Position numbers and translations under genes: made by a program
The notes under the pieces: model-generated
The model's input: only the letters and a program-made list of their open reading frames with translations
What the model was told of the DNA's origin: nothing
Databases searched by the model: none
Assembly: GCA_902798615.1 (NCBI GenBank)
Contig: CADBXL010000002.1
Location: forward strand, 61,644 to 125,643
From: an uncultured Bacteroidales bacterium
GTDB lineage: Bacteria; Bacteroidota; Bacteroidia; Bacteroidales; Bacteroidaceae
DNA length: 64,000 bases
Direction: 5' to 3'
In this document: positions 1-64,000 of the stretch, piece by piece
How the letters are laid out: each line of letters begins with the position of its first letter
Position numbering within the stretch: position 1 is the first letter of the stretch

Positions 1-224
1 CTCTCAGCAGCACTTACACCGATAGAGAAGAGTGTGAAGAAGAATCCTTCATTTCCCTCAGGGAAGAGCAGGCGATTGAATGCGGCAAAGTTGATGTCAA
101 CAGCATTGAGGATAAGCTCAACAGAGACCAACATTGCTATCAGGTTACGGCGTGTAACGAATCCGAATACGCCGATGAAGAACAATATCGCACTAAGTAC
201 GAAGAAACATTCTACTGGTACCAT
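1..224 (-). CDS. nuoK: NADH-quinone oxidoreductase subunit K (NuoK), partial
   Basis: Small membrane subunit of respiratory complex I, part of the proton-pumping arm. The start is seen at 222-224 and about 74 codons are present before the window edge removes the C-terminus. The visible protein has hydrophobic helices and the family segment IAMLVSVELILNAVDINF, with the conserved membrane glutamate of helix 2. A strong AGGAGG lies about 10 nt upstream, inside the end of nuoJ, whose stop codon is only 2 bp away. This indicates translational coupling at the distal end of the nuo operon. Confidence 0.93.
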   Translation of the reverse strand, partial: MVPVECFFVLSAILFFIGVFGFVTRRNLIAMLVSVELILNAVDINFAAFNRLLFPEGNEGFFFTLFSIGVSAAE

Positions 225-226
225 AA

Positions 227-751
227 CTACTTATCCTCCTTCTGATTACGTGAAACAACAAGTCCGCCGATGATACATGCAAGCAGGAACAATGAGATGA
301 ACTCGAATGGGAGTACATACTGATACTTCTCAGAACCAACGAGAGCCTCACCGATAGCCTCCATAGAGACCTCAGAGTCTTCAACAGACATGAACTTGTC
401 GATGAAGAAGTTCTTGAGCATTACACCTACAACGGTTACACAGCCAATAAGTGACACGATAGCAGCACCTACGGCACGCTTGAAACTGAGTTTCTCAGCG
501 GCATCCTGAAGGTCACGACGACCAAGGAGCTGAATGGCGAAGATATAAATCATCGTCATACCACCAGCATAGATACTGAGCTGTGCCGCACCGAGGAAGG
601 TGTAGTCGAGCAGGAAGTAAAGACCTGCGATGGCGAACAGCACGAAAAGCAATGCAGTAACAGAACGCATGATACGCTTTGTGAATACTGCAGCAAGGGC
701 AGCTGCAATGATGACAACTGCGATGATTGCGAATACTATTATATTTGCCAT
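227..751 (-). CDS. nuoJ: NADH-quinone oxidoreductase subunit J (NuoJ)
   Basis: Membrane subunit of complex I, 174 aa, with five predicted hydrophobic helices. It carries the family pattern around residues 50-70 (a YAGGMTMIYIFAIQLLG-like segment), which corresponds to the conserved pi-bulge helix 3 region of NuoJ. The reading frame ends in a charged RNQKEDK tail. It sits 3 bp downstream of nuoI and 2 bp upstream of nuoK, so it is clearly cotranscribed. Length and position match the family; no oddities seen. Confidence 0.95.
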   Translation of the reverse strand: MANIIVFAIIAVVIIAAALAAVFTKRIMRSVTALLFVLFAIAGLYFLLDYTFLGAAQLSIYAGGMTMIYIFAIQLLGRRDLQDAAEKLSFKRAVGAAIVSLIGCVTVVGVMLKNFFIDKFMSVEDSEVSMEAIGEALVGSEKYQYVLPFEFISLFLLACIIGGLVVSRNQKEDK

Positions 752-754
752 GTC

Positions 755-1318
755 TTACTCCTCCTTCTTTGTTGGTTCAGCCTTTGGAGTAGCAGGAGCA
801 GGCTTTGGTGCTTCTGCAGCCTTGGCAGCAGCTATCCTTGCATTCTCCTCGTACTGCTTCATCTCCTCCTCAGTAGGAGCTACGTTAAGATGCTGTACGA
901 GTACATCACGACTGAATGTAGCGTTTTCAAAATCCTTGACAAACTTGATAGCACCAAAGTTGCACGCATTGACGCAAAGCTGACAGAACATACAGTCACC
1001 CAGGTCATACTGATAGTCAGTAAGGAGCTTCTTCTTCTTTCCGTCGGCTGTAACTACCATCTGCGATGTTATCTTGATAGTGCCATTAGGACACGCCTTC
1101 TCGCACAATGTGCATGCGGTACACTTGTTCTTGCCATTCTCATCAGTAACCATGACAAGAGTACCACGATGACGCTCAGCGATGTGCTGTGTCTTGCGGT
1201 TTTCTGGATACTGCTCAGTAACCTTGCGAGTCATGTACTCACCCATGGTGATGTCCATACCCGTAAGCAAGGTCTTGAGACCAGCCAGAGCACCGCCGAA
1301 ATATGATTTGTTACTCAT
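755..1318 (-). CDS. nuoI: NADH-quinone oxidoreductase subunit I (NuoI)
   Basis: Peripheral-arm subunit with two 4Fe-4S clusters (N6a/N6b) that pass electrons towards NuoB. The first cysteine motif is CTACTLCEKACP (about residues 62-73) and the second is CMFCQLCVNAC (about 109-119), both in the CxxCxxCxxxC form. The protein is 187 aa; the last 35 or so residues form an Ala/Pro/Lys/Glu-rich tail beyond the ferredoxin fold, which is unusual for the family core and probably disordered. It lies 14 bp after nuoH and 3 bp before nuoJ. Confidence 0.96.
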   Translation of the reverse strand: MSNKSYFGGALAGLKTLLTGMDITMGEYMTRKVTEQYPENRKTQHIAERHRGTLVMVTDENGKNKCTACTLCEKACPNGTIKITSQMVVTADGKKKKLLTDYQYDLGDCMFCQLCVNACNFGAIKFVKDFENATFSRDVLVQHLNVAPTEEEMKQYEENARIAAAKAAEAPKPAPATPKAEPTKKEE

Positions 1319-1332
1319 TATATTTACTTTAT

Positions 1333-2559
1333 TTACTTATCCTTCTTTATTGCGAGGTCAATACCTACAAGTTGCTGGTCCTGCTTGAACTGTGACTTGA
1401 ACTTCATTGCACGGGCAAAGATAACAGCAAGCACAACGATGATAACTACTGCTACTGCATAGCCGATGTAAACAATGCCTGTGAGGTTGAATGCTACGCA
1501 GACTGTCATCAGAACAAGGTTGAAGAGTGCCAATGGCATGAGGTACTTCCACTCAAGCTTCAGAATCTGGTCGATACGGAGACGTGGGAATGTCCACTTA
1601 ATCCACATAAGCAACCATACCATAGCGAATGCCTTGCCAAGGAACCAGACGATACCTGGGATGAGGTTCATTACACCGTCGAATGCCTCAACGCCGATGT
1701 GAACAGGACACCAGCCACCGAGGAATACGAGTGAGGTCATACCTGCTACGATGAACAGGTTGAGGAACTCTGCAAGGTAATAGAAGCCGAAGCCCATACC
1801 TGAGTATTCTGTGTGATAACCAGCAGTAAGCTCAGACTCAGCCTCTGCAAGGTCGAAAGGACCACGGTTAGCCTCTGCATTACCTGCGATGAGGAAGATG
1901 AAGAAAGCAATGAGGGCTGGGATATGTCCCTGGAAGATAAGCCATCCGAAAGGACCTGACTGTGCCTCTACGATGCCAGACACCTGCATTGTGCCTGTGA
2001 GGATAGTAGCAGTGATAAGGCAAAGACCAAGTGACATCTCATAGGAAATCATCTGAACGGCACCACGCATAGCAGATACGAGACCGTACTTGTTGTTTGA
2101 TGACCAACCTGCAAGGAAGACACCGATAACGCCTATTGCACTTACTGCTGTGTAGAGGAAGATACCTACGTTGAAGTCGAGGATTACAGCACCGTTGTTC
2201 CAAGGAAGGAAGGCAAAGGCACCTATAGAACCCATGATAACGAGGATAGGAGCAAGAGCGTAGAGAAGCTTATCAGCCTTGTCAACGAAGAAAATCTCCT
2301 TGATGAGCATCTTGAGAACGTCGGCAAAAACCTGAAGCAAGCCCCAAGGACCTACACGCATAGGGCCAAGACGGCACTGGAAATACGCACAGACCTTACG
2401 CTCCATGAATATCAGTGCGATGGCAAGAAGGGCATAGCCCACAATGATGAGCAAGCCCACGAGCACGCACTCGATAGTGATTGCCAGCCACGAAGGAAGA
2501 CCGAGGGTCAGTTGCAGCAGGCTATCAAACCATGTTGATACTATTGAAAAGTCGAACAT
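1333..2559 (-). CDS. nuoH: NADH-quinone oxidoreductase subunit H (NuoH)
   Basis: Membrane subunit at the junction of the peripheral and membrane arms, forming much of the quinone channel. At 408 aa it has eight or more hydrophobic helices and the hallmark cytosolic loop with ERKVCAYFQCRLGPMRVGPWG-type sequence near residues 50-70, and the acidic NRGPFDLAEAESELTAGYHTE-like loop in the middle (split here; about residues 230-250). A 117-bp gap separates it from nuoCD, longer than other gaps in the operon; I see only short CTAG-rich repeats there and no clear terminator. Confidence 0.96.
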   Translation of the reverse strand: MFDFSIVSTWFDSLLQLTLGLPSWLAITIECVLVGLLIIVGYALLAIALIFMERKVCAYFQCRLGPMRVGPWGLLQVFADVLKMLIKEIFFVDKADKLLYALAPILVIMGSIGAFAFLPWNNGAVILDFNVGIFLYTAVSAIGVIGVFLAGWSSNNKYGLVSAMRGAVQMISYEMSLGLCLITATILTGTMQVSGIVEAQSGPFGWLIFQGHIPALIAFFIFLIAGNAEANRGPFDLAEAESELTAGYHTEYSGMGFGFYYLAEFLNLFIVAGMTSLVFLGGWCPVHIGVEAFDGVMNLIPGIVWFLGKAFAMVWLLMWIKWTFPRLRIDQILKLEWKYLMPLALFNLVLMTVCVAFNLTGIVYIGYAVAVVIIVVLAVIFARAMKFKSQFKQDQQLVGIDLAIKKDK

Positions 2560-2676
2560 TGTTTTTCTTTATTATATATTATAAATAAGGTGTAACTCTG
2601 GAACTTCTAACTGTGCTAGTAAGACTAGGATTTCTAGCAAATCTAGCAAGCTATGCTTTTCCAGCTTATCCTCTTT

Positions 2677-4239
2677 TTATCTGTCGATATCAGGGATGAT
2701 GTAGTCAAGACCTGCACCAACTGCGATAAGGTCTGCCACCTTTGTACCGCGAAGCATATCATCAAGGGCACCAACGAGTGTGAGAGCCATTGGACGGAGC
2801 TTCATGCGATATGGAGACTTGTCACCACGGGAATCGAGATATACACCGAACTCACCACTTGTACCTTCACAAGCGAAGTACCACTGTCCTTCAGGAAGCT
2901 TGATAATCGGCTTCTGCTTGATGTAGTACTCACCTTCTGGGATATTGTCAATGAGTTGCTCTATGATTCTGATAGACTGCTCAATCTCCTTGATACGGAG
3001 ATAGTAGCGGTCCTGTGCATCACAGTTGTCGAGGACAACCTGATTCCAGTCCACCTTATCATAGGCTGCGTATGGATAGTTCTTACGAAGATCGTTAGCC
3101 CACTGTGAGGCACGACCGTTAGAACCTGACATACCATGAGAGATAGCATCTTCCTTAGAGATACAACCTACGTTCTCAAGACGCTGGTGAGTGATTACGT
3201 TGTCACCGAAGACATTTACGTACTCAGAGAGCTTTGGCTTGAGGTATGCACAGAGTTTCTTGACATTCTCCTGGAAGTGCTCGTCGATATCATCCTGAAG
3301 ACCACCGATACGATAGTAGTTCTGGATAAGGCGACCACCTGTTGTCTCCTCCATGCAGTTGAGCACATACTCACGGTCACGCATACAGTAAAGGAACGCT
3401 GTGAGAGCACCGAGGTCCTGAGCATAACAGCCGAGATAGAGAAGATGACCGTCAATACGCTGAAGCTCATCCATGATTGTACGGATAACCTTGATACGGT
3501 CAGAGAGTTCTACACCAAGTGCCTCCTCGATAACGCCACAGATAGCGTGACGGTTAATCATAGCAGAGAGGTAGTTCAGACGGTCTGTCATTGCCAGTGT
3601 CTGTGGGTAGGTCATGCTCTCAAACATTTTCTCGATACCACGGTGGATATATCCGAGATGTGGAACGATACGCTTTACCGTCTCACCATCGAGAACAGTC
3701 TCAAGACGAAGCACACCGTGTGTAGATGGGTGCTGAGGACCGATATTGATTACGAACTCATCATCGCCGAAGAGTTGAACCTGCTTCTCAACGAGGTTTC
3801 CGTTCTTGTCGAGACTATACTGCATGGTATAGTTAGGCTCTTCATCGTCCTCAAGTGTATAACCCTCCTGGGCAACAAAGTCCTTACGGAGAGGATATCC
3901 CTTGAAGTCGTTACGAAGGAAGAGGCGACGCATATCAGGATGACCGAGGAACTTGATACCGAGGAAATCAAACACCTCACGTTCGAGCAGGTTAGCACAC
4001 TTATAGAGGGAAGTGATACTCCATATTACATCAGAGTCACCCTTCTTCTCTGCTATTGTCTTTACAGAGATACGCTCATGAGTGTCGGTATTCTCAAGGA
4101 TGTAGATACATCCGAGACCTTCCTCACCAAAATCCTCACCAATGATAGTAACGAGATAATCGAAATGCTTCTCGTCATGGAGCTTTGCCATTGCAGAGGC
4201 AAACTCGCTGAAAGAATAGACTATGTTATTAAGTTTCAT
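2677..4239 (-). CDS. nuoC: Fused NADH-quinone oxidoreductase subunits C and D (NuoCD)
   Basis: Peripheral-arm subunit of complex I in which NuoC (about residues 1-150, 30-kDa subunit) and NuoD (about 160-520, 49-kDa subunit) are one 520-aa chain. The NuoD half begins with FVINIGPQHPSTHGVLRLE, the conserved quinone-site segment with the histidines HPSTH. The C-terminus GAGLDYIIPDIDR matches the family. The fusion is a known feature of several Bacteroidetes and gammaproteobacterial operons. It is 14 bp downstream of nuoB. Confidence 0.96.
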   Translation of the reverse strand: MKLNNIVYSFSEFASAMAKLHDEKHFDYLVTIIGEDFGEEGLGCIYILENTDTHERISVKTIAEKKGDSDVIWSITSLYKCANLLEREVFDFLGIKFLGHPDMRRLFLRNDFKGYPLRKDFVAQEGYTLEDDEEPNYTMQYSLDKNGNLVEKQVQLFGDDEFVINIGPQHPSTHGVLRLETVLDGETVKRIVPHLGYIHRGIEKMFESMTYPQTLAMTDRLNYLSAMINRHAICGVIEEALGVELSDRIKVIRTIMDELQRIDGHLLYLGCYAQDLGALTAFLYCMRDREYVLNCMEETTGGRLIQNYYRIGGLQDDIDEHFQENVKKLCAYLKPKLSEYVNVFGDNVITHQRLENVGCISKEDAISHGMSGSNGRASQWANDLRKNYPYAAYDKVDWNQVVLDNCDAQDRYYLRIKEIEQSIRIIEQLIDNIPEGEYYIKQKPIIKLPEGQWYFACEGTSGEFGVYLDSRGDKSPYRMKLRPMALTLVGALDDMLRGTKVADLIAVGAGLDYIIPDIDR

Positions 4240-4253
4240 TCCGTTTATCCTCC

Positions 4254-4940
4254 TTAGTGAATTGTATTGTTAATTTCCTTCTTTACAGCCTCGGTAACTT
4301 TACCAGCCGTAGCCTTCATCTCCTCGATGAACTTCTTAGGCACGTCTGTTACCTTGATTGCATCAGGGTTCTTCTCCTTGCGGTTCACACCACCAAAGAA
4401 CTTCTCAACCTTGACCTTACGCTGAAGCTGCATCATTCCGTAAAGGATTGCCTCTGGACGTGGAGGGCATCCTGGGATATACACATCGACAGGAAGGAAC
4501 TCATCAATACCGCGAACTACATGGTAACTAGATTTGAATGGACCACCAGAGATAGCGCATCCGCCAACAGCGACAACGTACTTAGGCTCTGCCATTTCAT
4601 CATACAGACGCTTGAGAGCAGGTGCCATCTTGTGTGTAATGGTTCCTGCACACATAATGAGGTCTGCCTGACGTGGTGAGTTACGAGTTACCTCGAAACC
4701 GAAACGGGCAAAGTCATAACGAGCACAACCGCAGGCCATGAACTCAATACCGCAGCATGATGTTGCGAAGGTTAGAGCCCAAAGAGAATTACTGCGTCCC
4801 CAGTTAATCAAGGCATCAAGATTACCTACAACACAGTTTACGCCACCTTCATTAAGTTCCTTAATCATTGACTCGAGCGTCTCGTTGTCCTTCCATTCAT
4901 CGTATGGAATAGACTTGATAGAAGGCTTTCTTACTTCCAT
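4254..4940 (-). CDS. nuoB: NADH-quinone oxidoreductase subunit B (NuoB)
   Basis: Subunit carrying the terminal 4Fe-4S cluster N2 next to the quinone site. The adjacent cysteines appear in [14 protein letters not shown] and later in PGCPPRPEA, as the family requires. I chose the ATG at 4938-4940 rather than one seven codons upstream because AAAGGAG sits 7 nt before it; the protein is then 228 aa and overlaps the end of nuoA by 10 bp (ATGGAAGTAA). The last 35 residues are a Lys/Glu-rich extension beyond the usual family end. Confidence 0.94.
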
Positions 4941-5281
4941 TCGAGCGCTCCTTTCCGCCATGCATAAGCAAGGCCAAATACAAGTACAAGCATGAAGAAG
5001 CCAATGCTCATCAGTGCCATAGTACCAAATTGGTTAACTACTACTGCCCAAGGGTAAAGGAATACAGTTTCCACATCGAACATAAGGAAAAGGATGGCAA
5101 AGAGATAGTAACCCACATGCATAGGAAGCCATGAGCTTCCGCGTGTAGGAATACCACACTCGAATGGTTCACCTTTTACCTTGTTGTAAGTGCGTGGACC
5201 CAGCAACTTTGCTGTGATGTACGCCGCTACCACCAAGAAGACAGCCGTTATAATAACGGTTACAAACAAAGTGAAATACAT
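4931..5281 (-). CDS. nuoA: NADH-quinone oxidoreductase subunit A (NuoA)
   Basis: First gene of the nuo operon, 116 aa, three membrane helices. It has the family motif around residues 37-60 ([10 protein letters not shown], the quinone-loop cysteine) and [17 protein letters not shown]. Order seen is A-B-CD-H-I-J-K; no nuoE, F or G lie between nuoCD and nuoH, consistent with the Bacteroidetes complex I that lacks the NADH-oxidising module. A TAnnTTTG box stands about 45 bp upstream. Confidence 0.95.
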
Positions 5282-5324
5282 AGATTGTATAAAATAAAAA
5301 ATTAATTTAGCTCTAAATCAACTG

Positions 5325-5332
5325 CAAAGTTA
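5325..5332 (-). promoter_or_regulatory. Putative promoter of the nuo operon
   Basis: On the minus strand the box TAACTTTG matches the Bacteroidetes -7 consensus TAnnTTTG. A T-rich TTTT stretch lies 20 nt further upstream in the -33 position. The predicted transcript would start about 40 nt before nuoA. Confidence 0.65.
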
Positions 5333-5447
5333 CTAAAAAATATTAACAACAGAAAAGAATTGAAAGGAAAAATCCCACGTGATTTGCAGAAATGAAAAAA
5401 ATAGTACATTTTTTAGTAAAAACATACAGAATATAAATAAAATTTAT

Positions 5448-5455
5448 TACCTTTG
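5448..5455 (+). promoter_or_regulatory. Putative promoter of the hybrid two-component regulator
   Basis: TACCTTTG matches the Bacteroidetes -7 box and precedes the ATG at 5510 by about 55 nt. I do not see a good TTTG at -33, so the promoter may be weak or activator dependent. Confidence 0.55.
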
Positions 5456-5509
5456 CAGACAATAATTAGTAAAAACACCTTATAATTTCCCAAATAGAAA
5501 ACATCAATA

Positions 5510-8500
5510 ATGACTAAAAGACTGCTGGTATTCCTTACCTGCTTTTTCAATATAAACCTACAGTACCTCCATTCAGAAGAGCTATCATTTGTTGCGCACA
5601 AATTTACGGTGGCCGATGGTCTCCCCAGCAACAATATCCGCGAGCTCGTACAAGATGGAGACGGCTATATATGGCTTGGTACGACAGGAGGACTATGCCG
5701 TTTCGATGGCTATCAGTTTGTTATTTTCAACACTTTCAATAATCCATCCAAAGGCAGTAACACTCTTCATGTCGGACAGGTAAATTTCTCAGACAAAGGA
5801 AGTTCTATATGGATTAACACATCGTCACTTCTCACAGCTTGTTACCTAACCAAGACTGGACAATTCATCGACTATACAGGATTTGGTGGACAATACAGTC
5901 TGTACAGTAAGCGCCTTGAAACCCCAAATGATATTTGGCTATACGACATAACCACAGGTGCAAGACGAATTACATACACCGACGGAAAATTCTCAGCAAC
6001 CGACTACAATGCGAAAAGCGGATTGCCTAACAATCACGCTATCAAGGCAATAGAAAGTTCTAAAGGCTACACATGGATTGTAACAAAAAGAGGTTTTTCC
6101 ATAGTTGACCCAAAAGGAAGAGCTAAAATCAAGGATTACAGAACTGAATTCAAAGGCGGTGAAGCATGGGGAGATTATGTCATGCTGATTGCAGGTAATG
6201 AGGTGTTCAAATTCAATGCCACAGGTTCGAATATGACACGCCATGCCCTACCCTCTCCCATGGGTGACCTCAATACTGTTACCAGTACTATAACAATCAA
6301 TGGAAAACTATTCATCTTCACAAAAGAGAAAGTTGTTGTTTTCGATATAATGACAGGAACTTTTTCAATTTCAGAAGAATATGATATCAAGGGAGGAATA
6401 ATCCAGCAATCCACAGCCCATTACACCCTTGTTGCCAATAAAGGTACAACGCTTTGGATTATCGACAGAGAGGCTAACATTCAGAAACTGAATATCATAG
6501 ATGAAATTCATATTAGTACGGAGAAAAACCGTATCTACACCGTTGCTGAAGATAAAGAAGGACTCCTATATATAGCCACATATGGCAATGGACTATTCAT
6601 TTACAATCCAAAAACACGCGAAATCCTTGGTCATTACACCCAAAAAGACGGTTTCTTTAACAACGACTACCTTCAAGAGATTTTGATAGACCGAGAAGGC
6701 AACATTTGGGTAAGTTCTGAGACAGCAGGCCTTTCATGCCTGAGCAGGGACGATTGTGCAGAAAGTTACTATCGTATGCTCACTCATGGAGACATAGGTG
6801 AATGGAGCAACAATATCCGTTCTATCACATGGGCTAAGAATGAGGATAACATATGGCTTTCCACCAAGGATAACAAACTCTATAACTACAATCCGACAAG
6901 CGGAAACATCTCTCTCTACAAGACTCTGAATGCCCCCGTCTTCTCTACCCTACTCGACAGCAAGGGAAAGATGTGGGTTGGAACACGAGGAACTGGTCTG
7001 TTCATTGACGACAAGCAATACAATGAGAATGACAGCATCAGTCTGATTAGCAATGATATATACAAAATAGTAGAGGACAAGATTGGAAGAATTTGGTTGG
7101 CTACATGGCAAGGCGGCCTTCATGTAACAGACAACAAAGAAGGCCAACCTCTGTATTTCACGAACTTCCTTATAACCTCGTATAATGAAAAACGTCAGCA
7201 CGACCTTTGCTTTGGTGATGACGGCGACCTCTGGGTTGCGACTAACAATGGTCTATATGTCGTAAATACGAATAAGAAAGCTATAACCAATAAGGACTTC
7301 ACGAACTACAACACACAGAACGGTTCTCTTCCAACAAACGAAATCGTATGCCTTTACTTTGACAAAGAATCTCACACTCTATGGGCAGGCACCACAGGTT
7401 GCGGTGTCATACAGATGCAGATTGGCGGAAACCGCAAAATAAAGAATATCAAGACTATAGACCGTTCTGCCGGACTCGCGAACAACATTGTAAAGGCTAT
7501 TCTAAAGGATAAAAACGGTTTTATCTGGGTAAGTACCGAGGAAGGTCTTTCGCGTATAGAGCCTAAGACAGGAGCTGTACGTACAATTCATATCGGACCA
7601 AGTTTACAGAGTAATATCTTTGCAGAAAATGCCGCCCTTATCACAAAGGACGGAAGAATGATATTCGGAACAGGTTATGGCTTGGCTATAGTCCGTCCAA
7701 ATAGCGCAAAGTCTTTGAACATCAAGAATGTAAACGTATGTATCACAGAGCTTCGCATCAATGGAACATCTGTATATAACTCTCCTGATATGGACGACAA
7801 ACAGCGTGCCTATGCATCAGAGGGAGCCATAGAACTCACCCATAAGCAGAACTCCATAACAATATTCTTCTCAAACTTCATTTTCTCACAGGCTGGAACT
7901 TCCATTTATCAATACAAGATGGAAGGAACAGACAAAGACTGGCGTCCGGCTACATCCGTAAATTACGTGGAATATGCCAATATGTCACCGGGAAAATACA
8001 CATTTAAGGTACGTACTCTCGTAGATGGTAACTGGATTGAAGGAAAACCATTCGATATCATTATCAACCAACCACTCTATAACACCTGGTGGGCATGGTT
8101 GTTATACCTTATATTAATAGCATCGGGCGGTACATATCTGTATATGCAATGGAAAAAGAATTTCCAACTTCAGCACGAAATAAGCCTGAACAAGGAACTT
8201 TCTGAGTTCCGTCTGAACTTCTTCACACACGTTACACACGAATTCCGCACTCCACTTGCAATTATCTCCAATTCAATGGATGCTCTAACTAACGCAAATA
8301 CTCCTCAGACGACCCAGAAAGCTGCTATAAAATCGGCGAAACGAGGAACAAACCGCATGCTTCGTCTGGTAAATGAGTTAATGGAATTCCGAAAGCTATC
8401 AGTTGGAGTTTCACGCCTTGCCGTAGAAAAGAGCGATATCATAGGTTTCATACGCAATATATACCAAGACCTATGGGCAATAAGCAAGCGCAAGGAGATA

Positions 8501-9841
8501 GACATGACCTTCACTCCTTTCGCCAAGGAATATCTACTCACCTTTGACCATGCTAAGGTAGAGACGATTGTGTTTAACATCGTATCAAATGCCGTAAAAT
8601 ACACCCCACAGAAAGGACATATTTCTATCAAAATACTTCTCGATGAACAAAATGGGAATATCTCCATTACTGTGGAAGATTCAGGTAACGGCATAAGTAA
8701 GGAACAGGAAAAAGAACTGTTCCGTCCATTCATGCATGGTCTTGTATCTCAGGGAGGTATGGGAATAGGCTTGTATTCTGCAAAAGAAATGGCACGACTT
8801 CACCACGGAGACATAACATACAAGAAATCTGATGAATTGGGCGGTGCTAAGTTCACTATTACACTTCCTGCTACCGAGGACATCTACACAGCCGAGGAAT
8901 ACATACAGGACCTTGCAATCCACACAGAAACCAACGAGGATAATAGCGTAGTAGAGGAAGTCATCCATAATATGCATACAGAATCACTCAACGATATCAC
9001 CCTTGCTATCATTGAGGACGACATGGATATGCTCGAGCAGATATCTTCCGCTATGAGCCAGTATTTCCACGTCAATACATATATGAATGGAGAAGAAGCC
9101 ATAAAAGGCATAACAGAAACCAAGCCTGATGTCATCATAAGCGATGTCATGCTTCCTGATACAACAGGTTACGAGATTGTAAAGAAACTTCGTAGTGAAG
9201 CAGCCTTCCTCAACACGCCTATCATCATGCTTACCGCCCTTGATGACGAACGACACCAGATGAAAGGATATGAAGCTGGTGCTGATGACTACGTAACAAA
9301 ACCTTGCAATTTCCGTGTTCTGCTCGCCCGTATCGTGCAGCTTTATACATGGGCACATAAACGCGAGCAACAGGTCATCGCAATGACAACTGAGCCTAAT
9401 ATCAGTACGGAGGAAACTGTTGATGCAAATATTCTTCAAGGAGAGAACTGCGAAACGACTGTGGATAATCCTTCAACAAAGTCACCTGCTACAGTAACTC
9501 CAAAACAAATAACCCTATCTCCGCTCGACAAGAAATTCAAAGAAACCCTTGAATATCTCGTCACACAACATATAAGCGACCATGACTTTACGGTTGACAG
9601 ACTTGCCTCATTAATGCAAATGGGCCACACGAAGTTCTACGGTCGAATGAAAGAGGTTTTGGGCGTTAGTCCAAACAAGTACCTTATGAACGAGAAAATG
9701 CGTATTGCCGCAGATCTTATCCTCGAAGGAAAATATTCTATCGCAGAGGTTAGTTTCAAAGTCGGCTTTATGGATCAAAGCTATTTCAATAAATGCTTCA
9801 AGCAATACTATGGTTGTGTACCTAGCAAATACGGGAAGTAG
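5510..9841 (+). CDS. Hybrid two-component system sensor/regulator (HTCS)
   Basis: One-chain regulator of 1443 aa that senses a periplasmic ligand and binds DNA in the cytoplasm. Order: signal peptide (1-22); two beta-propellers of Reg_prop repeats (about 30-780, many WLGT/WVGT/IWVST strands); Y_Y_Y domain (about 790-852); one membrane helix (about 858-880); HisKA with phospho-acceptor His910 in HEFRTPL; HATPase (about 1010-1125, DSGNGISKEQ and GMGIGLYSAKEM); receiver with Asp1212 in ISDVMLPD; AraC-type HTH (about 1340-1443). Most HTCS regulate adjacent polysaccharide-utilisation genes, but no susC/susD or glycosidase is nearby, so its target is unknown. Confidence 0.97.
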   Translation: MTKRLLVFLTCFFNINLQYLHSEELSFVAHKFTVADGLPSNNIRELVQDGDGYIWLGTTGGLCRFDGYQFVIFNTFNNPSKGSNTLHVGQVNFSDKGSSIWINTSSLLTACYLTKTGQFIDYTGFGGQYSLYSKRLETPNDIWLYDITTGARRITYTDGKFSATDYNAKSGLPNNHAIKAIESSKGYTWIVTKRGFSIVDPKGRAKIKDYRTEFKGGEAWGDYVMLIAGNEVFKFNATGSNMTRHALPSPMGDLNTVTSTITINGKLFIFTKEKVVVFDIMTGTFSISEEYDIKGGIIQQSTAHYTLVANKGTTLWIIDREANIQKLNIIDEIHISTEKNRIYTVAEDKEGLLYIATYGNGLFIYNPKTREILGHYTQKDGFFNNDYLQEILIDREGNIWVSSETAGLSCLSRDDCAESYYRMLTHGDIGEWSNNIRSITWAKNEDNIWLSTKDNKLYNYNPTSGNISLYKTLNAPVFSTLLDSKGKMWVGTRGTGLFIDDKQYNENDSISLISNDIYKIVEDKIGRIWLATWQGGLHVTDNKEGQPLYFTNFLITSYNEKRQHDLCFGDDGDLWVATNNGLYVVNTNKKAITNKDFTNYNTQNGSLPTNEIVCLYFDKESHTLWAGTTGCGVIQMQIGGNRKIKNIKTIDRSAGLANNIVKAILKDKNGFIWVSTEEGLSRIEPKTGAVRTIHIGPSLQSNIFAENAALITKDGRMIFGTGYGLAIVRPNSAKSLNIKNVNVCITELRINGTSVYNSPDMDDKQRAYASEGAIELTHKQNSITIFFSNFIFSQAGTSIYQYKMEGTDKDWRPATSVNYVEYANMSPGKYTFKVRTLVDGNWIEGKPFDIIINQPLYNTWWAWLLYLILIASGGTYLYMQWKKNFQLQHEISLNKELSEFRLNFFTHVTHEFRTPLAIISNSMDALTNANTPQTTQKAAIKSAKRGTNRMLRLVNELMEFRKLSVGVSRLAVEKSDIIGFIRNIYQDLWAISKRKEIDMTFTPFAKEYLLTFDHAKVETIVFNIVSNAVKYTPQKGHISIKILLDEQNGNISITVEDSGNGISKEQEKELFRPFMHGLVSQGGMGIGLYSAKEMARLHHGDITYKKSDELGGAKFTITLPATEDIYTAEEYIQDLAIHTETNEDNSVVEEVIHNMHTESLNDITLAIIEDDMDMLEQISSAMSQYFHVNTYMNGEEAIKGITETKPDVIISDVMLPDTTGYEIVKKLRSEAAFLNTPIIMLTALDDERHQMKGYEAGADDYVTKPCNFRVLLARIVQLYTWAHKREQQVIAMTTEPNISTEETVDANILQGENCETTVDNPSTKSPATVTPKQITLSPLDKKFKETLEYLVTQHISDHDFTVDRLASLMQMGHTKFYGRMKEVLGVSPNKYLMNEKMRIAADLILEGKYSIAEVSFKVGFMDQSYFNKCFKQYYGCVPSKYGK

Positions 9842-9927
9842 TTTTGAGTTGGAGTAAAGTAGAAAGTGTAAAGTGGAGAGAGGAAAGAGAAAGAGGAAAG
9901 TGTAAAGAGGATGGAGAATTGCTGCAT

Positions 9928-9966
9928 AAAAAAATTGGATAGGCACGCTTGCCTATCCATTTTTTC
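9928..9966. terminator. Bidirectional rho-independent terminator after the HTCS gene
   Basis: Perfect 9-bp stem GGATAGGCA/TGCCTATCC (9937-9945 and 9950-9958) with a 4-nt loop, preceded by an A-tract and followed by a T-tract. It can stop the HTCS transcript and any minus-strand readthrough from kdsA. Confidence 0.85.
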
Positions 9967-10149
9967 GATACATACATTAAGTCAACTAACTAATACTTAA
10001 TTGTGATTACCTAACATAAAACCTATTTTCTTATTTCTGATGCAAAGATATGATTTTTCTGTAGATTTCATTACGGAAAATCATTCAAAAATTAGTAAAA
10101 TATTACGGAAATCACGTTTTTATAGTATTATAAGGCCTATAAAATGAAA

Positions 10150-10175
10150 TTTTCCTACTTTTTCAAGTAGGAAAA
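10150..10175 (-). terminator. Terminator-like hairpin after kdsA
   Basis: Stem TTTTCCTAC/GTAGGAAAA (10150-10158 and 10167-10175), 65 bp past the kdsA stop on the minus strand, followed by a T-rich stretch. The stem is AT-rich and weaker than the one at 9937. The rest of 9967-10240 is AT-rich with isolated TAnnTTTG-like boxes (10043-10050 minus, 10191-10198 plus) that have no gene behind them. Confidence 0.5.
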
Positions 10176-10240
10176 TCACACATTATTCATTATATTTGCG
10201 AATTATCATTTTTCATAAAAAGCGCCAAAATCCGGAGTTT

Positions 10241-11026
10241 TTACGCGAGAAGTTTTTCAACCAAAGGCTGAAGATCATCCAGTTTTAACATATTCGGCCC
10301 ATCGGATAATCCCTTGTCCGGATCTGGGTGAACCTCGAAGAAATAGCCTGTTGCTCCAAACGCCTTTGCAGCCATTGCCATAGCAGGAACAAAACGACGA
10401 TCGCCTGAAGTACAGCCGTTACCTCCTCCCGGACGCTGAACACTATGCGTACAATCCATTATCACGCGAGGTACAATCTCAAGCATATCCGGAATATTAC
10501 GGAAATCCACAACAAGATTATTATACCCGAAAGAATTTCCACGCTCCGTCAGCCATACCTCTTGGGTGCTAGGTGATGGGTGTTGGGCGTTAGTTTTTGC
10601 CGTATCAAGAACTTTCTGCACAGGATACTTCATATCAGCCCCACTTAGGAATTGAGCCTTCTTAATGTTCACGGTCTTACCTGTCTTAGCGGCAGCAACG
10701 AGCAAATCTGTCTGACGGCAAAGAAACGCTGGTATCTGAATAACATCGACCACCTCCCCTACCGGAGCAGCCTGACAAGACTCATGAATATCCGTCAGAA
10801 TCCTAAGACCATACTTCTCCTTAACATCAGCAAGCATCTGAATTCCACGCTCCATACCGGGACCGCGGAAAGAAGTGATACTCGTCCTGTTAGCTTTGTC
10901 AAACGAAGCCTTGAAAATTATATCTGTACCAAGAGCCTTGTTTATCTCAACAATCCTCTGAGCCACTACATCCAGCAACTCAGAAGACTCAATAACACAA
11001 GGACCTGCAATAAATACTGGTTTCAT
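10241..11026 (-). CDS. kdsA: 3-deoxy-8-phosphooctulonate synthase (KdsA)
   Basis: Condenses phosphoenolpyruvate and arabinose 5-phosphate to KDO 8-phosphate for lipopolysaccharide core synthesis; cytoplasmic. Family motifs seen: FIAGPCVIES at the N-terminus, KASFDKANRTS (about 39-49), NIKKAQFLSG and DCTHSVQRPGGGNG. At about residues 141-152 the segment AKTNAQHPSPSTQ lies between strands where the family usually has a short turn before WLTERG. The underlying DNA (10562-10602) is a G/T-rich direct-repeat-like sequence, so this looks like an in-frame insertion of a dispersed repeat. It lies 120 bp after nrdG in the same direction. Confidence 0.95.
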   Translation of the reverse strand: MKPVFIAGPCVIESSELLDVVAQRIVEINKALGTDIIFKASFDKANRTSITSFRGPGMERGIQMLADVKEKYGLRILTDIHESCQAAPVGEVVDVIQIPAFLCRQTDLLVAAAKTGKTVNIKKAQFLSGADMKYPVQKVLDTAKTNAQHPSPSTQEVWLTERGNSFGYNNLVVDFRNIPDMLEIVPRVIMDCTHSVQRPGGGNGCTSGDRRFVPAMAMAAKAFGATGYFFEVHPDPDKGLSDGPNMLKLDDLQPLVEKLLA

Positions 11027-11146
11027 TATCTATATTAATTACGAATTACTAATTACGAATTATTTAGTTAGCTATTACAACGAAAAAGCTATCACAAGCT
11101 TTATACAGCAATACCAACTTAAATTCTTCACTTTTTCACTCTGACA

Positions 11147-11623
11147 CTACTCTTCCCAACGTTTTTTCCAGAAGCGAGAGGTTATATCCACGAGATTCTT
11201 ACCATCCTCTACCCTATACAAACGCTGATTGGTAGTTTCATGATCAAGACCGCCAAGACGCTGTACATAAGGCCCGACCTTGATGAAATCAAAATTCTTC
11301 AGATGAATCTCCTTTGAGATATCGCTATACCCGCTATACCATGCAGTCTTAAGATGCGGATACGCCTGCTTTATATAAGCAGCAAGGATATCCACCTCGC
11401 GAGGCTCAGCATCACCTCCCATAAAGGCGATACACGTAACATCCTTTCCGTACTCATCAAGCATCGGCTTTAGAGACATCACGTTAAGCGGCATACCCAC
11501 ATCATCCCACAGATATTCGCTATGACACCCCATACAATGACAAGGGCAGTTACTTATATTTATGGAGAGAGTGGTCTCATCAGGTATTTCCTGAAAGACC
11601 ACTCCTGTATTAACATATTTCAT
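11147..11623 (-). CDS. nrdG: Anaerobic ribonucleotide reductase activating protein (NrdG)
   Basis: Radical SAM enzyme, 158 aa, that places the glycyl radical on NrdD. The 4Fe-4S/SAM motif CxxxCxxC is C26, C30, C33 in CPCHCMGC. AFMGGDAEP is the glycine-rich SAM-binding segment. It starts 26 bp after the nrdD stop, the usual operon order. Length is normal for the family. Confidence 0.95.
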   Translation of the reverse strand: MKYVNTGVVFQEIPDETTLSINISNCPCHCMGCHSEYLWDDVGMPLNVMSLKPMLDEYGKDVTCIAFMGGDAEPREVDILAAYIKQAYPHLKTAWYSGYSDISKEIHLKNFDFIKVGPYVQRLGGLDHETTNQRLYRVEDGKNLVDITSRFWKKRWEE

Positions 11624-11649
11624 TTATGTGGTTGAAATCTCCTTTTTTA

Positions 11650-13755
11650 TTATACAGTCATCTTCTTAGGACCTGCATAGTAGCGACGGCTTGCCTCTTC
11701 CTGACGAGCCTGAGAGAAGTTGCTCACACGCTTCAGATAACCGATGATACGAGTCATGTAATCAACATTCTTTGAATGGCACTTAGGACACTCATGCAGA
11801 TAACGCTTGTCTATGCATCCGCACTCGTTACAGATCGTGTTAGGAATATTGAATGTGAAGTAGTTACAACCCTCATTAGCGGCAACCTTCAGCAACTGGA
11901 GATACTGAGCCTTTGACAGATGCTCCTCAAGATTCATGTGCAGAGCGCTACCACCTGTGAGATGCTCGATGTATGGAGCTCCATGAAGCTTGAACTTATC
12001 CATGATGTTCAGGCTCTCGTCCTCTACAACATAGAAATATGAGTTATAGCAGTCGCGTGGTACGAAATAACCATCCTCACGATCCCACTTTGCATGCTTC
12101 ACACCTACGTTCTCAGCAGGAATCATCTCACAGTTGAAGAGAACGTCCTTTGTGCGATACTGCTTGTTGAGCTTCTCCACGATAGAGAGAACACCCTGAA
12201 CAAACTCCTTGTACTTTTCGTTTGGAGTAATCTCAAGTCCCATGAACTCAGCAGCCTCCACAAGTCCGTTAACACCGATTGTGAGATACTGACGGCTCAT
12301 ATTGATATAACCAGCATCAAACAGAGGAAGCATGCCATGTTCCTGAAGGTCCTTCAGATTCTCATTATAAGCAAGCTGAACCTTATGACAGAGGTCGATA
12401 ACCTCCTCAAGATACTGCTTATAGTCCTTACCATTGTTTACAGCATACTGAACACAACGGTTGAGGTTTACAGTAAGAACTGACTTTGAACCTGTACTTA
12501 CACCACCTGCACCAAGGGTATAAGAGAAGCCATTGTCCTGAATCTCGTTACGCAGACGGCAGCAAGAAGACAGAGAATCAGCATTATCACTCATATAGGT
12601 GAAGAATGAATGTCCCTCAGAATACATCTCTGCAGCAAACTCGCCCCACTCCTTGTCACGGCACTCGCCATTGTCGGCAAGAAGAGCCATTGTCTCTACA
12701 GGGAATGTCAGAACAGTCTTTGTACGCTCCTTGTTGAACCACTTCATGAATCGCTTCTGCAACCAAGAGAGGCTGTTCCAGTCAGGCTGTGTTCCGTCTG
12801 GGAAGTAGAAGTTACCGAAGAGCGACTCGAAATAGTACTTGTCATAGTAAGCCACATTCCAGAATACTGCCTGGAAGTTACGAGCACCAGTTGGCTGGTT
12901 GATAGAATAAACAATCTGCTCAAAGCAGTCTGTTATCACCTTGTCTATAGTACGCTGACGAAGAGAGAGGTCAACAACCTTGTCTGGATTCTTCCAGTAA
13001 TCTACACCATACTCCTTGCCGATGAAGTAATTCAGATACATCAGGAACTCAGGAGTAGCACACGCGCCAGATAGCATAGAGCTGACGATGAACACCATAT
13101 TTACGAAGCCACCGCAGAAGCTCTTCAAGTTTGTAGGAGCAGTAGAATTTCCACCAATGCCAGTAGTGCCGCCAATGAGCCAAGGATACATGGTTATTGA
13201 AGCACAATAAGGCGCAATGGAAGTCTCATCATTCTTATATATAAAATGGTGAGTAAGAAGGTCGATGTATTTGTCAGCAAGTTCCTTGCCATACATCTTT
13301 TTCATTCTATCCGTAAGCAGACGGCGGTTCAAGCGAATGAAGTTAGATTTTGGCAACTCGCCGATAAGAGTTGCAATATTTTTATGCTCAACGTTGGCGT
13401 TAGCATCAAACTTTGAACCTGTTGCAGCATTGGCTGCTTCCATATATGCGGTAAGGAAATTCAGCTTGTCAAGTGTTTCACGGTCCTCAGTATGGCTCTG
13501 ACGATAGAGCATGAAAGCCTTGGCTACGCTAAAGTAGCCCTCCTTCATGAGCGCAATCTCCACCTGATTCTGGATATCCTCCACCTTGATATCGTCTTTG
13601 ATATCCAAGTGGCTGATAATCTTTGAGATAGATCCAATACTATAATTCTCGCCAACAGCCTCGAAAGCCTTGATTATGGCAGTCATTATCTTATCCAGAG
13701 AGAACTGGTCGCGTGACCCGTCACGCTTGAGGATTGTAAAATTCTGAAATTCCAT
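11650..13755 (-). CDS. nrdD: Anaerobic ribonucleoside-triphosphate reductase (NrdD)
   Basis: Class III ribonucleotide reductase that makes dNTPs under anoxia. An ATP-cone regulatory domain covers about residues 1-95 (FTILKRDGSRDQFSLDKI). The C-terminal zinc site is CNECGC...CPKC (about 640-662), and the glycyl radical residue is Gly672 in RIIGYLKRV. At 701 aa it is of normal size. Transcription appears to start near 13955, giving a leader of about 200 nt that contains two near-identical 24-nt repeats. Confidence 0.96.
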   Translation of the reverse strand: MEFQNFTILKRDGSRDQFSLDKIMTAIIKAFEAVGENYSIGSISKIISHLDIKDDIKVEDIQNQVEIALMKEGYFSVAKAFMLYRQSHTEDRETLDKLNFLTAYMEAANAATGSKFDANANVEHKNIATLIGELPKSNFIRLNRRLLTDRMKKMYGKELADKYIDLLTHHFIYKNDETSIAPYCASITMYPWLIGGTTGIGGNSTAPTNLKSFCGGFVNMVFIVSSMLSGACATPEFLMYLNYFIGKEYGVDYWKNPDKVVDLSLRQRTIDKVITDCFEQIVYSINQPTGARNFQAVFWNVAYYDKYYFESLFGNFYFPDGTQPDWNSLSWLQKRFMKWFNKERTKTVLTFPVETMALLADNGECRDKEWGEFAAEMYSEGHSFFTYMSDNADSLSSCCRLRNEIQDNGFSYTLGAGGVSTGSKSVLTVNLNRCVQYAVNNGKDYKQYLEEVIDLCHKVQLAYNENLKDLQEHGMLPLFDAGYINMSRQYLTIGVNGLVEAAEFMGLEITPNEKYKEFVQGVLSIVEKLNKQYRTKDVLFNCEMIPAENVGVKHAKWDREDGYFVPRDCYNSYFYVVEDESLNIMDKFKLHGAPYIEHLTGGSALHMNLEEHLSKAQYLQLLKVAANEGCNYFTFNIPNTICNECGCIDKRYLHECPKCHSKNVDYMTRIIGYLKRVSNFSQARQEEASRRYYAGPKKMTV

Positions 13756-13845
13756 TGCTTTTGCTAAGTTTATATTAATTGCTGAATTGTATGTTATATA
13801 CGTTTAGTCGTTTAGGCACATTTGTAAGTGTATATCCTGCGAGAA

Positions 13846-13915
13846 GTTATCCGTTTTGGAAAACTTTTCTCCGACAAAGTTTGAAAAAGTTATCCGTTTT
13901 TGGAAACTTTTCTAA
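13846..13915 (-). repeat. Direct repeats in the nrdD leader
   Basis: Two copies of a roughly 24-bp sequence (core GTTATCCGTTTTGGAAA on the plus strand), at 13847-13870 and 13888-13912, 41 bp apart. Both fall inside the predicted nrdD 5' untranslated region, between the promoter and the ATG. A regulator binding site or RNA element is possible; not identified. Confidence 0.6.
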
Positions 13916-13961
13916 CTTCCGATAATATGAAAGTTTTCCATTCTGGATTTTTTTCTGTGTG

Positions 13962-13993
13962 CAAAGGTAATATTTTTTTTCTCAATTTCCAAA
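13962..13993 (-). promoter_or_regulatory. Promoter of nrdD-nrdG
   Basis: Minus-strand TTTG (13990-13993), exactly 20 nt, then TACCTTTG (13962-13969): full match to the Bacteroidetes sigma-factor consensus. It predicts a long leader of about 200 nt. Confidence 0.8.
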
Positions 13994-14195
13994 TGATTTT
14001 CCAATTATTTTTTCACTATTTTTCGGGCAAAAAATACGTAAAAATCATAAATTATATCTTATCAACGACTTACGTATTTTTACATAAAGAAAAAGTTTAT
14101 ATTGCACAAAATCACACATTAAAAAACCTTAAAAATACCTAATTTTTCATGTATTGCAAACCCTTGCAATCAATAACATCACGAAGTCTATACCA

Positions 14196-14420
14196 TCCCC
14201 CCAAACACAGTATGTCAGGAGCCTATTCCCCTACCCTTTTTCCCACTCGTGCCAATTTTCCTCACGTATCATTTTTGGCTTCACCCGATTATTTTACCAC
14301 TTTTTCTTGCCAAATCTTAGTTTTTCCATAATACCATAAACCTTTTTCGCAGTTCCGATGCAAGTCCGATGTAAGTCCGTTGTAAGTCCCATTTTTCAAT
14401 AGGCGAAATATAGGCGCTAG
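14196..14420. repeat. Intergenic repeat unit with 11-bp tandem repeats, copy 1
   Basis: Begins with CCCCCAAACACAGTATGTCAG and ends with four 11-bp units (14350-14390, for example GTAAGTCCGTT) and AATAGGCGAAATA. The beginning and end resemble the segment at 16171-16423, whereas the middle is poorly conserved. No convincing gene is present in 13994-14509. Confidence 0.5.
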
Positions 14421-14450
14421 TTGTAGGATGTATATGATTTACAAACAAAC

Positions 14451-14480
14451 AGGAGGGCACCTCTCGCGAGATGCCCTCCT
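14451..14480. terminator. Terminator of the 14510 gene
   Basis: Stem AGGAGGGCA/TGCCCTCCT (14451-14459 and 14472-14480) located about 30 bp past the stop of the minus-strand gene, with T-rich sequence beyond it. Confidence 0.75.
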
Positions 14481-14509
14481 TATTATATTATATAACGTGA
14501 GTTCTAAAT

Positions 14510-15739
14510 CTACCTCACCAATTCAATTTCCTTACTGCCATTCTCCCAGCCAAAGCCTGTAAATGAAACGCTACCGCTATCTGCAGTCACAGAAACTACG
14601 AAATTATGAATAACCTTCTGTCCATTATCGTCACACAGAACCTTTACACTACGGAACCTTGCGACAATCTGTCCCAAAGCATTCTTTTTTGTGCTCGTCA
14701 CAGGCCCTACCCACGCCTGCTTTGGGGTGCCCCAGAAAGCGCGATGAGCCTTAACTGCATTAATAGCCTTCTGCTCCAAGCTCGCATTGGCACTTGCTGG
14801 CATCTTACCATACTTACCCTCTTTTGCCAACTGCTTATAGGCTATCTGCATGCCCATAGCCTGCTTCATATTGGCATTACCGTTAGTATCAGCCTTAATA
14901 GCAGCAAGATTCAAGGCTGGATACTTTGACTTATATTCCCCTGACATAGAGCCAAACAGCTCGTTAAGTCCCTTCTCCACGCTCTTCCACTCGCTCTCCG
15001 TACCGTCAATTTTATCTAAGACAATCTGCATATAGGTATAAGCCATATCGAAGAAGGCCGCACGGGCAACAGGATCACTAAAGCTGAGACCACGATCTAT
15101 GATGAACTGTGTCTGCTGCAAGCGGATAGTCTTGTCAGAAGTGGCAACGCCAGGCATTCCCTTCCAAGCCTCCTGCTTGAAGTCCCATATCATAGCATCT
15201 ATGTCTTTCTTTGACTGCTTTGTCTTCCATGTGTCAGGACCAAGACCGAGGTCTATACGAGCATCAATAACGAAGGTAAGAGGCTGTTTAGCCGACATAA
15301 GCTCACAGAATGACTTATAATCCAGGCCCTTATAACCATTCTTCATAGAGTTCTGCATCTGAGAGGCACAATACTCGGAATAGCCAATGATGTTATTGAT
15401 GTCGCCATCAACAGTCCAACTGCATTGTCTCGCATTCTTAAACTCGTATTTAGGCACAAAGTTAGTCTGGTTTGAACTGCTGCTCTGAGTTGCAGAATTA
15501 TTGTCGCTACTTTCACTAACGCTACTAACAGTAGTACTTGTAGGTTCGCTAACGGTAGTCTCAGTCTGCTGGCTCACCGTACTCTTCGTGTCATTAGTAA
15601 TATTGTTCACAGTTTCCTTGGCTGCTTTCTTAACTTTGTTAGCCAATCCCTTCAGGTTACCGAACTGTGCATCAGCCACGTTACTGAATGCGAACATGGC
15701 AAAGAGTGCCATGACAGAAATCTTTAATGAATGTCTCAT
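14510..15739 (-). CDS. Exported protein of unknown function with Ser/Thr-rich linker
   Basis: Unrecognised protein of 409 aa. A signal peptide (MRHSLKISVMALFAMFAF..VADA) is followed by a short Lys-rich helix, then a Ser/Thr/Gln-rich linker (about residues 45-95) and a globular domain (about 100-409) without a motif I can name. I chose the ATG at 15739 because it gives a clean signal peptide; one six codons upstream is also possible. A perfect promoter stands 66 bp upstream and a terminator follows, so it is a single-gene unit. Probably periplasmic or surface exposed by inference. Confidence 0.8.
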   Translation of the reverse strand: MRHSLKISVMALFAMFAFSNVADAQFGNLKGLANKVKKAAKETVNNITNDTKSTVSQQTETTVSEPTSTTVSSVSESSDNNSATQSSSSNQTNFVPKYEFKNARQCSWTVDGDINNIIGYSEYCASQMQNSMKNGYKGLDYKSFCELMSAKQPLTFVIDARIDLGLGPDTWKTKQSKKDIDAMIWDFKQEAWKGMPGVATSDKTIRLQQTQFIIDRGLSFSDPVARAAFFDMAYTYMQIVLDKIDGTESEWKSVEKGLNELFGSMSGEYKSKYPALNLAAIKADTNGNANMKQAMGMQIAYKQLAKEGKYGKMPASANASLEQKAINAVKAHRAFWGTPKQAWVGPVTSTKKNALGQIVARFRSVKVLCDDNGQKVIHNFVVSVTADSGSVSFTGFGWENGSKEIELVR

Positions 15740-15804
15740 GTCTTCTATTTTTTGCAATTGGTTTTAGTAAGATTTACAAAATCACGATATTTAAAAATCA
15801 CTTG

Positions 15805-15836
15805 CAAAAGTAATCAAAAATCCTGAAACTACCAAA
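15805..15836 (-). promoter_or_regulatory. Promoter of the 14510-15739 gene
   Basis: Minus-strand TTTG (15833-15836), 20 nt, TACTTTTG (15805-15812). Full consensus match and spacing. Confidence 0.8.
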
Positions 15837-15900
15837 CAAATACACAAAAAAATATTTTTTTACTTTTTAGAGTAAAGATAAAGCGGTAAATACAGAAAAA

Positions 15901-15931
15901 AGGCAGTCTTTTTATCTCAGACTGCCTTTTT
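15901..15931. terminator. Bidirectional terminator hairpin
   Basis: Stem AGGCAGTCT/AGACTGCCT (15901-15909 and 15919-15927) flanked by an A-tract and a T-tract. No gene of its own abuts it; it insulates the 14510 gene's promoter from the repeat cluster to its right. Confidence 0.75.
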
Positions 15932-16031
15932 CATACCTTGTTTTTATCTTTTTTCGGCTTTTTCCCGACCTTCGTCATTCCTTCGTTACAGGTTCGCTTC
16001 TCCTTCGCTCTTCCTCCGCTCTTCCTCCGTA

Positions 16032-16054
16032 CCAAAGTCGGTGCAAAGTCGGTG
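16032..16054. repeat. 11-bp tandem repeat, two units
   Basis: Two units of CAAAGTCGGTG. The flanks resemble 40806-40885 (TTCCTCCGTACC on one side), where three units occur. Confidence 0.6.
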
Positions 16055-16122
16055 GAGAAGCGATTTTATAGCGAAGGATCAACGAGTTTAGTTAGGAGAA
16101 GCATAAGAGTTATAACGAAAAG

Positions 16123-16170
16123 TTAATGATTCATGAACCTATGCTCTGCAAGCTTCTCGTATTTTGTTCC
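16123..16170 (-). pseudogene. Duplicated 3' end of a queF gene
   Basis: The minus strand encodes [15 protein letters not shown] and a stop, identical at the protein level to the last 15 residues of QueF at 22117-22161. The DNA differs at six positions, all third-base synonymous (stop TAA instead of TAG). Nothing upstream of it is QueF-like; instead it abuts a dispersed repeat at 16171. It looks like the remnant of a second, diverged queF cut off by rearrangement. Confidence 0.8.
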
Positions 16171-16423
16171 CTCCCCCCAAGCACAACACGTCAGAAGGCT
16201 TTTTACTACCAATTCATCGTCTCATGCCAAAATCATGTTAGTATCAATCTCGTCCTTTCCTCCAGATATCCCCGTTTTCCCAACCAGTTTTTTACTTTCA
16301 AGCACCATCTTCGCCCTACCCTCGCCCATCCTTCGCTATACCTTCTGCCTCCGTTCCAAGTCCGTTTCAGGTCCGTTTCAGGTCCGTTGTAAGTCCGTTC
16401 CCTAGAATAGGCGAAAAATGGGA
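16171..16423. repeat. Intergenic repeat unit with 11-bp tandem repeats, copy 2
   Basis: Begins with CCCCCCAAGCACAACACGTC, similar to 14196, and ends with four 11-bp units (16357-16400, such as CAGGTCCGTTT) and AATAGGCGAAAAAT. Beyond it, GGACTTACAAG and GGACTTGCAG repeat the unit in inverted orientation. Confidence 0.5.
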
Positions 16424-16486
16424 CTTACAAGGGAATCACATAGGAATTACTTGGGACTTGCAGTAAAGGCAAAGTAGAATTAACCT

Positions 16487-16856
16487 CAAAAAAAAGAATT
16501 TTCACACTACTCGTCAACTCGTCACCCATAGTGCTGTAAGGTTCTATATGCCAATGAGTTACAGCGGTGATTCATTTCAAAGCACTCGTCACCCACTCAT
16601 CACCATTAAGTGATATATCATACTGATATAGAATAAGTTGCATAGCCAATTCACTCGTCACCCTAAAAAGGGTGACGAGTGGGTGACGAGTGAATAAGCA
16701 TTGTAAAATCCACATTCTCAGCAAGATACAAGGCTTTGGGGTGATGAGTGGGTGACGAGTGTTTTGAAATGAATCACCGCTGTAAACATAAGAGTCACAA
16801 TAACTTGCAGCGTTGAGGGTGACGAGTTGACGAGTGGTATGAAAATTCTTTTTTTT
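16487..16856. repeat. Long nested inverted repeat (about 370 bp)
   Basis: Outer arms 16487-16526 and 16816-16856 pair with about two mismatches over 40 bp; inner arms 16563-16604 and 16739-16782 pair again; the centre 16651-16692 is a hairpin. The word GTGACGAGT or its complement recurs throughout, partly as 11-bp tandem units. Open frames across it read through the repeats and lack any family signal, so I do not call a gene. Confidence 0.85.
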
Positions 16857-16948
16857 CAAAGCGTTGTTATTCACCTGTACGTGTTTGGCGTTTAATTCTA
16901 AAAAAAATGCAAAGGCACATTTTGCGATGTCTGGATTACAAGTGCATT

Positions 16949-17171
16949 TTTTCGCGAAAGTTTTTAAATAGGGGGGTGCACTTTTGCCCATTTTATAGGC
17001 ATAACACCCTGACAGTCAGGAGATAACGAAGCGTGCACCCCTTCCCTAAAGTGCACCTATGAAAAGAAAGATTTCGGGGGGGGTGCACGCAACGTAAATC
17101 ACTGGTAATCAATAGGCAAAGGGGTAAAAACAGGCAAAAGTGCACCCCCCTATTTAAAAACTCTCGCGAAA
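16949..17171. repeat. Inverted repeat with 40-bp arms
   Basis: Arms 16949-16988 and 17132-17171 match at about 39 of 40 positions (core AAATAGGGGGGTGCACTTTT). Inside is a smaller pair GCGTGCACCCC/GGGGTGCACGC (17031-17041, 17090-17100). It lies directly beside the 16487 element. Confidence 0.85.
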
Positions 17172-17231
17172 AATTATAGACTATCGGGGATTGCAAATAA
17201 ACGTATGTAAGCGAGTAAAGGGCTGTAAGCC

Positions 17232-17335
17232 CGACACCTAAAAGGGCAGTCCGCAAGGGCTGTTATATTGAATGTAGTTGATTTTTGAGGTCTGTAGGAC
17301 CGACACCTATGGTATTCAGGTGTCGCACCTACAGC
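17232..17335. repeat. Cluster of short hairpins with a GACACCT word
   Basis: Hairpins GGGCTGTAAGCCC, GGTCTGTAGGACC and CGACACCT/AGGTGTCG (17301-17308, 17318-17325) follow each other just downstream of the BspA-like gene. CGACACCT recurs. They may contribute to termination on the minus strand; no canonical T-tract follows. Confidence 0.5.
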
Positions 17336-17425
17336 GCTCTTTAATCACACTCCGTATAATGGTAGCGCTCACGCACTACCCTTTTAGATGTCACCTCTTC
17401 GAGGTTCTTCGCTCACGGAAACAGA

Positions 17426-19162
17426 TTACTTTACAATCACTTTCTTTCCGTTCTTGATATGAAGTCCTTTTGTGTCGTTTGGAACTACCTGACCGTTCAC
17501 GCTATAGGTAACGGTTGGTTTATTAGCATCTACGCTTATTCCCTTTATGCCCGTAGTTGCTATGATTTGAGATTCAAGACCTTCATCTACATTCAACTTA
17601 TCGTTGATAACCATATAAAACTCCTTGCTCTTGCCAAAGACTATTGCATCCTTACCATCTTCTATGTCGATAGAAGCAGGTACATCAGAAAGGCGATAAC
17701 CCGTCTTGGCATTTGTCTTGTCAGCCACAAGGAATTTCTTTGCACCAAGATTATACACATAATGCTTGCCGTCAACCTCTGTGGTCATCCAAGTGTTGTT
17801 TTCCTCCGTATCGTCAAGAGCCGTTTCATTCAAGGAGGCTACACAATCATTCACGCTATCATAGAAGAGATACGAACCTTCATTTGAGGACTTCAGGATA
17901 TACGCCTTGCTATTTGTCAGATTGACTGCGTTATATGCCACCTCGCGGATATTGATGAACTGATACCAGTTATGACTATATGCGTATGCATCCCAGCTTC
18001 CTTCAGGAATCATAAGCGTGGTATGGTAATATGACTGACCACTAAAAGCACTACCACCAGAAGGTGGTGTCTTAGCCTTAATTACTATATTTCTGAGTTT
18101 AGCATCAAAGAAAGCCTCTCTTCCAATATTTATCACAGACTCAGGGATGGTGAGGGAGGTAAGACCTGAGCAACCATAGAAAGCACCACCTCCAATACTC
18201 GTCACGGAATTAGGGATGGTGAGAGAGGTAAGACCTGAGCAACCATAGAAAGCGGTCTCTCCTATACTCGTCACGGAATTTGGGATGGTGATAGAGGTAA
18301 GACCTTTGCAGCCATAGAAAGCAGACGCTCCAATACTTGTCACAGAATTAGGGATGGTGACGTAGGTAAGACCCGAGCAATAATTGAAAGTATTATTTCC
18401 AATACTCGTCACAGAATTAGGGATTGTAATGGAGCTAAGACCTATACAACCTGAGAATGCAGCAGCTTCAATACTCGTCACAGAATTTCCGATAGTGACA
18501 GAGGTAAGACCTGAGCAACCAGAGAAAGCAGAGTATCCAATACTTTTCACAGAATTTGGGATGGTGACGGAGGTAAGACCAGAGCAATCGTAGAAAACCC
18601 TATTTTCAATACTCGTCACGGAATTTGGGATGGTGATGGAGGTAATACCTGAGCAGTCTTTGAAAGCAGACTCTTCAATGCTTGTCACAGAATTTGGGAT
18701 GGTGACGGAGGTAAGACCTGAGCAACCAGAGAAAGCACGATATCCAATACTCGTCACGGAATTAGGGATGGTGATGGAGGTAAGACCAGAGCAACCGAAG
18801 AAAGCATCACCTCCAATATACGTCACAGAATTTGGGATGGTGACGGAGGTAAGACCTGAGCAACCAGAGAAAGCAGAGTATCTAATACTTTTCACAGAAT
18901 TTGGGATGGTGACGGAGGTAAGACCTGAGCAACCGAAGAAAGCATCATCTCCAATATTCGTCACACCATTTTTAATTACTACTTTCTTGATTTTATCTCG
19001 TTGAGAATACCAAGGAGAATAGTTTTTATAGTTATCATAGTCAGGCATATTCGCTCCTGATATGGTCAATGTACCATCATCAGACAAAGTCCATGTAATC
19101 TCCGCATGGATTGTTCCAATAGAAAAGACACAGAGGACAATAAGTGTAAAAACCTTTTTCAT
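17426..19162 (-). CDS. BspA-like leucine-rich repeat surface protein
   Basis: Exported protein of 578 aa with a signal peptide (1-20) and 13 TpLRR (LRR_5) repeats of 23 residues between about 65 and 365, of the form IPNSVTSIGxxAFxGCSGLTS. Repeats at DNA level are 69 bp and nearly identical, so copy number can change by recombination. A second domain (about 400-550) and a short tail ending in NGKKVIVK follow; such tails are common on secreted proteins of this group and may be a sorting signal (inference). Family members bind host matrix or other bacteria. The 388-bp upstream region is strongly structured. Confidence 0.93.
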   Translation of the reverse strand: MKKVFTLIVLCVFSIGTIHAEITWTLSDDGTLTISGANMPDYDNYKNYSPWYSQRDKIKKVVIKNGVTNIGDDAFFGCSGLTSVTIPNSVKSIRYSAFSGCSGLTSVTIPNSVTYIGGDAFFGCSGLTSITIPNSVTSIGYRAFSGCSGLTSVTIPNSVTSIEESAFKDCSGITSITIPNSVTSIENRVFYDCSGLTSVTIPNSVKSIGYSAFSGCSGLTSVTIGNSVTSIEAAAFSGCIGLSSITIPNSVTSIGNNTFNYCSGLTYVTIPNSVTSIGASAFYGCKGLTSITIPNSVTSIGETAFYGCSGLTSLTIPNSVTSIGGGAFYGCSGLTSLTIPESVINIGREAFFDAKLRNIVIKAKTPPSGGSAFSGQSYYHTTLMIPEGSWDAYAYSHNWYQFINIREVAYNAVNLTNSKAYILKSSNEGSYLFYDSVNDCVASLNETALDDTEENNTWMTTEVDGKHYVYNLGAKKFLVADKTNAKTGYRLSDVPASIDIEDGKDAIVFGKSKEFYMVINDKLNVDEGLESQIIATTGIKGISVDANKPTVTYSVNGQVVPNDTKGLHIKNGKKVIVK

Positions 19163-19550
19163 AGTAGAGAAAAATAAAAAGGGCGCAGACCTTCCGAAAT
19201 CCTCGTCCTTACTCTTAGGTTACGACCAAGAAACCTTTGTGCTGACAAGTATGCGGATAAGTCCATGCCCTAAACGGACATGGAACTTTTCGCTTGCTTG
19301 TTCTCGCACATTGAAAATTGGTCGTATTCAAGAGTAAGAGAACAAGAGCTAAAAGCTCTATGTTATATTTTTATTTTCGAGAGAATCGGTAGTTGCTCAC
19401 CCAAGTTAATAAATAAGTGATTTAACTATTTGCTGAGAATGTCTGAGACTATCATCAGCATGGGGAAAGCGTTACCGCTCGTCTGATTTTATTCTAAAAT
19501 GTACTTTCTGTTTCTTATATTGTTTTTAAGGGTTAATATTATTTTTAATA
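19163..19550 (-). promoter_or_regulatory. Structured leader of the BspA-like gene
   Basis: On the minus strand an outer stem joins 19330-19338 with 19208-19216 (AAGAGTAAG/CTTACTCTT) and, after a 3-4-nt internal loop, 19318-19326 with 19221-19229 (nine more pairs). Inside, 19259-19288 forms a 13-bp hairpin closing GTTTA. Further upstream are a hairpin AGAGC/GCTCT near 19346-19360 and TGCTGA/TCAGCA near 19431-19461. No TAnnTTTG promoter could be found. It could be a regulatory RNA or, less likely, an invertible segment. Confidence 0.6.
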
Positions 19551-20053
19551 CTATTCTGGTTTTGTACTCAGAAGAAGTGTTGTTTGAGTAAATTCATCCT
19601 TTATTATCTCTGCATCAGGATTGTCTTTCCTGAAAATAACAGAAACATATGTCGGCGTGCCTTCAGCATCTACGACATTGGAGGATAGTATCTCATATTT
19701 GTCTTTTTCATTGTAACCTTCAAACCAATAATTGAAAAGACGACTTCTCATGCTTTGCTTACCGTCTGAAGAATCACAGATATACAGAAGCGTGGATTGA
19801 TTTTTCTGAAAAACTCCTCTACGATTCTCATTATCGTCTCTCTTACAAAAGGATCACGAGGTGATGATGAATTGTTGATATTCTGAATGATAAATTGATA
19901 AGATTCACTTTGAGTAAGCAAATCATCTTCAATAAAATCTATAGAATACTGCACCTCATAATTTGTAACGAATAAATATCCCCGAGATCTTTCCGAAAGA
20001 AAAACTTCGTAGGGAGAGCTGGAGTTTATGCTATCAATAGAAAGTTTATTCAC
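19551..20053 (-). pseudogene. DUF6169-like gene with a frameshift
   Basis: Two overlapping frames together give one protein resembling DUF6169 (function unknown, about 160 aa). The first (19748-20053, GTG start overlapping the previous stop as GTGA) has the RGYLFVTNYEVQYSIDF N-terminal pattern and runs to NPRF; the second frame continues from about 19785 with LYICDSSDGKQSMRSRLFNYW to 19551. A single missing base near 19783-19787 explains the break. It could be a genuine mutation or a sequencing error. It is the second gene of a two-gene unit. Confidence 0.7.
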
Positions 20054-20205
20054 CAGACATTGTGATTTGATGGTTTCACTCCAAACCTTTGTATATATTC
20101 GTTCTCTAAGGCTACGCGTGTTTCCTTAATGTAGTCTTTCTTGGCTTTAATTGACTTTTGAAGTCTTTCAAGTGCTTCTTTCCTTGTAAGGTTTCTTTTT
20201 TCCAT
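20050..20205 (-). CDS. Small helical protein, partner of the DUF6169-like gene
   Basis: Unrecognised 51-aa protein, charged and probably alpha-helical (MEKRNLTRKEALERLQKS...). The ATG at 20205 is 21 nt after the predicted transcription start and fits the promoter at 20232-20263; a longer reading frame to 20313 would run through a terminator and is rejected. Its TGA overlaps the GTG of the following gene, indicating coupled translation, an arrangement typical of toxin-antitoxin-like pairs, though nothing else proves that. Confidence 0.7.
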   Translation of the reverse strand: MEKRNLTRKEALERLQKSIKAKKDYIKETRVALENEYIQRFGVKPSNHNVW

Positions 20206-20231
20206 AACTATAACCTTTATTGATTCGTTTG

Positions 20232-20263
20232 CAAAAATAGGTAAAAAATCTGATTTCTCCAAA
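20232..20263 (-). promoter_or_regulatory. Promoter of the small protein/DUF6169 unit
   Basis: TTTG (20260-20263), 20 nt, TATTTTTG (20232-20239) on the minus strand. The segment 20250-20267 is identical to 21098-21115 in the HepT/MntA promoter. Confidence 0.8.
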
Positions 20264-20283
20264 TATTTGCTCGGGAAAACATG

Positions 20284-20323
20284 AAAAAACTCCCTTACAT
20301 GCTTGCAAGGCATGTAAGGGAGA
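20284..20323 (-). terminator. Terminator of the MntA-HepT operon
   Basis: Stem CTCCCTTACATGC/GCATGTAAGGGAG (20291-20323) followed on the minus strand by a run of T at 20284-20290, about 20 bp past the hepT stop. Confidence 0.9.
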
Positions 20324-20342
20324 TTGTTGGTATTGACTTTTT

Positions 20343-20741
20343 CTATTCAGAAATCATCTTTTCAATTTCCTTGATGAAAGATTCTGCTAACGGAATATTA
20401 GGAAGCACATCTTCTTCTGAAGCAACAAACATTATGTTATAATCCGCTTTGTCACGAAGAGTTTCCATTTGAGCAAGAAATTTCGAGTGATCTACTGACA
20501 TCTTTCCTGTGACAATATAATACTGCCCTAATTTTGCCTTTACTCCTTTATGCGAACCAACCTCTACACCATCATTCACGAACAAAGCCGTAGCAGCATG
20601 AAACAAGGAATAGTATAGTCTGTTTGCAGCCATCCCCCATCTACCAGCTTCCGCAGCAACATTAGCATCCTTATATGTCTGCCATGCTTTACTCATATAG
20701 AGTGAAACAAGCATTTGGCGTTCCTCATTGCTAAGACTCAT
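20343..20741 (-). CDS. HEPN-domain toxin (HepT family)
   Basis: All-helical HEPN protein, 132 aa. The family core is seen at about residues 39-52, AANRLYYSLFHAATALF, with the R-x-x-Y-x-x-x-H spacing of this HEPN branch. HEPN proteins next to MNT nucleotidyltransferases form toxin-antitoxin pairs in which the HEPN member is typically an RNase or AMPylation target. It overlaps the upstream MNT gene by 11 bp. The fold assignment is firm; toxicity is inferred from context. Confidence 0.87.
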   Translation of the reverse strand: MSLSNEERQMLVSLYMSKAWQTYKDANVAAEAGRWGMAANRLYYSLFHAATALFVNDGVEVGSHKGVKAKLGQYYIVTGKMSVDHSKFLAQMETLRDKADYNIMFVASEEDVLPNIPLAESFIKEIEKMISE

Positions 20742-21054
20742 AGATTATCTTTTTGTCGTGTTCCACATTCTTATAGTATGGAGTTATGCGCATAGCATCC
20801 CATTCCTTCTTAGTATATATCTGAGGACTCAAATCTGCCCCGAAACGCCAACCATATTCTATAAGCGGATAACTGATTTTGTCGAAATCCTCTTTTACGA
20901 TAGAGTCTTTATCCATAAGCACAAGAATATCCCAGTCAGAGTCGATTTGTGCATCGCCTCTGGCTCTTGAACCATATAGCCAGACATTACTTCCTTTCGG
21001 CATTATCTTCTTGGCTATCTCGGTCAGATCTTCTATGGAAAGATTTCTACCCAT
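20731..21054 (-). CDS. MNT-type nucleotidyltransferase antitoxin (MntA family)
   Basis: Minimal nucleotidyltransferase of 107 aa with the signature GSRARGDAQIDSDWDILV (about residues 28-45), containing the GS loop and the two catalytic aspartates. Such proteins neutralise the cognate HEPN toxin by adding AMP residues. It is the first gene of the pair, 19 bp after the predicted transcription start. Confidence 0.88.
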   Translation of the reverse strand: MGRNLSIEDLTEIAKKIMPKGSNVWLYGSRARGDAQIDSDWDILVLMDKDSIVKEDFDKISYPLIEYGWRFGADLSPQIYTKKEWDAMRITPYYKNVEHDKKIIYES

Positions 21055-21078
21055 TATTCCCTATAATTATTTCGATTG

Positions 21079-21110
21079 CAAAAATATACAAAAATTCTGA
21101 TTTCTCCAAA
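21079..21110 (-). promoter_or_regulatory. Promoter of the MntA-HepT operon
   Basis: TTTG (21107-21110), 20 nt, TATTTTTG (21079-21086) on the minus strand; shares 18 identical bases with the promoter at 20232-20263. Confidence 0.8.
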
Positions 21111-21304
21111 TATCCTTGCTAAAAATATCTTCTTGACGTGAGATGTTATGAACAAAACGGATTTATATGATTTATCCGCTTCCCTTTTTCATTCTGAACA
21201 CGGAATTCACGAAACAAACGAAACCTCCGTTTCATCCATGTTTTCGGTATTCGTGAAATGAAGTCTCAGCTTTAGCAAACGCAGTATATCTCGCGAAACT
21301 TATA

Positions 21305-21613
21305 TCATAGCAAACTTACAGCTACTCTTTTTCCTAACCCGCTAAAAATTCGGGACAGGGTGGAGAGTTGTATGTCTGTTCTTCCATTTTCTACTCTTGA
21401 GATGAAACTTTTCTTAGTCCCTATCTTCTGAGCAAGTTGTTCTTGTGTCATTCCTGCTTTGATACGCTCAAGCTTCAATCGCTCACCTATGATAAAAGCA
21501 TCACAGCTGAGTTCAAAAGCATCGCGCTCAGGAGTTCCTATTTTTCCGAAATCCTCAGATATCATATCTTCTATTGAACCACATCCAATAGCGTTCATTT
21601 CTTCTTGTGTCAT
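21305..21613 (-). CDS. XRE-family antitoxin (HigA-like)
   Basis: DNA-binding protein of 102 aa. The C-terminal half is a Cro/CI helix-turn-helix (about residues 47-100: LKLERIKAGMTQEQLAQKIG ... FISRVENGRTDIQLSTL). It follows the remnant of a HigB-type toxin by 26 bp, the toxin-first order typical of HigBA. It could repress its own promoter near 22034. Intact and possibly maintained as a regulator even though the toxin gene is damaged. Confidence 0.87.
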   Translation of the reverse strand: MTQEEMNAIGCGSIEDMISEDFGKIGTPERDAFELSCDAFIIGERLKLERIKAGMTQEQLAQKIGTKKSFISRVENGRTDIQLSTLSRIFSGLGKRVAVSLL

Positions 21614-21639
21614 AATTTCTATACTTTAATCGTAACCTT

Positions 21640-21990
21640 TTATTTCCTATCACTAAGTGCAACCTTTGCAGAGAAATATTCATCCTTGATTCTTAGCGCA
21701 CGTATAATTTCCGAAGCAGGTGTCTTTTGTGTCTTCTTCTGAAACGCATTGAAAAGAATTACAAGATTTCCCTCATCAAAGCAACAGAAGATTCGGTAAA
21801 TGTTTCCATTATGCTCTACACAAATCTCATATAGATTTGTCGTTCCTTCTATGCTTTTAAGAAATTTTGCAGGAATCATATCCTCTGACATTATATAGAT
21901 GAACACTTGATAGATTTTCATAAGCACATCTTTTCCTAATGTGCGTTTGATATCCTTAAATTAATCCTTGAAAGGGACTATCTGCCTTTT
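21640..21990 (-). pseudogene. HigB/RelE-like toxin gene interrupted by a stop codon
   Basis: The intact frame from 21927 (GTG) or 21921 (ATG) encodes a RelE-superfamily toxin core: IPAKFLKSIEGTTNLYEI, NIYRIFCCFDEGN and FQKKTQKTP are typical of phage-type HigB. The usual N-terminal strand is missing from it, but the same frame upstream reads KRQIVPFKD-stop-FKDIKRTLGKD, with TAA at 21961-21963 where relatives usually have an aromatic residue. No start codon precedes KRQ. So the gene is N-terminally decayed, or only a truncated product is made. Confidence 0.75.
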
Positions 21991-22033
21991 ATATTCTCTG
22001 TGTTCACCAATACATTATTGATTATTCTTCGGC

Positions 22034-22041
22034 AAAGTTAA
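22034..22041 (-). promoter_or_regulatory. Putative promoter of the higBA locus
   Basis: TAACTTTG on the minus strand, 44 bp upstream of the decayed toxin N-terminus. Confidence 0.55.
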
Positions 22042-22116
22042 CTAATTAATGAACATTATGCAAGTTTTTTCACAAGAAAATGCACATATACCATAAAAAA
22101 AATAGATTCATGAATC

Positions 22117-22572
22117 CTAATGATTCATGAATCTGTGTTCTGCAAGTTTCTCGTACTTTGTTCCCGGACGACCATAGTTGGCGTATGGATAGATGCTGAT
22201 ACCGCCACGTGGGGTGAAGATGCCCGTCACCTCAATATATTTAGGATCCATGAGGCGGATAAGGTCTTTCATAATGATATTGACACAATCCTCATGGAAA
22301 TCACCATGATTGCGGAAAGAGAAGAGATAGAGTTTCAGACTCTTGCTCTCCACCATCTTAACATCGGGCACATACTGTATCTTTATCTCTGCAAAGTCTG
22401 GCTGTCCGGTAATAGGACAGAGAGATGTGAACTCCGGGCAGTTGAACAACACCCAGTAGTCATTCTCAGGATGCTTGTTCTCAAATGCCTCAAGTACCTC
22501 TGGAGCATAGTCCTGACGGTATTCAGTCTTCTTACCAAGAGACTGGAGATTATCATTTTCGCGATTTGACAT
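22117..22572 (-). CDS. queF: NADPH-dependent 7-cyano-7-deazaguanine reductase (QueF)
   Basis: Reduces preQ0 to preQ1 in queuosine biosynthesis. At 151 aa it is the short, single-domain form. The active-site cysteine is C52 in LCPITGQPD, and the QueF motif [20 protein letters not shown] covers about residues 75-94 with the substrate-binding glutamates. It lies 83 bp downstream of a queuosine-precursor transporter gene, probably in one operon. A copy of its last 15 codons occurs at 16123-16170. Confidence 0.96.
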
Positions 22573-22655
22573 AATATTAATTACAAATTACAAAGTACAA
22601 ATTACCTATTTTACTTTTACTAAAAATATTGGCAGCAAACTGCCTTTCACAGGAC

Positions 22656-23345
22656 CTACACATTAAAGATCTTAAACACATTATATTTCTCTCCATTGTC
22701 ATACACATCTTCCTGTTCGCGATTTTTCACCCAACGAACAATACGGATAGTGATAGGGAGCATTATAATCTCATAGACGGTTTTGAGACATACCTGAGCA
22801 AGCATAAGCCAAGGAAGCTCGTCGGAAGGCACTACCCCACCTAATGCAAGCGGAAAGAAAAGCAAGGAATCAACACCCTCTCCAAACACAGTACTGAGAA
22901 TAGCACGCCAAGAGAAATGTTTTCCTGCATCACGCACCTTCATTCTACTCATTACATAGGCATTGACGAAAGATCCTGCAAGGAAAGCCACAAACGATGC
23001 TGCCGCAATTCGGGGAGCAAGTCCGAATATATTGTGGAAACCTTCATCACCCGTCCAATACTCAGCACCAGGCAGCCAGTCGCACAATGCTCCTACTGCG
23101 ACAAAGAAAAAATTCATGAGGAAGCCAAGCCAGATAAGAAGTCTCGCCTTACGAAATCCCCAGACCTCACACACCACATCATTAATAATATAGGAGATTG
23201 GAAAGACGATAACGCCACCAGTCTGACTATGCCCGAAGAAAGCGATCTGCTTTGTCTCAAACACATTAGACGCTATGAGACATACACAAAAGAGCACGCT
23301 GAAAAGCAGAAATAGCACGCTCACCTGAGATGATTTCTTGTTCAT
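22656..23345 (-). CDS. yhhQ: Queuosine precursor transporter (YhhQ/QPTR family)
   Basis: Inner-membrane protein of about 229 aa with six hydrophobic helices that imports queuosine precursors such as preQ0/preQ1. Family features: FPISYIINDVVCEVWGFRKAR (about residues 49-69, shortened here to its core) and FGEGVDSLLFFPLA. Neighbouring queF supports the substrate. I prefer the ATG at 23345, preceded by an A-rich stretch; an ATG at 23387 would add 14 residues. No preQ1 riboswitch was found upstream. Confidence 0.92.
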   Translation of the reverse strand: MNKKSSQVSVLFLLFSVLFCVCLIASNVFETKQIAFFGHSQTGGVIVFPISYIINDVVCEVWGFRKARLLIWLGFLMNFFFVAVGALCDWLPGAEYWTGDEGFHNIFGLAPRIAAASFVAFLAGSFVNAYVMSRMKVRDAGKHFSWRAILSTVFGEGVDSLLFFPLALGGVVPSDELPWLMLAQVCLKTVYEIIMLPITIRIVRWVKNREQEDVYDNGEKYNVFKIFNV

Positions 23346-23437
23346 TTTCTTGTTTTTTAAGAGGTTACCAAGCACTCTGAAAGCCATTTACATGGCTTTA
23401 ATTGAAAATTTATAATGGATAATTAGTTTTTGTAACA

Positions 23438-24415
23438 TTATAACTCTGGGCCGTTATCGTCACAATATACTATATCAGCGTTACCAAACAGTTCCTTTCC
23501 TTTTGAACCGCGGGTTTCTTTGTTACTCAATACCCATTTCAGATTCTTACCATCCCATTGTACTCCCATAGTATAAAATTGCCCAAACTCTATACTAACA
23601 TCTGATGAGATAGGTTGCGTCTTTACTTCCTTGCCATTGATTTCCAAGACGAGTCGCGCATCCTTTATCTTCTTTCCTGTTGGAACATAGAAACTCCATA
23701 TTTTAGCCAAAGAGTCAGCAGGCGCTTTATAAGAACCAGAAATGACATCATCGCTCACAGAAATACCTTTAGGGGTGACTTTAAGATCGGCTGTCACATT
23801 TACATTTGCTTTGGTATAATACCATTTGTCCTTGACCTCAAACCCCTTGTGCTTGACTGTGATTACATCCGACGTTCTATTATATATATACAATAGCTCA
23901 ATAGATGACAATGAAGTACTTTCTGAAATTGCTGCCGTAGATGAATGTTCAGAATAAGCCAATAAAGGCATGGTACCACCACGCTTCAAATCTACTTTAC
24001 ATTCAACATTCTCACCAGACAAAGAGGTTTCTGCATTATTAAAGGCTATGACATCAATAGCCTCTCCTTTATTTAAAGTCGTAGGAATTCCCACTTCGAA
24101 ATCCAAATGCTTCGTACCCTTCTCTTCTTCAGTAATGATAGTATCGGCGGAATGAACCAAACCTGCATCATAGATTTTACCATTCTGAACCATATACACA
24201 TTGAAATTCTCTCCTTTCTTGCTCCAATTATTCCAACAAGTTATGTCAGAATTTGGAAAACCAACAGAATAACAACCTTTCAATTTGAAATGTCCGAACG
24301 TAAAAGTCCTAATTTCAAACTCATCATCATCATCGCTGCTACAGCCAACGAGCGGCATACACAAGGCTGCCACCAGCAACCAAGGCATAGAGAATAACAA
24401 TCTTTTCTTTTTCAT
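23438..24415 (-). CDS. Lipoprotein of unknown function, probably surface exposed
   Basis: Unrecognised protein of 325 aa. Lipobox MPLVGC at about residues 21-26, followed by SSDDDDEF; acidic residues right after the cysteine are the known export signal for surface lipoproteins in Bacteroidetes. The rest looks beta-rich with repeated short strands and no motif I can name. The ATG at 24415 is chosen because it gives the signal peptide. It sits 10 bp downstream of the antiporter gene. Confidence 0.83.
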   Translation of the reverse strand: MKKKRLLFSMPWLLVAALCMPLVGCSSDDDDEFEIRTFTFGHFKLKGCYSVGFPNSDITCWNNWSKKGENFNVYMVQNGKIYDAGLVHSADTIITEEEKGTKHLDFEVGIPTTLNKGEAIDVIAFNNAETSLSGENVECKVDLKRGGTMPLLAYSEHSSTAAISESTSLSSIELLYIYNRTSDVITVKHKGFEVKDKWYYTKANVNVTADLKVTPKGISVSDDVISGSYKAPADSLAKIWSFYVPTGKKIKDARLVLEINGKEVKTQPISSDVSIEFGQFYTMGVQWDGKNLKWVLSNKETRGSKGKELFGNADIVYCDDNGPEL

Positions 24416-24425
24416 ATGTAAATTC

Positions 24426-25352
24426 CTAAATGGTGTAAATGAGATACGCCATATATCCTGCGAACAAAGCCAGCATAGCATATCCTTCCCAACGCTCCAC
24501 CTTATACTTTGTAAAGGAGAAGAGCCAGAGAAGCACCATGCTTAGCATCATCATACCAAAGTCGAGCGGAGTGATTCCGCCAATGACCATAGGCGAGATA
24601 AGTCCTGTTACACCTATTATAAGGAGTATGTTGTAAACGCATGAGCCTATGACATTACCCATTGCGATAGCCGACTGTCCCTTACGGGCAGCTACCACGC
24701 TTGTGGCAAGTTCAGGAAGCGAAGTACCACCAGCAACAATAGTAAGGCCTATTACAGCATCACTTACCCCAAGAGAAGCAGCTACATCGGTAGCACTATC
24801 TACAAAAGCATTACTGCCAAAAACAAGACAGGCAAGACCGCCTACCAGTCTTATGACAGCTCCCCAAACCGTAAGTTTCTTATTCTCAACCTCTGACTCA
24901 TCATCTGGAGATGCAGTCTTCACGGCATATACCATATATGCAATGAGAAGAATAACAAAGAGAGCTCCTGCCCAGCGGTTTATTTCACCATATATGCCAA
25001 AGCAAAGAAGGATGAAAGAAGCACCTACAGCAACAGGAATGTCTCTGCGGACAGTTCCCTTAGATACCATCATAGGGGCAACGGCTGCCGCTGCTCCGGC
25101 AATAAGCAATACGTTGAAAATGTTACTTCCCACGACATTTGCCACAGCAAGGTCTGTGGTTCCTTGAAGGGCAGATGTAAGACTGACGAATAACTCAGGC
25201 ATAGAAGTGCCAAGAGCAACTACGGTAAGTCCTATGACCATCTCTGGAATACCTGCACGCTGAGCTAAGGACACAGCACCATCCGTAAGGAAGTCAGCCC
25301 CCTTTAGTACAACGAAAATGCCAATTACTATAGCAAATATATCGAGCAGCAT
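24426..25352 (-). CDS. Calcium/sodium antiporter (YrbG family)
   Basis: Inner-membrane cation exchanger, 308 aa, about ten helices. Two inverted Na_Ca_ex repeats each carry the alpha motif: VALGTSMPELFVS (about 46-58) and VAGGTSLPELATS (about 200-212), with the cation-binding glutamates. VGSNIFNVLL and IGSCVYNILL follow each. Cytoplasmic loop between the repeats is acidic (SPDDESEVENK). Likely exchanges Ca2+ for Na+ or H+. Confidence 0.95.
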   Translation of the reverse strand: MLLDIFAIVIGIFVVLKGADFLTDGAVSLAQRAGIPEMVIGLTVVALGTSMPELFVSLTSALQGTTDLAVANVVGSNIFNVLLIAGAAAAVAPMMVSKGTVRRDIPVAVGASFILLCFGIYGEINRWAGALFVILLIAYMVYAVKTASPDDESEVENKKLTVWGAVIRLVGGLACLVFGSNAFVDSATDVAASLGVSDAVIGLTIVAGGTSLPELATSVVAARKGQSAIAMGNVIGSCVYNILLIIGVTGLISPMVIGGITPLDFGMMMLSMVLLWLFSFTKYKVERWEGYAMLALFAGYMAYLIYTI

Positions 25353-25368
25353 ATTCTAAATAAATGAA

Positions 25369-25463
25369 AAGTGAAAAGTGAAAAATGAAAAATACAGATT
25401 ACACACGTTCTGCATATCAGCAATAAATACTAACCTGTATTTTTCATTTTTCACTTTTCATTT
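25369..25463. repeat. Inverted repeat of the AATGAAAAGTG family
   Basis: AATGAAAAGTGAAAAATG-like arms at 25369-25392 and their complement at 25440-25462 bracket the gap between the antiporter and DUF5606 genes. The same words form an inverted pair at 49773-49838 and a single arm at 61967-61990, so they are dispersed. Confidence 0.65.
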
Positions 25464-25465
25464 AA

Positions 25466-25894
25466 CTACTTCTCCTCAGCAGCCTCTGTTTCAGCCTCCG
25501 GATCCTCGAAATCTGTAATACCAGCCTCTACGAGAATGTCATACCACTGGAGGAGTTTCTTGATATCACTTGTGTGAACGCGCTCACGGTCGAAATCAGG
25601 AAGGAAAGAACCGAAGTACTCCTGAAGTTCTGCGCCACTTGCTTTCTTATAGTTAAGGGAAGCCTTCTTACCCTCTTCCTTATCACGGAGAGCAGCAAGA
25701 ACCTTCATCAAAGGAACATCCTCCTCATAAGTGTACATTGCGATATCTGAAAGTGATGTTACACGGTCGGTAGCGAAAGCAGGCATACGCTTGTGGCTTG
25801 CATCGAGCGACTCAACGATAAGATTCATCTTACCGCGTGAAACTAACTTGTAAAGTCCTGGTTTGCCAGAAATGGCAAGAATTGTCTGTTGCAT
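25466..25894 (-). CDS. DUF5606 family protein
   Basis: Protein of 142 aa of a Bacteroidetes-specific family without known function. It starts with ILAISGKPGLYKLVSRGKMNLIVESLD, shared by family members (core ISGKPGLYKL), and ends in a Glu/Ala-rich tail. It closes the conserved run nusB-yajC-ybbR-coaE, 26 bp after coaE, which suggests a housekeeping role. Cytoplasmic by absence of a signal peptide. Confidence 0.88.
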   Translation of the reverse strand: MQQTILAISGKPGLYKLVSRGKMNLIVESLDASHKRMPAFATDRVTSLSDIAMYTYEEDVPLMKVLAALRDKEEGKKASLNYKKASGAELQEYFGSFLPDFDRERVHTSDIKKLLQWYDILVEAGITDFEDPEAETEAAEEK

Positions 25895-25920
25895 TTTCTT
25901 TTTTTGTTATTTATTTTATG

Positions 25921-26484
25921 TTAGTACTTTATTCCAAACAAGGTCAAGACCTTGTCAATCTGTGCCTCAACGTCCTCTACCCCATCATTAACGATAACGG
26001 CATCAGCCCGTCCGGCAACTTCTTCCTGGGAAATCTGTGCATCAACCCATTGCTTAGCTCTTTCCTTGGATATTGAATCACGCTTAACAACTCTATCTAT
26101 CCTTACTTCCTCTGGAGCTACGACACACACTACCCTATCCACCGTATGCTCAAGATGTGCTTCATATAGAATTGCGCTCTCCATCCATTGAAGACCAGAG
26201 TCATAGAAATCACGTATCACAGCCGGATGCACGATTGCATTAATAGCCAGTTTGTTCTCTTCCGACTCAAGCAGGAACTTAGCCACTACAGCCTTATTCA
26301 GAATTCTGCCATCATAGGCATCCTCACCAATAAGTTTCACAAGCCTGCCACGTATCTCATCTGACGAGACCATGAGTTTCTTGGCACCTGCATCACAGTC
26401 ATATACTCCTATACCTCGTTCCTTGAGCCTTTGGCAGACATACGACTTTCCTGAACCTATGCCGCCGGTTATTGCCATTCTCAT
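25921..26484 (-). CDS. coaE: Dephospho-CoA kinase (CoaE)
   Basis: Phosphorylates dephospho-CoA in the last step of coenzyme A synthesis. P-loop GGIGSGKS at residues 7-14, YDCDAGAKKLM (about 28-38, conserved aspartate), and the lid region VVAPEEVRIDRVVKRD. Length 187 aa is normal. Starts 5 bp after the ybbR-like gene, clearly cotranscribed. Confidence 0.96.
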   Translation of the reverse strand: MRMAITGGIGSGKSYVCQRLKERGIGVYDCDAGAKKLMVSSDEIRGRLVKLIGEDAYDGRILNKAVVAKFLLESEENKLAINAIVHPAVIRDFYDSGLQWMESAILYEAHLEHTVDRVVCVVAPEEVRIDRVVKRDSISKERAKQWVDAQISQEEVAGRADAVIVNDGVEDVEAQIDKVLTLFGIKY

Positions 26485-26489
26485 AAGCT

Positions 26490-27476
26490 TTACCTAAGAC
26501 TTTCAATAAGGTAATCCACCTGTTGCATCTCAAGGGTTGCATTTGCGACTCCCTTAGGCACAGTACGCAGAATGATCTTGCACTTATCTGAAGGGTTAGA
26601 AGCTACGTCAGCATAGTCAACTTCCACACTAAAGTTCTCAGGACGAATAACATCTATGCGACTACGACCTGCGACGACCTTTACATTTACCTTTGCAGGG
26701 AAAGTACGAAGAGCCAATCCTTCTGGCATATTAACAGACACAATCGGCACCTGTATTATCTTCTCCGTAAGCATATCAGGATAGAAGGTCGCCTTTATAT
26801 AGTCGGGCACCATCTTTACACCCTTTATCTTCTTCAGAGGAATATCCTGAGTGACAGTATCTGTAAACCCTATAAGTTCTATATTCTCCGTGAAGAGTTC
26901 CTTAATACTATCCAATACCGCTTGAGAGGCATAGATCTTCACGCTATCAGGATACATTACAGTACGGGCAATATAATATGTATCAGCAGGCCTTATAATA
27001 CCATCAATATGTGCCTTGACCATCTTCGACATCCCGAAGCTGAACTGAAATTCTAATTTCTCAGGCTTAATGGTTACAATCTTACTACTGGCATAGAACA
27101 TTGAACCCAACATCTTCTGCACCTCAGAGATAGGGACATATCCCTTGCCTGTACCACGCGCAAATGAAGCGAAGTTTAATTTAAGCGGTTTTACGATATC
27201 TCCATGCATATAGGATATCAGCACAAACCCCTTGTCACGCACTACAACGCGGATAGTATCAGGCAGAGGTTCCGTAATGACTATATTTGTAGGGACGCCT
27301 GTAAGCTGCACAGGAATAGCAATCTCTTTTTCTGTCGTATCATTAAGTACTGTCATAAACCAGAAGCCAGCACTTACGGCAAGGAAAAAGAGAAACACAA
27401 AGAACTCCTTATTCACAACATTGAACAAGAAGTCCTTTATTACCTTGTACGGCTTGACGCCACTTGGGATAGTCAC
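26490..27476 (-). CDS. YbbR-like domain protein
   Basis: Membrane-anchored protein of 328 aa: one N-terminal transmembrane helix (about residues 25-43, FFVFLFFLAVSAGFWFMTV) and beta-rich YbbR repeats outside. In Firmicutes YbbR (CdaR) regulates a diadenylate cyclase; in Bacteroidetes its role is not established. Located between yajC and coaE, a common arrangement in the group. Confidence 0.87.
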   Translation of the reverse strand: MTIPSGVKPYKVIKDFLFNVVNKEFFVFLFFLAVSAGFWFMTVLNDTTEKEIAIPVQLTGVPTNIVITEPLPDTIRVVVRDKGFVLISYMHGDIVKPLKLNFASFARGTGKGYVPISEVQKMLGSMFYASSKIVTIKPEKLEFQFSFGMSKMVKAHIDGIIRPADTYYIARTVMYPDSVKIYASQAVLDSIKELFTENIELIGFTDTVTQDIPLKKIKGVKMVPDYIKATFYPDMLTEKIIQVPIVSVNMPEGLALRTFPAKVNVKVVAGRSRIDVIRPENFSVEVDYADVASNPSDKCKIILRTVPKGVANATLEMQQVDYLIESLR

Positions 27477-27485
27477 CTAAATCAA

Positions 27486-27803
27486 TTATTTTGTAGGCTG
27501 AGCAGCGGCAGCATCAGCGAAGACATAGTTCTTATCGCAAGTTACGACAACGTCACGAGCAATCTGAATGTCAACCGTGCCATTCTCAAGGTTAATCTTC
27601 TTCACTGTACCATGAAGACCGCCACCTGTTACAATCTGTGTACCCTCCTGAAGAGAGTTCTGGAAATTACGTATTTCCTTCTGCTTCTTCTGCTGAGGAC
27701 GAATCATGAAGAACCACATGATTGCAAAGATTGCAACCATCATGATGAGCATAGAGTAGCCACCGCCCTGCTGGGCCTGTGCTGCGAGAAACATTGATGT
27801 CAT
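27486..27803 (-). CDS. yajC: Preprotein translocase accessory subunit YajC
   Basis: Small membrane protein of 105 aa associated with SecDF. One N-terminal helix (about 15-35) ends in IMWFFMIRPQQKKQKE, the family signature. The C-terminal half is a small beta domain (VTGGGLHGTVKKI). Sits 9 bp upstream of the ybbR-like gene. Confidence 0.95.
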   Translation of the reverse strand: MTSMFLAAQAQQGGGYSMLIMMVAIFAIMWFFMIRPQQKKQKEIRNFQNSLQEGTQIVTGGGLHGTVKKINLENGTVDIQIARDVVVTCDKNYVFADAAAAQPTK

Positions 27804-27804
27804 A

Positions 27805-27845
27805 TAAGCCTAACCAAGCCTTCCTAAAGGGAAGGATGTTTTATA
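27805..27845. repeat. REP-like element copy a (AGCCTAACCAAGCC family)
   Basis: Reads AAGCCTAACCAAGCC then TTCC..AAAGGGAAGGATG. Same family as 38497-38530, 44801-44840 and 63481-63519 (those in the opposite orientation). It lies in the yajC leader, just 2 bp before the start codon region. Confidence 0.8.
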
Positions 27846-27948
27846 GTCACATCCCTGACTTCAGCCGCGCTTGGAATTCGGTTTTAATTATTTTACATGT
27901 TATTTATTTCATTTGATTCCCCACGAGGTTTATCTTACAATAAACGGA

Positions 27949-27976
27949 CCTACCCCCTTGGGTAGGGGTTGGGGCG
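27949..27976. terminator. C/G-rich hairpin after nusB
   Basis: CCTACCCCCTTGGGTAGGGG forms a 7-8-bp stem immediately past the nusB stop (minus strand). It belongs to the CCCC/GGGG-type dispersed repeats of the window and may attenuate readthrough into yajC; no long T-tract. Confidence 0.45.
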
Positions 27977-27981
27977 GGATT

Positions 27982-28920
27982 TTACTTCCTCTCCGGCATT
28001 ACCTTCATCATCTTGCCACTCTCAATGAGGTGACGTGCGATGGTATCAAGCATTCCGTTGATATATCCGCCAGAACGAGGTGTAGAATAGAGCTTTGCGA
28101 GATCCACATACTCGTTGATTGTAACATTTACTGGGATATTAGGAAAGTTAAGCATCTCTGTAATAGCCAACTGCATGATGATTACATCCATATATGCCAG
28201 ACGAGAGAAATCCCAGTTCAAGGAAGCCTCTGTCATATAACGCTGATACTGCTCAGCATTAAGGATAGACGCGCGGAACAATTTACGTGCGAACTCACGA
28301 TCCTCCTCATCACGATATTCAGGGAGCAACTCGAAGTTTGCATTTGATTTCTCGTCAAAACGCTTGATAGTCTTCAATACAAATGTATCAACAACATCCT
28401 TGTCATCATTCCAATACAGACTAATCTCTTCAAGAACAGCAGCAAGTTCATCATTATCCTGAATGTGCTGACGATAAATCTTTCGCCACACTTCACGATC
28501 AGCCTCGTAGCTGCTGTCAGGATCACTCATGTAATCCTTATATATATCACTGGCCTCTATCTGAAGGTAGAGTTTTTTCACATACTCGATGCTATCCTCC
28601 CAAATGTGCTTCTGTCCGTCATAGAACTCCTGCAACATCTTGTTTATCTCAAGTTGGAAAGCAAACTTGTTTTCTACGAACTTAGACGAAGGAATAGGCT
28701 GTCCTTCACGCTGAGCACGAGCCACAGCAACCTCAAGGTGCTTACGCGCCATCTTTGTTACTTCAACGATAAGTTGGAGAAGATAGTTATAAAGATGATA
28801 CGATTTTGACAGACTGAAAACAAGTTCCTTTTCAGCATTGTCAATGTTATGATTACCGTTCTGGAAATACGCATAGGTAAGTTGTACGGCTTTAATACGG
28901 ATTAGTTCTCTGTTTATCAT
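27982..28920 (-). CDS. nusB: Transcription antitermination factor NusB
   Basis: RNA-binding helical protein that joins the rRNA antitermination complex. The typical NusB domain is in the C-terminal half (about 190-305: REFARKLFRASILNAEQYQRY, LDTIARHL). At 312 aa it is roughly twice the length of the E. coli protein; this N-terminally extended form is usual in Bacteroidetes. It heads the run with yajC, ybbR, coaE and DUF5606, with a 178-bp gap before yajC. Confidence 0.94.
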   Translation of the reverse strand: MINRELIRIKAVQLTYAYFQNGNHNIDNAEKELVFSLSKSYHLYNYLLQLIVEVTKMARKHLEVAVARAQREGQPIPSSKFVENKFAFQLEINKMLQEFYDGQKHIWEDSIEYVKKLYLQIEASDIYKDYMSDPDSSYEADREVWRKIYRQHIQDNDELAAVLEEISLYWNDDKDVVDTFVLKTIKRFDEKSNANFELLPEYRDEEDREFARKLFRASILNAEQYQRYMTEASLNWDFSRLAYMDVIIMQLAITEMLNFPNIPVNVTINEYVDLAKLYSTPRSGGYINGMLDTIARHLIESGKMMKVMPERK

Positions 28921-29055
28921 TTCACCTATATTGGTCTTTTATTATCTTTACTGTTCATAGATTGACTGTTTCCATTAGCTAACCTGCGCTTCAGGCTACA
29001 ATCTCTTTATAACATAATGTGCGGGACATAGACGCACAATTTCAATTTACAAGTG

Positions 29056-29087
29056 CAAAATTATGAAAAATGATGCGATTATCCAAA
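29056..29087 (-). promoter_or_regulatory. Promoter of nusB
   Basis: TTTG (29084-29087), 20 nt, TAATTTTG (29056-29063) on the minus strand; leader of about 130 nt. Confidence 0.8.
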
Positions 29088-29134
29088 TAAAATAAGTATT
29101 TTTATCAGAAAAAACGACGATTTTCATTAAAATC

Positions 29135-29166
29135 CTTGCTAAAGTCAAGAAATATGAGTACCTTTG
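29135..29166 (+). promoter_or_regulatory. Promoter of rplY
   Basis: CTTG (29135-29138), 20 nt, TACCTTTG (29159-29166). The leader of about 105 nt contains a strong hairpin CGAGATG/CATCTCG (about 29198-29215), with further pairing outside it, and might be an autoregulatory ribosomal-protein leader (inference). Confidence 0.75.
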
Positions 29167-29277
29167 CATCGCTTTTTTTTGAGCACATCCCGAAAACCGA
29201 GATGACATCTCGTGTGATGGCGAATTAAGCAATTAACAAATTATCGTTTAACAACTTAATTTAGAGTAACACAAATT

Positions 29278-29880
29278 ATGTTAGAAATTTCAGTAAAAGG
29301 TCAGAACAGAACTGACATTGGTAAGAAGGCATCAAAGCTGATGCGTAAGGAAGGTCTCGTACCATGTAACCTCTATGGTGAGAAGAAGGACGAGAATGGT
29401 CTCCCAGTAGCTAAGGCTTTCGCTGTATCATTCGCAGAGCTCCGTAAGGCTGTTTACACTCCAAACATCTACGTTATCAACCTCGACATCGAGGGTGAGA
29501 AGCACATTGCTATCCTCAAGGAGCTCCAGTTCCACCCAGTAACAGACGCTCTCCTTCACGTTGATTTCTTCGAGGTAACTCCTGAGAAGCCAATTACTGT
29601 TGGTATCCCTGTAAACCTCGTTGGTCACGCAGCTGGTGTACGTGCCGGTGGTCGTATGAGCCTTTCTATCCGTCAGATCAAGGTTACTGCTCCTTACGGT
29701 AAGATTCCTGAGAAGCTCGACGTTGACGTTACTGCTCTTGAGATCGGTAAGTCTATCAAGGTTGGTTCACTCCACTATGATGGTCTTGAGCTCGCAACAG
29801 GTAAGGAAGTAGTTGTATGCTCTGTCAAGATGACACGTGCTGCTGCTGCCGCTGCTGCTGAAGCTGCTGCCGCTAAGTAA
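29278..29880 (+). CDS. rplY: 50S ribosomal protein L25 (Ctc form)
   Basis: Binds 5S rRNA in the large subunit. The N-terminal L25 domain (about 1-95, with RKEGLVPCNLYG) is followed by the C-terminal beta domain of the longer TL5/Ctc type; the last 20 residues are Ala-rich. At 200 aa it matches the two-domain form. Followed by a strong terminator, though pth lies only 80 bp further in the same direction. Confidence 0.95.
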   Translation: MLEISVKGQNRTDIGKKASKLMRKEGLVPCNLYGEKKDENGLPVAKAFAVSFAELRKAVYTPNIYVINLDIEGEKHIAILKELQFHPVTDALLHVDFFEVTPEKPITVGIPVNLVGHAAGVRAGGRMSLSIRQIKVTAPYGKIPEKLDVDVTALEIGKSIKVGSLHYDGLELATGKEVVVCSVKMTRAAAAAAAEAAAAK

Positions 29881-29909
29881 GTAAACCACGTTTTACTGAC
29901 AAAAAAATA

Positions 29910-29937
29910 AAAGGGCGCCCATCGGTGCCCTTTTTTT
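29910..29937 (+). terminator. Terminator after rplY
   Basis: AAAGGGC/GCCCTTT stem (29910-29916 and 29927-29933) with seven T after it, 30 bp past the rplY stop. Confidence 0.88.
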
Positions 29938-29960
29938 GAATTAAGAGTGAAGAATAGGAA

Positions 29961-30524
29961 ATGGAAAAATATCTAATCGTCGGTCTTGGAAACCCAGGAC
30001 CTGAATATCACGAAACCCGTCACAACGCAGGTTGGATGGTTGTCGACAGTTTTGCCGCAGAACAGGGCGTAACCTTCGAGGACAAGCGTTACGGCTATGT
30101 GGCAGAGACTAGCGTGAAGGGCCGCAAACTCATTCTGCTGAAACCTACCACATATATGAACTTGAGTGGTAATGCCGTGCGCTATTGGCTTGAAAAGGAG
30201 AATATTCCAAACGAGAACCTTCTCGTCATCGTTGATGACCTCGCGCTTCCTCTCGGGAAGATGCGTCTCAGAGGCAACGGCTCTAATGGCGGTCACAACG
30301 GATTAGGCCACATCCAGCAGCTCATAGGCCAGCAGTACGCACGTCTTCGTATGGGTATCGGCAGCGAGTTCAATAAAGGTCAGCAAGTTGACTGGGTTCT
30401 CGGCAAGTTCTCTGACGAGGACAAGCAGATTCTTCAGCCATGTATCGACACAGCCCGAGAGATTATCAAGAGCTTTGTTCTTGCAGGCATCCAAAGGACA
30501 ATGAACCAATACAACAAGAAGTAA
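29961..30524 (+). CDS. pth: Peptidyl-tRNA hydrolase (Pth)
   Basis: Releases tRNA from prematurely dropped peptidyl-tRNA. N-terminal [17 protein letters not shown] carries Asn11 and the catalytic His21; [10 protein letters not shown] and [15 protein letters not shown] follow with the conserved aspartate. 187 aa is normal. Its stop overlaps the next start as TAATG. Confidence 0.96.
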
Positions 30525-30958
30525 TGAACGAACAGGCACGAATAGATAAATGGCTTTGGGCTGCACGTATCTTCAAGACCCGAAGCATCGCTGCTGACGC
30601 TTGCAAGAATGGTCGTGTGACCAAGAACGGCGTGAACATCAAGCCGAGCCATGTGATAAAGGTGGGAGAAACCGTATCTGTGAAGAAACCGCCTGTAACC
30701 TACTCTTTCAAGGTTTTGAAGGCGATAGAGAACCGTGTAGGGGCGAAACTCGTTCCTGAGGTTTACGAGAACGTGACAGATCCAAAGCAATACGAACTTC
30801 TTGAGATGTCGCGCATCAGCGGTTTCGTTGATCGTGCCCGCGGAACTGGTCGCCCAACGAAGAAAGACCGCCGTGCTATGGATGCATTCGTAGAGCCTGC
30901 CATGTTCGGTTTCGACGATGAATTCGATTTCGACCTTGACGACGAAGAGGAGGAATAA
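30524..30958 (+). CDS. S4-domain RNA-binding protein (Hsp15/HslR-like)
   Basis: Protein of 144 aa with an S4 domain at residues 5-65 (RIDKWLWAARIFKTRSIAAD ... GRVTKNG). Hsp15-type proteins bind free 50S subunits carrying peptidyl-tRNA, which fits coupling to pth through the TAATG overlap. The C-terminus has a basic patch and a very acidic end (FDDEFDFDLDDEEEE). The stop codon is immediately followed by an inverted-repeat element. Confidence 0.92.
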   Translation: MNEQARIDKWLWAARIFKTRSIAADACKNGRVTKNGVNIKPSHVIKVGETVSVKKPPVTYSFKVLKAIENRVGAKLVPEVYENVTDPKQYELLEMSRISGFVDRARGTGRPTKKDRRAMDAFVEPAMFGFDDEFDFDLDDEEEE

Positions 30959-31103
30959 TATAGGGTGTCTGTGAAAAACATGTGTACTATGTGTACCATG
31001 TGTACCCAAAAAGATGACGAACTCACATTGTCTTTCTTTTCCGTGTAGCTCACATGGTACACATAGTACACACAGTACACATAATTTTTACAGACACCCT
31101 ATA
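30959..31103. repeat. MITE-like inverted element, copy 1
   Basis: Arms 30959-31006 and 31051-31103 are inverted copies starting TATAGGGTGTCTGT and containing 9-bp units ATGTGTACT/ATGTGTACC. The spacer is about 45 bp. It begins at the stop codon of the S4 gene. Confidence 0.85.
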
Positions 31104-31128
31104 CCTGAAAAAAAATCGCTCCTCCCAT

Positions 31129-31170
31129 TTAATAATAATATATATTATATATAATATATATTATTATTAA
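31129..31170. repeat. Perfect 42-bp AT palindrome
   Basis: A 42-bp perfect palindrome made only of A and T, between two copies of the GGTGTCTGT inverted element. It can extrude as a cruciform or act as an AT-rich terminator in both directions. A similar 36-bp palindrome lies at 55225-55260. Confidence 0.9.
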
Positions 31171-31198
31171 CATTAAAAAGCAAAGAAAGGAAAGAGAG

Positions 31199-31457
31199 GG
31201 GATGTCTGTGAAAAATATGTGTACTATGTGTACTGTGTGTACCCAACATTCGGGATTTGCCCAGGTTACAAGTCCGTTTCACCTCCGTTACAGGTCCGTT
31301 GTAAATCCGTTCTGAATCCGTTCTAAATCCGTTCCCTATGTTCGGAGACATCTTGGATGCTTCACCGGGGGATACGTCTTGCTACTTGCCTTGTTAAGGC
31401 AGGAGCTTTTGGTACACATGGTACACATAGTACACATATTTTTTACAGACACCCTAT
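31199..31457. repeat. MITE-like inverted element, copy 2, with inserted repeats
   Basis: Arms 31199-31245 and 31410-31457 match those of copy 1. The interior carries six 11-bp units (31268-31333, such as TAAATCCGTTC) and a small hairpin TGCCTTGTTAAGGCA, so one repeat family seems nested in another. Confidence 0.8.
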
Positions 31458-31492
31458 CGGTGTAAAAGAAAGGGAACGAATAACTTGAATAA

Positions 31493-32104
31493 CTAAAACA
31501 CGATGGCACCTGTGAGGGCAATATGCTCGGTACTTGCAGAAGGGAATATGGCTATATTCCCTTTGTCGTTATCATTATTATCCTTCTTGGTTGTAAGCTT
31601 CTGCCAAAGAGGAAGCATGAGATAAGCAGCCTCACTCGACAGAATGCCTATAGCCGCACCGGCAAGAACATCATGCACATAATGTTTTCTATGCGTTACC
31701 CTGAGCGTGGCTGTAGTAGCTGCAATTGCATAGGCAGAGATACCAATCCACGGTGATACATCCTTATACTCGTGCATAACCAAATTGGCTCCACAGAAAG
31801 CCTTTGCGCTATGTCCGGAAGGGAAAGCCTTATCGTCGGAGTCGTCAGGACGCCACTCATGCACCGTCATCTTCAATCCACCGGCAACGCCATACGTTAT
31901 TCCCCATGCAGCAACCGTTACAAATAATCTGTCTTTCAAGCTATGCGCAGGCTTTACTCCGCAAGGTTCCAAAGCGAAGTTCATCGCCGTAGGTACATAT
32001 TGCAGATAATCCTCCACCTGTGCATGCGCACAAGCAGAGGATACCACCATAAACATAGAAACAATTAGTTTCCTTATAATCATTTTACAAATTATAATTT
32101 TCAA
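31493..32104 (-). CDS. PAP2-family phosphatase, exported
   Basis: Acid-phosphatase-like enzyme (203 aa) with a signal peptide; ATG at 32104 or, eight codons in, 32083. The three PAP2 motifs are KMTVHEWRPDD (about residues 79-89), FPSGHSA (about 94-100) and RVTHRKHYVHDVLAG (about 135-149). Substrates are probably lipid phosphates such as lipid A, undecaprenyl-PP or phosphatidylglycerophosphate (family knowledge). It is 9 bp downstream of the beta-barrel gene, so probably cotranscribed. Confidence 0.9.
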   Translation of the reverse strand: MKIIICKMIIRKLIVSMFMVVSSACAHAQVEDYLQYVPTAMNFALEPCGVKPAHSLKDRLFVTVAAWGITYGVAGGLKMTVHEWRPDDSDDKAFPSGHSAKAFCGANLVMHEYKDVSPWIGISAYAIAATTATLRVTHRKHYVHDVLAGAAIGILSSEAAYLMLPLWQKLTTKKDNNDNDKGNIAIFPSASTEHIALTGAIVF

Positions 32105-32113
32105 TTAGCGAAC

Positions 32114-35095
32114 TTAGAATCTTCCGCCGCCACCGAAGCCTCCACGACCGCCACCGCGACCGCCACGGCCACCGCCGCCAAATCCACCACGACCGCCAGG
32201 GCCGTCAGGACCACCAGGACCGCCGAAGCCACCACGGGCATTCTTACCACCAAAGGCATTAAAGCGATAGATAACGTGGAGCATTACATAGCTGTTGATG
32301 CTATTTGACCAAGAATCCGTGCTACGAGTAGCATCAATGTTGCGAGTGAAGCTACTCTTATTGTTCAGCACATCATAGAACTGCAAAGAAACTGTGAGAG
32401 GCTTACCCTTGAGGAAACTCTGAGAAAGTTGTATGTTCCAGATGAATTCATTGGTATTGGCACCTGCTGAATATCCACGACGTGAAGACATGTGAGCACT
32501 TGTAGAGAATGCTGTTCCCCAAGGTGCAGTAGCCGTGATGTCCGTACCATACTGGTAATCCCATGTATTCAAATCACGATCTGGCTGCAACTTATTTTTG
32601 TTGATAGTATAATTCACGTTACCGTTAAGCTCGACCTCAAGCCAGCCATTGCGGTAGCTGAAACCGAGGTTCTGACCGAGAGAAGTGCTACGAGTATAGT
32701 TCTTTTCAGCAACGGCAGACTTATTGAGGTTCACGTAGTTCACGCTGTTGGTATAGCGGATGTTAGAGAAACTGTTAAAGTTCCAGAGACCGACAGTATC
32801 AATAGCGGTATTATACATCAGCGCACTGCTTATGTTCCAGTTACCGTCAATGTTCATCGGCTTGTTAGTCTGACCACCAGTCTTCTCATCGTACGTCACC
32901 ATATTAGCTACGCTGTTATTGGTGTTGCTATAGTTGACAAATGCCATGATACTGCTGAAGTGGCTCTGCACATAGTTGTTATAGCGGAGTGTGAATCTCT
33001 GAGTGAAAGAAGGCTTCAACTCCGGATTACCAACCCTGATGTTCATAGGGTCGCTATCATCTGTCATAGGCAACATATCTGTCATTGAAGGCTGGTCTGT
33101 GCTTGCACGATAGTTCAGGCGGAGACTCTTTCTCTTGTTGAACTTATAACGGAAGTCGAGAGTAGGACTGATGTTGCTAACGCTACGCTTTACATCGAAA
33201 CTCTGTCCGAGATACTTGTAGAGAAGGTTCTGAGTCTGTGGCTGATAGAGTACACCAATGTTGAGGTTGTAGGCGTTTGTAGTGCGACGCCATGTAAGCT
33301 CAAGCTCATGGGTGTAGTTCTTATACTCCGTATGACGGCTGAGAGAGTCACTGTAATAAGGAGAATTGTGATTGAGAGGCTGATATCTGCCAATGAAATC
33401 ATCAAAAGAGTTATAAGCGAGACTTGCACCCTTTCCGAATGTACTGATGTTGCTAAAGTCGTATGTGCTACGCTCGTTGTCTCTATCGCTGAACTTATAC
33501 ATATATCTCAGTACAAGGAAAGAGTACTTAGATAGACGCTCGGAATAAGAAGCGGAGATCTGATAGTTATAGCTATTATTAGGAGCCGTATTATAACGGT
33601 TCTTGAAATATACAGAGTCAGCACCTGTGATGTTCTTGATACGATAGAGGTAAGTCTCCTGAGAGCTTACAGACTCCTCATCGCTATCAGAATTAGAGTA
33701 TCTTCCCTGAATAGTAAGGCTATTACCACGGCTTGAGAGCTTACGGCTGACAGTAGCATTTACATTGAACTGGAAAGAGTCACTATGCTTGAGATTCTTG
33801 TTAGAATTGCGGTTTACAAGGATAGAGTCCTCAGGATGCAACTTTGCCATATTCTCCATAAGTTGCTGATTAAGAGGATCTATATCCTCATCATAAGAAT
33901 ATGGATTCTTTGAGAAAGAGGCATTAGCACTCTCTGAGTTTGAGTCGCTATTAGAGAAAGAGAGGCTTGGACGCAACTGGATGGTGGTCAAAGTATCAGG
34001 ATGCCACTCAAGACGGCTACCGAAGTTGAACTTATTGCTACGGCTCTGTGAACTTGACATACTGTTGCGGAAAGCACCAGTTCTGTTCACAAAGTTCTCT
34101 GAGAATGTAGTTGAAACATTATCTTCATCACTATGATTCCAACGACCATTTATATCAAAGATAATCTTATCCTTAACCTCATAGTTATAGTTAAGACCAA
34201 GCATCTTATTAGCCTGTAAGCCATTGGCACCACCACCACGACCACCACGACCGCCAAAGCCACGGTCATTAGTGTTGTTGGCATTACCAAACAGCATGAG
34301 TCGGCTATTGTCCTTCATAACACCAGCCATAACACGCTCTGCATAGCGGTCCTTAGTACCTATTGCGAGGTCAGCATTGCCGAGGAAGCCCTTGTTCATG
34401 CCTGGCTTGATACCGAAATCAAGGATTGTATTCTCTTCACCATCGTCAACACCTGTCATACGAGCCATATCCGACTTCTCGTCATAAGCCCTTACCTTAT
34501 CAATAATAGATGTAGGGAGATTCTTCAGAGCTGTCTGGGTATCACCAGTCATAAACTCCTTACCATCCACCTTGATTTTCGTCACCTCCTTACCATTGAT
34601 TTTGATTTTACCATTCTCATCAACCTGTGCACCAGGCAGACGCTTCACGAGTTCTTCTACAACAGAACCCTCAGGAGTACGATAAGCAGCTGCATTATAG
34701 ATAAAGGTATCCTCCTTCACAACAAGCTTCTGAGCCACACCCTTAGCCACAACTTCCTTCAACATTACGGCATCAGTAGCCATATTGATTGTTCCAAGAG
34801 CAACATCCTTGCCCTCTGTCATAGTAATGTTACGATAGGCATTACTATAACCGATGTTAGTCATTCTCAGAATGTACTTTCCATCAGCAGGAACCGTGAT
34901 TTTGAAAGAACCGTCTTCTGCCGATGCTGCTCCGGTAACATACGTGGAGTCTGTCTTCAGCAACTGAACAGTCGTCTGCATAAGAGGCTCTTTTGTCTCT
35001 TTGTCATAAATTGTACCGCTTACGATACTATTCTGTGCCATTGCACCATAGCAAACGAGCAGCAACGAAGCAAACGCGAAAAGTCTTTGTTTCAT
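32114..35095 (-). CDS. Outer-membrane beta-barrel protein (TonB-receptor-like, CarboxypepD_reg domain)
   Basis: Protein of 993 aa: signal peptide (1-20), carboxypeptidase-regulatory-like domain (about 22-110), plug-like region (about 115-220, with RLPGAQVDENGKIKINGKEV), then an outer-membrane beta-barrel of the OMP_b-brl_3 type. The C-terminus (about 945-993) is an Arg/Gly-rich tail of RGG/GGF repeats after the last strand, and a short RGGRGGG patch occurs near residue 280. No SusD partner is present. Ligand unknown. Confidence 0.9.
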   Translation of the reverse strand: MKQRLFAFASLLLVCYGAMAQNSIVSGTIYDKETKEPLMQTTVQLLKTDSTYVTGAASAEDGSFKITVPADGKYILRMTNIGYSNAYRNITMTEGKDVALGTINMATDAVMLKEVVAKGVAQKLVVKEDTFIYNAAAYRTPEGSVVEELVKRLPGAQVDENGKIKINGKEVTKIKVDGKEFMTGDTQTALKNLPTSIIDKVRAYDEKSDMARMTGVDDGEENTILDFGIKPGMNKGFLGNADLAIGTKDRYAERVMAGVMKDNSRLMLFGNANNTNDRGFGGRGGRGGGANGLQANKMLGLNYNYEVKDKIIFDINGRWNHSDEDNVSTTFSENFVNRTGAFRNSMSSSQSRSNKFNFGSRLEWHPDTLTTIQLRPSLSFSNSDSNSESANASFSKNPYSYDEDIDPLNQQLMENMAKLHPEDSILVNRNSNKNLKHSDSFQFNVNATVSRKLSSRGNSLTIQGRYSNSDSDEESVSSQETYLYRIKNITGADSVYFKNRYNTAPNNSYNYQISASYSERLSKYSFLVLRYMYKFSDRDNERSTYDFSNISTFGKGASLAYNSFDDFIGRYQPLNHNSPYYSDSLSRHTEYKNYTHELELTWRRTTNAYNLNIGVLYQPQTQNLLYKYLGQSFDVKRSVSNISPTLDFRYKFNKRKSLRLNYRASTDQPSMTDMLPMTDDSDPMNIRVGNPELKPSFTQRFTLRYNNYVQSHFSSIMAFVNYSNTNNSVANMVTYDEKTGGQTNKPMNIDGNWNISSALMYNTAIDTVGLWNFNSFSNIRYTNSVNYVNLNKSAVAEKNYTRSTSLGQNLGFSYRNGWLEVELNGNVNYTINKNKLQPDRDLNTWDYQYGTDITATAPWGTAFSTSAHMSSRRGYSAGANTNEFIWNIQLSQSFLKGKPLTVSLQFYDVLNNKSSFTRNIDATRSTDSWSNSINSYVMLHVIYRFNAFGGKNARGGFGGPGGPDGPGGRGGFGGGGRGGRGGGRGGFGGGGRF

Positions 35096-35341
35096 ATTAT
35101 ATTTTTATTATGATTTTCCTTTTTTAAACGAAGTTTTCCAAGTGTCAGATATGAAATTGTCTATTTTCTTTACTCTTTACACTATTTACTTTACCCTTTT
35201 TAATTACAGTAGTTCATAGTTTTCGAGTATTACAATATGCATATCTATGTCTTCTGCACTTTTCGTACTTCCCAACTTTTGAACCGATTCAACTAATATA
35301 CGAGAATATTGATAAAAAGTTTAACGCATTTTGAACTTTTT

Positions 35342-35373
35342 TTTGCGTTTTACCGAAAATATATGTAACTTTG
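35342..35373 (+). promoter_or_regulatory. Promoter of aroB
   Basis: TTTG (35342-35345), 20 nt, TAACTTTG (35366-35373), a full match. The remaining part of 35096-35341 is AT-rich with no clear feature. Confidence 0.82.
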
Positions 35374-35390
35374 CACCAGAATTCTAAAAA

Positions 35391-35455
35391 ATGCTAAAGA
35401 CAAACGGCTAATGAACAAAGACGAATGCCAGAAGACCTTCGACTTTTGCCCTTAA
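35391..35455 (+). promoter_or_regulatory. Possible leader-peptide region of aroB
   Basis: Two tiny coupled frames in the aroB leader: MLKTNG (35391-35411) and MNKDECQKTFDFCP (35411-35455), overlapping as TAATG. The first ATG is preceded by exactly the same 11 bases as the aroB ATG (AATTCTAAAAAATG at 35380-35393 and 35475-35488). The second peptide has two Phe near its end and a TTTGCC/GGCAAA hairpin follows. An attenuator is possible but unproven. Confidence 0.4.
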
Positions 35456-35485
35456 TCTTTTGGCAAATAATAACAATTCTAAAAA

Positions 35486-36571
35486 ATGAATCAAAGAGTT
35501 ATCATATCACAGAATCTCGAAGCCGAACTTGCTTCCGCCATAGCTGACTGCGAGCACGATCGCATCTTCGTCCTTACCGACACCACCACCGTAGAGAAGT
35601 GCTGGCCCGTAATCAGCAGCTACGAGTGTCTCTCCGGGGCACAAATGATAACAATCGGTGCCACAGATATGGAGAAGACGCTGGAATCAACAGCCCATGT
35701 ATGGGAGGGATTGCAGAAGGGCGGTGCTACACGCCATTCTCTGCTCATCAACCTCGGAGGCGGTATGATAACAGACCTCGGAGGCTTCGCTGCAAGCACA
35801 TTCAAGCGAGGCATCAACTTTATAAACATCCCTACCACTCTGCTATCTATGGTAGATGCTTCGGTAGGCGGAAAGACAGGCATCAACTTTGGTGGACTGA
35901 AAAACGAGATTGGTGTGTTCAATGATTCTAAATATGTGATACTCTGCACAGAGTTCCTAAAGACTCTTGACCACGAGAACATTGCATCAGGCTATGCAGA
36001 GATGCTGAAACACGGTCTTATACTGCGTAAAGACTTCCCTGTTTCAGAGGCTACGAAAGCCGACTACACAGCCATGTGGGCAGAACTTATCAACTTCGAC
36101 CTCATGAAACCAGACCTCAAGCAACTGCAGAGAATGGTGGCAGAGAGCGTTCAGGTAAAGGAGCGCATAGTGGAGGAAGATCCTCACGAACATGGTATTC
36201 GCAAGGCTCTCAACCTCGGTCATACAGCCGGTCATGCTTTTGAGTCATGGGCAATGATGCACAAGCCTGTTCTCCACGGCTATGCAGTAGCATGGGGTAT
36301 AATCCCGGAACTTTACCTTGCCGTTAAGAAGGTGGGATTCCCTACACAGATAATGCGCCAGACGGTACAGTTCATCCGTGAGAACTACGGTGTTCTGCCA
36401 ATAACGTGCGATGACTACCCTACCCTTCTCGAACTCATGTCACACGACAAGAAGAATATTGCAGGCGTTATCAACTTCACCCTACTCGGAGGCATCGGTG
36501 ATATCCGTATCAACCAGACTGCCACAAAAGACGAGATAGAGGAAGCGCTTGATTTCTTTCGTGAAGGATAA
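35486..36571 (+). CDS. aroB: 3-dehydroquinate synthase (AroB)
   Basis: Second step of the shikimate pathway, cyclising DAHP to dehydroquinate. NAD-binding INLGGGMITDLGGFAAS (about 92-108), FINIPTTLLSMVDASVGGKTG (core TTLLSMVDASVGGKT) and the zinc-binding RKALNLGHTAGHAFE region are present. 361 aa is normal. Transcribed alone between its own promoter and a strong terminator. Confidence 0.96.
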   Translation: MNQRVIISQNLEAELASAIADCEHDRIFVLTDTTTVEKCWPVISSYECLSGAQMITIGATDMEKTLESTAHVWEGLQKGGATRHSLLINLGGGMITDLGGFAASTFKRGINFINIPTTLLSMVDASVGGKTGINFGGLKNEIGVFNDSKYVILCTEFLKTLDHENIASGYAEMLKHGLILRKDFPVSEATKADYTAMWAELINFDLMKPDLKQLQRMVAESVQVKERIVEEDPHEHGIRKALNLGHTAGHAFESWAMMHKPVLHGYAVAWGIIPELYLAVKKVGFPTQIMRQTVQFIRENYGVLPITCDDYPTLLELMSHDKKNIAGVINFTLLGGIGDIRINQTATKDEIEEALDFFREG

Positions 36572-36578
36572 TTAAATA

Positions 36579-36630
36579 TACGCCTTTGCATCCTGCCAAC
36601 CGGTAGGGTGCAAAGGCGTAACCATTTTTT
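36579..36630 (+). terminator. Terminator after aroB
   Basis: TACGCCTTTGCA/TGCAAAGGCGTA stem (36579-36590 and 36609-36620), inner pairs as well, then a T-tract at 36625-36630. Confidence 0.9.
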
Positions 36631-36670
36631 CACAAAGGCAATTTTTCACATTGTAATATAAATAAAAAAT

Positions 36671-38380
36671 ATGTCACCCTTATTAATTCTGAAACTTGTC
36701 GGTTCACTTGCCCTACTGATGTATGGTATGAAGTCAATGAGTGAATCATTACAGAAAATGGCTGGCTCACAGCTGCGTCACGTACTTCAGGCAATGACCA
36801 AGAACCGATTCACGGGCATGCTGACAGGTGCTTTCGTAACGGCATCTGTACAATCCTCTACAGCCACAACGGTCATGACCGTGAGCTTCGTTAATGCAGG
36901 TCTGCTAACGCTTGCACAGGCTATCTCCATCATTATGGGTGCCAATATCGGTACCACATTCACAGCATGGATCATGTCTGCGGGTTTCTCGTTCAACATC
37001 ACCGACTTCGTGTGGCCGGCATTCTTCATTGCTATAATCCTTATATATAGTAAGAGACGCAAGTCAATAGGCGATTTCCTATTCGGCGTCAGCTTTCTCC
37101 TTCTCGGTCTTGGCACTCTGAAGGCTACAGGAACAGACATGCACTTAGAGGAAATACCTGCCGTGATACATTTCTTTGAGTCATTCGAAGACAATTATTT
37201 CTCATACATCATATTCCTATTCATAGGTGGCATAATGACTGTCTGCGTACAGTCATCAGCAGCAGTTATGGCTATAACGATGGCTCTTTGTTCCACAGGT
37301 GTCATGCCTATCTACCTTGGCATAGCACTCGTTATGGGTGAGAATATCGGAACTACCGTAACATCAAACGTAGCAGCACTCACAGCCAATATACAGGCTC
37401 GAAGAGCAGCCTTCGCCCACATGTTCTTCAACATATTCGGCGTGCTTTGGGCACTCTGCATCTTCCGCATATTCATCAATTTCGTCTGCGGAGTAGTTGG
37501 ATTCCCTACCACAGGTGCAACTGCTGCCGACGCAAAGCTTCTTCCAACCGTACTGGCTACGTTCCACACCACGTTCAACGTAATCAACACGGCTATCCTC
37601 ATCTGGTTCATACCTTACATTGAGCAGATTGTATGCCGTGTCATTACAAAGACCAAGGGCAAGGAGGACGAGGAAGAGTTCAGACTTCGCTTCATCAGTT
37701 CTGGCTTCATGCAGACTCCTGAGCTCTCCGTACTTGAGGCAGAGAAGGAAATACGCTCATTCTCTTCACACACACAGAAGATGTTCCACCTCGTTTGCGA
37801 CCTTCTGAAAGAGACAAACAAAACAGACTTTGTAAAAAAATACTCACGCATAGAGAAGTATGAGGCTATTACCGACAATATAGAACTTGAGATTGGTCAC
37901 TACCTTAACGAGGTGTCTTCAGAACGCCTTTCTGATGCTACAAAGGCAAAGATTCGCGCTATGCTCCGTGAGATATCTGAGATTGAGTCTATCGGCGATT
38001 CTTGTTACAACATTGCGCGCTCACTCAACCGTAAGATTTCAGGCAAGGAAGACTTCACAGATGAGCAGTACAGCCATATCACACAGATGATGGGACTTGC
38101 AGACCAGTCGCTTACGGAAATGAACACTCTTATGAACGGTTATCGTGAAACGCTTGATGTAAACAAGGTATTCAACATCGAAACCGAGATCAACAATTTC
38201 CGCAATCAGCTCAAGACGCAGAATATCAGCGACATGGATGAGCAGAAGTACACCTATGCCATCGGTACTATCTACATGGATATTATCTCTGAGTGCGAGA
38301 AACTTGGTGACTATGTAGTTAATGTTGCAGAGGCTCGTATGGGCATAAGACAGAGGCCGCAGAATACGAAGGCAAGATAA
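36671..38380 (+). CDS. Na/Pi cotransporter family protein with PhoU-like domain
   Basis: Inner-membrane protein of 569 aa. Two Na_Pi_cotrans repeats carry QSSTATTVMTVSFV plus GANIGTT (about 58-100) and QSSAAVMAI plus GENIGTT (about 194-228). After the last helix (about 300-320) a cytoplasmic PhoU-like helical domain covers about 345-560. Family members move phosphate with sodium. No clear -7 box upstream. Confidence 0.93.
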   Translation: MSPLLILKLVGSLALLMYGMKSMSESLQKMAGSQLRHVLQAMTKNRFTGMLTGAFVTASVQSSTATTVMTVSFVNAGLLTLAQAISIIMGANIGTTFTAWIMSAGFSFNITDFVWPAFFIAIILIYSKRRKSIGDFLFGVSFLLLGLGTLKATGTDMHLEEIPAVIHFFESFEDNYFSYIIFLFIGGIMTVCVQSSAAVMAITMALCSTGVMPIYLGIALVMGENIGTTVTSNVAALTANIQARRAAFAHMFFNIFGVLWALCIFRIFINFVCGVVGFPTTGATAADAKLLPTVLATFHTTFNVINTAILIWFIPYIEQIVCRVITKTKGKEDEEEFRLRFISSGFMQTPELSVLEAEKEIRSFSSHTQKMFHLVCDLLKETNKTDFVKKYSRIEKYEAITDNIELEIGHYLNEVSSERLSDATKAKIRAMLREISEIESIGDSCYNIARSLNRKISGKEDFTDEQYSHITQMMGLADQSLTEMNTLMNGYRETLDVNKVFNIETEINNFRNQLKTQNISDMDEQKYTYAIGTIYMDIISECEKLGDYVVNVAEARMGIRQRPQNTKAR

Positions 38381-38442
38381 AAGCCCAAGCCCCCCAAGGG
38401 GGAGTTTTAGATAGTAATTCTAATCATTGGGGTAAATGATAA

Positions 38443-38530
38443 TTGCCGCTCATAGGTTCCTATATGGATTTCCTATGAGCGGCAATACTATAATAACATT
38501 CTTCCCTTTGGGAAGGCTTGGTTAGGCTTT
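38443..38530. repeat. Repeat cassette: GCCGCTCATAGG hairpin plus REP-like element, copy b
   Basis: Hairpin TTGCCGCTCATAGG/CCTATGAGCGGCAA (38443-38456, 38472-38485) followed by TTCCCTTTGGGAAGG and CTTGGTTAGGCTT (38497-38530). The same two-part cassette occurs at 44752-44840. It separates the convergent ends of the Na/Pi gene and the Ala-rich lipoprotein gene and probably serves as their terminator. Confidence 0.8.
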
Positions 38531-39173
38531 ACTTCCCTAACAACTTATTAGCTGCGTTGCCAATAGCTGTATTAGCCTTGTTTGCAGCATCATTTACCTT
38601 GTCAGCAGCCTTGTTAGCTGCGTCATTTACCTTTGCCTCAGCCTTTGCCTTCTGCTCGTTCACCTTGGTCTCAGCAGCAGACTTTGCATTATTTGCAGCA
38701 TTTGTAGCAGCAGCCTCAGCAGTATTCTTTGCAGCATCACCAACAGTCTTGGCATCAGCCTTTACTGCAGCAACAGCATCCTGAGCTGTAGCCTCAGCAC
38801 TTGTTGGAAGGTTCTTGATACCGTCAATAAGAGATACAACAGTTGCATTATTAGCAGCAGACTTGAGAGACTCAGAGTTATTGCTGATGAACTCCTGAAT
38901 CTTGAGGGCATACTTCTTAGCCTCCTCTACCTTGCCTTCCTCTACGAGCTTAGCATACTCTTCCTTAACCTTTGTGAGTGTAGCCTCAATCTTTGAAGGA
39001 TCCTTAGTCTCAGCATTGATAGCCTCTTCAAGTGCTGTAGTAACCTCTGCAGCCTCATCGCTGTCAGTTGCAACAGCTACTGTATCTTCCTTAACCTCAT
39101 CATTAGAAGCAGCCTTGTTGCCGCAGCTTGCGAGCGCAAAAGCTACGCAAGCGAAAAGAAATACCTTTTTCAT
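38529..39173 (-). CDS. Ala-rich lipoprotein with LEA-like repeats
   Basis: Lipoprotein of 214 aa with lipobox ALASC at about residues 13-17. The C-terminal 90 residues are Ala/Lys/Asn/Asp repeats (ANKAADKVNDAANKANT), predicted long amphipathic helix resembling late-embryogenesis-abundant or apolipoprotein-like proteins. I use the ATG at 39173 because the longer frame would start inside the promoter. Role unknown; a stress or envelope function is only an analogy. The TAA abuts a REP-like element. Confidence 0.85.
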   Translation of the reverse strand: MKKVFLFACVAFALASCGNKAASNDEVKEDTVAVATDSDEAAEVTTALEEAINAETKDPSKIEATLTKVKEEYAKLVEEGKVEEAKKYALKIQEFISNNSESLKSAANNATVVSLIDGIKNLPTSAEATAQDAVAAVKADAKTVGDAAKNTAEAAATNAANNAKSAAETKVNEQKAKAEAKVNDAANKAADKVNDAANKANTAIGNAANKLLGK

Positions 39174-39251
39174 TTTGCTTAGATTTAATAATTTCTTGTT
39201 TACGTTTAAGTTTATTATTAGCGGAAACCGCCATTTCGCTTTTATGAGCGA

Positions 39252-39282
39252 CAAAGGTAATAATCTTTTTCAATATAGCAAA
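39252..39282 (-). promoter_or_regulatory. Promoter of the Ala-rich lipoprotein gene
   Basis: TTTG (39279-39282), 19 nt, TACCTTTG (39252-39259) on the minus strand. Confidence 0.75.
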
Positions 39283-39348
39283 AATTATCACATTTTTTAA
39301 CCATTCAAATTCGATTTTGCATTATTATCTCAAATTATCCCAATAAAT

Positions 39349-39379
39349 TTTGATATCAGGAATAATATGATTACCTTTG
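39349..39379 (+). promoter_or_regulatory. Promoter of the small barrel protein gene
   Basis: TTTG (39349-39352), 19 nt, TACCTTTG (39372-39379). It excludes a start at 39377 and supports the ATG at 39419. Confidence 0.75.
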
Positions 39380-39418
39380 TATTATAAATTACCAATATTA
39401 CAAAAACAATTATTAATT

Positions 39419-39949
39419 ATGAAAAAAGGAATTACTGCATTTGCTCTTATGATTTCGCTTAGTGCCTCTGCTCAGGATGCAGTTAAGAGCCTTTCCATAG
39501 AGGCTTTTGGGGCCCAGAATACAGTAGGTGTAAACTACGATACCCGCCTAAAGGGTAACGACGGCTTTGGATATCGCATAGGTGTAGGTTATGGCTATGG
39601 AAAAAACAATAGCCAGACAACAAATGGCATAGGATTTCCGTTGGAGGTCAACTACCTTCTTGGAAAGAAAAAGAGCAAGTTAGAACTGGGATTTGGTGCC
39701 AGCGTCGGCTATTATCATGTTGAAGAGTCTGGTACTATCTGGGATTTGACAACTAACGAAATCTATGATTATGAATCAAAGGAGAACAAGTTCGGATACT
39801 TCTTCTTTGGAGATATTGGCTATCGCTATCAGCCAACACATGGTATGGTGTTCAGAGTAGGCGTTTCTCCTTCATTCAATTTTGACGACAGTCATTCCAT
39901 TTACAAAGCAGCCTTCTTTCCATACATCAGTTTTGGATTTACGATATAA
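39419..39949 (+). CDS. Small outer-membrane beta-barrel-like protein
   Basis: Exported protein of 176 aa: signal peptide (MKKGITAFALMISLSASAQ, 1-19) and alternating hydrophobic strands ending in FPYISFGFTI with a terminal aromatic pattern, as in small eight-strand barrels. No family that I can name. Monocistronic; followed by an inverted repeat at 39971. Confidence 0.8.
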   Translation: MKKGITAFALMISLSASAQDAVKSLSIEAFGAQNTVGVNYDTRLKGNDGFGYRIGVGYGYGKNNSQTTNGIGFPLEVNYLLGKKKSKLELGFGASVGYYHVEESGTIWDLTTNEIYDYESKENKFGYFFFGDIGYRYQPTHGMVFRVGVSPSFNFDDSHSIYKAAFFPYISFGFTI

Positions 39950-39970
39950 GGATGTTCTTCCGTATATTTT

Positions 39971-40040
39971 CCGAACCAAACTCGATGAAGCTCCGCTCCA
40001 TGTCCGTTATAGAATAAGAGGTTCATCGAGTTTGGTTCGG
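39971..40040. repeat. Inverted repeat with 19-bp perfect arms
   Basis: CCGAACCAAACTCGATGAA (39971-39989) and its complement (40022-40040) around a 32-nt loop containing CCATGTCCGTTAT. Related in design to 40806-40885, which also has an ACCAAA/TTTGGT closing stem. May terminate the upstream gene. Confidence 0.8.
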
Positions 40041-40100
40041 AGTCACATAGGAAGAGTAAGGAAAAATCTATTGATTTTCACAATATTTTTGTCATTTTCT

Positions 40101-40131
40101 TTTGTGAAATGGGAAAAACACATTATCTTTG
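40101..40131 (+). promoter_or_regulatory. Promoter of the 40160 gene
   Basis: TTTG (40101-40104), 19 nt, TATCTTTG (40124-40131). Confidence 0.75.
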
Positions 40132-40159
40132 CAGTCATAAACAATAAACTTTTACCACT

Positions 40160-40696
40160 ATGAAAAATAGAGCCAAAGGTCTCATTGGAGAAACGGCTGT
40201 AACGCTTGAATTATTAAAACTTGGCTATGATGTTTTCAACCTAAATGGAATATATCATAACTACAAAAATGCCGATATAATATGTATAAATCCTGAAAAC
40301 CTGAAAAGTACAATGATTCAGGTAAAGACAGGAACCACTCATAATATCATGACTGGTATTCTATCTGAAACGGATGGAACTATACCGGAATTAGAAAAGA
40401 AGGTCATTGGTCCATGGGTATTTGTATTGATGGATAAACAATTCAATATGCAATTTTATGTCCTCACTAAAGAGGAAACTATAGAGTTGCTAAAAACAAG
40501 TAGTGACTGGTATGCCAATAGTTGGAACAGAACACTTAATAAGAAACCCGCGGTATGCGTAGAACTCTCATGGTTGCAAGGAGGTGTGTCTAAAGCATCA
40601 AAGCCTCTGGCAAAGAAACAACATCCAGAATATCAAAGCTCATTAAAAGTTTCATCACAAAACAGATGGGATAAAATCAAAGACTTATTGAGTTAA
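40160..40696 (+). CDS. PD-(D/E)XK-like nuclease-fold protein, unknown function
   Basis: Protein of 178 aa. The first 65 residues fit a restriction-endonuclease-like core: GLIGETAVTLELLKLGYDV (Glu in helix 1), NADIICIN (Asp about 39) and IQVKTG (Q-x-K about 54-56). The rest has no motif I recognise; the C-terminus is Lys/Gln-rich. No methylase or phage genes adjoin it, so it is a stand-alone gene; a DNA-repair or defence function cannot be told from sequence. Confidence 0.72.
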   Translation: MKNRAKGLIGETAVTLELLKLGYDVFNLNGIYHNYKNADIICINPENLKSTMIQVKTGTTHNIMTGILSETDGTIPELEKKVIGPWVFVLMDKQFNMQFYVLTKEETIELLKTSSDWYANSWNRTLNKKPAVCVELSWLQGGVSKASKPLAKKQHPEYQSSLKVSSQNRWDKIKDLLS

Positions 40697-40805
40697 TATT
40701 CATAGAGTTTCAACATCCATTTATTCATTAGACACAAATCCCATCCTCTTCATGGGCAAAGTGAGGAAGCTCTAACTTCGTTCATCCTTCGTTCTTCCTT
40801 CGCTC

Positions 40806-40885
40806 TTCCTCCGTACCAAAGTCGGTGCAAAGTCGGTGCAAAGTCGGTGAGAGAGCGGAGTTACATCGAGTTTGGTACGGAGGAA
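40806..40885. repeat. Inverted repeat enclosing three 11-bp units
   Basis: Perfect 15-bp arms TTCCTCCGTACCAAA (40806-40820) and complement (40871-40885) enclose CAAAGTCGGTG repeated three times (40817-40849). A degraded relative lies at 16010-16090. Confidence 0.8.
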
Positions 40886-41030
40886 CATAGGAGGATCAAG
40901 GGAAGAACTGTTTATTTTCTGCTAACGTATAAAAACCTTACACATATCAAAGTTTTCATAGTATAACCATTTGATTTTATGCAAATTGTAAGCCAGAATG
41001 GGCAAAACAAGGAAAATAAACGGTAGAAAG

Positions 41031-41062
41031 TTTGGTTTGCACTCGAAAATTTAGTAACTTTG
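41031..41062 (+). promoter_or_regulatory. Promoter of lysS
   Basis: TTTG (41031-41034), 20 nt, TAACTTTG (41055-41062). Transcription would start near 41069, at the beginning of the first structured repeat, giving a leader of about 170 nt. Confidence 0.82.
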
Positions 41063-41193
41063 CACTCACAAATCAGAGACGGGCACCGCTCTGCGAGCGA
41101 CAAGCCCTATTTGTTTCGTGCGAAGAAGCACTCACAAATCAGAGACGGGCACCGCTCAATGAGCGACAAGCCCTATTTGTTTCGTGCGAAGAA
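41062..41193 (+). ncRNA. Two tandem copies of a structured leader RNA element
   Basis: Exact 66-bp tandem repeat (41062-41127, 41128-41193) that differs only in the apical loop (CTGCGAG versus CAATGAG). Copy 1 folds as P1 ACAAAT/ATTTGT (41068-41073, 41109-41114), P2 GGGC/GCCC (41081-41084, 41104-41107), P3 GCTC/GAGC (41088-41091, 41095-41098), then a small hairpin TTCGTGCGAA (41115-41124). GACAA sits in the 3' internal loop. The same architecture with other base pairs occurs at 54523 and 58752. Because 66 is divisible by 3 the region reads as an open frame into lysS, but promoter position and family length put the LysS start at 41240. Confidence 0.75.
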
Positions 41194-41239
41194 GCACTCA
41201 GAAAAAGAATTATCGATAATTAACAAACAGAATATTCTA

Positions 41240-43024
41240 ATGAACATACTTGAACTTAGTGAGCAGGAGATAGGCAGACGCGAGAGTCTGCAACAGCTTC
41301 GTGACATGGGTATCGAGCCATATCCTGCAGCAGAATACGTGGTTGACGCTTGGAGCGATGACATTCGTGAGAACTTCGTTGACCTCCCAACAGAAAAGGA
41401 TGCAGAGGGCAATGAGGTGCCTGGCACACCAACTCCAGAGAACAGCCGTATGGTTAGCATCGCTGGCCGTATGATGGGCCGCCGTATCATGGGTAAGGCT
41501 GGTTTCGCAGAGCTTCAGGACTCAAAAGGCCGTATTCAGGTCTATGTTAAGCGCGACGAGATTTGCCCTGGAGAGGACAAGGAACTGTATAATACCGTAT
41601 TCAAGAAACTCCTCGACATTGGTGACTTCATCGGCGTTAAGGGTTATGTGTTCCGCACAAAAACAGGCGAGATTTCTGTTCATGCTCAGGAACTTACACT
41701 TCTCTCTAAGTCACTCAAGCCTCTGCCAATCGTAAAGACCGACGCAGACGGCAATGTATATGACAAATTCGACGACCCAGAGCTTCGCTATCGTCAGCGC
41801 TATGTTGACCTTGTAGTGAACGATGGCGTTAAGGAGACCTTCCTCAAGCGTGCAACCATCATCCGCACTATGCGTAACATCCTTGACGGAGCAGGCTATA
41901 CAGAGGTAGATACTCCTATTCTCCAGAACATAGCAGGTGGTGCTTCTGCACGTCCATTCATCACCCATTTCAATGCTCTGAATCAGGATATGTATATGCG
42001 TATCGCAACAGAGCTTTACCTGAAGCGCCTTATCGTAGGTGGTTTCGAGGGTGTTTATGAGATGGGTAAGAACTTCCGTAACGAGGGTATGGACAAGACC
42101 CACAACCCAGAGTTCACATGTATGGAGCTTTACGTATCATACAAGGACCTCAACTGGGGTATGGGCTTCACAGAGAAGATGCTTGAGACTATCTGTACCG
42201 CCGTTAATGGCAAGCCAGAGGTTGAGATTGACGGTAAGGTCATCTCATTCAAGGCTCCATTCCGCCGTCTCCCTATCCTCGATGCTATCAAGGAGAAGAC
42301 CGGCTACGACCTCTATCCTATGAACGAGGATGAGATTCGCGAGGTTGCCAAGAAGCTCGATATTGAGGTTGACGAGACAATGGGTAAGGGTAAGCTCATC
42401 GACGAAATCTTCGGCGAGACATGTGAGGGCACATTCATCCAGCCAACATTCATCACCGACTACCCTGTGGAGATGTCACCATTGACAAAGATGCACCGCT
42501 CAAAGCCAGGATTGACAGAGCGTTTCGAGCTTATGGTAAATGGTAAGGAGCTTGCAAATGCTTATTCAGAGCTTAACGACCCAATAGATCAGGAACAGCG
42601 TTTCATTGACCAGATGAAGCTCGCAGACAAGGGTGACGACGAGGCTATGATCATCGACCACGACTTCCTCCGCGCTCTTCAGTATGGTATGCCTCCTACA
42701 TTCGGTATCGGTATCGGTATTGACCGCCTTGTAATGCTTATGACAGGTAAGTTCGCTATCGGCGAGGTTATGCTCTTCCCACAGATGAAGCCAGAGAAGA
42801 AGGCTCCACGTTCAAGCATCGCAGAGTGGGCTGAGATTGGTGTTTCAGAGGAGTGGGCATACGTTATGCGTAAGGCAGGCTTCAATATGATCACCGACAT
42901 CAAGGATGAGAAGGCTCAGGGTCTTCAGCAGAAGATCGGCGAGATCAACAAGAAGTACAAGCTGGGCTACGAGAAGCCATCACTGGACGAGGTTCAGAGC
43001 TGGATTGATAAGGTGCAGGAGTAA
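41240..43024 (+). CDS. lysS: Lysyl-tRNA synthetase, class II (LysS)
   Basis: Charges tRNA-Lys. N-terminal anticodon-binding OB fold (about 60-165, with RIMGKAGFAELQDSKGRIQVY) and class II catalytic domain (about 185-515): FRNEGMDKTHNPEFT is motif 2 and GIGIGIDRLVML motif 3. The 594-aa protein has about 75 residues beyond the E. coli end (PEKKAPRSSIAEW... to the stop), as in other Bacteroidetes. The start MNILELSEQEIG fits family members; leader carries tandem RNA elements. Confidence 0.95.
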   Translation: MNILELSEQEIGRRESLQQLRDMGIEPYPAAEYVVDAWSDDIRENFVDLPTEKDAEGNEVPGTPTPENSRMVSIAGRMMGRRIMGKAGFAELQDSKGRIQVYVKRDEICPGEDKELYNTVFKKLLDIGDFIGVKGYVFRTKTGEISVHAQELTLLSKSLKPLPIVKTDADGNVYDKFDDPELRYRQRYVDLVVNDGVKETFLKRATIIRTMRNILDGAGYTEVDTPILQNIAGGASARPFITHFNALNQDMYMRIATELYLKRLIVGGFEGVYEMGKNFRNEGMDKTHNPEFTCMELYVSYKDLNWGMGFTEKMLETICTAVNGKPEVEIDGKVISFKAPFRRLPILDAIKEKTGYDLYPMNEDEIREVAKKLDIEVDETMGKGKLIDEIFGETCEGTFIQPTFITDYPVEMSPLTKMHRSKPGLTERFELMVNGKELANAYSELNDPIDQEQRFIDQMKLADKGDDEAMIIDHDFLRALQYGMPPTFGIGIGIDRLVMLMTGKFAIGEVMLFPQMKPEKKAPRSSIAEWAEIGVSEEWAYVMRKAGFNMITDIKDEKAQGLQQKIGEINKKYKLGYEKPSLDEVQSWIDKVQE

Positions 43025-43032
43025 TTATACTT

Positions 43033-43676
43033 AAGGAGTAATAAGGAGTACAAGGAGTTCAAGGAGTACAAGACGATAGTAAATTCGTCATATAAACAAA
43101 CACGACAAAACAATCGTCTTGTACGACCTAAGCGATGAAGGAACGTAACTACTTGTACTTCTTATACTCAAAGTATATAGAAATAACCCGATAAAAGCAA
43201 ATCAGCCATGGAGTCAAGTAAAAATTTCTTTGATCTATATGTCTGGAAAAAGGCTCATGAGTTTGTGCTTTGCGTTTATAAATCCAGTCAGGATTTCCCT
43301 GATTTTGAACGATTTGGGTTACGTTCTCAATTTACTCGGGCAGCAGTCTCAGTTGCAGCAAACATAGCAGAAGGGTATAAAAAACTGTCAAAAACAGACA
43401 AGCTACGTTTCTTTAATATATCTCAAGGAAGTTTGGAGGAATGTAAATATTATATATTGCTTTCTCGCGACTTAGGATATATTTCCGAAGAAGACTATTC
43501 AGAACTATGTAGTCTGGCAAAAGAGACAAGTAAACTTCTTCTACTATATATACAAGGCATACAAAGCAATAACTACCAAGAGGCTTAACTCCTTGTAACT
43601 CCTTCAACTCAAAAAAATAGCGACAAAGACATTCGTCTTGTACTCCTTGAACTCCTTGTACTCCTTGAACTCCTAA
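43033..43676. mobile_element. Candidate mobile unit: four-helix-bundle gene between inverted repeats
   Basis: A 34-bp perfect inverted repeat (43043-43076 and 43633-43666) built from 9-bp units AAGGAGTAC/AAGGAGTTC and ending in AAGACGA encloses one gene (43208-43588). Further partial units extend both ends. The left end also pairs with ATCGTCTTGTAC at 43113-43124. No transposase is encoded. The unit lies between lysS and gpsA. Confidence 0.6.
43208..43588 (+). CDS. Four-helix-bundle protein (23S rRNA intervening-sequence family)
   Basis: 126-aa helical protein of the S23/IVP family: FFDLYVWKKAHEFVLCVYK at the N-terminus, FGLRSQFTRAAVSVAANIAEG (core TRAAVSVAANIAEGY, about 49-64) and GSLEECKYYILLSRDLGYI. 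Relatives are encoded in rRNA intervening sequences or scattered in genomes, and resemble Avd of diversity-generating retroelements. Function unknown. Flanked by inverted repeats, which suggests mobility. Confidence 0.93.
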   Translation: MESSKNFFDLYVWKKAHEFVLCVYKSSQDFPDFERFGLRSQFTRAAVSVAANIAEGYKKLSKTDKLRFFNISQGSLEECKYYILLSRDLGYISEEDYSELCSLAKETSKLLLLYIQGIQSNNYQEA

Positions 43677-43687
43677 AAAAGAAAGAA

Positions 43688-44683
43688 ATGTTCAACTGTG
43701 GAAAAATAGCAATTATCGGAGGTGGTAGCTGGGCAACAGCTATTGCCAAGATTATTGTTGGAAATACCCACCACATAGGCTGGTACATCAGAAATGATGA
43801 CCGCATAGAGGACTTCAAGCGCATGGGACATAACCCGGCATACTTGACAAGCGTTCATTTTAACCTGGACGAGATTGAGTTCTCAAGCGACATCAATAAG
43901 ATAGTACAGGCGTATGACACCCTGGTGTTCGTGACACCTTCACCTTATCTGAAGAACCACCTCAAGAAACTGAAGGTGAGGATAAGGGATAAGTTCATCG
44001 TTACGGCTATCAAAGGTATTGTGCCCGATGAAAACCTTGTGTGCTCGGAATATTTCCACCACATAATGGACGTTCCATACGATAACCTTGCGTGCATCGG
44101 CGGTCCTTCTCATGCGGAGGAGGTTGCCCTTGAACGACTCTCTTACCTCACCATAGCGTGTCAGGATCAAGATAAGGCAAAGTCTTTCGCTGCAACCATC
44201 AGCGGTAGGTTCATCAAGACAAAGACCTCTACGGATGTCATCGGTATTGAATATGCCTCTGTCCTGAAGAACGTCTATGCCATTGCCGCAGGTATCTGCT
44301 CTGGACTTAAATATGGTGATAACTTCCAGGCTGTGCTCGTGAGCAATGCCTTGCAGGAGATGCACCGTTTCCTTGAAAGCATGCATCCGGCAGAGCGCAA
44401 CGTAGCAGACTCAGCCTATATGGGCGACCTGCTCGTGACGTGCTATTCCAAGTTCTCACGAAACCGTACATTTGGTTCTATGATAGGTAAGGGCTATTCT
44501 GTTAAGTCTGCCCAGATAGAGATGGAAATGATAGCCGAGGGATATTTCGGCACTAAGTGTATGAAGGAGATAAACCGCCACATGCACGTAAATATGCCAA
44601 TCCTCGATGCTGTGTATAATATTCTGTACGAGCGCATTAGTCCACAGATTGAGATAAAGTTGCTGACGGATTCGTTTAGGTAG
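43688..44683 (+). CDS. gpsA: Glycerol-3-phosphate dehydrogenase [NAD(P)+] (GpsA)
   Basis: Reduces dihydroxyacetone phosphate to sn-glycerol 3-phosphate for phospholipids. N-terminal nucleotide motif IAIIGGGSWATAIAKI (GxGxxG-like, about 7-22); VTAIKGI, GGPSHAEEV and the catalytic lysine region YASVLKNVYAIAAG (about 190-203) are present. 331 aa is normal. lysS, gpsA and pgi are neighbours in related genomes; here a four-helix-bundle unit has come in between. Confidence 0.95.
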   Translation: MFNCGKIAIIGGGSWATAIAKIIVGNTHHIGWYIRNDDRIEDFKRMGHNPAYLTSVHFNLDEIEFSSDINKIVQAYDTLVFVTPSPYLKNHLKKLKVRIRDKFIVTAIKGIVPDENLVCSEYFHHIMDVPYDNLACIGGPSHAEEVALERLSYLTIACQDQDKAKSFAATISGRFIKTKTSTDVIGIEYASVLKNVYAIAAGICSGLKYGDNFQAVLVSNALQEMHRFLESMHPAERNVADSAYMGDLLVTCYSKFSRNRTFGSMIGKGYSVKSAQIEMEMIAEGYFGTKCMKEINRHMHVNMPILDAVYNILYERISPQIEIKLLTDSFR

Positions 44684-44751
44684 CCCACCCAGGCCCTCCC
44701 AAAGGGAGGGATGCGATATAGTATTGCAGATTGTGAGGAATCTCAAATAAA

Positions 44752-44840
44752 TTGCCGCTCATAGGAAATCCACATTGGAAACCTATGAGCGGCAAAACTA
44801 TAATACATCCTTCCCTTTGGGAAGGCTTGGTTAGGCTTTA
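44752..44840. repeat. Repeat cassette: GCCGCTCATAGG hairpin plus REP-like element, copy c
   Basis: Same two-part structure as 38443-38530: hairpin 44752-44765/44782-44795 followed by CATCCTTCCCTTTGGGAAGG and CTTGGTTAGGCTT to 44840. Another C/G-rich hairpin precedes it at 44693-44711. The minus-strand gene ends inside it: its last codons GCC TAA are part of the repeat. Confidence 0.82.
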
Positions 44841-45262
44841 TAATACGGTGTATTATACGTCAACAGCACCACATCATTCTTCTTGCTAACCGTAAGCGTG
44901 GTACCATCATTGGAAACAACGTAAGTATATCGGTTATCAGCCTTATCCTTTAGGTGATAGACAACGTTAAAAGTTTTGACGATGATGTCGAGCGAATTGG
45001 CTTCCTTCATCGGAATCTCAACGATGAGTTGTCCAAGTTTCCCATGCTGCGACACATTATCGTAGTTGAAACGAAGAAGGATATCAGTACCCTGACAGTT
45101 GCCCACAAGACCATTCTTCACATCGTCAAAGGCATAGCCTTTGGCACTTACCTGCTTTGTGATATCTGCAATATTTCCGTTTAGGTCAATACCGTCAAAT
45201 TCAAAAGCGTTAGCGTTAATACTCATTACCAATGCGAAAACCGCAAAAAAGATCTTTTTCAT
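44831..45262 (-). CDS. Small exported protein of unknown function
   Basis: 143 aa with a signal peptide (MKKIFFAVFALVMSINANA, 1-19); ATG at 45262 chosen for it. The mature part is beta-rich with repeated short strands (VEIPMKEANSLDIIVKTF) and no known motif. Its final residues KA and stop are encoded by the REP-like element, so the C-terminus may have been altered by that insertion. Confidence 0.78.
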   Translation of the reverse strand: MKKIFFAVFALVMSINANAFEFDGIDLNGNIADITKQVSAKGYAFDDVKNGLVGNCQGTDILLRFNYDNVSQHGKLGQLIVEIPMKEANSLDIIVKTFNVVYHLKDKADNRYTYVVSNDGTTLTVSKKNDVVLLTYNTPYYKA

Positions 45263-45418
45263 AGTCGTTGTATTTTTTATTTTAGTTATTTTCAATAGCA
45301 AAATTAGCATTTTCCAAGTTATATCGATATAATTCATCATTTCAATTAACAATAATTAACCCACGATGAAACCTATGTAACAATTGCATGGAAAAATAGT
45401 CAAGTTTTTACAAATTAA

Positions 45419-45450
45419 TTTGGGGATTAAGAATATTTTTGCTATTTTTG
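45419..45450 (+). promoter_or_regulatory. Promoter of pgi
   Basis: TTTG (45419-45422), 20 nt, TATTTTTG (45443-45450). Confidence 0.82.
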
Positions 45451-45496
45451 CAAGCAACAATTACAATATTAACTATTAAATTCATATAAACGCGCA

Positions 45497-46852
45497 ATGA
45501 AAAGTATCTCACTTGATATTACAAAGGCTCAGCAGTTCCTTCCTGCTGGCGCGATATCAGCTTATAAAGCAAAGGTTGCAGAGGCTCAGAAGGGACTCGA
45601 AAAGGGAACCGTTCCAGGCAGTGATTTCCTTGGCTGGCTTCATCTCCCATCATCAATCACTCCTGAGTTCATCAAGGAAGTAAAGGCTGTTGCAGAGATT
45701 CTCCGCTCAAAGTCAGAGGTTGTGGTAGTTGCCGGTATCGGTGGCTCATACCTTGGTCCTCGTGCCGTTATCGAGGGTATCAATAACAGCTTTGACTGGC
45801 TCATTCAGGACCGTAAGAACCCTGTTGTGCTCTTCGCTGGCAATAACATCGGTGAGGACTATCTCGCTGAGCTTACAGAATATCTCAAGACAAAGAAATT
45901 CTCTATCATCAATATATCTAAATCTGGTACAACAACCGAGACAGCCCTCACATTCCGTCTGCTTAAGACTCAACTCGAAGCTCAGGTTGGCAAAGCGGCA
46001 GCAAAGGAACTTATCGTTGCTGTAACGGACGCAAAGAAAGGTGCTGCTCGTATGTGCGCCGACAAGGAAGGCTATAAGACATTCGTTATTCCTGATAACG
46101 TAGGTGGCCGTTTCTCTGTCCTCACTCCTGTAGGACTTCTGCCAATCGCTTGCGCAGGCATCGACATCGAGCAGCTTGTGGCAGGTGCTCAGGCAATGGA
46201 GAAGCAATGCGGTATCGACGTTCCTTTCGAGGAGAACCCTGCAGCCATTTATGCAGCTGTGCGTAACGCTCTATATGCTAACGGCAAGAAGATTGAGATT
46301 CTCATGAACTATCAGCCAAAGCTGCACTACTACATGGAGTGGTGGAAGCAGTTGTTCGGTGAGTCTGAGGGTAAGGATGGTAAGGGTATCTACCCAGCAT
46401 CTTGCGACTTCACCACCGACCTTCACTCTATGGGTCAGTGGATTCAGGAAGGCGAACGTACTATCTTCGAGACCTGTATCTCTGTGGAGAACCCTGAGAA
46501 GAAGCTTCTCTTCCCATCTGATGCAGAGAACCTTGACGGCCTTAACTTCTTGGCTGGCAAGCGTATAGACGAGGTAAACAAGAATGCAGAACTTGGTACT
46601 CGTCTGGCTCACGTTGACGGTGGTGTGCCAAACATCCTCATATCAATTGAGCGTCTTGATGCCTACAACTACGGTCAGCTCATCTACTTCTTCGAGAAGG
46701 CTTGCGGCATCTCTGGTCAGTTGCTCGGCGTAAACGCATTCAACCAGCCTGGTGTAGAGGCTTACAAGAAAAATATGTTCGCTCTTCTCGAAAAGCCAGG
46801 TTACGAAGAGGCAACAAAGGCAATCAAGGCTCGTCTAGAGCAGGAAAAATAA
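45497..46852 (+). CDS. pgi: Glucose-6-phosphate isomerase (Pgi)
   Basis: Interconverts glucose 6-phosphate and fructose 6-phosphate. [14 protein letters not shown] (about 81-94), [29 protein letters not shown] (PGI signature, about 204-217) and the C-terminal KxxxF region are present. 451 aa corresponds to the shorter bacterial form. A HAD phosphatase gene starts 2 bp after its stop. Confidence 0.96.
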
Positions 46853-46854
46853 AA

Positions 46855-47580
46855 ATGTTAGAAGAAATAAAACAATACATGAAAGAGCACGGTCTTGAGG
46901 CATATCGCCCCAAGACCGTTCTTTTCGATATGGATGGCGTGCTCTATGACTCCATGAAATTTCATGCCATAGCGTGGAACAAAGCAATGGCGAAATATGG
47001 CATAGATATGCCAGAAATTGAGGGTTATCTCTATGAGGGTATGCGTGGTGTAGAGACTATCACCATAAAATGCCGTGAGCAGTTAGGAAGAGAGATTTCA
47101 GAGGAAGAGGCTATGGAGATGTATCTTGAGAAATCGCGCATCTTCCACTCTATGACAAAGGCGACTATAATGCCTGGTGTCAAGGACTTACAGCGTTTCA
47201 TGCTCTCAAGGGGAATGCAGATAACAGTCGTTACAGGAAGCGGTCAGCCACCGTTGCTTGCAGGATTAGCACGCGATTTCGAGGGCTTAATTGATTCCAA
47301 CAAGATTGTATCAGCAAAGGATGTAAGACAAGGAAAGCCGGCTCCTGATCCATATCTCCTTGGAATGGAAAGAATGGGTAGCAAGCCGGAGGAAACAATA
47401 GTGGTGGAGAATGCTCCGCTCGGCGTTCAGGCAGGAAGAGCAGCCGGATGCTTTGTCATTGGCGTAAATACAGGTCCCCTGCCCGACAGCCAACTGAAGG
47501 ATAACGGAGCGCACATTGTGTTCCACAATATGTTTGAGGTTAAGGACGCTCTAGAGCGTTTCCTTGATGGTCAAGATTAA
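46855..47580 (+). CDS. HAD-superfamily sugar-phosphatase/phosphoglucomutase-like protein
   Basis: 241 aa. Motif I LFDMDGVLYDS (about 22-32) has the two catalytic aspartates, VVTGSG is motif II, the lysine is in GKPAPDPYLLG, and ENAPLGVQAGRAAG is motif IV. A helical cap lies between I and II. The +2-bp distance to pgi suggests action on a sugar phosphate, but beta-phosphoglucomutase, phosphatase or phosphonatase activity cannot be separated by eye. Confidence 0.9.
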   Translation: MLEEIKQYMKEHGLEAYRPKTVLFDMDGVLYDSMKFHAIAWNKAMAKYGIDMPEIEGYLYEGMRGVETITIKCREQLGREISEEEAMEMYLEKSRIFHSMTKATIMPGVKDLQRFMLSRGMQITVVTGSGQPPLLAGLARDFEGLIDSNKIVSAKDVRQGKPAPDPYLLGMERMGSKPEETIVVENAPLGVQAGRAAGCFVIGVNTGPLPDSQLKDNGAHIVFHNMFEVKDALERFLDGQD

Positions 47581-47615
47581 AAATCACCTAATTCAAAGCA
47601 TATTCCAAGGATAGT

Positions 47616-47647
47616 TTTGGAGATTTCAATTCTTTTTCATAATTTTG
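47616..47647 (+). promoter_or_regulatory. Promoter of aguA-aguB
   Basis: TTTG (47616-47619), 20 nt, TAATTTTG (47640-47647). Transcription would start near 47654, so the ATG at 47666 rather than one at 47645 is used; the leader is very short. Confidence 0.82.
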
Positions 47648-47665
47648 CAGAATAATTGTCGAGAT

Positions 47666-48742
47666 ATGGAAATAAACAATTCAACATACTATCTTCCATC
47701 GGAATGGCATCAGCAGGTTGCCGTTCAACTGACTTGGCCTCATGCAAAGACCGACTGGGCACCATATCTTGACGATATCGTGCGCATGGAAGTTCGTATG
47801 GCTGACGAGATAACAAAACGTGAAAAACTTATCATAGCCACACCTGAGAAAGAAACTGTGAAAGAATTTCTTTCTACGCAATTAACTGAACAACAATTTG
47901 ATAGGGTAAGAATCGTTGAGATGCCTACCGATGACACTTGGGCTCGCGATCATGGTGCCATTACGCTCCTGCCTCGTCCGGAGAATAAGGAGAAAACGAG
48001 AAATACCATACTTCTCGACTTTTGCTTCAATGGCTGGGGAAAGAAATTCCCTGCCGATAACGATAACCGCATCTCGCAGAATATCATGCGCTCTGGGGTG
48101 TTCGATGAATATTACACTCCGCAAGAATGCGTGATGAAAGATTATCTTGACTTCGTGCTTGAAGGCGGAAGTATAGAAAGCGACGGCAAAGGTACAGTAT
48201 TTACCACTTCCCAATGCCTTTTAGCACCTAATCGTAACCAACCTCTCTCAAAGAAAGAAATAGAGGAATATCTGAAAAAATCTCTCTGCGCAGAACAAAT
48301 AGTATGGCTCGATTACGGCAATCTCATTGGCGATGATACCGACGGACATATAGATACCATCGTGAGAATAGCACCTAATGACACTATCCTCTATGTAAAG
48401 TGCGATGACAAGAATGATGAGCAGTTTGACGATTTCAAGGCTCTCGAAAACCAGTTACAAAGTCTGCGCACAAAAGAGAGCAAGCCTTATCGCCTTTTGC
48501 CTCTGCCTATGCCAAAAGCAATGTATGACAATGGCGACAGATTGCCTGCCACATACGCCAACTTCCTGATTATCAACGGTGCAGTACTTGTCCCCACATA
48601 TAATCAGCCAGATCTTGACAAAAAAGCTATGGATATTATCCAACAGGCTTTCCATGACCGTGAGATAATAGGCATTGATGCTCAGGTTGCCGTAAGACAA
48701 CATGGTTCATTGCATTGCCTTACAATGCAGTTCCCGGCGTGA
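47666..48742 (+). CDS. aguA: Agmatine deiminase (AguA)
   Basis: Converts agmatine to N-carbamoylputrescine. Peptidyl-arginine-deiminase-type fold, 358 aa: PTDDTWARDHGAI (about 87-99), LEGGSIESDG, HIDTIVRI, and the catalytic cysteine near the end in HGSLHCLTMQ. aguB follows in the same direction with a 139-bp gap, giving the plant-type agmatine-to-putrescine route. Confidence 0.94.
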   Translation: MEINNSTYYLPSEWHQQVAVQLTWPHAKTDWAPYLDDIVRMEVRMADEITKREKLIIATPEKETVKEFLSTQLTEQQFDRVRIVEMPTDDTWARDHGAITLLPRPENKEKTRNTILLDFCFNGWGKKFPADNDNRISQNIMRSGVFDEYYTPQECVMKDYLDFVLEGGSIESDGKGTVFTTSQCLLAPNRNQPLSKKEIEEYLKKSLCAEQIVWLDYGNLIGDDTDGHIDTIVRIAPNDTILYVKCDDKNDEQFDDFKALENQLQSLRTKESKPYRLLPLPMPKAMYDNGDRLPATYANFLIINGAVLVPTYNQPDLDKKAMDIIQQAFHDREIIGIDAQVAVRQHGSLHCLTMQFPA

Positions 48743-48775
48743 CTCTGAAAAAGTAAAAATTATAAATTAAAAAAT

Positions 48776-48850
48776 AAAAAGTATGATTACAACATTACAC
48801 CAACGCTATACGACATACTCCAATAGCGAGAAATACTAATCATACTTTTT
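48776..48850. repeat. Inverted repeat between aguA and aguB
   Basis: AAAAAGTATGATT (48776-48788) and its complement (48838-48850), extended by imperfect AT pairing on both sides. As RNA it would put a long hairpin in the operon between the two coding regions. Confidence 0.7.
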
Positions 48851-48881
48851 CCTTTTTACTTATTACTTTATATTTTTTAAT

Positions 48882-49766
48882 ATGCGTGAACTTAAAATAG
48901 GAATACTACAACAGCACAACGTTGCAAGTCGCAAAGTCAACATGACACGCCTTGCAGAGGGCATTGTTGACCTTGCACGACGTGGCGCACAGCTAATTGT
49001 CCTTCAAGAACTACATAATTCGCTGTACTTCTGTCAGACAGAGTCTGTGGATAACTTCGAGCTTGCAGAACCTATTCCCGGTCCTTCTACCAATTTCTTC
49101 GGTGAGATAGCCAAGCAACTGGGCGTAGTAATCGTCACATCGCTTTTTGAGCGCCGTGCTCCGGGACTTTACCACAATACAGCCGTAGTAATAGAAAAAG
49201 ACGGCTCTATCGCAGGAAAATACCGTAAGATGCACATTCCTGACGACCCTGCCTACTACGAGAAATTCTACTTCACCCCGGGAGACCTTGGTTTTCAGCC
49301 AATACAGACCTCTGTAGGCCGTCTTGGTGTTCAGGTGTGTTGGGATCAGTGGTATCCGGAAGGAGCACGTCTGATGGCTCTTGCAGGGGCAGAGATTCTC
49401 ATCTACCCTACTGCCATAGGCTATGAGAGCACAGACACCCCGGAGGAACAACAGCGCCAACGCACGGCCTGGACTACCGTTCAGCGTGGTCATGCAGTGG
49501 CAAACGGACTTCCTGTAGTAGCCGTAAACCGCGTAGGCTATGAGCCTGATCCAAGCGGCCAGACTAACGGTATTCAGTTCTGGGGCTCTTCATTCGTGGC
49601 TGGTCCGCAGGGAGAACTGCTCTATCAGGCCTCTACAGACGAAGAGGAGAGCGTTATCATCGCAATAGACATGGAGAGAAGCGAGAACGTGCGCCGATGG
49701 TGGCCTTTCCTCCGCGACCGTCGCATAGACGAGTTCGGAGAGCTTACAAAGAGATTCAGAGACTAA
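48882..49766 (+). CDS. aguB: N-carbamoylputrescine amidohydrolase (AguB)
   Basis: Nitrilase-superfamily enzyme, 294 aa, that releases putrescine, ammonia and CO2. Catalytic triad regions: VLQELHNSLYF (Glu about 42), GKYRKMHIPDDPAYYEKFYF (Lys about 113) and GVQVCWDQWYPEGAR (Cys about 150). Pairs with AguA upstream. Confidence 0.95.
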   Translation: MRELKIGILQQHNVASRKVNMTRLAEGIVDLARRGAQLIVLQELHNSLYFCQTESVDNFELAEPIPGPSTNFFGEIAKQLGVVIVTSLFERRAPGLYHNTAVVIEKDGSIAGKYRKMHIPDDPAYYEKFYFTPGDLGFQPIQTSVGRLGVQVCWDQWYPEGARLMALAGAEILIYPTAIGYESTDTPEEQQRQRTAWTTVQRGHAVANGLPVVAVNRVGYEPDPSGQTNGIQFWGSSFVAGPQGELLYQASTDEEESVIIAIDMERSENVRRWWPFLRDRRIDEFGELTKRFRD

Positions 49767-49772
49767 AGAAAT

Positions 49773-49838
49773 GAAGAATGAAAAGTGAAAAATGGAAAAT
49801 ACAAGTTAGGCTTTTTCGTTTTTCACTTTTCATTTTAT
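49773..49838. repeat. Inverted AATGAAAAGTG repeat before holA
   Basis: AATGAAAAGTGAAAAATG arm and complement in the 84-bp gap between aguB and holA; same family as 25369-25463 and 61967-61990. Confidence 0.65.
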
Positions 49839-49850
49839 AACTTAAACAAT

Positions 49851-50903
49851 ATGGCAAACGACAAGAAACCGGTTGCGCAACAACAGCATGATGCTATCAT
49901 GGCTAATCTGCGCAATAAGAACTACAAGCCCATATACATCCTTATGGGCACAAAAGACGGCACAGAGAGCTATTTCATAGACAGTATATCCCAATACATA
50001 GCTGACAATGTTTTAGCGCCAGAGGAGCGTGATTTCAACCAAGTCATATTCTATGGGGCAGATACCTCTATGCGACAGGTCATAGAACAGGCAAAGCGTT
50101 TCCCCATGATGGCAGAGCATCAGGTTGTGATTCTTCGTGAGGCTCAGTTGGCAAAGGAATTTGACCTCATAGAGAAATATATCGAGAAACCTAACCAGCA
50201 GACCCTTCTTGTCATCTGCTACAAGGGAAGTATCGACGGACGAAAGAAATACGTATCACAGGCTCAGAAAATAGGAGAGGTGGCTGCCTTCGCCCCTCTA
50301 CGCGAATGGGAACTTAATGCCTTCATCGAGGAATACGTAAGGAGCAAGGGCGGAAACATTGACCGCAAGTCATCGGCTATGGTGGCTGAGCACGTAGGAA
50401 GCGACCTTAAACGCCTACAATCTGAAATTGACAAGGTTTTCGTAGTCTTTCCTCCAGGTGCGCCAAAGAATATCACCTCTGACCTCGTAGAGCGCTGCAT
50501 AGGCATAAGCAAGGACTTCAACAGCTTCGAACTGCGTGATGCGATAGTTGCCCATAACATAGAAAAAGCCAATCTTATAGTGAAGCATCTCATGGGTGAT
50601 CCGCGCTCTGGAGGACTCTTCGCTATGATTCCAACTTTGTTCTCATATTTCCAAAATCTGATGCTTGCTCACTACGCTCCAGCTCCCCGAGATGCGTCTG
50701 CCATTATGTCATACTTAGGACTGAGAAGTGAGTTTGCAACCAAAGCATATACTGAGGGAATAAAACACTATTCTCCTATGAAGACAATTCAGATTATTGA
50801 CAAGTTCAGAGAGATTGACGCAAAAAGCAAAGGTCTTGATGCGACAGGCAATACAACGCCAGAAGATCTCGCCAAGGAACTAATATTCTTCATCCTTCAC
50901 TAA
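49851..50903 (+). CDS. holA: DNA polymerase III subunit delta (HolA)
   Basis: Clamp-loader subunit that opens the beta clamp. 350 aa from the ATG at 49851 (preceded by AACAAT; an upstream extension would run through a dispersed repeat). N-terminal KPIYILMGTKDGTESYFID replaces a P-loop-like segment, as usual in delta; ERCIGISKDFNSFELRDAIV begins the third domain. C-terminal DLAKELIFFIL fits the family. Confidence 0.93.
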   Translation: MANDKKPVAQQQHDAIMANLRNKNYKPIYILMGTKDGTESYFIDSISQYIADNVLAPEERDFNQVIFYGADTSMRQVIEQAKRFPMMAEHQVVILREAQLAKEFDLIEKYIEKPNQQTLLVICYKGSIDGRKKYVSQAQKIGEVAAFAPLREWELNAFIEEYVRSKGGNIDRKSSAMVAEHVGSDLKRLQSEIDKVFVVFPPGAPKNITSDLVERCIGISKDFNSFELRDAIVAHNIEKANLIVKHLMGDPRSGGLFAMIPTLFSYFQNLMLAHYAPAPRDASAIMSYLGLRSEFATKAYTEGIKHYSPMKTIQIIDKFREIDAKSKGLDATGNTTPEDLAKELIFFILH

Positions 50904-50946
50904 GTTCTCTGGCAAAGAGAGGCGATAAGCCCGTTTAACATATTTT

Positions 50947-50986
50947 AATCCTATTTTCAGCAGGATCATCCTCTGAAAATAGGATT
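50947..50986 (+). terminator. Terminator after holA
   Basis: AATCCTATTTTCAG/CTGAAAATAGGATT stem (50947-50960, 50973-50986) followed by T-rich sequence, 45 bp past holA. Confidence 0.88.
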
Positions 50987-50989
50987 TTT

Positions 50990-51708
50990 CTTTCTCTTTT
51001 AGAGGCGATTTTTAGCCGAAAATCACAATTTTTCTTCTATTTCCACACGTAAATCCACGTTTTCGTGGAGGAAATTTTATGGCGTTAAACGCTTATTTTC
51101 AACGCTTTTAGCGTGTTTTTCAGGCTCTGAGAATCAAATATTCTACGATTTTCGCCTCCTCGTTCAGAAATTCACGAGTGACGTTTTTTTCGGCTTTTTA
51201 GAGTGGATTATGTGTTTAGATTTACATATTTTTAGATTTCGTTTTGTTTACGTTTTTATATATAAATCAATATTTTTAAATTCGTATATACAAATATAAT
51301 ATTTAGTAATCTAAATATCTAAACAATTTAAGAATATAGATTTGGGTTTACAAAACTAAATCTTTAGCATAATGAATATACATTTAGAAATATGCATTTA
51401 TTCGTTTTATCAGATATTTATTTAGAAATGAATTTATTAATACGCACTAAATAAAGTGTTTCTTTCAATCTTCAAAGAAAAAACAAGGCTTATAGGTGCA
51501 TATTCCCGGTTTTTAAGCGTAAATTTACATAATTATCTATTACATACCCAGTTAGTTTCATTTTTTGATTAAATTAGAACATAGAGATGGTTTTGAAATG
51601 TATAATTTGGAAATATAAATTTTAGAATTTTAAAACACTAAACAAGTCACTACGTTTTCAATTATAAATTCGTATTTCTAAACTTAACATTTCTAAAAAC
51701 TCTTTAGA
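50990..51708. other. Long AT-rich gene-free region
   Basis: About 700 bp with no credible gene. The left part has small hairpins (CCACG/CGTGG near 51055-51068, ACGC/GCGT near 51101-51113). The right part repeats ATTTAGA/TCTAAAT words many times. I found no TTATCCACA-type DnaA boxes, so there is no support for an origin. Confidence 0.6.
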
Positions 51709-51735
51709 TTTGTTGCAAGTCTCAGAAATTTTGTT

Positions 51736-51743
51736 TACCTTTG
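51736..51743 (+). promoter_or_regulatory. Putative promoter of the XRE regulator
   Basis: TACCTTTG; TTTG at 51709-51712 is 23 nt upstream, or GTTG at 51712-51715 is 20 nt upstream. Leader of about 120 nt. Confidence 0.65.
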
Positions 51744-51871
51744 TAAATGATAAGAAAAATTGCGTTTTTCATGAGGTTTACCCTCTGAGAATCGAAAATT
51801 TTTCACGAACCGACCACCCGGACGGAAATTTAAAAATTCACAAAGCTCACTCTTCTCTACTCTTTTTCATT

Positions 51872-52363
51872 ATGAAAGAAAGAATAAAACAGCTGATGGA
51901 GGCGCAGCACATGAATCAGCAGACGTTCTCCAAGATGACGGGCATTAGCACCGCCTCACTGTCGAGCATCTTCAACGGCAGAACCAACCCTACCCTAATG
52001 CACGTAGAGGCTATCAGAAATAAGTTCCCCAACATCAACCTGAACTGGCTGTTGTATGGCGAAGGCGGCATGTTCGTACCAACCGCCAACCCTACCCCAG
52101 CCACTCTCTTCGATGAAGCAGACCAGGCTAATAATCCTACTCCGCAAACTGTTTCCGAAGCACCTCAAAATACTGACATTTTGTCAGAGGGGCTATTGAA
52201 TTTCGATGAACAAACTGTTCTTTCCGCCCCTCAACAAATTGCAAATACGCGCAAAACACAACAACCAACTTTTGCGATTCAGAGCACCCCACTCCGTCGC
52301 ATCACGGAGATCCGCGTTTTCTATGATGACCAGACTTGGGAGAGTTTTGTTCCTAAGAAATAA
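51872..52363 (+). CDS. XRE-family transcriptional regulator
   Basis: 163 aa. Helix-turn-helix at residues 1-65 (KERIKQLMEAQHMNQQTFSK, then GISTASLSSIFNGRTNPT), a Pro/Asn/Gln-rich linker (about 70-135), and a short C-terminal block ITEIRVFYDDQTWESFVP that recurs in relatives. The ATG at 51872 starts the domain cleanly. It is monocistronic between two long gene-free stretches; target unknown. Confidence 0.9.
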   Translation: MKERIKQLMEAQHMNQQTFSKMTGISTASLSSIFNGRTNPTLMHVEAIRNKFPNINLNWLLYGEGGMFVPTANPTPATLFDEADQANNPTPQTVSEAPQNTDILSEGLLNFDEQTVLSAPQQIANTRKTQQPTFAIQSTPLRRITEIRVFYDDQTWESFVPKK

Positions 52364-52750
52364 TGAGGTTCTGAAAAAAATCCTTTTGAAACTTGCGCTT
52401 CTTTTTCACGGAACAAAATTTCTTCGTAAAGTGCGTCAAGAAAAAAATCTTCGTGATGACCAGGAAATCCGTTCTTGAAATTTTTCATAGAAAAAGAAAG
52501 CGCAGGAGCAAAAAAAAGCAACGCTCTGAGAATTGCATATATGGGCATAAAGAAAAATCTCTCACGAAATTCTCAATTCTCAGGCACATCATAAATTTTT
52601 CATTTCGTTATGTTATCCGAACACAGATTGAAGGGATTTTGAGGGATTTTTCCGTAAGGCCAACGAGCCGCGCAAGTCTCGCTTACACTCGTGATTAATA
52701 TCCACTAAATCCCTCAAATCTGTGGCCACAAGATTCAAGCACAAATAAAA
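52364..52750. other. Gene-free region with inverted repeats
   Basis: About 390 bp with no credible gene. It includes TTGAGGGATTT near 52638 with AAATCCCTCAA near 52708, and an A/T-rich imperfect inverted repeat around GCGCTTCTTTTTC/GAAAAAGAAAGCGC (about 52396 and 52490). Confidence 0.5.
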
Positions 52751-52785
52751 ATGCCGCTCATGGAATTATTTCCAGTGAGCGGCAT
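52751..52785. terminator. Terminator after the zinc-ribbon gene
   Basis: ATGCCGCTCA/TGAGCGGCAT stem (52751-52760, 52776-52785), flanked by A and T runs. It shares GCCGCTCA with the hairpins at 38443 and 44752. Confidence 0.85.
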
Positions 52786-52804
52786 GTTTTTATAAAAAGT
52801 TCGC

Positions 52805-53626
52805 TTAAGCTTCCTCGTCCTTCTTGATACGACGGATAGCACGCTTCTTTGTCTTCTTCTCTGTTGGCTTCTCAATCTTAACGCCAGCCAACTCTGGATC
52901 AACCAAGATGCGGCCACAATACTCACAAACGATGATTTTCTTGTGCATCTTGATATCCAACTGACGCTGAGGTGGAATCTTGTTGAAGCAACCGCCACAA
53001 GCATCACGCTGAACGTAAACGATACCAAGACCGTTACGGGCGTTCTTACGGATACGCTTGAAACTCTGAAGCAGACGGCTCTCGATACGAGTCTCGTAAT
53101 CCTTAGCCTTAGCCTTCAGGATTTCCTCCTCCTCACGAGTCTCCTGCATAATCTCGTCAAGCTCACCGCGCTTATCCTCAAGGGCAGTCTCACGGTCGTT
53201 GAGCTGCTCCTCAGCACGCATCATATCGCGCTTACGCTCCTCAACCTTCTGCACAGCCTCCTTGATCTTCTTCTCACAGAGCTGAATCTCCAGTTCCTGG
53301 AACTCAATCTCCTTTGTAAGAGTATCATACTCGCGGTTGTTCTTTACCTCGTCAAGCTGACGGTTGTAACGCTCAACACTTGCCTTAGCCTCCTCAATGT
53401 CGGCACGGCGCTGCATGATAGCCTGCTCGTAGTCGTTGATGTCACGCTGAATCTTGTCCAGACGAACATTAAGACCTTCTACCTCATTCTCAAGGTCTTC
53501 AACCTCAAGAGGAAGTTCACCACGAAGAGCACGCTTCTCGTCAATCTGAGAAAGAGTAAGCTGTAACTGATAGAGAGCTTTGAGCTTATCCTCTACTGTC
53601 AAATCTGTAGGATCTTTTCTTGCCAT
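52805..53626 (-). CDS. Coiled-coil protein with C-terminal C4 zinc ribbon
   Basis: 273 aa: a long coiled coil (about 15-190, rich in Glu/Lys/Arg heptads) followed by a zinc ribbon with ACGGCF (about 210-215) and VCEYCG (about 234-239), and a basic tail. This is the zf-RING_7/CT398-like family, thought to bind nucleic acid. It lies 79 bp after the nif3 gene, a pairing common in Bacteroidetes; a shared function is inferred only from this linkage. Confidence 0.9.
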   Translation of the reverse strand: MARKDPTDLTVEDKLKALYQLQLTLSQIDEKRALRGELPLEVEDLENEVEGLNVRLDKIQRDINDYEQAIMQRRADIEEAKASVERYNRQLDEVKNNREYDTLTKEIEFQELEIQLCEKKIKEAVQKVEERKRDMMRAEEQLNDRETALEDKRGELDEIMQETREEEEILKAKAKDYETRIESRLLQSFKRIRKNARNGLGIVYVQRDACGGCFNKIPPQRQLDIKMHKKIIVCEYCGRILVDPELAGVKIEKPTEKKTKKRAIRRIKKDEEA

Positions 53627-53705
53627 AAATTTAACGATATAATTTAAAAATCAAATTTTTTCTTTGTTTTCCGGAGTTTCCGGAGATTCCGGATTTTCCG
53701 GGCGT

Positions 53706-54488
53706 TTAGTGATACCTCAACGGATTGGTCTGTGTCTCAGCAATATAGCATTCCACTCCAGCGCAATCACGTTCTATAATCCGTTTCAGCAGATGCTGCG
53801 TAAACTGTTCACTCTCATAGTGCCCGATTACCGCAAGCTGAATATTATCATGGTCGAAATACTGATGATAGTGCATCTCACCTGTGATGAAAGCATCCGC
53901 ACCAGCCTTCTCTGCCGAACTGATGGCACAATCGCCGGCACCGCCCATAACGGCAACATGACGTATAGGACGCTTGATAAGCGGATTTGTAATCACACAA
54001 CCGCAGTTGAATGTCTTCTTTACAAGCTCAACAAACTGCTCTGCACTAATCTCTGAAGGCAATTCTCCAATAGTTCCCATGCCATACTCCACACCGTTCA
54101 TCTGCTGCGGATTGAGGAAACCAATGTTCTTGAGCCCAAGTCGTTTTGCAATCTCATGATTCACACCGCCAAGAGCAGAATCAAGATTTGTGTGCATTGA
54201 TATAATGGTGATATCATTCTTTATCGCCAATATCACCGCACGCTGAACCATATCAGTACCAGACACTTGCGCAAGTTTTCGGAAGATAAGAGGATGATGG
54301 GAAACAATCAGATTGCATCCCTTCGCCATTGCTTCGCGAACGATTTCCTCGGTCACGTCAAGGCACAATAAAGCCCCTGAAACTTCCGCCTCCGTCAATC
54401 CAACTTGCAAGCCGGCATTGTCCCAGTCTTCCTGCAAGGGCAGAGGCGCGAAACGCTCAAGGGCATCATATACTTCCTTAATTTTCAC
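53706..54488 (-). CDS. Nif3-like dinuclear metal-centre protein
   Basis: 260 aa, Nif3/YbgI family, hexameric with a two-metal site. Metal-binding pattern seen: VSHHPLIF (about 63-70), HTNLDSALGGVNH (about 99-111), GEMHYHQYFDHDN and GHYESEQ near the C-terminus. GTP cyclohydrolase-I type 2 activity has been proposed for relatives, but the role is unclear. Its leader holds one copy of the structured RNA element. Confidence 0.93.
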   Translation of the reverse strand: MKIKEVYDALERFAPLPLQEDWDNAGLQVGLTEAEVSGALLCLDVTEEIVREAMAKGCNLIVSHHPLIFRKLAQVSGTDMVQRAVILAIKNDITIISMHTNLDSALGGVNHEIAKRLGLKNIGFLNPQQMNGVEYGMGTIGELPSEISAEQFVELVKKTFNCGCVITNPLIKRPIRHVAVMGGAGDCAISSAEKAGADAFITGEMHYHQYFDHDNIQLAVIGHYESEQFTQHLLKRIIERDCAGVECYIAETQTNPLRYH

Positions 54489-54522
54489 GCTATGCGATAT
54501 ATTTTAGGGTGCAAAGGACAAC

Positions 54523-54586
54523 CTTCGCACGAAGAAAATAGTGCGTGTCAGTCCTCAAAAAACTGGCGCACGTTTACAATTTTCGA
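54523..54586 (-). ncRNA. Structured leader RNA element, single copy before nif3
   Basis: Minus strand, directly after the -7 box. P1 GAAAAT/ATTTTC (54584-54579 with 54539-54534), P2 GTGCG/CGCAC (54571-54567 with 54545-54541), P3 CAGT/ACTG (54565-54562 region with 54552-54549), then hairpin TTCGTGCGAA (54533-54524). GACA lies in the 3' internal loop. Compared with the lysS copies all three stems have different bases but still pair. Confidence 0.72.
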
Positions 54587-54589
54587 GTG

Positions 54590-54597
54590 CAAAGTTA
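54590..54597 (-). promoter_or_regulatory. Putative promoter of nif3
   Basis: TAACTTTG on the minus strand, immediately followed by GCACTCGAAAAT, the same junction as at lysS (TAACTTTGCACTC). Confidence 0.65.
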
Positions 54598-54726
54598 CGA
54601 AAAAAAACGATAATTGAAAAACTAAAATTGATTTTCCAAGCATACGTTAAGAAATATTAACAAACTCACACGTTAACGGTAACTACTCTGCACCCACTCG
54701 TAAGGTTTTATTTTTCACACGAATTT

Positions 54727-55320
54727 CCGTAAATTAACCGCAAATTATCCGAAAATTATTGTTCTTTACATGTAAATAAAAGAATTTACGATTAAATTCA
54801 CGGATAATTCACGGGCATTTACGTTCGCCGAAAGCACAAAAAATGACAACATAATTCGTTTTCTTCGTTAAATTCGTCGTTTGTGCATACACCAAACCTG
54901 CTGTTTACGAACAACGAATTTATCGAATTTAAACGAACAGATGATAAATCATCTTGTTATAAGGTTCATCCAGATTGCAAAGCAATCCTTCGTTTTCTTC
55001 GTTAAATTCGTTGTTTGCATCACACTCTTCGTCGTTATCGTACAGTCCGAGTTACTGCATTTATATCTATGTGCGTGCATATTTTAATTGTAATAATTGA
55101 AATAATCGCAAATTTTCACAACATACATACAATCAAGAAGATACGCAAAGAAAAGCATGTCAGCCATTACAATTACAATATTACAATTAATTTGGACACA
55201 CACGCTATGAAGTGACTATAACTCTAATATTTATATATAATTAATTATATATAAATATTAAATTCATGTTCAGGTTTCGCGGAACGATGAGATGTGCGTG
55301 CATATTTTATTGTAATTTGT
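54727..55320. repeat. AT-rich repeat cluster without genes
   Basis: Contains 11-bp tandem units (54727-54759: CCGTAAATTAA-type; 54795-54124-type units at 54795-54826: AATTCACGGAT), two direct copies of TCGTTTTCTTCGTTAAATTC (54856 and 54989) with an inverted relative at 54907-54937, and two copies of ATGTGCGTGCATATTTTA (about 55069 and 55290). Short reading frames here lack family signal. Confidence 0.65.
55225..55260. repeat. Perfect 36-bp AT palindrome
   Basis: 36-bp perfect palindrome of A and T only, centred at 55242/55243. Comparable with the 42-bp palindrome at 31129-31170. Confidence 0.9.
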
Positions 55321-55442
55321 AATTGTAATTGCGGGCTTCCGAGAATAAAAAAATTTTTTGAAAAAAGTAGGCTTTCCCCCTTGTTTTTTTCGAGTTTTGG
55401 AGTATAAGTAAGTAGAGGGGTGCGATGTTCCCATGCAAATCC

Positions 55443-55464
55443 CTACCAAATCCGTACCAAATCC
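55443..55464. repeat. 11-bp tandem repeat, two units
   Basis: Two units of CTACCAAATCC/GTACCAAATCC. The rest of 55321-55711 shows no gene or clear signal. Confidence 0.5.
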
Positions 55465-55711
55465 CATTTTAGATAGGGTGCATGAAGGGAGGCACAGAGG
55501 AAGATATGGAACAGCAATAGCCTCACATTCGATCTTTGACATACTTACATACCCCAATGGCGTCGGATTCACGTTAAGCATTAATGAAACATGAGCCGCT
55601 ACCACTAATACATCATAAATCGTACCAAGTTATTTTTGCAAAAACACGCTCATAAGGTTTATGTTTGCCGATTCGCAGAATTGTTACACATCAACTTGCA
55701 TCCAAGACTCA

Positions 55712-55960
55712 CTATCTCTTGAACCTCTCCTTCAATCGTTTCACTCCCTCAACACCCAGAATTGTAAGTCCACCATATTGGAATGTCTTTGCCATGCCAA
55801 ACAACACGAACCACAACACGCCCTTCATCTCCACCGAGATAGGCAGAGCCATCTGCGCAAACGAAAGAATGTAACATGGAATGCAGCAAAGCAGAACTAT
55901 CACTCCTGTTCGGAAAGAGAATCTGCCCAACCATTGCTTCACTTCGGCTAATATCTTCAT
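55712..55960 (-). CDS. Small membrane protein of unknown function
   Basis: 82 aa with two hydrophobic helices (TGVIVLLCCIPCYILSFA, about 18-35, and GVLWFVLFGMAKTFQYGG, about 47-64) and a basic C-terminus (VKRLKERFKR). I recognise it as a conserved Bacteroidales small membrane protein type but know no function. A full-consensus promoter lies 30 bp upstream, which supports it as a real gene. Confidence 0.82.
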   Translation of the reverse strand: MKILAEVKQWLGRFSFRTGVIVLLCCIPCYILSFAQMALPISVEMKGVLWFVLFGMAKTFQYGGLTILGVEGVKRLKERFKR

Positions 55961-55989
55961 AAAAACGATTTCATTTTCTATTTCTCATG

Positions 55990-56021
55990 CAAAGGTAGCA
56001 ATTATTTTCAACAACTCCAAA
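55990..56021 (-). promoter_or_regulatory. Promoter of the small membrane protein gene
   Basis: TTTG (56018-56021), 20 nt, TACCTTTG (55990-55997) on the minus strand. Confidence 0.82.
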
Positions 56022-56124
56022 TCATCATGTTATTTTCAGGTATCAGTGAGCAATGAAACGAAGAATACCATGGAAGACAAGAACATTCATTGTCTGTTGA
56101 AACAACCGAATAACACAGTATTTG

Positions 56125-56156
56125 TTTGGTTATTCCATTATAAAGATGTAACTTTG
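56125..56156 (+). promoter_or_regulatory. Promoter of the DUF3089 gene
   Basis: TTTG (56125-56128), 20 nt, TAACTTTG (56149-56156); leader about 15 nt. Confidence 0.82.
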
Positions 56157-56177
56157 CACCAAGAAATTTAATTAAGA

Positions 56178-57146
56178 ATGAAATACATAAGGAATAACAT
56201 ATTGCTATTGGCATTGATAGCCATCGTATCATCATGTGGGCTTAACAATGGGGCAACTTACACGTCTAATGAAGAATCACCTTGGGCAAGCGAAGATGCG
56301 TGGTATCAATCTAACACCTCCCTGAGTGATGACAAAACAGACCTGTTCTATATAGTTTCTACAAATGTGCTTTCTGCCAAGGATAGCGCAGGAAACGTGG
56401 TGTACCAGAGTCAGTTGGCAGAAGAGGACCGAAAGGCATTTGATGCAGAATTCAGATATGTGGAAAAGCATTTCAGCCAGTCGGATTTCAACTACTTCGC
56501 CCCCTACTATCACCAGTTCACATTTGAAGCCGTCAACCTTGCCCCTGAGAAGTATCAAGAAGTATATGCCTCTGTATCAGAGGACGTCTGCAATGCCTTC
56601 GACTATTATATGGAGCATAAGAACAACGGTCGCAGATTTGCGCTTGTAGGCTTCTCACAGGGTGGAATGCTGGTGCTCGACCTGCTGAAACACATGACCG
56701 ACGAGCAGTATAACCGTATGGTAGCAGCCTATGCCTTAGGCTACAGAATTACGGAAGAGGACTGCAAGAGCAATCATATCCGTCCTGCCAGTGACGAGAC
56801 GGAGACAGGCGTAACCATCTCGTTCAACTCGGCATTAAGCACAGAAGGAATATGGCCACTCGTTGCTGAAGGTGCCGTTACCTGTATCAATCCTGTGAAC
56901 TGGAAAACAGATGCCACCCCAGCCGACTTCACCTATGAAAATGAGGAACACACCGTTAGCATCGACAAACAGACTAACATGCTGATAGTGAAGACCAACC
57001 GCCCTGAATACTATCGGAAATGGACAAACAATCCTGCGTTTCAGAGTGCAAAAGTGCATCTCGATTGCCTGCACCATTGGGACCTTCTGTTCTATTCAGA
57101 CTTCATCCACGACAATATCATGAAACGAGCAGGAATTGAAAAATAA
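56178..57146 (+). CDS. DUF3089 alpha/beta-hydrolase-like lipoprotein
   Basis: 322 aa. Signal peptide with lipobox IVSSC (Cys about 20). The nucleophile elbow is GFSQGG (about 157-162). The DUF3089 pattern FYIVSTNV, FNYFAPYYHQFT and the C-terminal LHHWDLLFYSDFIHDNI (a likely catalytic histidine/aspartate region) are present. Probably an esterase-like enzyme at the outer membrane; the substrate is not known. Confidence 0.88.
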   Translation: MKYIRNNILLLALIAIVSSCGLNNGATYTSNEESPWASEDAWYQSNTSLSDDKTDLFYIVSTNVLSAKDSAGNVVYQSQLAEEDRKAFDAEFRYVEKHFSQSDFNYFAPYYHQFTFEAVNLAPEKYQEVYASVSEDVCNAFDYYMEHKNNGRRFALVGFSQGGMLVLDLLKHMTDEQYNRMVAAYALGYRITEEDCKSNHIRPASDETETGVTISFNSALSTEGIWPLVAEGAVTCINPVNWKTDATPADFTYENEEHTVSIDKQTNMLIVKTNRPEYYRKWTNNPAFQSAKVHLDCLHHWDLLFYSDFIHDNIMKRAGIEK

Positions 57147-57153
57147 CTAAAGG

Positions 57154-57597
57154 TTAGAGATCATTATAATTCGGTATCTCCGGCATAAACTCCCACCTTC
57201 CCGACTCATCATTATATCTCAGGCAGACGTGCTGAGTACCATTGCTCATCATGAGATATTTCACGTTGAGCTGAGTGTTATAGGAAAGTATCTGATGAAG
57301 CACTTTTTCCGTAATCTCAATGTCAGGAGCCTTATACTCAATAATCATACGAGGCTGCATATCCCTATCATAAAGCACTGAGTCACAGCGCAGTTTCTTT
57401 TCCCCAACCGTCAGTTGGACCTCGTTGCCTATAAGCGCTGTTGGATAGCCCTTATATTCTACAAGGAAATTCACGAAGCATTGGCGCACTATCTCCTCGG
57501 GAGTGAGGCGCACATACTTACGGCGGAGAATGTCAAGCACCAGCGTCTTGCCATTCTCCTGCCGTATTTTCATTTTATCGTACGGTGGAAGGTTCAT
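57154..57597 (-). CDS. HsdR-N-terminal-domain protein (HSDR_N_2)
   Basis: 147 aa with the nuclease-like N-terminal domain of type I restriction subunits: VRLTPEEIVRQCFVNFL (about 29-45), RCDSVLYD (Asp about 72) and MIIEYKAP (Glu-x-Lys about 86-88), a PD-(D/E)XK pattern. Such short forms are common in Bacteroidetes without any hsdM or hsdS, as here. Function unknown; convergent with the DUF3089 gene, whose stop is only 7 bp away. Confidence 0.87.
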   Translation of the reverse strand: MNLPPYDKMKIRQENGKTLVLDILRRKYVRLTPEEIVRQCFVNFLVEYKGYPTALIGNEVQLTVGEKKLRCDSVLYDRDMQPRMIIEYKAPDIEITEKVLHQILSYNTQLNVKYLMMSNGTQHVCLRYNDESGRWEFMPEIPNYNDL

Positions 57598-57605
57598 AAT
57601 AGTGG

Positions 57606-57757
57606 CCCCTCACCTGCCCTATGGGCATCCTCTCCCCAAGGGGCGAGGGAAAAGTTACCTTTTATCGTTTATGAGGGAATATTTTGAAGGTTTAATACTA
57701 ACATCCCCCTCGCCCCCTGGGGAGAGGGTGCCCACAAGGCGGGTGAGGGGCTGTTTG
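57606..57757. repeat. Inverted repeat with 44-bp C/G-rich arms
   Basis: Arms 57606-57650 and 57702-57757 are inverted, about 85 % alike by eye (core CCTCTCCCCAAGGGGCGAGGG). The right arm runs into AGCCTAACC, so it provides the last codon GCC and stop TAA of the aldo/keto reductase gene. Confidence 0.8.
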
Positions 57758-57758
57758 G

Positions 57759-58721
57759 TTAGGCTTCTAACACCGCCTTTATATTCTTCTCCATCTGCTC
57801 CACCTTGCTCACACCAACGAGAACGGAGGTAGTACCACGCTGATTGAGAATCCATTGCAAGGCAGCATCTGATAGCGACTGCCCATTCTTCTGAGCCTCA
57901 TCCGACATATCGCGGAGCTTGGCAAGAAGCTCTGGCGTAAGGTTCTCTGGACGAAGGAACTGACTATGCGTCATTCTCGAATCATCGGGAATACCATTGA
58001 GATAACGGTCGGTGAGAAGTCCCTGTGCAAGTGGCGAGAAAGATATGAATCCAATGCCGTTTTCTGCACAATAGTCGAGTACACCATTATCTAAAGGCTC
58101 ATGCACTATGAGGTTCAGCTTATCCTGATAGATGAGCAATGGCACATCACGCGCAGCAAGATATTCCTTCGCCGTCTTCAGAGCCTCAAGAGGCCAACGT
58201 GAAATGCCCACATATAGAGCCTTACCCTGTTTCACGATATCCACAAGTGCCTGAAGTGTCTCCTCAAGAGGCGTAACAGGATCATAGCGATGACTGTAGA
58301 AAAGGTCAACATAATCCAGTTTCATACGCTTCAAGCTCTGCTCCAGACTCGCAAACAGATACTTCCTTGAACCCCAGTCGCCATAAGGACCGGGCCACAT
58401 ATCATATCCAGCCTTTGTAGCAATGAACAGCTCATCACGGTAAGGACGGAAATCCTCATCCATAAGTCGGCCGAGAGTCTCTTCTGCCGCCCCGTAAGGA
58501 GGTCCGTAGTTATTTGCAAGGTCAAAATGCGTCACACCATGATCAAAGGCATAATGCGTTATGGCACGGCTACGCTGATACGCATCGGCATCGCCGAAGT
58601 TATGCCAGAAGCCGAGGCTTACCTTTGGCAACATCACTCCTGAACGCCCACAGCGACGATACATCTTGTCCTGATTATCATATCGCTGCGCATCTGCAAT
58701 ATATGGTTCTCTAAGTATCAT
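57759..58721 (-). CDS. Aldo/keto reductase (YghZ/L-glyceraldehyde 3-phosphate reductase-like)
   Basis: NADPH-dependent reductase with a TIM barrel, 320 aa. GVTHFDLANNYGPPYGAAEE (Asp and Tyr of the tetrad, about 62-81; shown at the 20-residue limit), IATKAGYDMWPGPYGDWGS (Lys), DYVDLFYSHRYDP (His) and the cofactor region LVGVSKVEQMEKN are present; GPYGDWGSRKYL is typical of the YghZ branch. The end of the gene lies in a dispersed repeat, and its leader has three structured RNA copies. Confidence 0.93.
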   Translation of the reverse strand: MILREPYIADAQRYDNQDKMYRRCGRSGVMLPKVSLGFWHNFGDADAYQRSRAITHYAFDHGVTHFDLANNYGPPYGAAEETLGRLMDEDFRPYRDELFIATKAGYDMWPGPYGDWGSRKYLFASLEQSLKRMKLDYVDLFYSHRYDPVTPLEETLQALVDIVKQGKALYVGISRWPLEALKTAKEYLAARDVPLLIYQDKLNLIVHEPLDNGVLDYCAENGIGFISFSPLAQGLLTDRYLNGIPDDSRMTHSQFLRPENLTPELLAKLRDMSDEAQKNGQSLSDAALQWILNQRGTTSVLVGVSKVEQMEKNIKAVLEA

Positions 58722-58751
58722 TTATTAGTTTTTAGGTAAATCGACAACTTT

Positions 58752-58980
58752 TTCGTTCGAAGACTTGCATAGCTTGATGAGCCACAGCGAATAAAATAGT
58801 GCATGTCCGCCCAAAGCTAGCGCACGTTTTCAATTTTCGAGAGCTTTTTCGTTCGAAGAAAATAGTGCACGTCAGCACATAGCTGGCGCACGTTTTCAAT
58901 TTTCGAGAGCGAGCTTTTTCGTTCGAAGAAAATAGTGCACGTCAGCACATAGCTGGCGCACGTTTTCAATTTTCGAGAGC
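58752..58980 (-). ncRNA. Three tandem copies of the structured leader RNA element
   Basis: Minus strand between the -7 box at 58980-58987 and the reductase gene. Copies A (58918-58980) and B (58848-58910) are identical over about 63 bp with a 70-bp period: P1 GAAAAT/ATTTTC, P2 GTGC(G)/(U)GCAC, P3 CAGC/GCTG, hairpin TTCGAACGAA. Copy C (58752-58844) keeps P1 and P2 but has a changed P3 and an extra 30-nt piece before TTCGAACGAA; that piece recurs at 63394-63432. Leader length would be about 250 nt. Confidence 0.72.
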
Positions 58981-58987
58981 AAAGATA
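58980..58987 (-). promoter_or_regulatory. Putative promoter of the aldo/keto reductase
   Basis: TATCTTTG on the minus strand, directly followed by GCTCTCGAAAAT, the start of RNA copy A. TTTG lies 18 nt upstream at 59006-59009. Confidence 0.65.
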
Positions 58988-59031
58988 CTCATTTTTCCAC
59001 AAAAACAAAGGATTTTACGCAATTTTTTTTA

Positions 59032-59039
59032 TAACTTTG
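59032..59039 (+). promoter_or_regulatory. Putative promoter of the helicase gene
   Basis: TAACTTTG on the plus strand, 85 bp before the ATG, divergent from the reductase promoter. A C/G-rich hairpin of the CCCCTTTGGGG type (59083-59100) lies in the leader. Confidence 0.6.
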
Positions 59040-59123
59040 CGCTATTAATCATACCCCCATAAGGATAAAATACTATCTAAAACGCTCCCCTTTGGGGGGC
59101 TGGGGCTAAACCAAAACAAAACC

Positions 59124-61901
59124 ATGTTCACCCCCGATCAAAGTCAACAGGAAATAATCAACATATCACAAGGACAGCATCTCGTTCTCGCACCTCCGGG
59201 ATGCGGCAAGACACAGATTCTGTCCGAAAGAATACGCATTGCCCATAGCGAGCACGGAGTACCCTACGGCGATATGCTCTGCCTCACGTTCACCAACCGA
59301 GCAGCGCGAGGTATGGCAGAACGTATCTCTCAGACTATCAGCGATTCCGACATCAACGACCTCTTTGTCGGCAATATCCACCGCTACTGCATAAGGATTC
59401 TTACAAACCACGAACTCGTACCCTCAAACACCAGTATCATTGACGATGACGATGCCCTCAGCATCCTCTCACGCCTCTCAAATCAGGACGAGGAACTAGT
59501 CATTGCCGATTTCAAGAAAACGCACGACCTCTTCGACTGCATCCATTTCTCGCAGATGATGCACCAGATAAACAAGAACCATCCCAAGGGCATCCGTCTG
59601 CATCCTGAATGCCTCAACAAAGACGACCTGAACGCCATGCGAATAGTGTGCACGGCATACAGAAAGGAGTTCACGGCAGAGACGATGAACGACATGTACG
59701 AGCACGCCGACTTCTACCTTACTGACATCGACCATTTGCAGACAGGCACCTACGCCAACTATGCGGCATACCGTCAGCAGGTAAGGAACACGCTCACGAA
59801 ACTATCACTCGCACATCAGTACGAGACCTACAAGCGCGAGCATAACCTAATGGATTTCAACGAGGTACTGCTCCGTGCCTACGATGCCATAAGTGAGGCG
59901 AAAACGAGCAACGAGCCTGATAAACAGGCATTCCTTGAGGCAATACAACGCCCTTGGATTCAGGTTGACGAGGTACAAGACCTCAATCCGCTACAGATGG
60001 CAATCATAGACCTCATAAGCAAGAACGAGTGCATCCTCTACCTCGGCGACGAGCAACAGGCCATCTTCTCCTTCATGGGCGCAAAGCTGTCAACCCTCGA
60101 AATGCTACGCGAACGCTGCACGCCTGTTTCTGATAGCGAGAAAGCCGTAAAGGGCATACATCACCTTGCGAAAAACCACCGCTCTCCCCGCTATCTCCTC
60201 GATATATATAATAGGTACGCGGAGAAAGTGCTGGGCATCGATGCCGCCTTCCTCCCACAGCCAACCAACAATGACCAGGCAACTGACGCCACACGCTTCA
60301 TCTATGCCAACACCACGGATGATGAGGTCGAGAAAGTGGCACGTCAGGCAGGCGAATGGCTCAAGCAGAACCCCGAAGAAACAACGGCAATCGTCACCCT
60401 CTCCAATGCCGATGCCGACGAGATTAGCCGTCAGCTAACCCACTACTCCCTACCTCATTTCAAGATTTCGGGCACCGACCTCTTCTCCACGCCCGACATG
60501 AAACTGCTCCTCGCGCACTTCACCGCCGTGCAGTCAGACACCAACCTCATAGCATGGTCACGCATCATGCAGGGCGCGAAATGCATCCACACGGCATACG
60601 AGGCACGCGACATCGTGCATCAGCTCATAGCCACAGGCATATCCCCTTCCGAGCTGATGACATCAGGCACACCGCCTCTCACGCAGCAGTTCGTCAAGGC
60701 ATACGAGACGCAGGACATCGTCATTTTTGATACCGAGACAACAGGTCTCGACACCTTCCGTGACGACATCATACAGATTGCCGCCATGCGCATCCGTGGC
60801 GAGAAAGTCCTTGGGCAGTTCATGGTGCATATAGAGACTGAGCGCGAAATCCCTGCCATGCTCGGCGACATCGTGAACCCTATCATCGAGGAACGCAAAA
60901 CCGCCGAAATCCTCTCTCACGAAGAAGCCCTCACCCGTTTCGCCGACTTCGCAAAAGGTGCCGTCCTCCTTGCCCACAATGCCGATTTTGATATCAACAT
61001 ATTACATTCCAATATCAAAAGATACAGTAAGGTCGTTCTCGAATCGGCTCCCTCCCTCGGGAGAGCGGAGGAAGGGGTCCCATACTTCGACTCTCTCCGT
61101 CTCATCCGACTTCTTGAGCCCGACCTGCGCGTTCACAAGCTCAAGCACCTGCTCGACACCCTGCATCTCGAAGGTCAGAACTCTCACCTTGCCGACGATG
61201 ATGTATATGCCACAAAAAGTCTCGTGGATTACTGCTACAAGAAGGCAAAGGCACTCATTCCTCATCAGAATGCGCTCCTTGCCCGTGAAGCCGTGATAAA
61301 CGTAGGTGCCAAGCTCCAGAAGAACTATGCCCCACTCTATCACCACACCCACGACCTATTATATAAGGAAGTCCCATCGCCTTCCGGTTCCCTCCCTCGG
61401 GAGGGCGGGGGAAGGGGCCTCACCACCGAACTCCGCTACATCCACGATGCCCTTGCAGCCGACAAGCTCATCCAGCCAGTTGACAAACTCGACTATATCT
61501 GCTCATACATCGACAATGACCTTATCGACAGCGAGAAATACCCAGAACTAATCCTACAGCTCCAGCACTATGGCGCGGAAATCAACACTCTGCGCGAGGC
61601 AGACCTGTGCAGCGCAAGCAGGATCAAGGAACGTATCTATGTCTCTACGGTACACAAGGCTAAGGGACTTGAATTTGACAATGTCATTGTCTATGATGCT
61701 GTTGACGGTCGTTACCCTAACTTCAACGCCACCACCATCAACCAGAAGGAGGAGGATGCCCGCAAACTCTACGTAGCCCTCTCGCGTGCCAAGAAGCGCC
61801 TATATATCGGCATCTCCGAGAAATTCATCAACCGCTACGGCAGAACCTTCGACCGCACCATCACCCCATTCCTCAAGCCTGTAATGGATAAGTTCTCGTA
61901 A
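59124..61901 (+). CDS. UvrD-like helicase with an embedded DnaQ-type exonuclease
   Basis: 925-aa SF1 helicase. Walker A APPGCGKT (about 23-30), LTFTNRAARGMAER (motif Ia), VDEVQDLNPLQ (motif II), GDEQQAIFSFMGA (motif III) and the C-terminal VSTVHKAKGLEFDNVIV (about 842-858) and LYVALSRAKKRLYIG. Between them, about 530-710, is a DEDDh 3'-5' exonuclease: IFDTETTGLD, LLAHNADFD, HLADDD. This fusion is found in other Bacteroidales; the role is presumably DNA repair. Two C/G-rich repeat sequences (about residues 641-653 and 753-767) read in frame through the protein. Confidence 0.92.
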   Translation: MFTPDQSQQEIINISQGQHLVLAPPGCGKTQILSERIRIAHSEHGVPYGDMLCLTFTNRAARGMAERISQTISDSDINDLFVGNIHRYCIRILTNHELVPSNTSIIDDDDALSILSRLSNQDEELVIADFKKTHDLFDCIHFSQMMHQINKNHPKGIRLHPECLNKDDLNAMRIVCTAYRKEFTAETMNDMYEHADFYLTDIDHLQTGTYANYAAYRQQVRNTLTKLSLAHQYETYKREHNLMDFNEVLLRAYDAISEAKTSNEPDKQAFLEAIQRPWIQVDEVQDLNPLQMAIIDLISKNECILYLGDEQQAIFSFMGAKLSTLEMLRERCTPVSDSEKAVKGIHHLAKNHRSPRYLLDIYNRYAEKVLGIDAAFLPQPTNNDQATDATRFIYANTTDDEVEKVARQAGEWLKQNPEETTAIVTLSNADADEISRQLTHYSLPHFKISGTDLFSTPDMKLLLAHFTAVQSDTNLIAWSRIMQGAKCIHTAYEARDIVHQLIATGISPSELMTSGTPPLTQQFVKAYETQDIVIFDTETTGLDTFRDDIIQIAAMRIRGEKVLGQFMVHIETEREIPAMLGDIVNPIIEERKTAEILSHEEALTRFADFAKGAVLLAHNADFDINILHSNIKRYSKVVLESAPSLGRAEEGVPYFDSLRLIRLLEPDLRVHKLKHLLDTLHLEGQNSHLADDDVYATKSLVDYCYKKAKALIPHQNALLAREAVINVGAKLQKNYAPLYHHTHDLLYKEVPSPSGSLPREGGGRGLTTELRYIHDALAADKLIQPVDKLDYICSYIDNDLIDSEKYPELILQLQHYGAEINTLREADLCSASRIKERIYVSTVHKAKGLEFDNVIVYDAVDGRYPNFNATTINQKEEDARKLYVALSRAKKRLYIGISEKFINRYGRTFDRTITPFLKPVMDKFS
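61047..61080. repeat. REP-like C/G palindrome inside the helicase gene, first
   Basis: CTCCCTCCCTCGGGAGAGCG followed by GAGGAAGGGG; encodes APSLGRAEEG in the exonuclease domain. Same kind of sequence as the intergenic CCCTC/GAGGG repeats. Confidence 0.75.
61386..61417. repeat. REP-like C/G palindrome inside the helicase gene, second
   Basis: GTTCCCTCCCTCGGGAGGGC followed by GGGGGAAGGGG; encodes GSLPREGGGRG in a linker after the exonuclease domain. About 21 bases are shared with the first copy. Confidence 0.78.
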
Positions 61902-62030
61902 CATCGTTCCTATCTCTTTTAAAAAAGCAGAGACTCATTATTAACTAAATGCTAAGCCGCAAAGTATTTTTCATTTTTCACTTTTCATTTATTCCCCTCT
62001 GCGTTTAGAGATAAAATCGCCCTTCTCACG

Positions 62031-63245
62031 CTAAAAACGATAACCGTATTTCAGCGTGAGGTCAATCTCGCGGTTCGTCACATCCATCCCTGTGCAACTG
62101 CGAAACAGATACTGGCGGTAGTCGCATGAAAGGTTAAGCAGACTCCGCCCTATGTTATAGTTTATTCCGCCACGTACAAATCCGTTAATGGTGAATTTTG
62201 AATCCCGTCCGTATGTGGCTGCGTCATAGAAATGCTTGTCGTATGCCTCCCATAAACCATCATCTTCCGGGTCGGTTTGCATGTAAACGTCATCAGGGTC
62301 GTCCCAACCACTGTGTGTCTCCCTGTTCACCAACGAAAACATCGGGATGACAGAGATGCTGAACAACAGTTTTCCCCCGTTTATAGCCCAGTTGTAACCA
62401 TAGCCTGCTCCGATGGAGAACTGGTCATGACGGAATACTTCTTCCGTATAGTTCAGCATCCTATACATGTGCAGTCGGCTTTGATTAAAGCTTGCCATGA
62501 CGAAAACACTCCCCACGCTTCGTTTCTGTATCAGACGGCCTGTGCGAGCTGCCGGCATGCTAAACCTCTTATTGTTAAGCACATAATACGCATCTGCATA
62601 CACGGTTCGCAAATCCCAATTCTCTGGTATCACATCCGATTTCTGTATGCGTACAGGGGCGTGATTTTCCATCAGAGGCAATCCCTTTTCCTGTCGTTCC
62701 TTTAAGTCATTCAGACGCTCTCCCACTTCTTCGCAAGTTTGCAGAAATGCATTGTTTACTGTTCCTTTTGGCTTTTCCACGGTGCGGTAGCGCACTGTGA
62801 AACCGAATGTTGAGCCATTGCTTGCAAGACTGTATGCCTTTGCGAATGAATTATTGATTGGAAGCGGAATACTCACAGCCAGACCGTGCCAGTCGAATCC
62901 TATTTGTGCTGATGATTTCACAGTGTTCAGGTTAGTCTGAATAAACCGATTGTTTGGGGTGTTCGATGGCAAGATCATAGGATAAGGATCAGGCAATTCC
63001 ATTTCTGAGAGAAGTATCGGAAATTCCATGTCGTATGTCTGGAATGCTTTCCTGAACTTCAATGTGAGCATAAAGTCGCGCTCAGGAACATCTACATAAT
63101 CCGTATCCACCTTTGTTTTCTTGATTTTCAATATCGTTTTTTCTGTTTTCTTTATGAAGTTGTTGTGTGTCTTTTCTTCTTGGGCATAAACCGTAATTCC
63201 CATAAACATCATGAGAAAAGCGGTCAGTAAGGTCTTTGTTCTCAT
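62031..63245 (-). CDS. DUF4421 family outer-membrane protein
   Basis: 404 aa with a signal peptide (about 1-21, ending in VYAQ). The mature part has the DUF4421 layout: an initial segment before RDFMLTLKFRKAF, then alternating beta strands and a final strand REIDLTLKYGYRF with a terminal aromatic, as in outer-membrane barrels. Function unknown. Monocistronic; the 129-bp gap before it holds one AATGAAAAGTG-type arm (61967-61990). Confidence 0.87.
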   Translation of the reverse strand: MRTKTLLTAFLMMFMGITVYAQEEKTHNNFIKKTEKTILKIKKTKVDTDYVDVPERDFMLTLKFRKAFQTYDMEFPILLSEMELPDPYPMILPSNTPNNRFIQTNLNTVKSSAQIGFDWHGLAVSIPLPINNSFAKAYSLASNGSTFGFTVRYRTVEKPKGTVNNAFLQTCEEVGERLNDLKERQEKGLPLMENHAPVRIQKSDVIPENWDLRTVYADAYYVLNNKRFSMPAARTGRLIQKRSVGSVFVMASFNQSRLHMYRMLNYTEEVFRHDQFSIGAGYGYNWAINGGKLLFSISVIPMFSLVNRETHSGWDDPDDVYMQTDPEDDGLWEAYDKHFYDAATYGRDSKFTINGFVRGGINYNIGRSLLNLSCDYRQYLFRSCTGMDVTNREIDLTLKYGYRF

Positions 63246-63285
63246 ATGGTATATAATTAATTAGGTGCATAATGATTGTTTTGCG

Positions 63286-63293
63286 CAAAGATA
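63286..63293 (-). promoter_or_regulatory. Putative promoter of the DUF4421 gene
   Basis: TATCTTTG on the minus strand, 40 bp before the ATG; no clear -33 TTTG. Confidence 0.55.
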
Positions 63294-63393
63294 ATTATAT
63301 TTTGTTAAATACCCCACTTTTCCCTGTTAAATTATGTAAATTTCATATTGAATAATGGAAATCAAAGCAAATCCCTATGTTTTAACAAGGTGA

Positions 63394-63432
63394 GTTCGAT
63401 GACTTGCATCTGCTTGATGAGCTTTGCGAATA
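63394..63432 (-). repeat. Isolated copy of the extra module found in RNA copy C
   Basis: Minus strand ATTCGC, GCTCATCAAGC, ATGCAAGTC and TCGAAC occur in the same order and nearly the same spacing as at 58752-58793. It stands alone here, upstream of the DUF4421 promoter. Confidence 0.6.
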
Positions 63433-63480
63433 ATTAAAAACCGAGAATTACCAACGCGGCCAAATGAGGGATGTTACTAT

Positions 63481-63519
63481 AAAACATCCTTCCCTTTGGG
63501 AAGGCTTGGTTAGGCTTCT
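63481..63519. repeat. REP-like element copy d
   Basis: AACATCCTTCCCTTTGGGAAGG then CTTGGTTAGGCTT (split here to keep it short), as in 27805, 38497 and 44801. Not next to a gene end that I can see. Confidence 0.8.
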
Positions 63520-63552
63520 TCTCTTGGCGTGCAGAGTTGTATGTAAGTAACT

Positions 63553-63597
63553 AACGCAAAGACGCAGAGCTTTATAAAACTTTGCGTCTAAGCGTTT
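63553..63597. repeat. Hairpin in a gene-free stretch
   Basis: AACGCAAAGACGCA and TGCGTCTAAGCGTT form an imperfect stem. Apart from this and the REP-like copy, 63433-63810 shows no gene. Confidence 0.6.
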
Positions 63598-63810
63598 GAA
63601 AAAAGGTAGGGGATATTTGCTTTCGCCATCTAAAAAAAAACAGAATAAATGGCGAAGCAACAAATCTCTAAACTCAATTACTATTTCCTATGTAGCGTAT
63701 ATTTCTTTTGGTAAAATTGTACGGAAAATCGTACGTTTGTTGCAATCCGTATTGTGAATCTGTAAAAATTGTTTCATTTACAATTATCGTCTATTTTTTT
63801 TTGAAAAATA

Positions 63811-63842
63811 TTTGGTTGAATTAGCAAAAATACATAATTTTG
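63811..63842 (+). promoter_or_regulatory. Promoter of the gene at the window end
   Basis: TTTG (63811-63814), 20 nt, TAATTTTG (63835-63842). Leader of about 120 nt. Confidence 0.82.
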
Positions 63843-63969
63843 CCGATGTAAAAAAACTAATAGCTGAGAAAAAACTATGAGAGCATAATAAAAATGCAAC
63901 TAATTTAAACAGGGGAAAAGCTCAGCTTATATAAATATAAATAAGGAAACATTCTAAAAGGAAATAGAT

Positions 63970-64000
63970 ATGAAACGTATTATTTCAATCATAATGGTGA
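63970..64000 (+). CDS. Start of an unidentified gene, cut by the window edge
   Basis: ATG at 63970 followed by codons for MKRIISIIMV, which looks like the beginning of a signal peptide. Full-consensus promoter at 63811-63842 and AAGGAAA before the ATG support a real start. Nothing can be said about function. Confidence 0.6.
   Translation, partial: MKRIISIIMV

Follow-up and report, generated by a model that had tools for sequence, protein, structure and literature searches.

The leader of lysS in this uncultured Bacteroidales genome carries a tandem repeat that starts within the promoter and folds into nested stems. Is the repeat a structured RNA selected for what it does in the transcript, or is it a DNA sequence that has come to lie at the start of the transcript? 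The second answer is probably correct: the copies in the leader would form an array of a palindromic DNA element, about 66-84 bp long, that is dispersed and non-autonomous and whose point of insertion is the -7/+1 junction. The dispersal of this element, its promoter position, its filled and empty sites, the exchange of its subfamilies and the reach of its arms into the promoter were all read from sequence comparison.

The array in the lysS leader

The gene lysS, encoding lysine--tRNA ligase, occupies 41240..43024 on the plus strand (TIGR00499, 591 bits) of the window, by which we mean the whole stretch of 64,000 nucleotides analysed. Its -7 box, TAACTTTG, lies at 41055..41062 and a TTTG at 41031-41034 is a candidate for the -33 element, both being read against the consensus TAnnTTTG / TTTG given in excerpts of PMC7366714. 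The hexamer GCACTC at 41062..41067 consists of the last base of the -7 box and the discriminator. Judging from the box position in excerpts of PMC9723704 and from the purine count given below, transcription would start near 41067/41068. The core of copy 1, comprising stems P1, P2 and P3, follows at 41068..41114 (E 1.3e-12), then the tail TTCGTGCGAAGAA with a second GCACTC at 41115..41133, the core of copy 2 at 41134..41180 (E 5.3e-13) and the tail of copy 2 with a third GCACTC at 41181..41199. Both cores were seeds of the covariance model used to score them. The 40 bases before the ATG, 41200-41239, are the native lysS leader as identified from the leader of relatives.

As a tandem repeat, the array has a 66 bp unit present in 2.2 copies (41062-41204). 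Each unit reads GCACTC, arm X (ACAAAT), inner stems P2 and P3, arm X' (ATTTGT), tail TTCGTGCGAAGAA and the next GCACTC, with ACA on the 3' side of P3. The first-pass annotation had described an exact 66-bp tandem starting from the -7 box. The start does coincide with the last base of the box, but the repeat is only nearly exact, three neighbouring bases being TGC in one copy and AAT in the other. These bases lie in the apical loop, to which the differences between the copies are confined as had been stated, and the stems described for the two copies agreed with a re-reading of the sequence.

Related copies in the window

Family membership was scored with a covariance model, R1, of the 47-nt core, built from 11 copies. 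The proposal that six copies in the window form one family was borne out by R1, which was seeded in part by four of the six and finds all of them with E values from 5e-13 to 1e-6. The related loci that had been placed near 54523 and 58918 are real members of the family, lying on the minus strand. A single unit precedes the gene for a Nif3-like protein (53706..54488, minus strand; TIGR00486, 191 bits): the -7 box TAACTTTG at 54590..54597 is followed by CACTC, the core, a model seed, spans 54534..54584 (E 6.5e-12) and the tail TTCGTGCGAA spans 54524-54533. Three tandem units precede an aldo-keto-reductase-type gene (57759..58721, minus strand; NF007388, 380 bits, below the cut-off of 448). Here the -7 box TATCTTTG at 58980..58987 is followed by CTCTC, and the cores lie at 58928..58974 (E 1.7e-10; its sequence is a model seed), 58858..58904 (E 1.7e-10; identical in core sequence to the first) and 58792..58838 (E 1.1e-6; with a variant tail). 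A variant tail module of GCTGTGGCTCATCAAGCTATGCAAGTC type takes the place of the usual tail at 58745-58790 (minus) and in L043, L049, L051 and L063, and another tail insert, a TCCGATGTT..AACATCGGA palindrome, was seen in L050, L166 and L181.

One further weak match to the model, at 29900-29937 (E 0.006), looks like a common terminator, a hairpin followed by a run of T. The motif TTCGTGCGAA has 10 sites in the window at no more than one mismatch, the mean of shuffled sequences being 4.0 and 10 being reached in 2 of 100 shuffles; on its own it is weak evidence. The family had been said to resemble no named motif, and there were no Rfam matches at gathering score across the whole window or at four further loci. 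At E<=10 the lysS stretch gave only a chance snoRNA match (E 6.5) on the opposite strand, and in L012 and L181 the only matches were to the adjacent RNase P RNA (RF00010) and not to the element.

Repeats of other kinds were also seen in the window. A 69-bp repeat is present in 12 tandem copies at 18122-18965 and, 69 being a multiple of three, may encode a repeat protein. Several short arrays of tandem repeats, each with a period of 11 bp but with differing units, lie at 14354, 16350, 31295, 40776, 40817 and 55436.

Copies at promoters throughout the genome

The genome (3.46 Mb) contains at least 79 R1 matches at E<=1 among the best 150 of 737 candidates scored, and the weakest of these (E up to 0.76) may be chance. 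Seven of 86 match rows, duplicates from overlapping loci, were removed before arrays and promoters were counted. The 79 matches form 62 arrays, of which 47 are single, 13 double and 2 triple. A TAnnTTTG box is found upstream of 59 of the 62, at 5-7 nt in 58 cases and at 11 nt in one, compared with 1.5% of random positions; R1 itself contains no promoter bases, and 10 of its 11 seed cores come from loci with the promoter pattern that was scanned for. For other species, where 76 copies were used with one left out as identical, and one array too close to the end of its locus was left out of the promoter count, the box lies within 24 nt of 54 of 58 arrays (53 at 4-8 nt, one at 13 nt; random positions 1.4%). 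The four arrays lacking a box, all in the same-genus genome G001, appear to be later units of arrays in which the first unit escaped detection. Of 113 copies, 80 have GCACTC as the hexamer following the box, and 109 have a purine at the sixth position past TTTG. As the first-pass annotation had it, the copies lie at promoters and not mostly inside genes, nearly all arrays being in leaders and in the transcribed orientation.

The excerpts consulted place TAnnTTTG at -12 to -5 from start mapping in a flavobacterium (PMC9723704) and centre the motif at -7 in B. thetaiotaomicron (PMC7366714). GCAC would occupy -5 to -2 under the first placement. Under the second its last base adjoins the start and is therefore the least certain of the four.

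Family searches identified lysS, the Nif3-like gene and atpD behind copies in this genome, and ARAGORN identified tRNA-Thr. Reading of translations added hisG-, enolase-, pyruvate-kinase- and carB-like genes, transporters and lipoproteins. The genes downstream of the copies are unrelated and form no coherent set.

Could the repeats be transcription attenuators or terminators located at promoters? The T-rich arm X' does follow the inner hairpin, and in 137 of 153 distinct copies the longest T run there measures 3-5. However, an A interrupts the T run of the arm in many copies, and a terminator scan gave nothing at the lysS units and nothing on the coding strand of the other two arrays in the window, a single match there being on the opposite strand. 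The genes concerned also include lysS and atpD, both needing steady expression, and this explanation appears very improbable.

The sequence TANNTTTGCACTC occurs 133 times in this genome and 74 times in G001, with 4-30 occurrences in 51 of 58 other genomes and 31-66 in the other seven. By eye, 14 of the first 30 sites in this genome carry the element or a remnant of it, and the element-free sites may be footprints of lost copies or may reflect a local preference for start sites. TTTGCACTC lacking a recognisable element is commoner here than in most relatives, and a DNA element accounts for this only partly. A general habit of hairpin formation at TTTGCACTC promoters was considered and rejected, as 30 sites from G058 and G061 (15 of 66 and 15 of 45) had no R1 match.

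Occurrence in related genomes

A first search of relatives at E<=0.01 gave 69 matches in this genome, 11 in G001 and none in 22 other genomes of the same genus or in 16 genomes of other families. An exact-pattern scan of genome contigs, the pattern representing one subfamily, found 47 stretches, all in five MAGs of close relatives whose LysS is 98-100% identical to that encoded here. R1 copies in these five numbered at least 68, 52, 32, 56 and 57 when the best candidates, up to 150 per genome, were scored. In seven more genomes of the genus, two of them shared with the first search, no copy was found among the best candidates, up to 150 in each. Apart from the five close relatives and G001, the same-genus genomes searched in which the family was absent total 27; the family does not extend beyond a small group of close relatives.

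Filled, empty and exchanged sites

Orthologous loci were tabulated as 36 BLAST pairs covering 22 of the 62 arrays, a few of which are not true leader pairs. Most of these loci were fetched for carrying the element and the table therefore gives no presence rates. The loci looked up regardless of the element were lysS and atpD, in chosen genomes, with AtpD found in 9 of 12. Less close members of the genus provided 29 lysS loci, two of them unreadable at the leader, and all 27 readable leaders lack the element. Among these is the leader of G001, a genome which has the family elsewhere. In the five close relatives the lysS leader holds one identical single copy, one diverged copy with a compensated P2 pair (GGGC/GCCC changed to GGGA/TCCC), one copy lacking the core, one different subfamily and, in the remaining case, no copy but another palindrome in its place. 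In the sister lysS leaders L192, L193 and L196 an unrelated palindrome of AAACGCAAAGAC..GTCTTTGCGTT type lies between the element and the native leader, and L195 has yet another palindrome at about +7.

At atpD, the leader lacks the element in CACYXI and in five less close genomes and contains it in this genome, CAMJKP, CAMKEM and CADCHG, with two subfamilies represented (CAMKEM and CADCHG by eye). In L288 and L292 the GTGCTCC-subfamily copies were recognised by eye and not by R1. The tRNA-Thr site is filled in this genome and empty in CAMKEM, and the element precedes the RNase P RNA gene (RF00010) in CACYXI but not in this genome (by eye). In the CACYXI locus, L181, the element is directly 5' of the RNase P RNA gene so that the precursor would carry the hairpin. 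Different subfamilies occupy one and the same promoter in sister species at lysS, pyk and atpD. On comparison of these orthologous leaders, filled and empty sites together with subfamily swaps show insertion and turnover. A strongly changed hairpin was also seen in L012 of this genome, at another promoter which is filled by a typical unit in CAMJKP (L177) and CACYXI (L181), and may be a decayed or remodelled unit. At the tRNA-Thr and RNase P RNA sites the hexamer on the left is the one typical of the element, and the native hexamer is found at the right end; the element therefore seems to carry its own discriminator.

Units might instead have arisen only by slippage and gene conversion between promoter repeats, as a minisatellite, with no step resembling transposition. 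Tandem units are indeed common (15 of the 62 arrays), subfamilies swap at single promoters, and direct repeats flanking the units range from a few bases to about 20 nt, with about 19 nt reached in L094, L056 and L150. Against this, new promoters have been filled at atpD, RNase P RNA and tRNA-Thr although the empty site has only a few bases of homology, and we consider a pure minisatellite rather improbable.

Pairing of the arms in RNA or in DNA

The first-pass annotation had taken two-sided changes that keep the stems paired as an argument for a selected RNA, and had named absence of covariation, copies inside genes or away from promoters, and a match to Rfam as findings that would speak against its proposal. 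None of these was observed. Covariation is strong on two alignments, both of which were fitted to the structure: the score is 0.439 for copies of this genome (slid structures at most 0.083, shuffles 0.139) and 0.300 for other species (slid structures at most 0.066, shuffles 0.098). Such values would suit a selected family of leader RNAs, in which a 5' hairpin starting near +1 would shield the transcript or serve as a binding site for a protein or ligand, useful copies being spread by recombination. The location of nearly all arrays in leaders, in the transcribed orientation, would suit it too. Some changes between orthologues are compensated, as in lysS P2 above and between L080 and L247, and compensated pairs between orthologues are equally expected from selection on RNA.

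In RNA stems, G:U pairs are expected to outnumber A:C mismatches. With a parser neutral to both, stem-internal mismatches in 144 distinct copies (two unparsed) came to 40 A:C and 17 G:U cells. As distinct events there were 22 A:C and 16 G:U, and 16 of 38 is not different from half (p 0.42). The control, 21 distinct tRNA genes from the same loci, had 1 A:C and 11 G:U (Fisher p 0.003 against the element). On the fitted alignments, where some subfamilies are not correctly aligned, a less refined count came to 48 G:U and 40 A:C. A preference for G:U over A:C was therefore not found in the stems of the element. The start of the transcript was no better paired than chance either, positions +1 to +6 having a predicted pairing of 0.424 in a 75-nt span compared with 0.412 for shuffled sequences (113 copies). 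When the core was folded alone, the first base was predicted to pair in 47 of 110 copies, which counts against the DNA interpretation.

The tail was readable in 90 of the 113 copies and the other 23 were left out of the comparison of tail with upstream sequence. GCAC upstream was combined with GTGC in the tail in 63 copies and with ATGC in 9, while GCAT was combined with GTGC in 1 and with ATGC in 8 (Fisher p 6e-6). Exact upstream-tail matches numbered 72 of 90, where permutation expects 58.3 and reached at most 68 in 2000 trials. The copies are not independent, so these p values are too small, and two pairs among the eight GCAT/ATGC copies look orthologous (L067/L191 from the BLAST pairs, L082/L178 from their flanks), which reduces the independent cases to about six. 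As a copy of the hexamer often lies downstream as well and could pair with the tail in RNA, the cases were split by side: 20 tails match upstream only, 6 downstream only (next 40 nt), 52 both and 12 neither. The nine ATGC tails which face an upstream GCAC, and the six tails which match downstream only, count against a match between DNA arms. The complementarity nevertheless crosses the inferred start into promoter DNA.

The above results indicate that a DNA palindrome fits better than an RNA, given the narrow distribution, the turnover, the unrelated genes, the lack of G:U preference and the arms that cross the start. We favour the interpretation that the palindrome works, or is maintained, as DNA, and the hairpin may still affect the RNA in which it ends up. 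With tRNA and RNase P RNA among the genes concerned, and with the family absent from the 27 other genomes of the genus searched, a selected leader RNA seems unlikely to us. A conserved regulatory RNA deduced from covariation alone was rejected as the main explanation, since the mismatch types, the pairing at the start and the upstream-tail covariation speak against it. The covariation reported by the first-pass annotation stands, but the argument from it to a selected RNA is not supported. Strong covariation in leaders can stem from DNA palindromes, which is a caution for RNA calls, and a count of G:U against A:C together with a check across the start site can tell the two apart.

A proposed scheme for insertion

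In this scheme, the DNA element would enter in a single orientation at the 3' border of the -7 box, a site at which the DNA is melted by RNA polymerase. It would supply the discriminator (usually CACTC) and the first transcribed bases, and the native discriminator and leader would be displaced downstream. The left arm TTTGCAC-TC-X is complementary to the right arm X'-TTC-GTGCGAA across the inferred start site, around the inner hairpin, and the direct GCACTC repeats at both ends would permit gain or loss of tandem units by recombination. Insertion may take place in the open complex, where a putative enzyme would cut and join single-stranded DNA, and the leader hairpin is probably a by-product for most genes.

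The position, the single orientation, the GCACTC target on the left and the GCACTC at the right end recall single-strand transposition, and the target would fall within the melted strand of the open complex. We put forward only tentatively the possibility that a mobile element targets the open complex of RNA polymerase, a single-strand-specific enzyme inserting the hairpin into active promoters where the -7/+1 junction is melted. If this were so, each promoter would gain a new discriminator, start base and leader without being broken.

Several routes were considered and rejected. A Y1 transposase as the mover finds no support, as the two Y1 genes of this genome have unrelated flanks and the presence of Y1 is uncorrelated with the element: G076 has 68 copies yet no Y1 match, and five of six genomes in which the second search gave no copy do have one. 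That no mobilising gene was found counts against the DNA element. Copying of P1 from the native leader, suggested by the flanking direct repeats, disagrees with CACYXI lysS, where P1 (GCAATA/TATTGC) differs from the native start after it. RNA-mediated copying is unlikely because, at tRNA-Thr and RNase P RNA, the element-type hexamer is the left one, which is probably untranscribed, and the native hexamer is the one at the right end.

A repeat family of this kind would reshape, within a single lineage, the starts of dozens of transcripts, and at a nearly base-precise position. The transcripts affected include those of lysS and atpD and, from reading of translations, those of enolase and pyruvate kinase. 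The element would offer a test case for insertion guided by the initiation of transcription.

Comparison with known systems

Single-strand transposition as in the IS200/IS605 family would explain a fixed short target to the left of a hairpin, a single orientation and the use of single-stranded DNA. The element differs in having no associated transposase, and the two transposases present in its own genome have other flanks. This comparison also leans on excerpts of PMC6006769.

Riboswitches, ribosomal leaders and the leader RNAs of Rfam resemble the element in lying in leaders and in having covarying stems. They differ from it in that the element has no Rfam match and no coherent gene set and shows a mismatch pattern of DNA type. 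No description of the element or of such promoter targeting was found among the matches listed for the open-licence literature searched, and nothing recognisable as the element appears in the portion consulted of the text of a human-microbiome RNA survey (PMC8040213).

REP sequences and REPINs with their RAYT (TnpA_REP), as described in excerpts of PMC3733652, PMC8266576, PMC6006769 and PMC3116915, are short, high-copy, imperfect intergenic palindromes bound to a lineage. Their mobility is attributed to a separate gene whose product acts on hairpins of single-stranded DNA, and the element would likewise be non-autonomous. As a high-copy, lineage-bound imperfect palindrome the element shares this trait with them. 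However, it is a longer composite unit, lies strictly at the -7/+1 junction and lacks a RAYT with copies on its flanks. In the 8 nt adjoining the core ends, 0 of 153 distinct copies have GTAG, 4 have its complement CTAC on the 3' side and 12 have CGTC, which falls short of a REP tag.

MITEs, for example the minisatellite-bearing MITE of Porphyromonas gingivalis from a related order (excerpts of PMC4596501), are also small, non-autonomous and palindromic with tandem units. The element shares with them insertion as evidenced by empty sites, and is set apart from them by inserting at one position of the promoter and in one orientation.
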